This document shows, piece by piece, positions 1 to 36,323 of a DNA stretch of 36,323 nt; the first letter of the stretch is position 1; each line of letters starts with the position of its first letter. The translations under genes were made by a program, and so were the position numbers. Source of the stretch: an uncultured SAR86 cluster bacterium (GTDB lineage: Bacteria; Pseudomonadota; Gammaproteobacteria; Magnimaribacterales; Magnimaribacteraceae); contig CACDOC010000010.1 in assembly GCA_902554355.1 (NCBI GenBank), positions 1 through 36,323 on the forward strand, in the 5' to 3' direction. The notes beneath the pieces are model-generated. The model had not been told where the DNA came from and did not search any database. It saw nothing but the letters and a program-made list of their open reading frames with translations.

Positions 1-1
1 G

Positions 2-118
2 TATCTTGCAATTGATAAATACGGATTTTTTAAGGGTGGTTTTTTAGCTATAAAAAGGATTCTAAAATGCAACCCCTGGGGGGGGAGCGGGGTAGACAAC
101 TTGCCCGGAGAGAAGTAA
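2..118 (+). CDS. yidD: YidD, membrane protein insertion efficiency factor (3' end only)
   Basis: The last 38 codons of YidD enter from the left edge in frame 2. The translation reads [20 protein letters not shown], then [18 protein letters not shown] and a TAA stop. The family hallmarks are GxxxAIKRIL followed by a [13 protein letters not shown] motif. YidD is a small amphipathic membrane-associated protein that aids YidC/Sec-dependent insertion. The stop abuts the yidC ATG with no gap, and the GGAG inside its last codons serves as the yidC ribosome binding site. A run of eight G lies in the CNPWGG codons, but the frame through it is intact. rnpA and rpmH would be expected just to the left, outside the window. 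Confidence 0.93.
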
Positions 119-1747
119 ATGGATGTTATAAAAACCTCACTAATTTTTGGCATAGCTGTAACGCTTTATTATCTTCTATTACAATGGCCAAACGAGCGGC
201 CCGTTGCGGAGAACTATATAGAAAAACCCATAGAAGAAAACTTTATTGTTGATAGTAATGACTCACTTACAGATACGTTTACCCCTATGGAACAACCAGC
301 CCCAACCCCTGAGCCCACCCCTAAAGTTGGGCCCATGTATCAAATAGAGAACGAAGATCTTTTGTTGTTTGTTGATGCGAAAAGTGGTCGGATTATAAGA
401 TCAAGACTTAAGTCGTTTAATAGGTCGTTGAATGACGATAACTCTTTAGAGTTATTCGGAGAGGCCGGCGGAAACCTGTACTTAGCAAATAGTGGTTTTT
501 ACGTGACTGGTGGGGGTAAATATCTTGAGCCAAACTTTTCTGGTCTTCGCTCTGAAAGGGGGGCCGACGGATCCTTGGTTTACACTTTGTTTGGAGAAAG
601 CGGGGGCTTTTATTACCAGAGAAAACTAAAGTTAGAGGAGTTTGGTTATTCTGTTGTGATTGAAGATTCTGCAACTTCTGGTTTGGATTACGAGGTAGCC
701 CTAACCCCGTATGTTGTTCTTGAGAGAAATGGAGTTAACGACGCAAGGGGCGGCTTCATGGACCCCGAAAGGTTTGCCTATCTTGGTCCGATATTTTCGA
801 CAACAGATGATGTTTACGAAAAGTATGACTTTGGAGACATTGGCGAGACACCGTTTAGGAAGACCTCGGCTGGTGGTTGGGTTGCCCTAATTCAACACTA
901 TTTTTTATCAGCCTGGGTTCCTGAACAGGGGGGCGTTTATAAATACCAGGGTCAGTGGTCTAGCGGACCCCAAAGATACTTAATTGGGTACACCTCCCCC
1001 AACATTACAATCGGTTCAGGGGGCGTGGCCAAAACAACCAACACGCTTTATGTTGGACCCAAATACCCTGGAGAGCTTTCTAAAATACAAGAGGACCTTA
1101 GCTTAACTGTTGATTATGGTTTTTTGTTTTGGCTAGGAAAGCCGATGTATTGGGTTTTGGAATGGGGTTATGAGTTGTTTAAAAACTGGGGGCTCGCCAT
1201 TATATTTCTAACTGTGGTTGTTAAGTTGGTGCTCTGGCCCTTGGCTGCGAAATCTTATGTGTCCATGGGAAAAATGAGGATTGCGGCACCCAAAATGCAG
1301 GCAATACAAGAAAGGTATGCTGACGATAAACAGAAGCTAAGCCAAGAAATGATGGAGTTTTATAAAAAGGAAGGGGTGAATCCGCTGGGCGGCTGTCTTC
1401 CAATGTTTCTTCAGTTCCCTTTTTTTATTGCGTTTTATTGGGTTTTGTTGGAGACGGTGCAGCTAAGACACTCTGGTTTTCTCTGGATTGATGACCTGTC
1501 TGCCATGGATCCTTATTTTGTGTTGCCTATATTAAATGGGTTGGGCATGTACGTGTCTCAAAAAATGACACCCACACCCCCAAGCGCCGACCCGATGACG
1601 GCCCAAATGATGAAGTTTATGCCTGTAATGTTTGCGGTAGTTTTTGCCTGGTTTCCTTCTGGCCTGGTGTTGTATTGGTTAATAAATATGTTTGTTCAAA
1701 TTATCCAGCAATGGTGGTATTCGAGAACGCCCATAACTAAGCATTAG
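119..1747 (+). CDS. yidC: Membrane protein insertase YidC
   Basis: This is an inner-membrane insertase of the YidC/Oxa1/Alb3 family, acting alone or with SecYEG. At 542 aa it is close to the E. coli length. There is an N-terminal membrane anchor (about residues 4-22), a Pro-rich linker, a large periplasmic beta domain (about 70-335), then the conserved five-helix core. The core is marked by LAIIFLTVVVKLVLWPL, NPLGGCLPMFLQFPFF, DLSAMDPYFVLPIL and WFPSGLVLYWLIN. The groove residue that is Arg366 in E. coli is Lys369 here, so the positive charge is kept. The start follows yidD directly, with GGAG upstream. The coding strand is unusually rich in G and T. Confidence 0.98.
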   Translation: MDVIKTSLIFGIAVTLYYLLLQWPNERPVAENYIEKPIEENFIVDSNDSLTDTFTPMEQPAPTPEPTPKVGPMYQIENEDLLLFVDAKSGRIIRSRLKSFNRSLNDDNSLELFGEAGGNLYLANSGFYVTGGGKYLEPNFSGLRSERGADGSLVYTLFGESGGFYYQRKLKLEEFGYSVVIEDSATSGLDYEVALTPYVVLERNGVNDARGGFMDPERFAYLGPIFSTTDDVYEKYDFGDIGETPFRKTSAGGWVALIQHYFLSAWVPEQGGVYKYQGQWSSGPQRYLIGYTSPNITIGSGGVAKTTNTLYVGPKYPGELSKIQEDLSLTVDYGFLFWLGKPMYWVLEWGYELFKNWGLAIIFLTVVVKLVLWPLAAKSYVSMGKMRIAAPKMQAIQERYADDKQKLSQEMMEFYKKEGVNPLGGCLPMFLQFPFFIAFYWVLLETVQLRHSGFLWIDDLSAMDPYFVLPILNGLGMYVSQKMTPTPPSADPMTAQMMKFMPVMFAVVFAWFPSGLVLYWLINMFVQIIQQWWYSRTPITKH

Positions 1748-1752
1748 TCTTT

Positions 1753-3060
1753 GTGACCGAGTCTACAATTATTGCTCCGGCTTCTGCACCAGGCAGGGGG
1801 GGTGTTTCTGTTGTTAGGATTTCTGGGCCAAAGGCTCGCCCTATAGCACAAACCCTTTGTGGGGACTTAGAAGAGCCGTGGAAACTTAAAAAGTGCACCA
1901 TAAGGAGCAAGGGTGGTGTTGATCTTGATACAGGCCTGGTTGTTTTTTTTAAATCACCCAACTCTTATACTGGGGAAGATGTGGTTGAACTGCACTGTCA
2001 TGGCAACCCAAGGCTGGTGGATCTAATTGTAGCCGAGGGCGTTTCTCGTGGAGCCAGGGTTGCAGAGCCTGGTGAGTTTACAAAAAGGGCATATTTGAAC
2101 AATAAAATAGACTTGGCGCAGGCAGAGGCTGTTGCAGACTTAATTGCTGCCCAAACAGAGGGGGCCGCGATGGCAGCCCACAACTCTTTGAGTGGAAGGT
2201 TTTCTTCTGACATAAACTCTTGTATAGATTCTTTGGTTGCTAGCAGGGTCTATGTTGAAGCCTCTCTTGATTTTCCTGAGGAAGAAATAGACGAAGAAGG
2301 TTTAGCTCAAGCGGGCTTAGGAATTAAAGAGCAGTTAGGTTTTGTAAAAGACACCTTGGCTTCGGCGGAAAGGGGTGCGCTGATTAGAGAGGGTTTTGGG
2401 GTGGTTATTGTGGGACCTCCAAATGCAGGAAAGTCTACCCTCCTTAACGCTCTGGCAAATAAAGACCTGGCCATAACTTCAAATATTGCTGGCACAACAA
2501 GAGATTCTATTGGGGTTGAATTAAACCTAGGTGGTGTTGTGGTTGAGTTCACAGATACTGCTGGGCTTAGAGAAAATCCGGACAATGAAATCGAGGAAGA
2601 GGGCATGAAAAGAACTCATGCCTCTTTAGAGGAAGCTAATTTAGTTTTGTGTGTTTATGACATCACAAAGCAAGAAGAAATTGAGCCTATTAATAAAGAC
2701 ACGATAACTGTCTTGAACAAGTGCGACCTTTTGAGCGAGGTGCCTAGATGTGGAGAGGCCGAGGTGTGTATCTCTGCAGAGAAAGGCCTGGGCCTAGACA
2801 ACCTTGTTGAGTTAATCTTAATTAAGTTGGGTTTGGGTGAAGAAACGTCACTTCTGTCTAGGAGGAGGCATGTTGTATGTTTGCAAGAGTGCCTTGATAG
2901 TTTGTCTGAGGCCGTTTCGTTGTTTGAACAGGGTCTGGGTTTGGAGTTGGTTGCTGAGTCTCTTTTGTCTGCTCAAGAAAGTCTCGGGAAAATTACTCGC
3001 CCCGTGTCTTCAGACGACCTGTTGGGTGAAATCTTTTCTGAGTTCTGTATTGGTAAATAG
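1753..3060 (+). CDS. mnmE: tRNA modification GTPase MnmE
   Basis: MnmE works with MnmG to install the 5-carboxymethylaminomethyl group on the wobble uridine of several tRNAs, using GTP, 5,10-methylenetetrahydrofolate and FAD. The N-terminal folate-binding domain opens with IIAPASAPGRGGVSVVRISG. The GTPase domain is embedded in helices: G1 GPPNAGKST (221-229), G2 GTTRD (247-251), G3 DTAG (268-271), G4 NKCD (322-325). The protein ends in the invariant CIGK with the catalytic Cys at 432. The GTG start at 1753 lies 5 nt after yidC, so the two are probably co-transcribed. Length 435 aa is slightly short for the family (454 in E. coli), but no motif is missing. Confidence 0.97.
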   Translation: MTESTIIAPASAPGRGGVSVVRISGPKARPIAQTLCGDLEEPWKLKKCTIRSKGGVDLDTGLVVFFKSPNSYTGEDVVELHCHGNPRLVDLIVAEGVSRGARVAEPGEFTKRAYLNNKIDLAQAEAVADLIAAQTEGAAMAAHNSLSGRFSSDINSCIDSLVASRVYVEASLDFPEEEIDEEGLAQAGLGIKEQLGFVKDTLASAERGALIREGFGVVIVGPPNAGKSTLLNALANKDLAITSNIAGTTRDSIGVELNLGGVVVEFTDTAGLRENPDNEIEEEGMKRTHASLEEANLVLCVYDITKQEEIEPINKDTITVLNKCDLLSEVPRCGEAEVCISAEKGLGLDNLVELILIKLGLGEETSLLSRRRHVVCLQECLDSLSEAVSLFEQGLGLELVAESLLSAQESLGKITRPVSSDDLLGEIFSEFCIGK

Positions 3061-3151
3061 TTGTTTATAGGGTGTGGTTGTTGGTGTTTTGTTTGTTGGT
3101 TATATTTTTTACTAACAATTCATTCAAGACATGTCACACACTACCAACAAA

Positions 3152-3190
3152 AAAGCCCTCTCTTTGGGCGGCCCTAGAGGCTTTGTTTGT
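3152..3190 (+). terminator. Terminator-like hairpin after mnmE
   Basis: AAAGCC(C)TCT at 3152-3161 pairs with AGAGGCTTT at 3176-3184, with one bulged C and an inner GGG/CCC pair, and is followed by GTTTGTT. It would separate yidC-mnmE from mnmG. The bulge and the interrupted U tract make it a moderate-quality intrinsic terminator. Confidence 0.45.
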
Positions 3191-3205
3191 TCGGGGAGGG
3201 CGTGG

Positions 3206-3214
3206 TTTTGCACA
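3206..3214 (+). promoter_or_regulatory. DnaA-box-like site (one mismatch)
   Basis: TTTTGCACA differs from the DnaA consensus TTATNCACA only at the third base. It lies 76 bp from the perfect box at the mnmG start. A single near-match of this length can arise by chance. Confidence 0.3.
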
Positions 3215-3290
3215 GAACCAGCCCACCCCAATAACAACAAGTTATAATATTATTAATTTATAAATAATTTAAAGAAATTATATTTAGGGT

Positions 3291-3299
3291 TGTGGATAA
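3291..3299 (-). promoter_or_regulatory. Perfect DnaA box overlapping the mnmG start codon
   Basis: TGTGGATAA on + is the reverse complement of TTATCCACA, the highest-affinity DnaA box. It contains the mnmG GTG start and Asp codon. Immediately upstream (about 3239-3288) is a strongly AT-rich tract containing TATAAT (3243-3248). In E. coli oriC lies directly beside mnmG, so this may be part of an origin or a DnaA-regulated promoter. Confidence 0.5.
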
Positions 3300-5157
3300 G
3301 TTTGAAATAGTTGTTATAGGCGGAGGACATGCCGGAGTGGAGGCTGCCGCAGCCGCAGCAAGAATGGGTGCACACACTTGTTTGATTACCCATAGTGTTG
3401 AGAGGATAGGAGAGATGTCTTGTAACCCAGCAATAGGGGGGATTGGTAAAAGTCACCTAGCCAAAGAAGTCGATGCTCTTGGTGGTTTGATGGCCAGAGC
3501 GGCCGACAAGGCGGGCATTCACTACAGGGTGCTTAATTCAACTAAAGGCCAAGCAGTAAGGGCAACAAGAGTCCAAACCGATAGAGACCTTTACAGGCAG
3601 GCTATACAGAAACTAATTAATGAGCAGAGAAACTTAACAGTGATTGAATCTTCAGTCGAAGACATAATTATCGAACAGGAAGAGGTTCGCTCAATTCTTA
3701 CCGACAAAGGAGAGGCAATAGTCGCAGATAGGCTAGTTCTTACGACAGGAACCTTTTTGGGGGGCGTGATGCATACCGGGCTCGAACAAAAACCCGGAGG
3801 TAGAGTTGGCGACCCCTCGAGCATAAAACTTGCCGAAAGACTTAGAAGGCTTCCTCTGCCTGTAGGAAGGTTGAAGACGGGAACACCGCCCAGGTTACAT
3901 AAAGACACCATAGACTGGTCGAAGCTCTCTCCTCAACCAGGAGACCTGCCTACACCTCTTTTGTCTTACGTTTCCAGCAACCAGGACAGACCAAAGCAGG
4001 TAGAGTGCTTCATGACTAGGACAAACAAAGAGACGCACAAAATAATAAGGGGCTCTTTAGACAAGTCTCCAATGTATTCTGGCATCATTGAGGGGGCTGG
4101 CCCACGATATTGTCCTTCTATAGAAGACAAGGTTGTGAGGTTCTCAGAAAGAGACTCCCATCAGATCTTTGCAGAACCAGAGGGCCTTAATTCGGACTTA
4201 ATTTACCCAAACGGAATATCTACAAGCCTACCAAAAGAGGCTCAAGAGGACTTGGTGAGATCCATAAAGGGGTTTGAAGAGGCACAAATAATGAGGCCCG
4301 GTTACGCGATAGAGTATGACTACTTTAACCCAACAGGACTCAAGCACAGTCTTGAAACCAAATGTACCAAAGGGCTTTACTTTGCTGGTCAAATCAACGG
4401 AACAACAGGCTACGAAGAAGCGGCTGCCCAGGGCCTGATAGCAGGAATAAACGCAACCCTGTCTTTATACAAAAAAGAACCCCTCATCTTAGGAAGGCAT
4501 GAAGCATATATAGGGGTTTTGATAGACGACCTGGTCAGCCTGGGTACAAAAGAACCTTACCGAATGTTCACAAGCAGAGCCGAGTACAGACTCATAATGA
4601 GAGAAGACAACGCAGACATGAGGCTTACAGAGAAAGGCGTAGAGCTCGGTCTTGTTCAAGAGGACCTTTGGGAGGCCTACACAAACAAGAAAGAAGCCGC
4701 ACTTAGAGAGCTGACAAGACTAGAGAAAGAAAAAATTCTACCCAACACAGAAGCTGCCAGGCGCCTTGAAGATGAAACGGGAGAAAAGCTAAGCACGCCA
4801 AAAACCTTAAAAGAGCTTTTAAAACGACCGAAAGTTTTGTACGACCACCTTCCAGGTAAGCGGAAAGGAATTAAAAGAAACGCCGTTGACGAGATAGAGG
4901 CCTCGGTGAAGTATGCAGGGTATATAGAAAGACAAAAAAACGACATACAAAGACTCCAAAAAAATGAAAACACAAAAATTCCTAACAGCGTAGACTACGA
5001 AAACGTTGTGGGCCTTTCTAACGAAGTAAAACAAAAACTATCCGAAGCCAGGCCCCAAAGCCTAGCAAGGGCATCAAGGCTGCCAGGTGTAACGCCAGCC
5101 GCGATTTCGCTTTTAATGGTTCACTTAAAAAAGGAAAGAAAGCGAAAAGCAAGTTGA
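3292..5157 (+). CDS. mnmG: tRNA uridine-5-carboxymethylaminomethyl modification enzyme MnmG
   Basis: This is the FAD-binding partner of MnmE in wobble-uridine modification. The FAD motif is VVIGGGHAGVEAA (7-19). It is followed by MSCNPAIGGIGKSHLAKEVD, GTFLGG, GRLKTGTPPRL and the late GQINGTTGYEEAAAQG block typical of GidA. At 621 aa it is the usual length. The C-terminal region retains FTSRAEYRL and the helical MnmE/tRNA-binding part. The GTG start gives the normal N-terminus a few residues before the FAD motif; TTAGGG upstream is a weak ribosome binding site. The 3' half is strikingly A-rich, and C equals or exceeds G on the coding strand, the reverse of mnmE. The last 4 nt overlap rsmG. Confidence 0.98.
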   Translation: MDKFEIVVIGGGHAGVEAAAAAARMGAHTCLITHSVERIGEMSCNPAIGGIGKSHLAKEVDALGGLMARAADKAGIHYRVLNSTKGQAVRATRVQTDRDLYRQAIQKLINEQRNLTVIESSVEDIIIEQEEVRSILTDKGEAIVADRLVLTTGTFLGGVMHTGLEQKPGGRVGDPSSIKLAERLRRLPLPVGRLKTGTPPRLHKDTIDWSKLSPQPGDLPTPLLSYVSSNQDRPKQVECFMTRTNKETHKIIRGSLDKSPMYSGIIEGAGPRYCPSIEDKVVRFSERDSHQIFAEPEGLNSDLIYPNGISTSLPKEAQEDLVRSIKGFEEAQIMRPGYAIEYDYFNPTGLKHSLETKCTKGLYFAGQINGTTGYEEAAAQGLIAGINATLSLYKKEPLILGRHEAYIGVLIDDLVSLGTKEPYRMFTSRAEYRLIMREDNADMRLTEKGVELGLVQEDLWEAYTNKKEAALRELTRLEKEKILPNTEAARRLEDETGEKLSTPKTLKELLKRPKVLYDHLPGKRKGIKRNAVDEIEASVKYAGYIERQKNDIQRLQKNENTKIPNSVDYENVVGLSNEVKQKLSEARPQSLARASRLPGVTPAAISLLMVHLKKERKRKAS

Positions 5158-5723
5158 AAGAATCTAACAAAATCGAACAATATATTGAGCTGTTGCTGTC
5201 CTGGAACAAAACTCATAACCTTATATCCCGAACCCAGACAAACAACATAAACGAACACGTTGAAGACTCTTTGTCTGTGCTAGAGCACGTTGGGAGTGTT
5301 TTGGTGGACCTAGGAAGCGGGGGAGGCCTGCCCGGAATGCCAATAGCGATAAAAGCCCCCAAAAAAAAGGTGATTTTAATAGAAAGCAACTCAAAAAAGG
5401 CTTCGTTTTTATTAAACACCAAAAACAAACTAAACCTTGCTAATGTGAGCGTCATACACTCAAGGATTGAGGATGTTGGCCCAGCGCAACTCCCTGAAGG
5501 CTATGAAATAATAGCCAGGGCGGTGGGCACCACCGAACACCTAATTGAACTAACAAAAGCTCACCTTGATGGTCCTGGAACACAACTGAAACTAATGAAA
5601 ACAGAGGAGCAGACCGAAGAAGAGCCTCTGCCACAAAACTATGCTATAAAAAAAATTAACAAATTGCCCTCAAAAGAAAAAGACAAGGGCCGCATCTTGG
5701 TTACAATAGAGAAAAATGGTTAA
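5154..5723 (+). CDS. rsmG: 16S rRNA (guanine-527-N7)-methyltransferase RsmG
   Basis: RsmG is an S-adenosylmethionine-dependent methyltransferase for G527 of 16S rRNA. The family opening [14 protein letters not shown] is followed by the SAM-binding motif [16 protein letters not shown] and then [14 protein letters not shown]. At 189 aa it is somewhat shorter than the E. coli protein (207), mainly at the N-terminus. The TTG start overlaps the mnmG stop as TTGA, with AAGGAAAG upstream as ribosome binding site. The coding strand is very A-rich (55 A against 17 T in 5581-5700). The end overlaps parA by 8 nt, so translation of the two is probably coupled. Confidence 0.94.
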
Positions 5724-6501
5724 CACAATAGTAATAGCAAACCAAAAAGGGGGAGTGGGAAAGACTACGACCGCCGTCAACCTGGCCGCATCGCTTTCAG
5801 CAATGAAACGAAGGGTTTTGTTGGTGGACCTGGACCCACAGGCTAACGCAACAACAGGGTCTGGTTTAAAAAAGGCGGACGGAGAAGAGGGCTCTATTTC
5901 GGCCCTTATGGGGTCAGAAGAAAGGGCAATATTTTCGGCAGGAGAAGTCGGCTACGACGTTGTGCCCTCTGGGCCCTCCCTTGTTGCGGCAGAGTCACAC
6001 CTAAGGGGTGGTGGAAGTCAAGAAAGGGCGCTGATGAATTTTTTGTCGCAAAAGGCCGGCCCCTATGATTACGTTTTAATAGACTGCCCGCCTTCGCTTA
6101 ACCTGTTGACCCTTAACGGGCTAAGGGCCGCACAAAGCCTTTTGGTTCCAATGCAGTGTGAATATTTCGCACTTGAGGGCCTGGCGGGGTTGTTGGAAAC
6201 AGTGGAACAGTTGAACCAAAAAACAGGACACGACCTACGACTCACCGCGGTGGTTAGAACCATGTTTGATCCCAGAAATAAGCTTGGAAGGCAGGTTACC
6301 CAAGAGCTCGAGAAACACTTCAATGAGCAGCTTTATTCAACCGTTATACCCAGAAACATAAAGTTAGCAGAGGCCCCGAGTTTTGGAAAGTCGGCGCTCT
6401 TGTACGAGCCAAACGCAAAAGGCTCTCTCGCCTATTTGGCCCTAGCCGGCGAGTTGATTGGAAAAACAGAAGAACAATACACGGGTGCGGCAAATGAGTA
6501 A
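5716..6501 (+). CDS. parA: Chromosome partitioning ATPase ParA (Soj)
   Basis: This is a deviant Walker-A ATPase of the ParA/MinD family that forms nucleoid-bound dimers and moves ParB-parS complexes to segregate the origin region. The motif KGGVGKTT sits at residues 11-18, Walker A' DLDPQANAT near 38-46 and Walker [14 protein letters not shown] near 115. At 261 aa with no N-terminal HTH it is the short chromosomal (Soj) type. It sits in the standard rsmG-parA-parB order and overlaps both neighbours by 8 nt, implying a tightly coupled operon. Confidence 0.97.
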
Positions 6502-7342
6502 GGACAAGCCAAGCCTGGGAACAGGATTAGATTCCTTGTTGGGAGAAAGGCCCAAAACTAGCATGCAGGGAGTTAGCGAGATAGCTATAGAGGACCTGTC
6601 TCCTGGACAATACCAACCCAGAAAAAAGATGTACAAAAGCACGCTTGAAGAGCTCGCACAGAGCATAAAAGAGCAGGGGGTTTTGCAGCCACTGGTCGTT
6701 AGGAGGCAGGCGTCTGGAAGGTTTGAAATTGTAGTGGGCGAGAGACGCTGGAGGGCTGCACAAATTGCAGGACTGGCCACAGTTCCCTCCATTGTGAGAG
6801 AGTTAAACAATAACGAAACAGCAAAGATAGCCTTAATAGAAAATCTGCAAAGAGAAGACTTGAACGCCTTAGACCAGGCCAGAGGGCTGCAGCGACTTCA
6901 ACAAGAGTTCAACCTTTCCCAGGACGCTTTAGGCAAGGCCGTAGGAAAGTCCAGGTCTGCAGTAACCAACCTTTTACGCCTTCTAAACTTGCTGCCTGAA
7001 GTGCAGGTTTTATTGGAAGAGGGCAGTATTGAGATGGGGCACGCCCGAGCACTCCTTGCGGCGGACCCGAAAAAACAACTAGGACTCGCCAAAGAGGTTG
7101 TTAAAAAGTCTTTGTCCGTGAGGCAGACGGAGGCTTTAGTGGGAGGCAAAAAACAAAGCGGCCAAACTAGAAAAGGCACCCAGCCCAAAGACCCAAACAC
7201 CAAAAAACTTGAAAAAGACCTTTCTGAATCTCTAGGTGCCGAAGTCTTAATTAAACACAACAAAAAGGGCAAGGGGAGTTTAACCATAAACTTTGAAAGT
7301 TTAGACGCCCTTCAGGGTGTTTTGGAGAGAATCAAGAAATAA
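6494..7342 (+). CDS. parB: Chromosome partitioning protein ParB (Spo0J)
   Basis: This is a parS-binding CTPase clamp that partners ParA. The N-terminal box [12 protein letters not shown] is followed by the catalytic/CTP motif GERRWRAAQ, then [13 protein letters not shown] and a helix-turn-helix ([19 protein letters not shown]). A basic linker leads to a C-terminal dimerisation domain. I place the start at the ATG at 6494 ([18 protein letters not shown], the usual ParB opening, 282 aa) rather than an upstream alternative inside parA at 6458. The start overlaps the parA stop by 8 nt. I found no clear parS palindrome in the window. Confidence 0.96.
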
Positions 7343-7360
7343 AAAATCTTAAATTTGTGC

Positions 7361-7389
7361 TTGGAGTATCTCTAACACAATTCTATAAT
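7361..7389 (+). promoter_or_regulatory. Candidate sigma70 promoter of the atp operon
   Basis: A consensus -10 TATAAT (7384-7389) is preceded at 17 bp by TTGGAG (7361-7366), a weak match to TTGACA. Transcription would begin near 7396, giving a leader of about 16 nt before atpB. It occupies the only sizeable gap (69 bp) between parB and atpB. Confidence 0.6.
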
Positions 7390-7411
7390 TGCGGCGCCCA
7401 ACAAAAACTAA

Positions 7412-8347
7412 ATGGCTAGCAAAGAACTTAATTCAACAGACTTTATACAACACCACCTCCAAAACTTAACTTTTGGTGAATGCTCTGATGGAAAATGGAG
7501 GTTTGCAGATCATCACATCAACATAGGTAAGGCGCACACCGAACACAAAACAGACAAAGACTACACCTGTGACGTTAAAGAGATGGGATTTAACGCTATT
7601 CACGTAGACACGATGGTGATGTCATTGTTGCTCGGCGGTATAGTTTCCTTTTTGTTTTGGTCCATAGCGAGAAAGGCTTCTGCCACAAACCCCAGTAAAC
7701 TACAAAATGCATTTGAATATGTTATTGATTTTGTAAGGGGCGCAGTAAACGACACCTTTGAACCAAAAGGCAACAAAATAATAGGGCCTTTAGCGCTAAC
7801 TTCTATTTCTTGGATTTTGTTAATGAACTTAATGGATTTATTGCCTGTTGATTTAATACCATGGATAGCAAACGGCTTTCAGTCCTCCGTAAACTACGGG
7901 CCCGTTCACTACTTTAAGGTGCTTCCGGTTGCAGACATTAATGCACCCGCCGGCATGGCCCTTGGAATAGCTATCATGATTCACTACTACAGCATCAAAA
8001 ACAAGGGCGTGGGAGGCTTTTTGGCCGAATTAACACTACAGCCCCTAGGAAAATGGGCTTTGCCATTCAATATGATAGTAGAAATACCCGGGTTTTATGC
8101 AAAACAAGCCGCGCTGGGGCTCAGGCTTTACGGAAACCTGTTTGCGGGGGAGATGATTTTTATTTTAATAGCGCTTCTTTTTGGAAGTTTTTTTGAAAGT
8201 ATCGCTGGATTTATGTGGGGAGCCTTGGGCATCCTGCTTCATTTGGGCTGGGCAATATTTCATATTTTGATTATTGCATTACAGGCCTATGTTTTTATGA
8301 TTTTAACTGTTGTGTTTCTGAACCAAGCTCATGAAGCGCACCACTAA
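7412..8347 (+). CDS. atpB: F-type ATP synthase subunit a
   Basis: This is the membrane stator subunit of F0 that forms the two proton half-channels against the c-ring. The essential arginine is seen at residue 238 in AALGLRLYGNLFAGEMIF (E. coli Arg210 context). At 311 aa it is longer than E. coli subunit a because of an extended, His-rich N-terminal segment before the first helix (about 68-88). At least five hydrophobic segments follow. It is the first gene of the operon; the usual preceding atpI is absent. The ATG is preceded by a short A-rich leader without a strong Shine-Dalgarno sequence. Confidence 0.97.
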   Translation: MASKELNSTDFIQHHLQNLTFGECSDGKWRFADHHINIGKAHTEHKTDKDYTCDVKEMGFNAIHVDTMVMSLLLGGIVSFLFWSIARKASATNPSKLQNAFEYVIDFVRGAVNDTFEPKGNKIIGPLALTSISWILLMNLMDLLPVDLIPWIANGFQSSVNYGPVHYFKVLPVADINAPAGMALGIAIMIHYYSIKNKGVGGFLAELTLQPLGKWALPFNMIVEIPGFYAKQAALGLRLYGNLFAGEMIFILIALLFGSFFESIAGFMWGALGILLHLGWAIFHILIIALQAYVFMILTVVFLNQAHEAHH

Positions 8348-8364
8348 ATAAAAAGGAGAAAAAA

Positions 8365-8586
8365 ATGGAAGAATTGAGATTAGTAGCAGGGGCCTTGATG
8401 GCCGGACTGGGCGCCGTTGGTGGGGCCATAGGTGTGGGAGTGGCTGCCTCTAAATATTTGGAGGGCATAGCAAGACAGCCCGAACTTCAAGGTTATCTTT
8501 TAGGGCAGTTCTTTATAATGATGGCTTTGGTTGACGCGCTGCCAATCATATCACTGGCCTTTGGATTGATTTTCTTATTCACATAA
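8365..8586 (+). CDS. atpE: F-type ATP synthase subunit c
   Basis: This is the proteolipid of the rotary c-ring. It is a two-helix hairpin with the Gly/Ala-rich first helix GLGAVGGAIGVGVAASK, the polar loop ARQPE and a second helix carrying the proton-binding carboxylate Asp57 in MALVDALP. At 73 aa it is shorter than the typical 79-85. No Na+-type ligand set (Gln in helix 1 with Glu-Ser in helix 2) is present, so H+ coupling is inferred. A strong ribosome binding site AAAAAGGAG precedes the ATG, fitting the high copy number of this subunit. Confidence 0.97.
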   Translation: MEELRLVAGALMAGLGAVGGAIGVGVAASKYLEGIARQPELQGYLLGQFFIMMALVDALPIISLAFGLIFLFT

Positions 8587-8599
8587 ACCTAAGCACGAA

Positions 8600-9070
8600 A
8601 TGAATTTTAATTTCACACTAATTGGCCAGCTCTTAGCCTTTATTTTGTTCGTGTGGTTTTGCATGCGATATGTGTGGCCACCAATGCTTCAAATCTTAGA
8701 AGAAAGAGAAAAAGAGGTAGCGGACGGGCTCGAGGCCGCAAGCCGAGGAAGAAGAGAGCTCGAAGAGGCGAACACCCAGAGGGATGCTATAGTTGATGAA
8801 GCCAAAAAAGAAGCTGCTGACCTTGTTAGTCAGGCAGGGCAGAGAGCCAACCAAATGGTAGAAGATGCTAAAAGCCAGGCCCAAGAGGAGGCTGATAGAA
8901 TCAAGACTTCAGCAAAGGCAGACCTTGACCAGGCAGCCAAAAAGGCGAGAGAAGAGATTAGAGCAGAGGTTTCAGCTCTTGTTGTTGCGGGTGCAGAAAA
9001 AATTCTTGGATCAGAAATAGATCAAGAAAAGAATGCAGAAATTATTGAAGAAATTTCTAAGGAGCTTTAA
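8600..9070 (+). CDS. atpF: F-type ATP synthase subunit b
   Basis: This is the peripheral-stalk subunit, 156 aa, equal in length to E. coli b. A single N-terminal membrane helix (about 4-25, opening FNFTLIGQLLAFILFVWFCM) is followed by WPPMLQILEEREKEVADGL and a long charged Ala/Glu/Lys-rich helix that dimerises as a right-handed coiled coil. The C-terminus (AGAEKILGSEID) contacts the delta subunit. Its stop codon is immediately followed by the atpH TTG start. Confidence 0.96.
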   Translation: MNFNFTLIGQLLAFILFVWFCMRYVWPPMLQILEEREKEVADGLEAASRGRRELEEANTQRDAIVDEAKKEAADLVSQAGQRANQMVEDAKSQAQEEADRIKTSAKADLDQAAKKAREEIRAEVSALVVAGAEKILGSEIDQEKNAEIIEEISKEL

Positions 9071-9583
9071 TTGAGTTTAAGCACAACAGCCAGACCTTAC
9101 GCCCAAGCTTTGTTTGACCACTCAGACGGTTGGTTAGAGGACTTGGATCAGATTGTTTCTGCAATGTCTGAGGACGTTGTTGAGCTGTTGATCTCCTCAC
9201 CAGAAAAAGCTTACAAAGAGAAGACCGAAATATTTGTTGATTTATTTGATGGCCAAGTTCAACAAAAAACAATCAACCTCCTAAAGGTTCTTGGTGAGGC
9301 AAAACGACTTTCGTTATTGCCCACAATAAGCTCAGAGTACAAAAAACTTTTGGCTGAAAAAGACTCCTCTTCAGATCTAACAATCACCTCAGCCTATGAG
9401 CTTTCGGCAGAACAAATTGATTCGATCACTAAAGGGCTAGAAAAGAGATACGGAAAAAATGTAACGGTTAAGTCTGAAGTAGACTTAACTCTTATCGGGG
9501 GCTTTTCTGTTAAATGTGGAGACGAGGTAATAGACCACTCCATAAAAGGAAGGCTGGATAAACTAATTAATCAAATTAAATAG
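9071..9583 (+). CDS. atpH: F-type ATP synthase subunit delta
   Basis: This subunit links the b dimer to the top of the F1 alpha3beta3 head. The N-terminal helical bundle starts [16 protein letters not shown], the standard opening. The C-terminal signature [20 protein letters not shown] is the conserved delta motif. At 170 aa it is of normal length (177 in E. coli). The start is TTG directly after the atpF stop, with AAGGAG at 9059-9064 as ribosome binding site; no nearby ATG fits the family alignment. Confidence 0.95.
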
Positions 9584-9587
9584 AAAA

Positions 9588-11132
9588 ATGGAAGAATTAA
9601 ATCCCTCAGAAATAAGTCAAATAATAAAACAGAAGATTGATGCCTTGGACGCATCCGCCAAGCCTAGCAACGAAGGTACGGTGGTTTTTCTTGCGGATGG
9701 AATAGCAAGAATTCACGGTCTGGGTGAAGTTATGAACGGAGAGCTGATAGAGTTCGATCATGGCGTAATGGGCATGGCCCTTAACCTGGAAAGGGACTCT
9801 GTAGGAGCTGTAATTTTAGGAGATTACAAGCTTTTAGCGGAAGGAAGCTCGGCCAAGTGCACAAGTAGGATTTTAGAGGTTCCAGTTGGAGAAGCCCTTC
9901 TGGGAAGGGTTGTGGACTCTTTAGGAAACCCAATAGACGGTAAGGGGGAAGTAAAAACCACCGAAACGTCCCCTGTAGAAAAGGTGGCTCCAGGAGTTAT
10001 CTCCAGAAAGTCGGTTGACCAGCCTGTGCAATTAGGAATTAAGGCGGTGGACAGCATGGTTCCTATAGGCAGGGGCCAGAGAGAATTGATAATTGGTGAC
10101 AGACAAACCGGGAAAACAGCCATAGCGATCGACGCAATAATTAACCAAAAAGACACTGGCGTTAAATGTATTTATGTTGCAATAGGGCAAAAACAGTCCT
10201 CTATTGCACAGGTGGTGAGAACTTTAGAAGAGTACGGGGCCATGGAAAATACTATTGTAGTGGCGGCAGCTGCAGCTGATCCTGCGCCCATGCAATATAT
10301 TGCTCCTTTTTCAGCCTGCTCAATGGGTGAATACTTCAGGGACAGAGGTGAAGACGCTCTTATTATTTATGACGACCTATCTAAACAGGCGGTTGCGTAC
10401 AGGCAGATGTCTTTGTTGCTAAGAAGGCCGCCAGGAAGAGAGGCTTATCCTGGAGATGTTTTTTACCTTCACTCAAGGCTACTAGAAAGGGCGGCCAGGG
10501 TAAGCGAAGAGTACGTAGAAAGTTTTACCGAAGGAAAGGTAAAAGGCAAAACAGGATCTTTAACCGCGTTACCCATTATTGAAACCCAGGCGGGCGACGT
10601 CTCTGCATTCGTCCCTACCAATGTTATTTCCATCACGGACGGCCAAATATTTTTAGAATCTTCACTCTTTAGTTCTGGTCTAAAGCCCGCAATGGACCCG
10701 GGAATTTCTGTTTCAAGAGTGGGCGGGGCCGCTCAGGTTCCTATCATTAAAAAGCTAGGTGGCGGAATAAAAACAGCACTTGCCCAATATAGGGAGTTAG
10801 AGGCTTTCGCTCAATTTGCTTCTGATCTAGACGAGGCCTCCAAGGAACAATTAGAGCACGGAGAAAGGGTTACGGAGCTCACTAAGCAAGACCAATTCTC
10901 GCCAATGTCTGTTGCAGAAATGGGATTAATGCTTTTCACAGCCAACGAAGGCTTCTTAAGAGAAGTGGAAGTAGAAAAAATCAAAGACTTTGAAAAAGCC
11001 CTAATCTCTTATATGAACGCAGAACATAAAGAACTAATGGATCGTGTTTCTGAAACGGGCGAATACAACGACGAAATCGAGGGTGCATTTAAGGAAGCTT
11101 TAGATAAATTCATGTCAACTCAAACCTGGTAA
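9588..11132 (+). CDS. atpA: F-type ATP synthase subunit alpha
   Basis: This is a non-catalytic nucleotide-binding subunit of F1. The P-loop GDRQTGKT is at residues 170-177. The arginine-finger region is kept in the segment [25 protein letters not shown]. At 514 aa it matches E. coli alpha (513). It has the N-terminal b/delta-contacting helix, the beta-barrel domain, and the C-terminal helical domain ending in [12 protein letters not shown]. It sits 4 nt after atpH and 6 nt before atpG. Confidence 0.98.
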
Positions 11133-11138
11133 TAAAAC

Positions 11139-12011
11139 ATGGCTAACAGCAAAGAAATAAAGACCCAAATAGCCAGTATTAGTAATACGCAGAAGATTAC
11201 TAGTGCAATGGAAAAGGTCGCTGTTAGTAAAATGAAAAAAACTCAAGAAAAAATGTTAAAAGGAAGGCCTTACAGGGACAGGATGCTGGAAGTTATAAAC
11301 CACCTTGCAAATGGACAGCCCGAATACAAACCAACCTACATGGAGGAAAGGGACCCCAAGAAAATAGCTATTATTGTTGTGAGCTCTGACAAGGGCTTGT
11401 GTGGCGGACTAAACGCTAACTTGTTGAGAGAGGTTACCAGATTTGCTGCTTCCGAGTCTGCCTCGGGCAGAGAAGTAAGTTATTCTCTTATTGGCACTAA
11501 AGCACAATCATTTTTTAGGTCTTTTGGTGGGAATGTAATTTCGGCAACTGAAAAATTGGGAGATGAGCCCTCTATAGAGCAACTGGTGGGGTCTATGAAA
11601 ATTTTGCTAGATTCTTTTGCAGAAGGAAATATCGACAAGGTGTATTTGGCAAGCAATAAGTTTGTCAACACCATGACACAGCAACCCGAAGTAACCCAAC
11701 TACTGCCTCTAGGCAAACTAGAAGAAAGCGAAGAGAAAGAAGGCGGCCCAAGATGGGATTATATTTATGAGCCTGATGATTCAAGGCTTCTTATGGATGG
11801 CCTTATGGAGAGGTACATAGAGTCACTTTTATATCAAGCTGTAATTGAAAACATATCGTGTGAACAGGCAGCCAAAATGGTTGCGATGAAGAGCGCTACA
11901 GACAACGCAGGAAATCTTATAGACGAACTGCAACTTGTTTATAACAACGCCAGGCAGGCGGCCATAACTCAGGAAATATCTGAGATTGTCGCTGGGGCCG
12001 AGGCACTTTAA
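11139..12011 (+). CDS. atpG: F-type ATP synthase subunit gamma
   Basis: This is the central rotor shaft of F1. The N-terminal helix KEIKTQIASISNTQKITSAMEKVAVSKM and the C-terminal helix ending MKSATDNAGNLIDELQLVYNNARQAAITQEISEIVAGAEAL form the coiled-coil axle. The central Rossmann-like domain has VVSSDKGLCGGLN. At 290 aa it is the usual length (287 in E. coli). Confidence 0.97.
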   Translation: MANSKEIKTQIASISNTQKITSAMEKVAVSKMKKTQEKMLKGRPYRDRMLEVINHLANGQPEYKPTYMEERDPKKIAIIVVSSDKGLCGGLNANLLREVTRFAASESASGREVSYSLIGTKAQSFFRSFGGNVISATEKLGDEPSIEQLVGSMKILLDSFAEGNIDKVYLASNKFVNTMTQQPEVTQLLPLGKLEESEEKEGGPRWDYIYEPDDSRLLMDGLMERYIESLLYQAVIENISCEQAAKMVAMKSATDNAGNLIDELQLVYNNARQAAITQEISEIVAGAEAL

Positions 12012-12014
12012 TAA

Positions 12015-13409
<1,395 letters not shown>

Positions 13410-13413
13410 TTTT

Positions 13414-13827
13414 ATGGCAACCATTCAGTGCAACATAGTAAGCCCGGAAGGAGAGCTCTTCTCTGGAGAGGTTGAAATGCTTAGTGCCGAAGGCGGTGCA
13501 GGTGAAATAGCCATAACACCTAGACATGCCCCCCTGTTAACAAACCTAAAACCCGGCCCAGTGAAATTGACTCTTGAAGGCGGTGAGGAAGAGGTGTTTT
13601 TTGCCTCGGGCGGCTTTTTAGAGGTGCAGCCCGGGGAGGTAACTTTGTTGACTGATGTTGCTGAAAGGGCAGACGATATTGACTCAGCTGCAGCAGAAAG
13701 AGCGAAAGAATTGGCCGAAAGAGAGCTTGAAGATCAAAAGGCCGACATGGACTATTCGTTAGCCGCTGCCAACCTGGCAGAAGCTGCCGCAAGACTAAAA
13801 GCCTTGCAGAAACTACGCAAGAAGTAG
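13414..13827 (+). CDS. atpC: F-type ATP synthase subunit epsilon
   Basis: This is the regulatory and rotor-coupling subunit of F1. The N-terminal beta-sandwich carries SPEGELFSGEVEML, GEIAITPRHAPLLTNLKPG and ASGGFLEVQPGEVTLLTD. The C-terminal half is a charged helical hairpin (about 90-137) of the type that can extend into the catalytic head and inhibit hydrolysis. At 137 aa it is full length. It is the last gene of the atp operon, followed by a 46-bp gap with a perfect small hairpin before glmU. Confidence 0.96.
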   Translation: MATIQCNIVSPEGELFSGEVEMLSAEGGAGEIAITPRHAPLLTNLKPGPVKLTLEGGEEEVFFASGGFLEVQPGEVTLLTDVAERADDIDSAAAERAKELAERELEDQKADMDYSLAAANLAEAAARLKALQKLRKK

Positions 13828-13850
13828 TTTAATACCGTTTTAGTTACTCC

Positions 13851-13865
13851 GGGAAGACGCTTCCC
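13851..13865 (+). other. Perfect short hairpin between atpC and glmU
   Basis: GGGAAG-ACG-CTTCCC forms a 6-bp stem with a 3-nt loop, starting 23 nt after the atpC stop and ending 8 nt before the glmU ATG. No U tract follows, so it is not a standard intrinsic terminator. It could stabilise the 3' end of the atp mRNA or affect glmU initiation. Confidence 0.4.
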
Positions 13866-13873
13866 CTGACTTC

Positions 13874-15226
13874 ATGAACATTGATTTTGTAATATTAGCG
13901 GCCGGTCAAGGCACTCGAATGGGTGGAGATTCCCCTAAGGTTTTAGCAAATCTCGCAGGTCAGCCAATGTTACAGCACCTAATTAACACCACCAATTCTT
14001 TTAAGAAGTCTAAAAGAATTTTGGTAGTTGGGTATAAAGCGAATGAGGTAAAGAAGCACATAAAAACCCCAAAAAACACTGATTGGGTTAAGCAAAACAA
14101 ACAACTTGGAACAGCACACGCAGCTAAGCAGGCACTTTCTTCATTAAGAAAAGGCTCAGTTGCGGTTATTCTTTATGGCGATGTTCCTCTTGTTTCTGCC
14201 GCTACCCTGAAAAAACTCATAAACTCTGCAAACCAAAATAATCTTGCGCTTCTTACCTTTAATAAAGACAACCCATCAGGATATGGAAGGATTCTTAGAA
14301 AGAACAAGAACACCATAGACAGCATAGTAGAAGAAAAAGACGCGAATTCGTCTCAAAGGGAAATTAGGGAGGTTAATTCAGGAATTATGGCTATTAAGTC
14401 TAACTCTTTGGCCAAGCTTATCCCAATGGTTAAAAATAAAAATGTAGCCAAAGAATTCTTATTAACAGACATAGTGGAATTAGCCAACAACAACAAAATA
14501 AAAGTGAAGGCCCTGTTGTTAAAAGACAGCTCTGAAGTCTTGGGTGCCAACAATCTTCAAGAGCTTCATGACCTTGAGAGGGCCTATCAAAGAAGCCTTG
14601 CCGAAAGCCTCATTAGATCGGGTGTTAAAGTTGCAGACTCTTCAAGATTGGATGTTAGAGGAGAAATAGAAGTGGGGCGCGATTCATTTATAGATGTAAA
14701 CTCAGTGTTTGAAGGAACAAACAGAATCGGTAGAAGGGTCTCGATAGCACCGGGATGTTTGATTTCTAATTCAATCATAGACAATGATGTAGTGATACAC
14801 GCCAACTCGGTTATAGAAGATTCTATGGTGGGTAGAGAGTGTGAAATTGGCCCCTTCGCAAGGATAAGGGGCGGTACAGAGCTTCAAAGAGGCTCAGAAT
14901 TAGGAAATTTTGTAGAAGCTAATAGAAGTAAAGTTGGAAAGTCTTCAAAAGCGAAACACCTAACTTATTTAGGGGACACCACACTAGGAAATAAGGTTAA
15001 TGTAGGTGCGGGAACCATCACTTGTAATTACGACGGTGAAAAAAAATACAAAACAGTGGCTGAGGATGGCGTATTTATAGGCTCCAACAGTTCGTTGGTA
15101 GCCCCAGTTAAACTAGGAAAGGGATCTTACACAGGCGCTGGATCAGTTATAACAAAAAATGTAGATAGCGGAGAATTGGCAGTTGGAAGGGGAAAACAAG
15201 TAAACTTAAAAAGGAAAAAGAAATAA
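13874..15226 (+). CDS. glmU: Bifunctional UDP-N-acetylglucosamine pyrophosphorylase / glucosamine-1-phosphate N-acetyltransferase
   Basis: GlmU catalyses the last two steps to UDP-GlcNAc, the precursor of peptidoglycan and lipopolysaccharide. The uridyltransferase domain opens with VILAAGQGTRMGGDSPKVL and has QLGTAHAAKQAL and YGDVPLV. After a helical linker (about 225-245), a left-handed beta-helix of hexapeptide repeats carries the acetyltransferase, including RIRGGTELQRGSELGNFVE, KHLTYLGD and GAGTITCNYDG. At 450 aa it is full length (456 in E. coli). It lies next to glmS, which makes the upstream substrate, in the standard atpC-glmU-glmS order. Confidence 0.97.
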   Translation: MNIDFVILAAGQGTRMGGDSPKVLANLAGQPMLQHLINTTNSFKKSKRILVVGYKANEVKKHIKTPKNTDWVKQNKQLGTAHAAKQALSSLRKGSVAVILYGDVPLVSAATLKKLINSANQNNLALLTFNKDNPSGYGRILRKNKNTIDSIVEEKDANSSQREIREVNSGIMAIKSNSLAKLIPMVKNKNVAKEFLLTDIVELANNNKIKVKALLLKDSSEVLGANNLQELHDLERAYQRSLAESLIRSGVKVADSSRLDVRGEIEVGRDSFIDVNSVFEGTNRIGRRVSIAPGCLISNSIIDNDVVIHANSVIEDSMVGRECEIGPFARIRGGTELQRGSELGNFVEANRSKVGKSSKAKHLTYLGDTTLGNKVNVGAGTITCNYDGEKKYKTVAEDGVFIGSNSSLVAPVKLGKGSYTGAGSVITKNVDSGELAVGRGKQVNLKRKKK

Positions 15227-15229
15227 ATT

Positions 15230-17065
15230 ATGTGCGGAATTGTCGGAGTAGCGTCAAATAAGCCTTCAGTTGATAAACTGGTGGCTGGATTACTGCGCCA
15301 AGAATACAGGGGATACGATTCTGCTGGCTTGGCTATTTTTGATGAATCTCAAGAAATAAAAGTTTATAAAAGTACGGGCAAGGTCTCAGAATTACAAAAC
15401 TCAATAGACCAAAACCCCGTCAATGGAAACACTGGTATAGCACACACCAGGTGGGCAACTCATGGCCTGCCTACTACCGAGAATGCACACCCACACCATT
15501 CTAATAAAGAAATTTTTGTGATTCACAACGGCATCATTGAAAATCATCAAGAGATAAGAACTACACTAAAGGCGCTCGGGTATAGTTTTGAATCTGAGAC
15601 TGACACGGAAGTTATAGCTCACTTAATTCATGCAAAGATGTCTCAAAACAATACTTCCCTGGTTGAGTCGTTAAAAGCTGCTGTAAAAGATCTAAGGGGA
15701 GCATATGCCATAGGCGCTATGTCGTCAAAAGAACCCGGACTTGTGGCTGCTGCTAGAAAAGGAAGCCCACTGGTGGTTGGCCATGGCCATGGAGAAAACT
15801 TCATCGCTTCTGATCAATTAGCGCTAGCAGATTTTGCCGAGAATTTTGTTTTCTTAGAGGAGGGAGACTTAGCAGAAATAACACCCACAAACACAAAGTT
15901 TTGGAATTCAGAGGATCAGCAAGTAGACAGACCAGTTGTAGTAGCAAAGTCTTTGGGCGAAACAATAGATAAAGGTGAATACAGGCACTTTATGCTCAAA
16001 GAAATCATGGAGCAACCAGAAAAGATTAAGGGCCTTCTTGAAGGACAGCTAACTGAATCTGGAGTTCAAGAAGAAATATTTGGCCCAGAGGCCCCTGCAG
16101 TTTTTAAACAGGTTGAGTCTGTGCAAATAGTTGCTTGTGGTACGAGCTATCATGCCGGGACAGTTGCTAAATATTGGTTCGAAGGACTTGCCGGACTGCC
16201 CTGCAGTGTTGAAGTGGCCAGTGAGTTTAGATACAGGAACAAAGTAGTGGCTCCAAACACTCTTTTTGTAACGATTTCCCAGTCTGGTGAGACTGCAGAT
16301 ACACTCGCCTGCTTAAGTTCAGCAAAAGATTCAGGTTATTTAGCCAGATTGTGCATTTGCAATGTCCCTTCAAGCTCTTTAGCTAGAGAGTCTGACTTAG
16401 TTTTTCTAACAAAAGCCGGTCCCGAGATTGGTGTGGCCTCAACGAAGGCATTTACCACTCAGCTTGTTGGGCTGCTTATGCTGACTCTAATTCTTGGAAG
16501 ACATCATGGGCTGTCCGCTGCAGCTGAGAATAAAATTAACAATTCTTTAAGGGCCTTACCTGACTCTTTGGATTCTGTTATGAAGCTGGAAAAAGAGATC
16601 ATAGAAATGGCCGAAGACTTCGATCAAAAAGAACACGCTTTATTCTTGGGAAGAGGCATTCACTATCCAGTTGCGATGGAAGGCGCCCTTAAACTAAAAG
16701 AAATTTCATACATTCATGCTGAGGCCTATCCGGCTGGAGAACTAAAACACGGACCACTGGCATTGGTTGATTCCGAGATGCCTGTTGTAGCGGTGGCACC
16801 TAATGACGATTTATTAGAGAAGCTACAATCCAACTTAGAGGAAGTTAGGGCCAGGGGTGGAAAATTATACGTTTTTGGTCACTATGAGGCGCATATTCAA
16901 GATTCAACAATTGCTAGGTTTATAGAATTGCCTGAGATTCCAGAGCTAATAGCTCCACTAATTTATTCCATTCCTCTACAACTTCTTGCGTATCATGTAG
17001 CCATACTCAAGGGTACCGACATTGATCAGCCAAGAAACTTGGCTAAGTCTGTGACTGTAGAGTAG
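15230..17065 (+). CDS. glmS: Glutamine--fructose-6-phosphate aminotransferase (isomerising)
   Basis: GlmS makes glucosamine-6-phosphate from fructose-6-phosphate and glutamine, the committing step of amino-sugar synthesis. The N-terminal glutaminase domain starts MCGIVGVAS with nucleophilic Cys2 exposed after Met removal, followed by HTRWATHGLPTTENAHPH. Two SIS sugar-isomerase domains follow, with CGTSYHAG, TISQSGETADT and EVASEF. The C-terminus GTDIDQPRNLAKSVTVE is the invariant end recognised as DNA by TnsD in Tn7-bearing bacteria. At 611 aa it is full length. It starts 3 nt after glmU. Confidence 0.98.
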   Translation: MCGIVGVASNKPSVDKLVAGLLRQEYRGYDSAGLAIFDESQEIKVYKSTGKVSELQNSIDQNPVNGNTGIAHTRWATHGLPTTENAHPHHSNKEIFVIHNGIIENHQEIRTTLKALGYSFESETDTEVIAHLIHAKMSQNNTSLVESLKAAVKDLRGAYAIGAMSSKEPGLVAAARKGSPLVVGHGHGENFIASDQLALADFAENFVFLEEGDLAEITPTNTKFWNSEDQQVDRPVVVAKSLGETIDKGEYRHFMLKEIMEQPEKIKGLLEGQLTESGVQEEIFGPEAPAVFKQVESVQIVACGTSYHAGTVAKYWFEGLAGLPCSVEVASEFRYRNKVVAPNTLFVTISQSGETADTLACLSSAKDSGYLARLCICNVPSSSLARESDLVFLTKAGPEIGVASTKAFTTQLVGLLMLTLILGRHHGLSAAAENKINNSLRALPDSLDSVMKLEKEIIEMAEDFDQKEHALFLGRGIHYPVAMEGALKLKEISYIHAEAYPAGELKHGPLALVDSEMPVVAVAPNDDLLEKLQSNLEEVRARGGKLYVFGHYEAHIQDSTIARFIELPEIPELIAPLIYSIPLQLLAYHVAILKGTDIDQPRNLAKSVTVE

Positions 17066-17091
17066 GTTTGAATGGCAATTTAAAAATTAAT

Positions 17092-17097
17092 AAGGAG
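17092..17097 (+). promoter_or_regulatory. Shine-Dalgarno sequence deciding an ATT start
   Basis: AAGGAG lies 7 nt before the in-frame ATT at 17105 and more than 70 nt before the first in-frame ATG (17168), which has no properly spaced site of its own. It is the main evidence for the upstream start of the following methyltransferase. Confidence 0.55.
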
Positions 17098-17104
17098 AGT
17101 TAAA

Positions 17105-17812
17105 ATTAATAATTGGCAAAAGGTTTGGAAGAATGACGAAAGGATTAATAGCATTGTTCTGGAGTGTATGGTTAAAGCAAACGGATTTGATGCTGGATCT
17201 GGAAAGTTTAGTGTTCACGATTGGATTACCTATTGTAAGAGTCACTATAAAAAAATAGGCATCAGAACTTCTGACTCTATTTTTGAGATCGGTTGTGGGT
17301 CGGGTGCATTTTTATTTTTGCTGTATAAAAAGCAACATGTGATTGCAGGCATTGATTACTCGCCCGAATTGATAAAGTTGGCAAATAAATTCATGCCCAA
17401 AGCAAATATTAAAGAAAATGATGCAATTTCATTTAGTCAAGATCAGAAATACGATGTTATTGTTAGTCATGGTGTATTTTTGTACTTTGAGAGTTTGCAA
17501 TATGCCGAGGAAGTAATTAAAAGAATGGTTAATACTTCTGTTAAAAAAATTGCAATTTTAGATATATGTGATTTTGACAAGAAAGAGATATATCACGAGG
17601 TAAGAATAAGAGATTTTATAGAAGATGGATATACTGAAGATGAATATTGGAAACGTTATGAAGGATTAGATCATTTGTTTTATACCAAGGATTTTTTTAG
17701 GAATTTAGGTAACCAGCACAATCTAAATACTGAAATTTATGATCAAAATATTGAAAATTATGAATACTATGGAAATTCCAAATTAAGATTCAATGTAATC
17801 TATACCAAGTGA
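17105..17812 (+). CDS. Class I SAM-dependent methyltransferase, probable ATT start
   Basis: This is a small-molecule methyltransferase of unknown substrate. The SAM-binding motif SIFEIGCGSGAFLFLL lies near residue 60-73 of the longer form, followed by acidic motif II GIDYSPELIKLA and motif post-I YDVIVSHGVFLYF. The reading frame is open and protein-like upstream of the ATG at 17168: the codons give INNWQKVWKNDERINSIVLE leading into CMVKANGFDAGSGKFS, a normal opening for this family. No ATG, GTG or TTG exists in that stretch, so ATT at 17105, spaced 7 nt from AAGGAG, is the best start (235 aa). It is visibly more AT-rich than glmS and could have been acquired. If the ATG is real the protein is 214 aa. 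Confidence 0.75.
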   Translation: MNNWQKVWKNDERINSIVLECMVKANGFDAGSGKFSVHDWITYCKSHYKKIGIRTSDSIFEIGCGSGAFLFLLYKKQHVIAGIDYSPELIKLANKFMPKANIKENDAISFSQDQKYDVIVSHGVFLYFESLQYAEEVIKRMVNTSVKKIAILDICDFDKKEIYHEVRIRDFIEDGYTEDEYWKRYEGLDHLFYTKDFFRNLGNQHNLNTEIYDQNIENYEYYGNSKLRFNVIYTK

Positions 17813-17938
17813 AGCTATTTCTAGACAGAAAAAATAGTTATGAAGTAAAAGTCAGGGGATGGCTGGTTTCCTTCTTACCTAGTTAGCACCCATATTTTCC
17901 AATAGATAACTAGAAAGACTAGACGTTTTAAATAAAAA

Positions 17939-18604
17939 ATGGAAACCAAATCAAAATACCTAGTTATTGCAGCTGGAGAAGCAATATTACAGTGGATCAA
18001 TAAAGAACAAACTCTTATTCAAAAACTTAAGAGCTCAGAAACAATGACTTTGGGCGATTTAAAAAAATGGCTTGGATACTGGATGTTGGCTAGAGGAAAT
18101 CCAGTCAACCAAAGAGATAATTTGTTGAAAGGTATTAATGAGTTCTTAAGACCATCAATACTTTCATTCTCAGACGATGAATTACCAAAACAAATTTATT
18201 CTATGGCAAAACAGCTAAAGCACCTGGGCGGCACAACAAGCATTCAGACCAGCTTAGTATCAAAATTTGCATTTTGTATGAGACCCGAATTGATAGTGCC
18301 GATAGATGAAAGAGCAAGAAAGGGGCTTGCATTAATGTACGGTAAGAGAATTGGTGCACATAACTATGAGTCTTACTTCGAATCTTTCCTGCTTTTCAAA
18401 AGAGAGACTGCAGCTGAAATGCAAGGATCCAACCTCCTCGATGATTTAAAGCCTTACTGGAAAAATTATATGAGTGAAGATTTATTTCTATCCAGGACTA
18501 CTGATAAATTCTTAATGCTAGAAGGCGGCTTTAATGTCAAATCCATGGAGAAGAACGTGGGTGATCATTTCGGCAATGATTGGATAGGTAAATATCAGCA
18601 ATAA
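17939..18604 (+). CDS. Conserved hypothetical protein
   Basis: This is a 221-aa soluble protein that I do not recognise with certainty. It has no signal peptide or membrane helix. The most distinctive stretch is LVSKFAFCMRPELIVPIDERARKGLALMYGKR (about residues 110-141). Its pattern (Ser-Lys, a hydrophobic stretch, Pro, then Asp-x-Arg) recalls uncharacterised proteins distantly like helix-hairpin-helix DNA glycosylases. That resemblance is from memory and weak. It stands alone between a methyltransferase and a convergent regulator gene, with a 126-bp leader holding a 7-bp inverted repeat (CTAGTTA at 17879, TAACTAG at 17907). The base composition is AT-rich. Confidence 0.7.
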   Translation: METKSKYLVIAAGEAILQWINKEQTLIQKLKSSETMTLGDLKKWLGYWMLARGNPVNQRDNLLKGINEFLRPSILSFSDDELPKQIYSMAKQLKHLGGTTSIQTSLVSKFAFCMRPELIVPIDERARKGLALMYGKRIGAHNYESYFESFLLFKRETAAEMQGSNLLDDLKPYWKNYMSEDLFLSRTTDKFLMLEGGFNVKSMEKNVGDHFGNDWIGKYQQ

Positions 18605-18675
18605 TGAGATATGCTTGCCGGGCTTTTTGTTTTTGATGTGAGCGTGGCTCAATCAAAGAAAACTAAAAAAAGAAA

Positions 18676-18894
18676 TTAATTTTTGGGTAATTTAAATAAA
18701 TCCTCTACCTTGCACCCAAGAGTTTTGGAAATTTTTAATGCCAGAACGGTAGAAGGGACATATATGCCATTCTCAATTGCATTGATGCTTTTTCTTGAAA
18801 CCTCCGCACTTTCAGATAACTCTTGCTGAGTTAACCCTGCTCCTTTTCGCAGTTCTTCAAGATTGTTTAAAAGTTTTTTATGATTCTTGCCCAA
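18676..18894 (-). CDS. XRE/Cro-type HTH transcriptional regulator
   Basis: This is a 72-aa single-domain DNA-binding protein of the Xre/YozG type. The helix-turn-helix is EELRKGAGLTQQELSESAEVSRKSINAIENG (about 13-43), followed by PSTVLALKISKTLGCKVEDLF, which is typical of small autoregulators. The start is a TTG 2 nt after the stop of the membrane protein gene, so the two are translationally linked. It probably represses the shared promoter region at 19301-19371, where a palindrome is visible. Such regulator/membrane protein pairs are common, but their role is generally unknown. Confidence 0.88.
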   Translation of the reverse strand: MGKNHKKLLNNLEELRKGAGLTQQELSESAEVSRKSINAIENGIYVPSTVLALKISKTLGCKVEDLFKLPKN

Positions 18895-18896
18895 GG

Positions 18897-19286
18897 TTAT
18901 TTCTTTTCGAAGTCTTCAACTGCATTTGTTAATTCTTCACTCGTATTTGGATAAAGATATCCAGCAACCAGAGTGCCTATGCCTATAGCACCTACCAAAT
19001 ACCCAACACCCACGAAGAAAGACCCCATAGCAGTGTAACCAAGAAGACATATACCAATGCCCACAAAAAAAGTTATTACTCCTCCTCTGCGGTAATCTAT
19101 CGGCTCTTTTTTTCTTTCATCCAACATGCCTAACATATCTTCTAGTTTTGATGGATCATCCAGGTTCTTAGATATCTCTATAATTGTTTCGTTCTTGTTT
19201 TTATTTTCATGGTATAGCCAGTAGAAGACAGCCAGCGGAACAATGATTCCAACTGAGATCCCAAAAAGTGGTATTAATAATTCCAT
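18897..19286 (-). CDS. Small integral membrane protein (DUF6249-like)
   Basis: This 129-aa protein has an N-terminal membrane helix (about 4-26, IPLFGISVGIIVPLAVFYWL), a charged cytosolic stretch (28-66) and two further helices (about 68-108) rich in Gly. The layout resembles the DUF6249 family that is often encoded beside an Xre regulator; this assignment is from memory. The ATG has AGGA about 7 nt upstream, and a promoter with TTGTGA and TATAAA at 16-bp spacing lies before it. It is co-transcribed with the XRE gene. A role in membrane stress or signalling would be speculation. Confidence 0.82.
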   Translation of the reverse strand: MELLIPLFGISVGIIVPLAVFYWLYHENKNKNETIIEISKNLDDPSKLEDMLGMLDERKKEPIDYRRGGVITFFVGIGICLLGYTAMGSFFVGVGYLVGAIGIGTLVAGYLYPNTSEELTNAVEDFEKK

Positions 19287-19300
19287 AAGGTTTCCTGTAA

Positions 19301-19328
19301 TTTATAATGTAACGTAAACTTATCACAA
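19301..19328 (-). promoter_or_regulatory. Promoter of the membrane protein-XRE operon
   Basis: On the minus strand TTGTGA (19323-19328) and TATAAA (19301-19306) are separated by 16 bp. The spacer contains the half-site ATGTAA (+ strand, 19307-19312), which also occurs in the neighbouring palindrome. This fits repression by the XRE protein it drives. Confidence 0.6.
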
Positions 19329-19347
19329 TATAAAGGGGAAGTAAAGG

Positions 19348-19360
19348 TTACATTATGTAA
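19348..19360. promoter_or_regulatory. Palindromic operator between divergent promoters
   Basis: TTACATTATGTAA is a perfect 13-bp palindrome around a central T. A further 9-bp inverted match joins TAATGTAAC (19305-19313) to GTTACATTA (19347-19355), so the half-site ATGTAA occurs three times within 54 bp. The sites flank or overlap both divergent promoters, as expected for the adjacent XRE regulator. Confidence 0.6.
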
Positions 19361-19365
19361 TGTTA

Positions 19366-19371
19366 TATAAT
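19366..19371 (+). promoter_or_regulatory. -10 element of the leaderless microprotein
   Basis: Consensus TATAAT lies 6 nt before the ATG at 19378, so the transcript would begin at or next to the start codon. No good -35 is present at 15-18 bp; the region instead carries the palindrome at 19348-19360. Confidence 0.5.
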
Positions 19372-19377
19372 TGTTTT

Positions 19378-19458
19378 ATGAAAAAAAATAGCAACTTTAT
19401 GCTCTGGTTCGTTATCATATTTTTGATGTTTATGTATTGGTGGTTCCTTAATCGATGA
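19378..19458 (+). CDS. 26-residue single-pass membrane microprotein, probably leaderless
   Basis: The ORF opens MKKNSNF, continues with an aromatic and aliphatic membrane segment (about residues 8-24, including LMFMYWWF) and ends LNR before TGA. Positive N-terminus, one helix and short tail are typical of stress-related microproteins. There is no ribosome binding site; the -10 TATAAT ends 6 nt before the ATG, fitting a leaderless mRNA. It is divergent from the DUF6249-like/XRE operon across a shared palindromic operator, and 21 nt before the next gene. Alternatively it is a chance ORF in a leader. Confidence 0.5.
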   Translation: MKKNSNFMLWFVIIFLMFMYWWFLNR

Positions 19459-19479
19459 ACTCTAAAGAGGTGGCTTATT

Positions 19480-20406
19480 ATGAATGATTTTAAATCTGGA
19501 GACGAAGGGTTAATAGCCTATAAATCTTCTAACCCATTTGAATTTTTTCATATTCTTAATTCCAAAGAGTGTGAAGAGCAAGATATGTTTGGAACCCTTA
19601 TCTTTCCTGAAGAGAAAAAAGAAAAATACCCTTTGGTTATTTGTATGCATGGAAGCTTGGGCTGGAGAGGGCATCATCATGAACATGCGGTCAATTTTTT
19701 AAATAATGGCTTTGCCATCTTTAGAGTAAGTAGTTTTGATGCGAGGCAAGTTTTTTCTATTGTTGAAGATCAAATGCAGGTGACCTTGGCGACAGTGCTT
19801 GCTGATTGTTTTAATGCTTTAAAGATTTTAGCTAAACACCCAGATATTGATTCTTCAAAGGTGTTTATAACCGGATGGAGCCTTGGCGGCAGTACCGCAA
19901 TCTATTCTGCTTGGGAGCCGTTAGCGGAGAAACTAGCACCTGACGGAGAAAGATTTGCAGGGCATTTAGCTTTTTACCCTGGCGCCTTTATGTGGCCAGA
20001 GGAAATGCGGTGGAGTAAATCGCCAATCTTAACCCTTATCGGAGCAGATGATGATTACACCCCTCCAATTCTTATAGAAAAACTATCTCCAGCTATTAAT
20101 GAAAATGGAGGCAACAGTAAAATTATTACTTACGAAGGTGGGCATCACTCCTTTGATGCCATAGATCCTGTAATGTATATACCCAACGCCATAGCGGTTG
20201 GGCGTAGACACACCTATGTTGGGAAAGATGGTTCTCATTACCATGAAGACAAAGAAGGCAAGAAAACATTTATGAATGAACCCCATGAGAGAGCTCAGTT
20301 GTTTAAGGACCGAGCTAAAATAGGAGCTCATTTAGGAGGAAACTGGGAAGCCCGAAGATCATCGATGAAAGATTCTGTTAATTTTTTACTAGAAAACATT
20401 AATTAA
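19480..20406 (+). CDS. Dienelactone hydrolase-like alpha/beta hydrolase
   Basis: This is a 308-aa cytosolic alpha/beta hydrolase. The oxyanion strand VICMHGSLGWRGHHHEHA is followed by the nucleophile elbow GWSLGG with Ser134, the acid in LIGADDDYTP (Asp190-192) and His222/223 in EGGHHSFD. This triad order matches the dienelactone hydrolase/acyl-peptidase-like group. An extra C-terminal region (about 235-308) with YVGKDGSHYHEDKEGKKTF is unusual and might be a lid. AGAGG about 10 nt before the ATG is the ribosome binding site. Substrate unknown. It lies 8 nt before a GFA-family gene. Confidence 0.88.
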   Translation: MNDFKSGDEGLIAYKSSNPFEFFHILNSKECEEQDMFGTLIFPEEKKEKYPLVICMHGSLGWRGHHHEHAVNFLNNGFAIFRVSSFDARQVFSIVEDQMQVTLATVLADCFNALKILAKHPDIDSSKVFITGWSLGGSTAIYSAWEPLAEKLAPDGERFAGHLAFYPGAFMWPEEMRWSKSPILTLIGADDDYTPPILIEKLSPAINENGGNSKIITYEGGHHSFDAIDPVMYIPNAIAVGRRHTYVGKDGSHYHEDKEGKKTFMNEPHERAQLFKDRAKIGAHLGGNWEARRSSMKDSVNFLLENIN

Positions 20407-20414
20407 CAAAAGAT

Positions 20415-20789
20415 ATGAGTGACCAAATCGAAGGGGGTTGTTTTTGCGGATCTGTTCGTTACAGATTCCCAACCAATGATTACCGCTCCTCAAATTGTCA
20501 TTGTTCTATGTGTAGAAGTATTTCGGGAGCTCCTTATGTTGCCTGGATGGCTGTTCCTGTAGATGATTTTGAGTATTTAAAAGGCGAACCAAAAAAACTA
20601 ACATCTTCTTCTCACGGGTCTAGGTATTTTTGTCAGGATTGCGGAACTCCTGTTGTTTGCCTTCTTGAAGAGTATCCTGAATACACCTACATCACCACCT
20701 GTAGTCTAGATAAACCTGAAGATTTTGCTCCCAAAGGCGATATGTATACTGATGACATGCTTCCTTGGGTAAAAAAAGGAAATTTATGA
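20415..20789 (+). CDS. GFA-family (CENP-V/GFA domain) zinc protein
   Basis: This is a 124-aa protein of the glutathione-dependent formaldehyde-activating/centromere protein V fold. The zinc ligands are visible: CFC at 9-11, CHCSMC at 28-33 and CQDC at 73-76, with GGCxCGxVRY and CHCxxCR in the family pattern. Most members have not been shown to act on S-hydroxymethylglutathione, so the substrate is left open. Its stop overlaps the next small ORF by 4 nt (ATGA), giving translational coupling. Confidence 0.93.
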   Translation: MSDQIEGGCFCGSVRYRFPTNDYRSSNCHCSMCRSISGAPYVAWMAVPVDDFEYLKGEPKKLTSSSHGSRYFCQDCGTPVVCLLEEYPEYTYITTCSLDKPEDFAPKGDMYTDDMLPWVKKGNL

Positions 20790-20938
20790 AAAAACTTATG
20801 ATAACTCAGTCCATTTTATGGGCAGCTGCCATTTTGTTGCCTGTGATAAACCCAGAAGCCAGTTGGTGGTTAATTATTATATTGGCTGTTGTTGCGTTAG
20901 ATAATCTAAGAAGAGAGTTAAATAAAAAAGACACCTAG
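20786..20938 (+). CDS. 50-residue two-helix membrane protein
   Basis: This short ORF overlaps the end of the GFA gene as ATGA. It opens MKKLMITQSILWAAAILLPV, then a short NPEAS turn, then a second hydrophobic segment (WWLIIILAVVALDN) and a basic tail (RRELNKKD). The hairpin architecture, the coupling to the preceding gene and the next gene starting 8 nt later support a real gene. Function unknown. Confidence 0.75.
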   Translation: MKKLMITQSILWAAAILLPVINPEASWWLIIILAVVALDNLRRELNKKDT

Positions 20939-20946
20939 TTAGAATT

Positions 20947-21456
20947 TTGAATAAAAAAAAAGCACTTTCTTCAAATAAATCTATTTTCTCTCTTTTAATC
21001 CTCTTATTGCTCTGTTCTGTCTGTTTTCAAAATTTACCTAATAATATTTATCCCAATATGCTGGATCTATCTTTTGGTTTTTCTGGTCTTGATGTACAAA
21101 ATACATTTGAAGCCTTAGGTAAAAAGGGAAGGACGCAGTACATTTATTCTTCTTTAGTTCTTGATACAGTTTTTCCTATTATTTACGGTCTTCTATTCCT
21201 TGCATTGCTTCTAAAACTGCAAGAAGAAAGGAGTTTTATATTGTCTCTGCCATTCATGGCCGTTATTTTTGATTTATGTGAAAACATTTCTATTTCAGTG
21301 ATGATGTCTGCGGATATGTTTAAAGAAATTTCAGAGTCTCAGATATTCTTTTCTAGTGCTTTTAATCAATGTAAGTGGGTCCTTTGTACTTTAATTATCA
21401 CTGTTTTGCTTATAAGGGTTGGAAAAAAAGCAATCCTAGGATCTAAAAACGTATAA
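20947..21456 (+). CDS. Four-helix integral membrane protein of unknown function
   Basis: The 169-aa protein has a basic start (NKKKALSSNK) and hydrophobic segments at about 13-30, 62-85, 95-117 and 135-155. The conserved-looking core MLDLSFGFSGLDVQNTFEALGKKGR followed by YIYSSLVLDTVFPIIYGLLF, and later FDLCENISIS, belongs to a bacterial membrane family I know only as hypothetical. The start is TTG at 20947, 8 nt after the small upstream ORF, with no good ribosome binding site, so translation may be coupled. Confidence 0.75.
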   Translation: MNKKKALSSNKSIFSLLILLLLCSVCFQNLPNNIYPNMLDLSFGFSGLDVQNTFEALGKKGRTQYIYSSLVLDTVFPIIYGLLFLALLLKLQEERSFILSLPFMAVIFDLCENISISVMMSADMFKEISESQIFFSSAFNQCKWVLCTLIITVLLIRVGKKAILGSKNV

Positions 21457-21473
21457 AAGTCTACTTTTGCTGG

Positions 21474-21482
21474 TGATATAAT
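21474..21482 (+). promoter_or_regulatory. Extended -10 promoter before the PepSY gene
   Basis: TGATATAAT combines a TGn extension with consensus TATAAT (21477-21482). No convincing -35 is present, as expected for extended -10 promoters. The transcript would start near 21489, giving a leader of about 14 nt before the PepSY protein ATG. Confidence 0.5.
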
Positions 21483-21502
21483 ATGTTTTTTAATACCAAT
21501 TA

Positions 21503-22042
21503 ATGAAGATAACCCTAAGGAACTTTCATAGATATATCAGCCTACTAATCTCCGTTCAGTTGCTTTTGTGGACCGTATCTGGAATTTATTTTTCTTTTAA
21601 TAAAATTGAAAACGTACGTGGAGAACAATATCTAGTTAAGGGGCTTGATGCTTTGGAACAAAGCCCAGAACTTTCTGAAAAGCTAAGTTTTGAAGAATCA
21701 ATGACAATAATTGAGGAAAGAACAACCCTTAGTCCAATCAATGTTGTTCTTATCGAAGACCCAAAAAGAGGGTCAGAATATAGGGGTAGAGATTTACCTT
21801 TGTATAAAGTTGTTTCGGTTAATGAAGACGATGAAGAAATCAACGTTTACCAGAACCCTTTTTCTGGGGAAGTTGTAGCTATAAGATCAACTCAGTGGAG
21901 GCTTTGGGATTTAATGTGGGGGTTGCACATAATGGACTGGATAGATAGAGACAACATTGGAAATATCTGGCTGAAGATTTTTTCTTTCATTGCTTTATTT
22001 ACTTCAGTGTCCGGGATAGTTTTGTTTTTTTACAGAAAATGA
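21503..22042 (+). CDS. PepSY-associated transmembrane protein
   Basis: This 179-aa protein has two membrane helices (about 12-31 and 157-177) that flank a periplasmic domain resembling PepSY (about 60-130, including NVVLIEDPKRG and VYQNPFSGEVVAIRS). The layout FHRYISLLISVQLLLWTVSGIYFSF at the start and WDLMWGLHIMDWID before the last helix is typical of the PepSY/PiuB-related group often linked to iron or copper uptake. His9 and His142 lie at membrane edges and could bind heme or metal. The stop overlaps the next gene by 4 nt (ATGA), so the two proteins are probably made together. Confidence 0.85.
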   Translation: MKITLRNFHRYISLLISVQLLLWTVSGIYFSFNKIENVRGEQYLVKGLDALEQSPELSEKLSFEESMTIIEERTTLSPINVVLIEDPKRGSEYRGRDLPLYKVVSVNEDDEEINVYQNPFSGEVVAIRSTQWRLWDLMWGLHIMDWIDRDNIGNIWLKIFSFIALFTSVSGIVLFFYRK

Positions 22043-23097
22043 AGAAAATTTTAATAAGTTTTTTTACACTGCTCAGCTTGGTTTTGTTTTCTGAAGACGG
22101 CCCAATGGATGGTCACCATTCGCATAAAATGCAAATGCAAGGCCATAGCAACACTCCAGTAGGTTTAGTCGGAGCGGCAATGCACCATCATGGCTTTATG
22201 TTTGCTATCAAGCAATCTTACATGAACATGGATAGCAATATTTATGAGGGAAACGACATCTCATCTTCCGAGATTTTGAGTTTTAAAAATCCTTTGAGCA
22301 ACACCCCCTATAACTTATCTGTGGTTCCAAAGAAAATGAACATGAAAATGACTATGCTGATGGGAATGTATGCATTGTCTGAAAATTTCAATCTAACGGG
22401 TATGGCTACCTACTCTTCAAAGGAAATGACCTTAGAAACTTTTAAACCAATGATGAATAGAGATTTTTTGGGATCTTTTAACACCTCCTCTGCCGACCTT
22501 TCTAGCATTTCTTTTGGTGGTCTTATTTTATTAAAAGACGTAAATGGTTCAAAAACACATTTCAACATTGCTATAGACAAATCTGTAGGTGACAGCGGAG
22601 TTAAAGGTACTGCGCTTACGCCCATGGGGTCCTATATGGATATGACTTTGCCTTATGCAATGCAATTGGGCGATAAAGGGACCAAAATTGATCTTGGAGT
22701 TACTAACCAAAAGAAGATTAATGAAAGGCTGTCTTGGGGGAACCAGTTGAAGAGAAAGTTTGGTCTATCTGATGCTCTTTGGTCCTTTGGAGATCAACTG
22801 GAATTTAATACTTGGCTGCAATATAAACAAAGCAAAGTCATTTCCTTGAGCTCTAGACTGAAGCTGGTCCATCAACAAAAAATATCTGGCATAGACCCTT
22901 CGATAATAGCCCCTGTGCAAACAGCGAACCCAGATAATTATGGTGGAAAGGAAGCGCATTTAGCCTTTGGAGCAAATTTTTTAGTTGGGCATAGCAAAAT
23001 AAGTTTTGAATTTGTTTTACCTATCAGTCAAGAAAAAAACAATCTACAAATGAAAGCTAAGAATATGCTGATAATCGGTTACCAAAATTCTTTTTGA
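22039..23097 (+). CDS. His/Met-rich outer-membrane beta-barrel protein
   Basis: This 352-aa protein has a signal peptide (about 1-18, MKKILISFFTLLSLVLFS). The mature start is a His/Met-rich tract with MDGHHSHKMQMQGH (23-36) and MHHHGF (48-53), and then a Met-rich segment KKMNMKMTMLMGMY. Alternating beta-strand patterning and a C-terminal Phe fit an outer-membrane barrel. It resembles a family of transporter-like barrels that recur near copper-handling genes. Coupling to the PepSY protein supports a metal-related role. The metal, and whether it transports anything, are inference. Confidence 0.8.
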   Translation: MKKILISFFTLLSLVLFSEDGPMDGHHSHKMQMQGHSNTPVGLVGAAMHHHGFMFAIKQSYMNMDSNIYEGNDISSSEILSFKNPLSNTPYNLSVVPKKMNMKMTMLMGMYALSENFNLTGMATYSSKEMTLETFKPMMNRDFLGSFNTSSADLSSISFGGLILLKDVNGSKTHFNIAIDKSVGDSGVKGTALTPMGSYMDMTLPYAMQLGDKGTKIDLGVTNQKKINERLSWGNQLKRKFGLSDALWSFGDQLEFNTWLQYKQSKVISLSSRLKLVHQQKISGIDPSIIAPVQTANPDNYGGKEAHLAFGANFLVGHSKISFEFVLPISQEKNNLQMKAKNMLIIGYQNSF

Positions 23098-23137
23098 TTA
23101 CAATATAGTTAATGGCAAGCATTAAAAAGGAGCAACC

Positions 23138-23800
23138 ATGTCAACGGGAATATTAAATTTAACCAATGATTTAAGAGACTATCTCTGGGAAAAAGGAATG
23201 AAAGAGCATCCTGCTCTTGAAGAGTTAAGAGAAGAGACAGCTCAACTTCCGGAGTCCGTGATGCAGATTTGTCCTGAACAGGGCGCCTTAATGGCTAATC
23301 TCGTAAGACTGATGTCAGCTAAGAGAACGATAGAGATAGGAACTTTTACTGGCTACAGCGCTCTAGCAGTTGCTTTGGCTCTGCCAGAAGATGGAACAAT
23401 TATAGCGTGTGATATATCAGAGAGGTGGACTGCTATAGGTAAAAAGAAATGGGAACAGGCCGGCGTGGCTAACAAGATAGACCTTAGAATAGGACCGGCT
23501 ATAGAGACGTTAGATGAATTAATAGCCAAAGGAGAGGAGGCCTCTTTTGACTTTGCGTTCATAGATGCAGATAAGGCAAATTATTTGGATTATTACAAAA
23601 AGTGCTTAAGGCTGGTGAGGAAAGGTGGAGTCATCGCCATAGATAATGTTTTATGGAGCGGAGCTGTTATCAATTCTGAAATAAATGATAACGACACAAA
23701 CGCAATAAAGGAGCTAAACGATTTTTTAGCCCAAGATGATAGGGTTTCTCTATCCATGGTTCCAATAGGAGACGGACTAACACTCGCATTTCTATTATAG
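23138..23800 (+). CDS. Class I SAM-dependent O-methyltransferase (family 3)
   Basis: This is a 220-aa enzyme of the caffeoyl-CoA/catechol O-methyltransferase-like family found in bacteria. Motif I is TIEIGTFTGYSALAVALAL, the acidic motif is IIACDISE, and the metal and catalytic region is FDFAFIDADKANYLDYY followed by GGVIAIDNVLWSG. The Asp and Asn residues of the divalent-metal site are present. AAAAAGGAG precedes the ATG by 6 nt. The substrate is unknown. It is followed after 9 nt by a membrane protein gene. Confidence 0.93.
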   Translation: MSTGILNLTNDLRDYLWEKGMKEHPALEELREETAQLPESVMQICPEQGALMANLVRLMSAKRTIEIGTFTGYSALAVALALPEDGTIIACDISERWTAIGKKKWEQAGVANKIDLRIGPAIETLDELIAKGEEASFDFAFIDADKANYLDYYKKCLRLVRKGGVIAIDNVLWSGAVINSEINDNDTNAIKELNDFLAQDDRVSLSMVPIGDGLTLAFLL

Positions 23801-23809
23801 GAGAGCTTT

Positions 23810-24202
23810 ATGAGCAAGATTTTAACAACTATAGCGTTGGTAGCGGGAGGAGTACTACCTCTCTTTGCCGATATAAGTGTCTACCATTTGCTTAATCCTG
23901 ACTGGGACTCGCACGCTCGTGTTCACGAAGCTTGGAGGCTCTCAACCAACTTTTGTATCTTTAGTTTAGGCATGTATTTACTGTGGGCCAAAGGAAAGGA
24001 AATGCTAGCAGCGATCTTAAGCCTATGCATTCATTTTGGCTTCTTTATTGCCGTTGTCACCATGCCTTTATATGGAGGCACTTCTGTGGGGGAAGGCATT
24101 ACTGAGCCAGTCTCTTTTGGCCTCCCACTTAATGTTTTATTGTTTACCTCAATGCTTATTATTCAATTAACAGCTATAGTATTAATTATTAGGAAAAAGT
24201 AA
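23810..24202 (+). CDS. Small four-helix membrane protein
   Basis: This 130-aa protein has four hydrophobic segments (about 5-22, 44-62, 66-86, 104-126). The first loop has the distinctive HLLNPDWDSHARVHEAWRLS, which resembles a small uncharacterised membrane family with a conserved HxxxxxWxxHARxH pattern. GGAGAG lies 6 nt before the ATG. It forms a short run with the O-methyltransferase before it and another membrane protein 17 nt after. No function can be assigned. Confidence 0.78.
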   Translation: MSKILTTIALVAGGVLPLFADISVYHLLNPDWDSHARVHEAWRLSTNFCIFSLGMYLLWAKGKEMLAAILSLCIHFGFFIAVVTMPLYGGTSVGEGITEPVSFGLPLNVLLFTSMLIIQLTAIVLIIRKK

Positions 24203-24219
24203 CTAAGGGAGTATCGACC

Positions 24220-24831
24220 ATGAAAGTAGAAGAATTTTTTTCAGAGGGATTTAGGATAGCTAAGCCCAAATATTGGACTATATTTTTTAATTTTCTTATT
24301 TATGGGGTGTTAATAGTTATTGCCGCAATAACAATAATCGGTTTGCTTATTGTTCCTTCTTTAGCTGTGGGGCTTGTTAGATTTACGATCCGGGCTGGAA
24401 GAGGTGAAGAAGTTGATGTTGGCGACTCAATTTCATGGGGATTTAAAGAAGGAATGTGGCTGAAATCATTGATCTTCTGTGTCGTTGCCACTATAGGGAT
24501 ACTCATTGGATTCTTGCTTTTGATTATTCCAGGTTTATATCTTTCTGCAGCGTGGTTTTTAGGAATTTATTTGTTAGTGGACAAAGGCTTGAGTCCCATG
24601 GAAGCCTTGGGAAGGTCTAGAGAGCTTGTTCACGAAGTGGGGTTTTGGAAAGTTTTTATAACTGTATTTGCCTTATCTTTAGGTATACAGTTAATTTCGT
24701 TAATACCTGTCTTGGGCTTGTTAGCTATGTTTTTTATTTACCCTCTTGCTTGCATGGTTTACGTTGCAATTTATGAGCACGCTATTAAAGGTAGCTCAAA
24801 AGCAATAGACGCTGATTTTCAAGAAGGTTGA
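24220..24831 (+). CDS. Multi-pass membrane protein, YciC/DUF975-like
   Basis: This 203-aa protein has about five to six helices. Features are an N-terminal EEFFSEGFRIAKPKYWTIF amphipathic segment, glycine-rich helices, and SPMEALGRSRELVHEVGFWKVF between helices. This is the pattern of the glycerophosphoryl diester phosphodiesterase membrane-domain-like/YciC group, in which each half has an AlaxxxSrxL motif after a pair of helices. Assignment is by layout only. The ATG follows AAGGGAG. It ends just before a 68-bp spacer with repeats. Confidence 0.72.
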   Translation: MKVEEFFSEGFRIAKPKYWTIFFNFLIYGVLIVIAAITIIGLLIVPSLAVGLVRFTIRAGRGEEVDVGDSISWGFKEGMWLKSLIFCVVATIGILIGFLLLIIPGLYLSAAWFLGIYLLVDKGLSPMEALGRSRELVHEVGFWKVFITVFALSLGIQLISLIPVLGLLAMFFIYPLACMVYVAIYEHAIKGSSKAIDADFQEG

Positions 24832-24873
24832 TAGGTACGATTTACCTAGAAGCAGATGTAGGACTACGTAGGA
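24832..24873. repeat. Inverted and direct repeats upstream of the conserved protein/methyltransferase pair
   Basis: TAGGTA (24832-24837) and TACCTA (24843-24848) form a perfect inverted repeat. GTAGGA recurs at 24858 and 24868, exactly 10 bp apart, with the 8-bp palindrome CTACGTAG (24864-24871) between and overlapping. Spacing of one helical turn suggests a protein-binding site. TAATAT/TATACT near 24889-24897 would be the -10. Confidence 0.4.
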
Positions 24874-24899
24874 AGGTTTTTAATCCCCTAATATACTAA

Positions 24900-25412
24900 A
24901 TGGAATTTAAGCCTATGCTTACGCCAAAAGAAATGCTTCACAAAGGCATTTTCGGTGGCACTTACTTCACAGAGCTTGTTGATTACAAAGACTTCCCTCA
25001 AGATTGGTTTGATGGTCTAGATGAGTCTGCTTATAAGTCTAAAGAGTATTTAATTAATGTTAATTTGTTTAAGATTAAGTCTGGTCAATCGCAAAAGGAA
25101 TGGGAAGATAAAGGGTGGATCCACCCTGATGACCCTAGAGGCTGGTTCGAGTGGTATTGCAAATATTTTTTAGGAAGAAGACATGAAGATGATGAAAGGC
25201 AAATCAAAAGATGGGCTGCTTTTTGTGGACCAAAAGGAAGGTGGAGAAATATTATTTATTCAAAAATCCATGCAGATGGATGCGATGTGGAATTTAGTGA
25301 ACACGTAAGTCCAAGAATACAACAATCCCTTTTGCATTGGTCTTACCTGGTTAATAGGGCGGATTATTCTGCTTGGTTGCAACAGAAGGGATATAAAGAT
25401 CTTACCAAATGA
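24900..25412 (+). CDS. Conserved hypothetical protein rich in Trp and Tyr
   Basis: This 170-aa soluble protein belongs to a conserved family without a named function that I recognise. Landmarks are MLTPKEMLHKGIFGGTYF, LINVNLFKIKSGQSQKEWEDKGWI, DPRGWFEWYCKYFLGRR and DDERQIKRW. The start may instead be Met6 (24915), which matches the usual opening MLTPKEML better. The ATG at 24900 sits within a few nt of the -10-like TATACT, which also favours a leaderless or later start. The end overlaps the following methyltransferase by 4 nt (ATGA). Confidence 0.8.
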   Translation: MEFKPMLTPKEMLHKGIFGGTYFTELVDYKDFPQDWFDGLDESAYKSKEYLINVNLFKIKSGQSQKEWEDKGWIHPDDPRGWFEWYCKYFLGRRHEDDERQIKRWAAFCGPKGRWRNIIYSKIHADGCDVEFSEHVSPRIQQSLLHWSYLVNRADYSAWLQQKGYKDLTK

Positions 25413-26038
25413 ACTGTCTAGTTTGTGGTGATCCTGCAAGAAAGTTAATTTTAGAAGAAGATGAAAAGGTTTACTGGGATTGCAGACGCTGTCTCTTTAT
25501 CTCTTTAGATTCTAAATTTAGATTAAGTCCCTTCGAAGAAAAAGATCGTTATGAACAACACAACAACGACGTTCATGATGAAAACTACCGTTTATTTTTA
25601 TCAAAGCTTTTTAAGCCCCTGCAGGCCAAGCTTAATGACAAGGCAGAAGGTCTGGATTTTGGTTGTGGCCCTGGTCCAGCTTTAGCCGAAATGTTTAAAG
25701 AAACAGGCTACCAAGTTGATCTGTATGATCCATTTTTCTTCAATAATGAAAAAATCCTCACAAAATCATACGACTTCATAACTTGTACAGAAACCATAGA
25801 GCATTTTTTTGATCCCATTAAAGAGTTTAAAAAGATTAATAAAATGCTGGTTAAGGGAGGTCTTTTGGGGGTGATGACAGCTTTTTTGATTGATGAGAAA
25901 GATTTTGGTCAATGGTATTATAGAAAGGACCCAACGCACGTGGCGTTTTATAAGCCCAAAACATTTGAAGTTATCGCTTCAATGATGAATTGGACTTATG
26001 AAATTCCGGAAAGAGACGTTGTATTGTTCAAAAAATAA
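25409..26038 (+). CDS. Methyltransferase with N-terminal zinc-ribbon-like motif
   Basis: This 209-aa protein has two CxxC knuckles, Cys3/Cys6 and Cys25/Cys28 (CLVCGD and CRRC), that probably bind zinc. A class I SAM methyltransferase domain follows, with motif I GLDFGCGPGPALAE (81-94), the acidic YDPFF, then CTETIEHFFDP and GGLLGVMTAF, as in the Methyltransf_23 group. Similar N-terminal knuckles occur in rRNA and small-molecule methyltransferases. The target is unknown. It is translationally coupled to the preceding conserved protein. Confidence 0.88.
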   Translation: MNCLVCGDPARKLILEEDEKVYWDCRRCLFISLDSKFRLSPFEEKDRYEQHNNDVHDENYRLFLSKLFKPLQAKLNDKAEGLDFGCGPGPALAEMFKETGYQVDLYDPFFFNNEKILTKSYDFITCTETIEHFFDPIKEFKKINKMLVKGGLLGVMTAFLIDEKDFGQWYYRKDPTHVAFYKPKTFEVIASMMNWTYEIPERDVVLFKK

Positions 26039-26049
26039 AAGGAGTAAAG

Positions 26050-26445
26050 ATGTTTAGTCACATAATGGTAGGAGCAAACGATATAGAAAAATCAAAAGAA
26101 TTTTATGACAAGGTTTTAGGCACAATGGGTTGTGAGCCCGGTGTTTTGTCCGTAAACCCAACTGGACATAAAAGATACATGTACTTACTAGATGGAATTA
26201 TGTTTTTAATCTCAGAACCGATAGATGATCAAGAAGCAACCATCGGTAACGGCAGCACGATTGGGTTTAGTGCAAAGAACCCAGAAGAGGCAGATGCATG
26301 GCATGAAGCTGGTATAAATAGCGGAGGAACAACCTGTGAAGACCCTCCTGGAGTAAGAGAAGGTATGGGTATGAAATTTTATTTGGCCTACTTAAGAGAC
26401 CCTTCAGGCAACAAGTTATGCGCTTTGCACAACATGGAAGGTTAG
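26050..26445 (+). CDS. VOC-family (glyoxalase/dioxygenase-like) protein
   Basis: This is a 131-aa vicinal-oxygen-chelate protein. The opening HIMVGANDIEKSKEFYDKVLG is followed by a beta-alpha-beta-beta-beta module ending AYLRDPSGNKLCALHN. His4 and the late Tyr/Asp-Pro-x-Gly-Asn-x-hydrophobic segment are the usual fold markers. The metal set is incomplete to my reading, so glyoxalase I activity is not claimed. AAAGGAG before the ATG is a good ribosome binding site. It is the first gene of a probable run with the hydrolase and SDR that follow. Confidence 0.9.
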   Translation: MFSHIMVGANDIEKSKEFYDKVLGTMGCEPGVLSVNPTGHKRYMYLLDGIMFLISEPIDDQEATIGNGSTIGFSAKNPEEADAWHEAGINSGGTTCEDPPGVREGMGMKFYLAYLRDPSGNKLCALHNMEG

Positions 26446-26454
26446 TCCTTATAA

Positions 26455-27198
26455 ATGCAAATTGAAACAGAGGGCGCCACTTTAAATTATGAAATAAGTG
26501 GCGATTCTTCTAATCCTGCTTTGGTGCTTTGGCACGGGGCAGGGTGTACTTTAAGAATGTGGGATACTGCATTAAAGGGCTTAAAAGATAGTTTTTTTTG
26601 CATAGCATTCGATATAAGGGGAGCAGGACAGAGTCAAGTAAACACTAAACTCTCTGATCAATTTACGTTCGAACAATATTCAGAAGACGTTAATCTCATT
26701 CTTAAAGAACTTGATGTTAAGAAACTCCATGTTTGGAGCATGGCGTGGGGCACAAGGGCAGCAATTGCTTATTGTTCATTAAATCCTGAGAAAGTTCTTT
26801 CAGCAGTTTTTAGTGATGCAAGCATAGGCAAGGCTGATGTAACTGCACAAAAGGAAGGGCTTAAAAGGGCTTTATCTATTCAAGATAAGGGGGGAGTGCC
26901 TAGATTTGATCTCCCGTTGGGATGGAATGAGCACCTTGACTCTGATACTGCTCAATTTTCGCTTTCAGCTGCTTCCAAGTTTAATTTATCGGACGTGATA
27001 GAAGGTTTAACGATGCCAATTAGGATTATGACGGGAGACTACGACCCCAACCTTCACTCCAGTAAAAAGATCTTGCAAAGATTGCCTTCTGCAGAATTGA
27101 AAATTTTAGAGGGAGTTGGGCATGGGTCAATATTACAGAGGCCTGATTTGACTGTAGAAAATTTCATCGAATTTCACAACTCTCTTGGGTTATCCTGA
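26455..27198 (+). CDS. Alpha/beta hydrolase with atypical nucleophile elbow
   Basis: This is a 247-aa alpha/beta-hydrolase fold enzyme. The oxyanion turn is LVLWHGAGCTLRMWD, the core FDIRGAGQSQ. The elbow reads HVWSMAWGTR with Ser95, so the usual Gly-x-Ser-x-Gly is Val-x-Ser-x-Ala. The acid is Asp195/197 in MTGDYDPN and the base is His223 in GVGHGS. All triad residues are present, so it is probably active. It resembles the homoserine transacetylase/epoxide hydrolase-like group in size only. It is 9 nt downstream of the VOC gene and 4 nt before the SDR gene. Confidence 0.88.
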   Translation: MQIETEGATLNYEISGDSSNPALVLWHGAGCTLRMWDTALKGLKDSFFCIAFDIRGAGQSQVNTKLSDQFTFEQYSEDVNLILKELDVKKLHVWSMAWGTRAAIAYCSLNPEKVLSAVFSDASIGKADVTAQKEGLKRALSIQDKGGVPRFDLPLGWNEHLDSDTAQFSLSAASKFNLSDVIEGLTMPIRIMTGDYDPNLHSSKKILQRLPSAELKILEGVGHGSILQRPDLTVENFIEFHNSLGLS

Positions 27199-27202
27199 TG
27201 AC

Positions 27203-27925
27203 ATGATAGAAGGAAAAACCATAGTTATTACAGGAGCAGCTAATGGCATAGGCAGGGCATGGGCTGAAATGTTTTTTGCCGACGGAGCAAAAGTAATAGC
27301 TTGTGACAAAGACGAAGAAAAGCTTTTGGAATTAGATAAGCAAGGGGTGACTACTGTCATTGCAGATGTTTCCGACCCAAAAGCAGTTGAAAGTTTTATA
27401 AATCTAGCGGTACAAGAAACCGGAAAACTAGATGCCTTGTTTAACAATGCCGGCATGGGGTTTGGTTATAAATTAGAAGATTCACCTGATGGCAGTTTCG
27501 AACATCATGTTGCTGTGCATCTTTTTGGGGCAGTGCATGGAATGAGGTATGCGATTCCTCACATGAGAAAGCAAGGTTATGGAAGGATTATCAATACAAT
27601 TTCTAGAAACGCAGAAACAGATGTGCCTACCACTTCAGCATACGCTGCAGCTAAGGCTGGAATTTGGTCTGCATCCAGAGTGGCCGCAAAGGAAGTGGCT
27701 GATGCAGATATTTTAATCAATATGCTGATACCGGGACCAACCAACACCCAAATTTGGGGAAGAGAAATGAGTCACTTACAAGACCCTCAGGCAACCTACC
27801 CGACAGCAAAAATGTTAGCTTTGATGGAAACAGGCGGAAAAAGCGGAAAGGTTTTTTGGGATGAAAAAGAATATCCCATGTTTAATCAGGAAAATGAAAT
27901 TTTGAAAGAAAAAAAAGGGCCATAA
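27203..27925 (+). CDS. Short-chain dehydrogenase/reductase (SDR)
   Basis: This is a 240-aa classical SDR. The dinucleotide motif TGAANGIG is at 10-17, the acidic residue after beta-2 (VIACDKD) suggests NAD(H), NNAG is at 81-84, and the triad is Ser134 with Tyr147-x3-Lys151 (YAAAK). The ATG at 27203 gives the normal opening MIEGKTIVITGAANGIG; a TTG at 27185 inside the hydrolase gene would add six residues and is less likely. The substrate is unknown. An intrinsic terminator overlaps the stop codon. Confidence 0.93.
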   Translation: MIEGKTIVITGAANGIGRAWAEMFFADGAKVIACDKDEEKLLELDKQGVTTVIADVSDPKAVESFINLAVQETGKLDALFNNAGMGFGYKLEDSPDGSFEHHVAVHLFGAVHGMRYAIPHMRKQGYGRIINTISRNAETDVPTTSAYAAAKAGIWSASRVAAKEVADADILINMLIPGPTNTQIWGREMSHLQDPQATYPTAKMLALMETGGKSGKVFWDEKEYPMFNQENEILKEKKGP

Positions 27926-27938
27926 GGCCCCTTTTTTT
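27911..27938 (+). terminator. Bidirectional intrinsic terminator
   Basis: GGGCC (27917-27921), loop ATAA, GGCCC (27926-27930) is flanked by an A run before and a T run (27932-27938) after. It overlaps the SDR stop codon and serves on the minus strand for the gene ending at 27950. Confidence 0.85.
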
Positions 27939-27949
27939 AGATTTCAATT

Positions 27950-28558
27950 CTATTTAGGTGCTGAATTCGGTTGATATTCATAATACCCATCAACTGGAAT
28001 CATCAAGTGAACATATGGAGTGCCTTTAAACATCACATACGGAGCTCCGGAAGTAAATTCAGTTGTTTGGCCTTCCATACTTGCTGGATCTTTAGGTAAG
28101 AGCATTAGGTGTGGGCCCGATTCAATAAAATGAATTGGATCCGATCCCTCTCGATCACCCTCAGAGTAAGCCCTAAAGTTATCTACGCCGGTATCTCCGT
28201 GTAGCATCCACATCCAGCCGTCACTATCCATTTCAGGTATAGTTTGATTCATGTAGGCATCTACCCAGGCTAAAGAAGCAGCATCAGCACAAGCAGGGTT
28301 AGCATCATGAGGAGTCTTAAATCCTTTCTCAGGCATTGGATTGAAAGGCAAGCACACCCATCCGTTTGTGCCTTCTCTCAAAACTTCCCCATTGCCGCCT
28401 TTAACTGTTGCGAAATCTCCTATGAAATCAGGTGCAGCTGTCGAGTAAGCCCAGATCTGCCATTTAGCTGACGTATGTGAGCCGTAAGGTTCGGCAGCCA
28501 TCAAACCACCGGTTAGAATAATTCCTAAAAGACTTATTAAACTGTATTTTTTAAACAT
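27950..28558 (-). CDS. Conserved secreted protein
   Basis: This 202-aa protein has a clear signal peptide (MFKKYSLISLLGIILTGGLMAAEP, cleavage near residue 22). The mature part has AYSTAAPDFIGDFATVKGG, VLREGTNGWVCLPFNP, SLAWVDAYMNQT, SGPHLMLLPKDP and APYVMFKGTPYVHLMIPVD. This matches a secreted family of unknown function, common in marine bacteria, that I know only from its sequence pattern. The start is the Met at 28558 with GGGAGA upstream, not the further-upstream in-frame Met that reaches into the divergent gene's leader. It is divergent from the secreted protein at 28623. Confidence 0.85.
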   Translation of the reverse strand: MFKKYSLISLLGIILTGGLMAAEPYGSHTSAKWQIWAYSTAAPDFIGDFATVKGGNGEVLREGTNGWVCLPFNPMPEKGFKTPHDANPACADAASLAWVDAYMNQTIPEMDSDGWMWMLHGDTGVDNFRAYSEGDREGSDPIHFIESGPHLMLLPKDPASMEGQTTEFTSGAPYVMFKGTPYVHLMIPVDGYYEYQPNSAPK

Positions 28559-28622
28559 TTTTATCTCCCATATGTTTATCTTCTTGTTAGTATACCTTTT
28601 CATAAATATTAAGGAGAACATT

Positions 28623-29048
28623 ATGAAATTTTTTAAAATTATTCTTGTTAGCGCGGTGGCTGGATTAATTTCCTTATCCGCTATGGCGCATGACCCTAAG
28701 GGCGAGTCTTTTTCTCTATCAGGAAAAATCTCATCAGTTGAATTGACTGATGAAGGTGGTGTTATAACTGTTTCTGCTGAAGCCGGCAGATATGGAAAGG
28801 TGTTTTTAACTTATAACGTTAAATTGAATCCAGCCCTTCCCAATCAAGGTTACTTTTCTGGACGAGGAGTAGGCTTTAATGACGACGGAAATAGAGAATC
28901 TGGGTCTAGACAAGGCGTATTTAGGAGAGAAGGATCAATTATGAAATTCTATTCTCTAGATGATGTAAGCGATGGAAGACTAAATTACTGTGAAACAGTA
29001 ATCAACCTGAGAACAGAGACTGTAGAAATGACTTTTTATCCTTTTTAA
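28623..29048 (+). CDS. Small secreted protein
   Basis: This 141-aa protein has an N-terminal signal peptide (MKFFKIILVSAVAGLISLSAMA, cleaved before HDPKGE). The mature part is mostly beta-patterned, with FSLSGKISSVELTDEGGVITVSAEAGRYG and YFSGRGVGFNDDGN. No known domain is recognised. AAGGAG 5 nt before the ATG supports the start over an upstream Met at 28572. It is divergent from the other secreted protein, 64 bp away, and closed by a strong terminator. Confidence 0.82.
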   Translation: MKFFKIILVSAVAGLISLSAMAHDPKGESFSLSGKISSVELTDEGGVITVSAEAGRYGKVFLTYNVKLNPALPNQGYFSGRGVGFNDDGNRESGSRQGVFRREGSIMKFYSLDDVSDGRLNYCETVINLRTETVEMTFYPF

Positions 29049-29064
29049 ATTTATAAAATAAACG

Positions 29065-29097
29065 AAAAAAGCCCTTTAAGACCTAAAGGGCTTTTTT
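29065..29097 (+). terminator. Strong intrinsic terminator
   Basis: AAAAAAGCCCTTTA (29065-29078) pairs perfectly with TAAAGGGCTTTTTT (29084-29097) around the loop AGACC. The T run forms the terminator tail, and the A run makes it potentially bidirectional. It isolates the small secreted protein gene from the glycosyltransferase genes. Confidence 0.92.
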
Positions 29098-29147
29098 ATT
29101 TTTAATGAAGCTTATTTCAATTAAACTAGCAAAGTGAGGAGAACATT

Positions 29148-30506
29148 GTGACGGCTTTCAAGAATAATTGGCTCCTGTTAGTCATAATTTTCTTAGGTTT
29201 CTGCTTGCGCTCATTTAATTTAGGATCCATACCTGGTCAAACTTTTGATGAGGTTTTTTACCCCGCCTTTGGTTTAAATTATATTTTAGGTGAGACATTT
29301 TTTTCAGTTCATCCGCCTGCTGGCGCTTATTTAATTAGCTTAAGCATCTATATATATCACCTTTTACCTTGGGCTGAGCCCGCACTTTCTTCAGGTGTAA
29401 ACATATTGGATCTAGATCCCGTGAGCTACAGATGGTTAAACGCGATAGCTGGAACTGCTATTATTTATGTGGCCTACAAGCTCTGCATGGAGCTATTTGG
29501 TAAAAAACATTTAGCTTTACTGGCTGCTTTATTTTTTGCTTTAGACGGCTCTCTGCTAGTTGACTCTCGTTTTGGTCTTATAAACGTATATCTCTCTTTA
29601 TTTGGTCTCTTGTCTGTCCTTTTTCTACTCCACTATTTTAAAGGAAAGGATAATTTAACTTTTCTTTTTATTGGAAGCTTTCTGTTGGGTTTTACCTTTT
29701 CTATAAAATGGAACGGACTAGGGTTTTGGCTAATGAGCTTCCTGTTTGTTTTGTTCATCTTATTTCTCACCAAATACCTAAAAAAAGAACAAAAGAAAGC
29801 ATTGTTGAGTCATGAACAAAAATTTAAAACCAATTTCTTATCTATTTTGTTTCTTCCCTTCGTGGGATATCTAATATTTTGGATTCCTGATTTATTTTTT
29901 AATGGCTCAGATATAGTGGATAGACACTTACAAATGGCCTCTTATCATACGGACAATATCGAACAGAAATCACATCCCTACAGTTCTAGCTGGTTTACTT
30001 GGCCAATTATGCTTAGGCCAATAGCTTATTACTTTTCCTCCCAAGAAGTAATTAATGCCTCAGGAGGAAGCCTAACTGTCTTTAATGCAGTCCATTTATT
30101 TCCCAACCCTGCACTTACACTGCTATCTTCTGTGGCCATTTTTATATTATCTCTTAATTGGGTTAGTTCTCTTTCAAAAGTAATTTCATCGAAGGCATAT
30201 GATTCAGACTTTGTTGCTAGCGCTTTTATTCTTTTAGGCTATTACTCAAATTTTCTTCCTTGGGCGGTGGTTTCGAGATCAGCTTTTATCTATCACTATC
30301 AAGCCTCAGCCTGCTTCAGTTTTATTGCTTTAGCTTATTTACTGTACAAAATTAGTTTAAAAGAAAAAGTTGAATATAAGGTCCTATACGTAGTCTCTAT
30401 GACGTTAATAGGCGCTGCAGCAATCTATTGGCTACCAATACAAATAGGTTTGGATATTCCTGCAGGGCAATTTCAGTCAAGGATGTGGTTAGATTCATGG
30501 ATATAA
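29148..30506 (+). CDS. PMT-type (GT39/GT-C) glycosyltransferase
   Basis: This is a 452-aa multi-pass inner-membrane GT-C enzyme. After the first helix comes FNLGSIPGQTFDEVFYPAFGL with the catalytic-type Asp34-Glu35, and then HPPAGAYLI (55-63), both as in bacterial protein O-mannosyltransferases and ArnT relatives. About ten hydrophobic segments follow, and a large loop (about 260-310) with HLQMASYHTDNIEQKSHPYSS has the HxxMxxYH... and Pro-Tyr-Ser features of PMTs. The GTG start follows GAGGAG. The donor would be a polyprenyl-phosphate sugar, made by the next gene, which it overlaps by 10 nt. The acceptor (protein or lipid) is unknown. Confidence 0.9.
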   Translation: MTAFKNNWLLLVIIFLGFCLRSFNLGSIPGQTFDEVFYPAFGLNYILGETFFSVHPPAGAYLISLSIYIYHLLPWAEPALSSGVNILDLDPVSYRWLNAIAGTAIIYVAYKLCMELFGKKHLALLAALFFALDGSLLVDSRFGLINVYLSLFGLLSVLFLLHYFKGKDNLTFLFIGSFLLGFTFSIKWNGLGFWLMSFLFVLFILFLTKYLKKEQKKALLSHEQKFKTNFLSILFLPFVGYLIFWIPDLFFNGSDIVDRHLQMASYHTDNIEQKSHPYSSSWFTWPIMLRPIAYYFSSQEVINASGGSLTVFNAVHLFPNPALTLLSSVAIFILSLNWVSSLSKVISSKAYDSDFVASAFILLGYYSNFLPWAVVSRSAFIYHYQASACFSFIALAYLLYKISLKEKVEYKVLYVVSMTLIGAAAIYWLPIQIGLDIPAGQFQSRMWLDSWI

Positions 30507-31633
30507 CATCTGAAGAAACTCGCAAATTGTGCACCTGTTTTGTTTTGCCTACTTTTAACGAAGAAGAAAATATTGGGCAGTGCATTGAATCTATTTTTTC
30601 GCATCAAGAGCCTTGTCAAAATCCCATTAATGTCTTGGTGGTAGACGATAATTCTTCTGACAATACCCAGAAGATCGTTATGGATTTAAAGGACAGATTT
30701 CCTGAATTACATTTGATTACAGGAGAAAAAAAAGGACTTGGAGACGCTTACAAGAGAGGTTTTGCCCACTCTCTTGATCATTTGAACCCGGAAGTAATAT
30801 TTCAGATGGATTCGGATGGTCAACACGACCCAGCCCTAGTTCCTAAGTTTCTAGATTTGATAGACCAGGGTAATGATTTAGTTATAGGGTCAAGATTTGT
30901 AGAGGGCGGATCTACGCCTGATTTTTCTTTTAGAAGAAAGCTAATAAGCAAAATTGGTAATCTGTTGGTCAGATATGCGGGTGGCGTGAGGCAAATACAA
31001 GACTGCACTTCTGGATATAGAGCCATCAGGGCAACCTATTTGAGAGATTGTGATTTGGGATTCCTTTCAACAAGAGGTTATTCATTTCAGTCTTCACTTT
31101 TATGTGAACTAGTCTGGAAAGGGGCCAAGGCTGTAGAGTTACCTATAGAATTCACTTCTAGAAAAGGAGGGGATTCAAAGCTTTCCATTAGAGATCAAGT
31201 CGAGTTTATTTTAAATATACCTAAATTGGGCTTTAGAAATGCGGAGGACTTTATCAAGTACTCAGTTGTAGGACTTTCTGGTGTTTTCGTTAACCTTGGA
31301 ATTTACATCGCACTAACAAGAATTTTTGGTCTTTCAGAAGTCATAGCCCCTCTAATATCCATAGAATCTTCATTGTTATCTAACTTCCTTCTAAACAATT
31401 TTTGGACGTTTAAAAAGAGAGAAGTTACTTCGAGCCTATATAAAAGGTTATTACAATTTCATGTTGCAAGTGGAGGCGCGGCCTGCTTGAACTATTTAAC
31501 CTTCTTATTGGCATTTGCTGTTTTAGGCATACATGATATTTTGGCAAATCTTATCGGCATAGCAGTTGCCGCTATCTTGAACTATATAATTAATTCTAAT
31601 TGGACCTGGAGAAAAGAGCATGGAAGTAATTAA
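30497..31633 (+). CDS. Polyprenyl-phosphate sugar synthase: GT2 domain fused to GtrA domain
   Basis: This is a 378-aa two-domain protein. The GT2 domain (about 12-240) is dolichol-phosphate-mannose-synthase-like: VLPTFNEEENI, VVDDNSSDNT (49-57), the DxD region QMDSDGQHDP (103-112) and GSRFVEGG. From about 250 a GtrA domain of four membrane helices follows (FIKYSVVGLSGVFVNLGIYI... NNFWTFKKRE... YIINSNWTW). The DPM-GtrA fusion makes and probably moves polyprenyl-phosphate hexose. I chose the Met at 30497, ten nt inside the preceding gene; an earlier start at 30428 would lie fully within it. It supplies the PMT-type transferase directly upstream. Confidence 0.92.
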   Translation: MDITSEETRKLCTCFVLPTFNEEENIGQCIESIFSHQEPCQNPINVLVVDDNSSDNTQKIVMDLKDRFPELHLITGEKKGLGDAYKRGFAHSLDHLNPEVIFQMDSDGQHDPALVPKFLDLIDQGNDLVIGSRFVEGGSTPDFSFRRKLISKIGNLLVRYAGGVRQIQDCTSGYRAIRATYLRDCDLGFLSTRGYSFQSSLLCELVWKGAKAVELPIEFTSRKGGDSKLSIRDQVEFILNIPKLGFRNAEDFIKYSVVGLSGVFVNLGIYIALTRIFGLSEVIAPLISIESSLLSNFLLNNFWTFKKREVTSSLYKRLLQFHVASGGAACLNYLTFLLAFAVLGIHDILANLIGIAVAAILNYIINSNWTWRKEHGSN

Positions 31634-32345
31634 GAAAACTGTCTCAGCTATACTGTTTTATATACTAGTTTCTTGCTCAGAACCGATTGATATTAGCTTA
31701 AAGGGATTTAATCTAGAGGAAGATGTATTTGATCTGGGAAAAGAGCTTATGTCGGTTGATCATGGTTTGTATTTACTAGAAGAACAGTCTGCAAACCAAA
31801 AAAGGTTATTGATAGGAGTCCATGGCAGAGCAAGCAGGGGATACGAATGGATCTATCCTCTGAAAACTGTGGATGACGCAGAGACTTTGACAACATTTTA
31901 TCGATGGAATGACAGTGGTTGCCCACAACCCTCCTATCAATCACTGAAGTCATCAATTGAATCTATGTTGCAAGTAAATCCGGGCCTAAAAAAGATAGTA
32001 GTCGTAGGCCATAGTTACGGAGCTATATTAACTTCTATGTTTTCATCAGATTGGAATAATGAGGTGCCAGTAACTCTTCACTTAGTGGCAGGACCTTTAG
32101 CAGGCATGCCCGCCCTCAATAAGCTTTGTTCTTATGAGCCGCCATCAGAGATAAATAAAAATGTTGGTTTTTATGAATGGAGAACCATAAAAGAACTTGA
32201 TGGTGCTTTTAAAGATTTAGACTTTGACCCTCAAGTGATTAATCTTCCTGGAAGCAATGTTAGAAGGCTGCCAGAAAACTACAAAGGGAGAAAACTGGGC
32301 CACAATTGGTCTATAAGCTGGGTTGCGGATGAAATTAGTAATTAA
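31620..32345 (+). CDS. Lipoprotein alpha/beta hydrolase-like protein
   Basis: This 241-aa protein opens with a lipoprotein signal, a basic n-region followed by ILFYILVSC with the lipidated Cys19. The mature part is an alpha/beta-hydrolase: RLLIGVHGRASRGYEW, the nucleophile elbow VVGHSYGAIL (Ser132 in GHSYG) and a His near the end (RKLGHNWS). It is anchored in the membrane envelope. It starts 14 nt inside the GT2-GtrA gene, so it is probably translated with the glycosylation pair and may act on envelope material. The actual substrate is unknown. Confidence 0.8.
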   Translation: MEVIKKTVSAILFYILVSCSEPIDISLKGFNLEEDVFDLGKELMSVDHGLYLLEEQSANQKRLLIGVHGRASRGYEWIYPLKTVDDAETLTTFYRWNDSGCPQPSYQSLKSSIESMLQVNPGLKKIVVVGHSYGAILTSMFSSDWNNEVPVTLHLVAGPLAGMPALNKLCSYEPPSEINKNVGFYEWRTIKELDGAFKDLDFDPQVINLPGSNVRRLPENYKGRKLGHNWSISWVADEISN

Positions 32346-32373
32346 TCTTTAAGTTTTATAAGAAAAAATAAAT

Positions 32374-33606
32374 ATGGGCAATACGAACAATTTTTTAAAG
32401 CTAGAATCTTTAAACTACGGCTGGGTGATGGTTCTGGTGGTTTTTGTTTTAAGCGGGCTTGCGTTTGGTTCCATGGCGTCAATATCTGTTTTTTTAAAAC
32501 CTATCTCTGCTGATTTTGGTTGGTCTAGAGGAGCTACTTCTCTAGCTTATACAGTTGCCTCACTAGCTTCTGCCTTGTTTGGAGTCATTTGGGGAGTTGT
32601 GGCCGATAAATACGGTACTCGTTGGTTTGGGTTTGCGGGCGCAACAGCCATGAGCCTTTGTTTATATTTGTTGAGTACTCAGACCTCTTTGTTCCAATTT
32701 TATCTTTTGTATTTTTTATTCGGTGCCCTAGGTGGCGCCTTATTGTTTTCCCCGCTGTACGCAAATGTTGGCTTTTGGTTCCGGGAGAATCCAGGTTTGG
32801 CATTAGGCATAGCTGCTTCTGGTGGAGCAGTAGGTCAAGCGTTTATTCCTCACCTTAGTGGTTACCTTATTGATTCGTCTGGGTGGCAAAGTGCTTACCT
32901 TAACTTAGCTTTAATTTACGCCATTATTGCTTTTCCAATCGCGTTTCTTATCAAAGAATCACCTTGGAGGGAAAGCGCACGTGATCAAATTGAACCAGAG
33001 CCTAGAAGTTTCCCCATTTCAGAAAAAGAAGTTGTTATATGGATAAGTGTGGCTGTAATCTTTTGCTGCATATGTATGTCTGTGCCAATTATGCACTTAG
33101 TGCCACTGCTTACTGACACGAGTTTTTCACTAGAATTTGCCACCAAGGTGCTAATGGTTTTAATGATTTTTGGAGCATTTGGGAGAATATTTGGTGGAAT
33201 TTTAGGAGACTATATCGGGCCCTTACCAGGGTACATCCTAATGTCATTAGGTCAAACAATATCAGTCGTATGGTTTCCTCAGGTCTCTTCTGTGACGGCA
33301 ATATACCTACTGGCAGCATTCTTTGGATTTACTTATTCTGGAGTTATGTCGAGCATCTTAGTTTGTACTAGAGTTATGGTTTCAGCACAATTTGCAGCAA
33401 GAGCAATGAGCATAACTTCGTTTTTTGGTTGGATAGGGATGGGACTCGGAGGGTTTTTAGGGGGTTATTTCTTTGATACAGAAGGAAATTACATTTGGGC
33501 TTATACGTTTGCCGGGATCATGGGCTGTATCAACCTGTTTATACTTTCCCAGTTTTGGTTTCGAATTAAAAGAGAAGAAAAATCTTTGTTAATTCAAGGG
33601 AATTAA
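32374..33606 (+). CDS. MFS transporter, monocarboxylate/oxalate-formate type
   Basis: This 410-aa protein has 12 predicted membrane helices. The opening [37 protein letters not shown] is typical of the OFA/MCT group, in which helix 1 is followed by a phi-x-x-x-x-Pro-x-x-x-x-Phe-Gly-Trp-x-Arg motif. The MFS A-like motif is VADKYGTRW. The central loop after helix 6 (about 195-220) is charged. The substrate is unknown, perhaps a small carboxylate. Just 1 nt separates it from rlmN. Confidence 0.88.
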
Positions 33607-33607
33607 A

Positions 33608-34735
33608 ATGAAAACTGTATTTAATCAAGAATCAGTAAACCTTTTAGGCTTAAACCAAAAGAACTTGGAAGAATTTTTTGTTTCTATTGAAGAAAGGCCT
33701 TTTCGAGCAATCCAAGTAATGAAATGGATACACCAACGAGGTATTTCTGACTTCTCCCAGATGACTGATTTATCGAAAGAATTAAGAGAAAAACTTGAAA
33801 ATAATTGCGTGGTAAAAGCTCCAGAAGTTATTTATGAGAAAACTTCGGAAGATGGGACAAGAAAATGGGTTATTAGCGTGGGCAATAAAGACCTTATAGA
33901 GATGGTGTTGATCCCTGAAAAAAATAGAGCCACTTTATGTGTCTCATCTCAAGTAGGCTGTGCTGTGGATTGCAGTTTTTGTGCTACAGGCAAACAAGGA
34001 TTTTCAAGAAACTTAAATTTAGACGAAATCATCGGCCAAGTTTGGGTAGCAGCCAATTCTTTTGGAGTACCAAGATCGCCAAACGACAGACCCATAACAA
34101 ATGTGGTGATGATGGGTATGGGGGAGCCATTATTAAATTTTGATCCCGTGGTGGATGCTATGAACTTAATGATGGACGATAACGCGTATGGCCTTTCCAA
34201 AAGAAAAGTTACTTTAAGCACTTCCGGAATAGTTCCTAAAATCGATGATTTAGGAAAAGTCACAGATGTAGCTCTTACCATTTCCTTGCACGCTCCCAAC
34301 GATGAGTTGAGGAATAAGTTAGTTCCGATTAATAAGAAGTATCCTATAAAAGACCTAATAGACTCTGTTAAAAGATATGTAGAAGGTTGCTCAGATAAGA
34401 GAGTAACAACCATTGAATATATATTGATCGAAGATATTAATGACAGCTTAGAGCTTGCTGATGAGTTATGTGAGCTGTTAACTCAAATTGATTGTAAGAT
34501 TAATTTGATTCCCTTTAATCCCTTTGCAGAATCAAAATATAAACGACCATCTGGAAATAGAGTAAAACGTTTTCAAAAGCACCTACAAGATAACGGATAC
34601 GTGACGACAATTCGCTCTACCAGGGGTGATGACATTATGGCTGCATGTGGCCAGTTAGTTGGTCAAGTGAACGATAAGACTAGGAAGAAAGAAAGAGCTG
34701 AGAATAAGCTGAAGATAAAAACAAAAACAATTTAG
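33608..34735 (+). CDS. rlmN: Dual-specificity RNA methyltransferase RlmN
   Basis: This radical SAM enzyme makes 2-methyladenosine at A2503 of 23S rRNA and A37 of some tRNAs. The iron-sulfur motif Cys118-x3-Cys122-x2-Cys125 (CAVDCSFC) is followed by [11 protein letters not shown], and [24 protein letters not shown] and [10 protein letters not shown] follow. The catalytic Cys of AACGQL near the C-terminus is present. At 375 aa it is the usual length. It is not beside its common partners ndk and pilF/ispG here, but between an MFS gene and a monooxygenase gene. Confidence 0.97.
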
Positions 34736-35887
34736 ATGATTCATAGTGTTGCAATAATAGGGGCAGGGATATCTGGTCTTACGGCGGGCTGCGCATTGAG
34801 AAAATATGGATTTGAAGTTGATATTTTTGAAAGATCAGATTCCATAACAGAATTTGGAGCAGGAATTACATTATCCAGGAACGCTACTTCTCTTTTAAGA
34901 AAAATTGATCTGTATGACGAGCTAGAAAGAAGCAGTTATAAACCTCAAGGTTCATTTATAAGACATTATAAGACTGCAAAAGATATAGCTTATGTAGACT
35001 TCACTAAAGATTTTTTAACAGCAAACAGGAGAGACGTTGTAAGAATCTTTTCTGAAAGATTTATCGACATGGGAGGCCGCTTGCATCTGTCCCAAGATAT
35101 AGAAAGCTTAGATGTAGAGAGTGGGCAGTTTTTTTCTTCAGGAAAAGATTCCTACTCCGCTGATCTTGTTTTAGCGTGTGATGGAATTAAATCCACTATT
35201 AGGGATGGAGAGTTTGATGTTTCCGAGCCAACTTTCACAAACTATATTGCTTGGAGGGGGGTTGTTGATGAATCTAATTTTCCTCAATTTTCAGGCAACG
35301 ACCAAGTCAATATTTACCATGGACCTGGAGGTCATGTTGTTCATTATCCAATAGGAAATGAAAATAAGATTAACTTTGTTGCCATAGAGACTGGAGAAAA
35401 TTGGGAAGAAGAGTCTTGGAAAAAGGAAGGTAACAAAAAGGATTTGCTTCATGCATTTGACGATTGGAATATAACTATCAAGGAGGTCTTCTCATCAGTT
35501 AGTAGTGTGTATAAGTGGGGAATATTTGAAAGAAGGGTTCCAAAAAAAATTACTAAAGGGAGGGTTATTCTTTTGGGTGATGCCGCACATCCCATGGTGC
35601 CTTTTTTAGGGCAAGGTGGATGCCTGGCCATTGAAGACGCCTTTACATTAGCTTATCTAGTAAATCACCTAAAAGGTGATTTAGATAAAATAAAAGACTC
35701 TTATCAAAAATTGCGACGCACAAGAGGGAGCCTTATTCAACAAAGGTCAAATTTTCAAGGTAAGTTTAACCATTTATCAAATCCATTATTAATGGGATTA
35801 AGAAACCGGGCAGTAAAACTTCTTGTTAAACCCAATATAGAGAATATTCATTCATATGATGCTCTAAAGGAAATATCAAAGTTATAA
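34736..35887 (+). CDS. FAD-dependent aromatic hydroxylase-like monooxygenase
   Basis: This is a 383-aa class A flavoprotein of the p-hydroxybenzoate hydroxylase fold. Motifs are the dinucleotide motif VAIIGAGISGLTAG (5-18), ERSDSITEFGAGITLSRNA, the DG motif DLVLACDGIKSTIRD, and the GD motif RVILLGDAAHPMVPFLGQGG. The layout most resembles salicylate or 3-hydroxybenzoate 6-hydroxylases, but the family also contains ubiquinone-pathway enzymes, so the substrate is open. The ATG directly follows the rlmN stop with no gap. An amidohydrolase gene follows downstream, which suggests a catabolic grouping. Confidence 0.9.
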   Translation: MIHSVAIIGAGISGLTAGCALRKYGFEVDIFERSDSITEFGAGITLSRNATSLLRKIDLYDELERSSYKPQGSFIRHYKTAKDIAYVDFTKDFLTANRRDVVRIFSERFIDMGGRLHLSQDIESLDVESGQFFSSGKDSYSADLVLACDGIKSTIRDGEFDVSEPTFTNYIAWRGVVDESNFPQFSGNDQVNIYHGPGGHVVHYPIGNENKINFVAIETGENWEEESWKKEGNKKDLLHAFDDWNITIKEVFSSVSSVYKWGIFERRVPKKITKGRVILLGDAAHPMVPFLGQGGCLAIEDAFTLAYLVNHLKGDLDKIKDSYQKLRRTRGSLIQQRSNFQGKFNHLSNPLLMGLRNRAVKLLVKPNIENIHSYDALKEISKL

Positions 35888-35951
35888 AAGCTTATACTGC
35901 TTGCTTCTGTGAAACCTTCCTATTAATCTTCACTTCTATTTTGGGGAAAAT

Positions 35952-36323
35952 ATGAGTTACGCAGAACATAGAAAAATTATTGACGCTGACAGTCACGTTA
36001 TTGAGCTTGAAGACTTTCTGATTTCGGCAGCCAAAGAAGAAGACAAAAGTCTAATTCCTTCGATGTCCTCTCAGAAGGAATTGCCAGTTGTTGAAGCAGG
36101 CCTAGAAAGAGGAAAAGAACTTTTTAAGAAACGCCAGGAAGATCCAGAAGTAATGGCTAAATTTGATGAAGCTATTTTGGATAACACTAAAAGTGGCTGG
36201 AATAGGGTTGGGGCTTTTGATCCAAGCGAAAGGTCGCATGCACTGGATGTTTTTGGTTATTCAATTCAGTGGGTTCTACCTACATTTTCTTTTCATCAGA
36301 TAGCTCATTCCGATAACCCGAAG
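35952..36323 (+). CDS. Amidohydrolase family 2 protein (5' part only)
   Basis: The first 124 codons run off the right edge. The opening HRKIIDADSHVIELEDFLI carries the Asp-x-His metal motif of amidohydrolase-related decarboxylases and hydrolases of the 2-amino-3-carboxymuconate semialdehyde decarboxylase type. The long loop that follows, up to LDVFGYSIQWVLPTFSFHQ, has the usual hydrophobic beta-strand of the TIM barrel. GGGG lies 6 nt before the ATG. The full length and the remaining metal ligands cannot be seen. Confidence 0.82.
   Translation, partial: MSYAEHRKIIDADSHVIELEDFLISAAKEEDKSLIPSMSSQKELPVVEAGLERGKELFKKRQEDPEVMAKFDEAILDNTKSGWNRVGAFDPSERSHALDVFGYSIQWVLPTFSFHQIAHSDNPK

Follow-up and report, generated by a model that had tools for sequence, protein, structure and literature searches.

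In the cytolysin locus of Enterococcus faecalis, the small XRE-type repressor CylR2 acts at its own promoter, next to a divergent gene, and is paired with a small multi-helix membrane protein, CylR1 (PMC3709268). CylR1 is suspected there of being a membrane protein, three helices are predicted in it, and induction requires it; the route by which the membrane signal passes from CylR1 to CylR2 is described there, in 2013, as not understood; a second article likewise gives CylR1 as needed for induction, by an unknown route (PMC11343131). A regulator is also paired with a membrane protein in the sigma-factor operons that hold DUF6249 (PF19762) proteins, 35-40% identical relatives of the one described below and from the same bacterial family. 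In Bacillus subtilis, the membrane protein SdpI, an immunity protein, is said to sequester its autorepressor SdpR, an ArsR-type protein. Controller proteins of restriction-modification systems, of the C.BclI and C.AhdI type, are self-regulating. A search of one open-licence library for DUF6249, SAR86 microproteins and pairs of XRE and small membrane proteins found no description of such a system or peptide; a paper matched by DUF6249 is, to go by its title, about bean kinases.

Here we describe a locus of an uncultured SAR86 cluster bacterium, contained in a stretch of 36,323 nucleotides that was analysed as a whole (the window). We liken it to CylR1/CylR2 through the CylR2 match of its regulator and the description of CylR1, and claim no membership in that system. 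The two are alike in combining a small CylR2-type XRE protein with a small multi-helix membrane protein, and may also be alike in the position of the regulator's target at its own promoter beside a divergent gene, the operator here being a predicted one. They differ in that the membrane protein here belongs to DUF6249, carries a conserved C-terminal tail and is one of one to several membrane proteins per operon. The divergent side holds a 26-aa peptide and a dienelactone-hydrolase-like gene and not a lantibiotic (cytolysin) operon, and among the eight neighbouring proteins scanned there was neither a lantibiotic-type nor a restriction-modification Pfam match. With SdpI/SdpR the resemblance would be one of working only, a membrane protein and an autorepressor, SdpR being of the ArsR type and the regulator here an XRE protein. 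C.BclI and C.AhdI share the small XRE fold (Foldseek), whereas by sequence the present XRE is nearest to CylR2. In the DUF6249 sigma-factor operons the place of the XRE partner is taken by a sigma factor, accompanied in one locus (L021) by a DUF2807 protein, and the four C-termini read there lack the AVEDFEKK ending. A CylR2 relative present in dozens of marine genomes would make the question of CylR1-CylR2 signalling testable, with a defined putative operator, a natural Lys35/Val35 specificity switch and a conserved membrane-protein tail as useful handles. The locus further extends the known proteins of SAR86-type marine bacteria by a conserved membrane protein of 26 aa.

Gene organization of the locus

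The window belongs to an incomplete assembly (G000; 51% complete, 1.17 Mb). Judging from the list of open reading frames, the genes preceding the locus are probably yidC, mnmE, mnmG, rsmG, parA/parB, the ATP-synthase operon, glmU and glmS. A sequence-only reading of this DNA had pointed out the XRE, membrane protein and 26-aa ORFs, all of which are present in the sequence (Table 1). Its pairing of the XRE and membrane genes in one operon is borne out by comparison with other loci, in which the pair appears together with a conserved operator-like element. The further proposal that the three products form a fixed unit did not hold up: XRE was found in 66 of the 203 genomes of the order and the peptide in nine, only seven of which are among the 66.

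About 1.6 kb of DNA (17065-18676) separates the XRE operon of the window from the glmS 3' end. In SAR92 H231 (L029) the distance is about 0.5 kb, on the opposite side as compared with the window. The glmS 3' end is a common insertion hot spot.

Table 1. Positions in the window of the genes and predicted sites of the locus
Feature	Position	Strand	Basis
XRE/Cro regulator, 72 aa, TTG start	18676..18894	-	ORF and Pfam HTH_3
DUF6249 membrane protein, 129 aa, first gene of the operon	18897..19286	-	ORF and Pfam DUF6249
C-terminal tail GYLYPNTSEELTNAVEDFEKK of the membrane protein	18900..18962	-	alignment of homologues
Predicted operator-promoter element, 45 bp, TGTAACCTTTACTT-N17-AAGTTTACGTTACA	19308..19352	-	conservation
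Predicted operator arm 1, 18 bp; overlaps predicted -35 TTTACT (19340-19345)	19335..19352	-	match in own assembly
Predicted operator arm 2, 18 bp, inverted; overlaps predicted extended -10 TGATAAGTT (19317-19325, minus strand)	19308..19325	+	
Palindrome TTACATTATGTAA	19348..19360	.	conserved only where it overlaps the 45-bp element (19348-19352)
Predicted -10 (TATAAT) for the divergent peptide gene, without a good -35	19366..19371	+	sequence; kept in G002
Single-helix membrane peptide, 26 aa, MKKNSNFMLWFVIIFLMFMYWWFLNR	19378..19458	+	synonymous changes; homologues
Dienelactone-hydrolase-like gene, 21 nt past the peptide	19480..20406	+	Pfam DLH

The XRE regulator and its distribution

The regulator matches Pfam HTH_3 with 52.9 bits (cut-off 23). 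By sequence, its nearest solved chain is CylR2 (phmmer E-value = 3.6e-11, residues 8-68); by fold, CylR2 comes second (Foldseek E-value = 3.8e-5, 45% identity) after an uncharacterised Deinococcus regulator. Sequence and fold matches over the HTH domain mark it as a small XRE protein of the CylR2 type. An AlphaFold model (pLDDT 86) places the predicted recognition helix at residues 34-41. A defence-system reading was considered and rejected, as PADLOC matches the XRE through its HTH domain only; it returned nothing for the membrane protein, a 221-aa protein or the hydrolase.

The count of 66 genomes given above refers to matches with an E-value of 1e-20 or better. Seventeen of them belong to one family (f4), and 13 of these 17 hold the more distant sister type only. 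In a class-wide sample, a match at an E-value of 1e-15 was obtained in two of 369 genomes, both of the same order. The 84 distinct XRE sequences divide into a main lineage (67) and a sister lineage (17), with a length of 70-72 aa in 63/64 of the former and of 83-87 aa in 16 of the 17 of the latter. Two nearly identical loci (L140 and L141) contain a decayed XRE relic that has lost the start of its frame; the 45-bp element described below is absent from both, and no membrane gene was recognised in the 2.5 kb upstream. Near relatives also occur in MAGs labelled Marinimicrobia and Verrucomicrobiales (L028, L031 and L040), which may reflect inter-phylum transfer or misbinned contigs.

A conserved 45-bp element upstream of the operon

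Comparison of the loci reveals an element, TGTAACCTTTACTT-N17-AAGTTTaCGTTACA, upstream of the membrane/XRE operon. The element, which can also be written TGTAACCTTTACTTCtC-N-TGnTAAGTTTaCGTTACA and precedes the first gene of the operon, is made of two inverted 18-bp sites, one at each end, 9 bp apart. It was found in 61 of the 67 distinct main-lineage XRE loci; the six others are four that lie at a contig end with little upstream DNA (L014, L046, L072 and L132) and the two relics. As scans with a 45-bp window cannot show length, the fixed length rests on searches with a free spacer. With the spacer allowed to vary from 8 to 30 the best match has a spacer of 17 in all 61 loci, and with a range of 10 to 27 the same value is obtained in 44 of 47 loci, the remaining three ending at a contig border. 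Leaving the gap of the pattern free in the family genomes gave the same spacing in 15 of 15 cases. Among shuffled upstream stretches, again with the spacer free, six of 76 reach the threshold of 20 out of 28, the largest score being 22. In its own assembly (51% complete) the 18-bp site has two matches with at most two mismatches, both at this locus (control, 0), and the element pattern identifies 15 sites in 14 of 35 family genomes (reversed control, 0). One of the elements (G005) is located at a contig end, divergent to the oxygenase gene that directly precedes the hydrolase in that genome.

A promoter may be proposed inside the element, with a -35 TTTACT, a spacing of 17 bp and an extended -10 TGnTAAGTT; a consensus scan does not list these two boxes, both of which are poor matches. 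Since the predicted -35 and -10 lie within the arms, a bound XRE would block both. The conservation of the element, together with the covariation described in the next section, points to it as a candidate operator.

The sequence-only reading had assigned this role to another feature, the perfect palindrome TTACATTATGTAA. The palindrome does exist; its exact sequence occurs once in the window and in 0/100 shuffles, so that base composition does not explain it. As an operator it had to be rejected: the nearest relative (G002) has TTACATTATAAAA at its position, and it is not conserved across loci, the 25 bases on the palindrome side of the 45-bp element showing 30-69% agreement (55 loci). The TTGTGA and TATAAA hexamers of the proposed minus-strand promoter are likewise present, but the second of them is beyond the conserved element, in sequence that loses its agreement within a few bases. 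The plus-strand TATAAT, in turn, is as reported: 6 nt separate its end from the ATG, and G002 has the same hexamer. Neither promoter is listed by the consensus scan, which returned one promoter-like site against 3.9 expected. Comparison with relatives, the check which that reading had advised, thus went against the palindrome and partly in favour of the 26-aa ORF.

Covariation of residue 35 and the half-sites

Residue 35 comes second in the recognition helix predicted by the XRE model. The comparison includes 61 operators: 54 from loci with Lys35, six from loci with Val35, and one (L043) from a locus with a stop behind residue 27 of the XRE frame. In 54 of 54 Lys35 loci, both arms carry a C at position 6. 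At the six Val35 loci this position is A or G in every case, never C, and the arms are near-perfect 18-bp palindromes (e.g. TGTAAAGTTTACTTTACA). In the tree, the Val35 rows fall together (support 92/75; a single change in 90% of the bootstrap trees), and the covariation therefore counts as one evolutionary event, not six. Scored against the main consensus, the six Val35 elements obtain 21-23 of 28, a range into which the shuffled maximum of 22 falls, so that the standing of these elements rests on fixed spacing, place and symmetry. By linking a residue of the regulator to a base of the half-site, this covariation ties the XRE to the element and points to direct binding and self-control.

Proposed mechanism

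On balance we lean, if only slightly, towards a module resembling CylR2/CylR1, in which the XRE would autorepress, the membrane protein would relay a signal that relieves repression, and the peptide would be an accessory. The two inverted 18-bp sites would span the -35 and -10 of the XRE's own promoter. On binding them, the XRE would repress, rather than activate, the operon, which encodes the XRE itself along with one to several small membrane proteins. By analogy with CylR1, the DUF6249-type protein may sense a membrane signal or relay it to the XRE, releasing repression. The signal would plausibly pass through the conserved C-terminal tail, a step that is the most interesting part of the mechanism as well as its weakest. 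The 26-aa peptide would belong to a set of small membrane proteins that are gained and lost around the XRE.

The DUF6249 membrane protein and its tail

The membrane protein is a member of DUF6249 (PF19762), with 40.6 bits against a gathering cut-off of 33. Its structural model is of low confidence (pLDDT 68; helices at 4-40, 45-58, 65-85, 90-111 and 116-128); Foldseek found no fold match with this weak model (best E-value 1.3), and a search of NCBIfam found no match. Matches to the protein occur in 15 of the 35 family genomes, two of which (G007 and G009) hold only a relative of about 40% identity, without XRE. Among named contigs it is matched at 20 loci, which include SAR92, SAR86, OM182, Luminiphilus and the MAGs labelled Marinimicrobia and Verrucomicrobiales. 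A phage origin was set aside, no relative of the membrane protein being found among viral contigs and none of the peptide in 50,697 phage records.

The N-terminal part of the protein is variable, and 16 of the last 21 columns are invariant among 14 homologues. In a wider set of homologues the tail varies more, around E-[IL]-x-x-AV-x-x-[FY]E. In 60 of 61 loci the tail pattern occurs in the stretch from the operator to xre; the remaining locus (L063), which it misses, has KVVEDFEER. We propose that the tail plausibly contacts the XRE repressor. Class A of the membrane proteins comprises 60 rows, one of which (L030_1) is short and B-like; the tail ending also occurs on proteins of class B (68-77 aa) and, in a looser form, of class C (80-92 aa). 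In the 17 proteins of class D (usually 147 aa) the tail is absent, and no part of them matches class A. The C-terminal half of class A has clear relatives in the class B proteins and weak matches, helices included, in several of class C. Because of these matches, common descent is possible for most of the tails, and a tail on an otherwise unrelated anchor is shown once, by the 81-aa protein of L040, whose match to class A is confined to its last 17 residues (65-81, 88%).

These data are open to a second explanation, which we regard as quite possible, in which the tail belongs to the membrane protein's own fold or assembly, or marks it for turnover, and the XRE autoregulates without the membrane protein. 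Autoregulation alone would explain the operator data, and the likeness of class B, and more weakly of several class C proteins, to the C-terminal half of class A means that the tail may reflect descent. The L040 protein, matching over the tail only, speaks against this second explanation, as does the lineage without a tail gene, whose XRE is longer and changed, though this lineage is a single clade. A bolder explanation makes of the tail a portable docking signal by which a diffusible CylR2-like repressor would be tied to the membrane, with anchors swapped or shortened around a constant regulator, operator and tail, and with micropeptides tuning the anchors. Such a scheme, which if true would amount to one-step membrane-coupled signalling without phosphorylation, seems doubtful because L040 alone has the tail on an anchor otherwise unlike class A.

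Further small membrane proteins are present in several operons (L118, L137, L063, L065, L030 and L074): L118 and L137 have an extra protein of 52-58 aa with the sequence GNWIGVGxAIGAAL, and 147-aa proteins and further kinds also occur. None of the four kinds of extra small membrane proteins scanned scored above a Pfam cut-off.

The lineage without the tail is the sister lineage (L109-L125, family f4), in which the tail was found in none of 17 stretches; these covered at most 2.5 kb in front of xre and 0.5 kb behind it, and less where a contig ends. It keeps Lys35 but not the 45-bp spacing, and at least one arm-like (TGTAAC-type) site is found upstream in 13 of the 17 stretches, in some of them far upstream. 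In the five of these loci that were read downstream, a small lipoprotein-like gene follows the XRE, a neighbourhood that hints at an envelope role; the one such protein scanned, from L112, has sub-cutoff Gly-zipper matches only in Pfam. In L017, L018, L021 and L023, distant DUF6249 proteins have a sigma-70-like gene and a DUF2807-like protein as neighbours. Pfam confirms both for L021 only, where the sigma-70-like neighbour has Sigma70_r2 and r4 matches above cut-off; a lipoprotein-like ORF is also near by in L017 and L018.

The 26-aa membrane peptide

The plus-strand ORF looks like a genuine gene that gene finding by size would overlook, and its conservation in the order supports the sequence-only reading on this point. 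All five base changes with respect to G002 are synonymous third-position changes, the protein being kept in 0.1% of random placements (p 0.001). Among ten pairs of peptide genes, the six with a finite dS above 0 have dN/dS values of 0-0.12 and three are saturated; G106 and G108 differ by two nonsynonymous changes and no synonymous one. The nine genomes counted above are those with convincing homologues (E-value of 1.1e-4 or better, no stop). The count leaves out four weak rows with in-frame stops (a second row of G010, and G005, G036 and G170) and, from a laxer limit of E-value 1, two weak rows of G009, one of them without a stop. A core NFMLWF...FMYWWFL recurs, G118 being the most deviant, and the G157 and G118 peptides have no ATG at the first position.

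In six of the nine genomes the peptide adjoins the XRE operon or sits inside it. It is divergent in G000 and G002, lies between membrane genes in G010, and follows the xre match by about 115 bp in G106 and G108 and by about 190 bp in G169; in these last four genomes it is on the operon strand. In G118 the XRE is elsewhere, and in G150 and G157, both incomplete, no XRE was found at an E-value of 1e-20. For G000 and G002, leaderless translation of the peptide is still reasonable to predict; in G010 the peptide is inside the operon and is preceded by an AGGA run resembling a ribosome site. To judge by this distribution, the peptide is a real but optional accessory of the operon and no constant part of it. 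The hydrolase, which matches Pfam DLH, also occurs in members of the genus that have no peptide. Of its six genomes, three (G003, G004 and G005) have no peptide at this place, and the hydrolase comes directly after an oxygenase gene (DIOX_N and 2OG-FeII_Oxy above cut-off in G004); in G001 the hydrolase search gave no match. Preceded by either peptide or oxygenase, the hydrolase thus has different neighbours within one genus.

We consider it improbable that the locus is a toxin-antitoxin or addiction-like module in which the XRE/membrane pair restrains a toxin, be it the peptide or one of the small membrane proteins. The size and hydrophobicity of the peptide do fit type I toxins, short hydrophobic peptides that an antisense RNA represses, and the XRE has matches in NCBIfam to antitoxins of the HipB type (36.6 bits, cut-off 71.65) and to HigA (19.4 bits, cut-off 47.7). 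All of these antitoxin matches are nevertheless sub-cutoff, which does not make the XRE a type II antitoxin of the HipB/HigA type, and the PADLOC match is through the HTH domain, with none for the membrane protein. Moreover, most XRE genomes are without the peptide, and the incomplete G150 and G157 have the peptide without an XRE at the limit of 1e-20. We give equally little credit to opposite control, whereby the XRE would repress its own operon and activate the peptide-hydrolase side from arm 1 (19335-19352): the peptide gene has a conserved TATAAT and no -35, with arm 1 in that place, but only G000 and G002 of the nine peptide genomes have the divergent layout. Finally, it is very improbable that the 26-aa ORF is untranslated and conserved as a regulatory RNA or a leader of the hydrolase, for although no ribosome site precedes it in the window, the hydrolase begins 21 nt further on and the G106/G108 pair shows nonsynonymous changes alone, the synonymous changes against G002 and the low dN/dS of six pairs indicate coding selection, and homologues occur in other contexts without the hydrolase. 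In G150 (locus L097) the peptide gene directly precedes a gene resembling the GFA-family gene that is the second after the peptide in the window (20415-20789).
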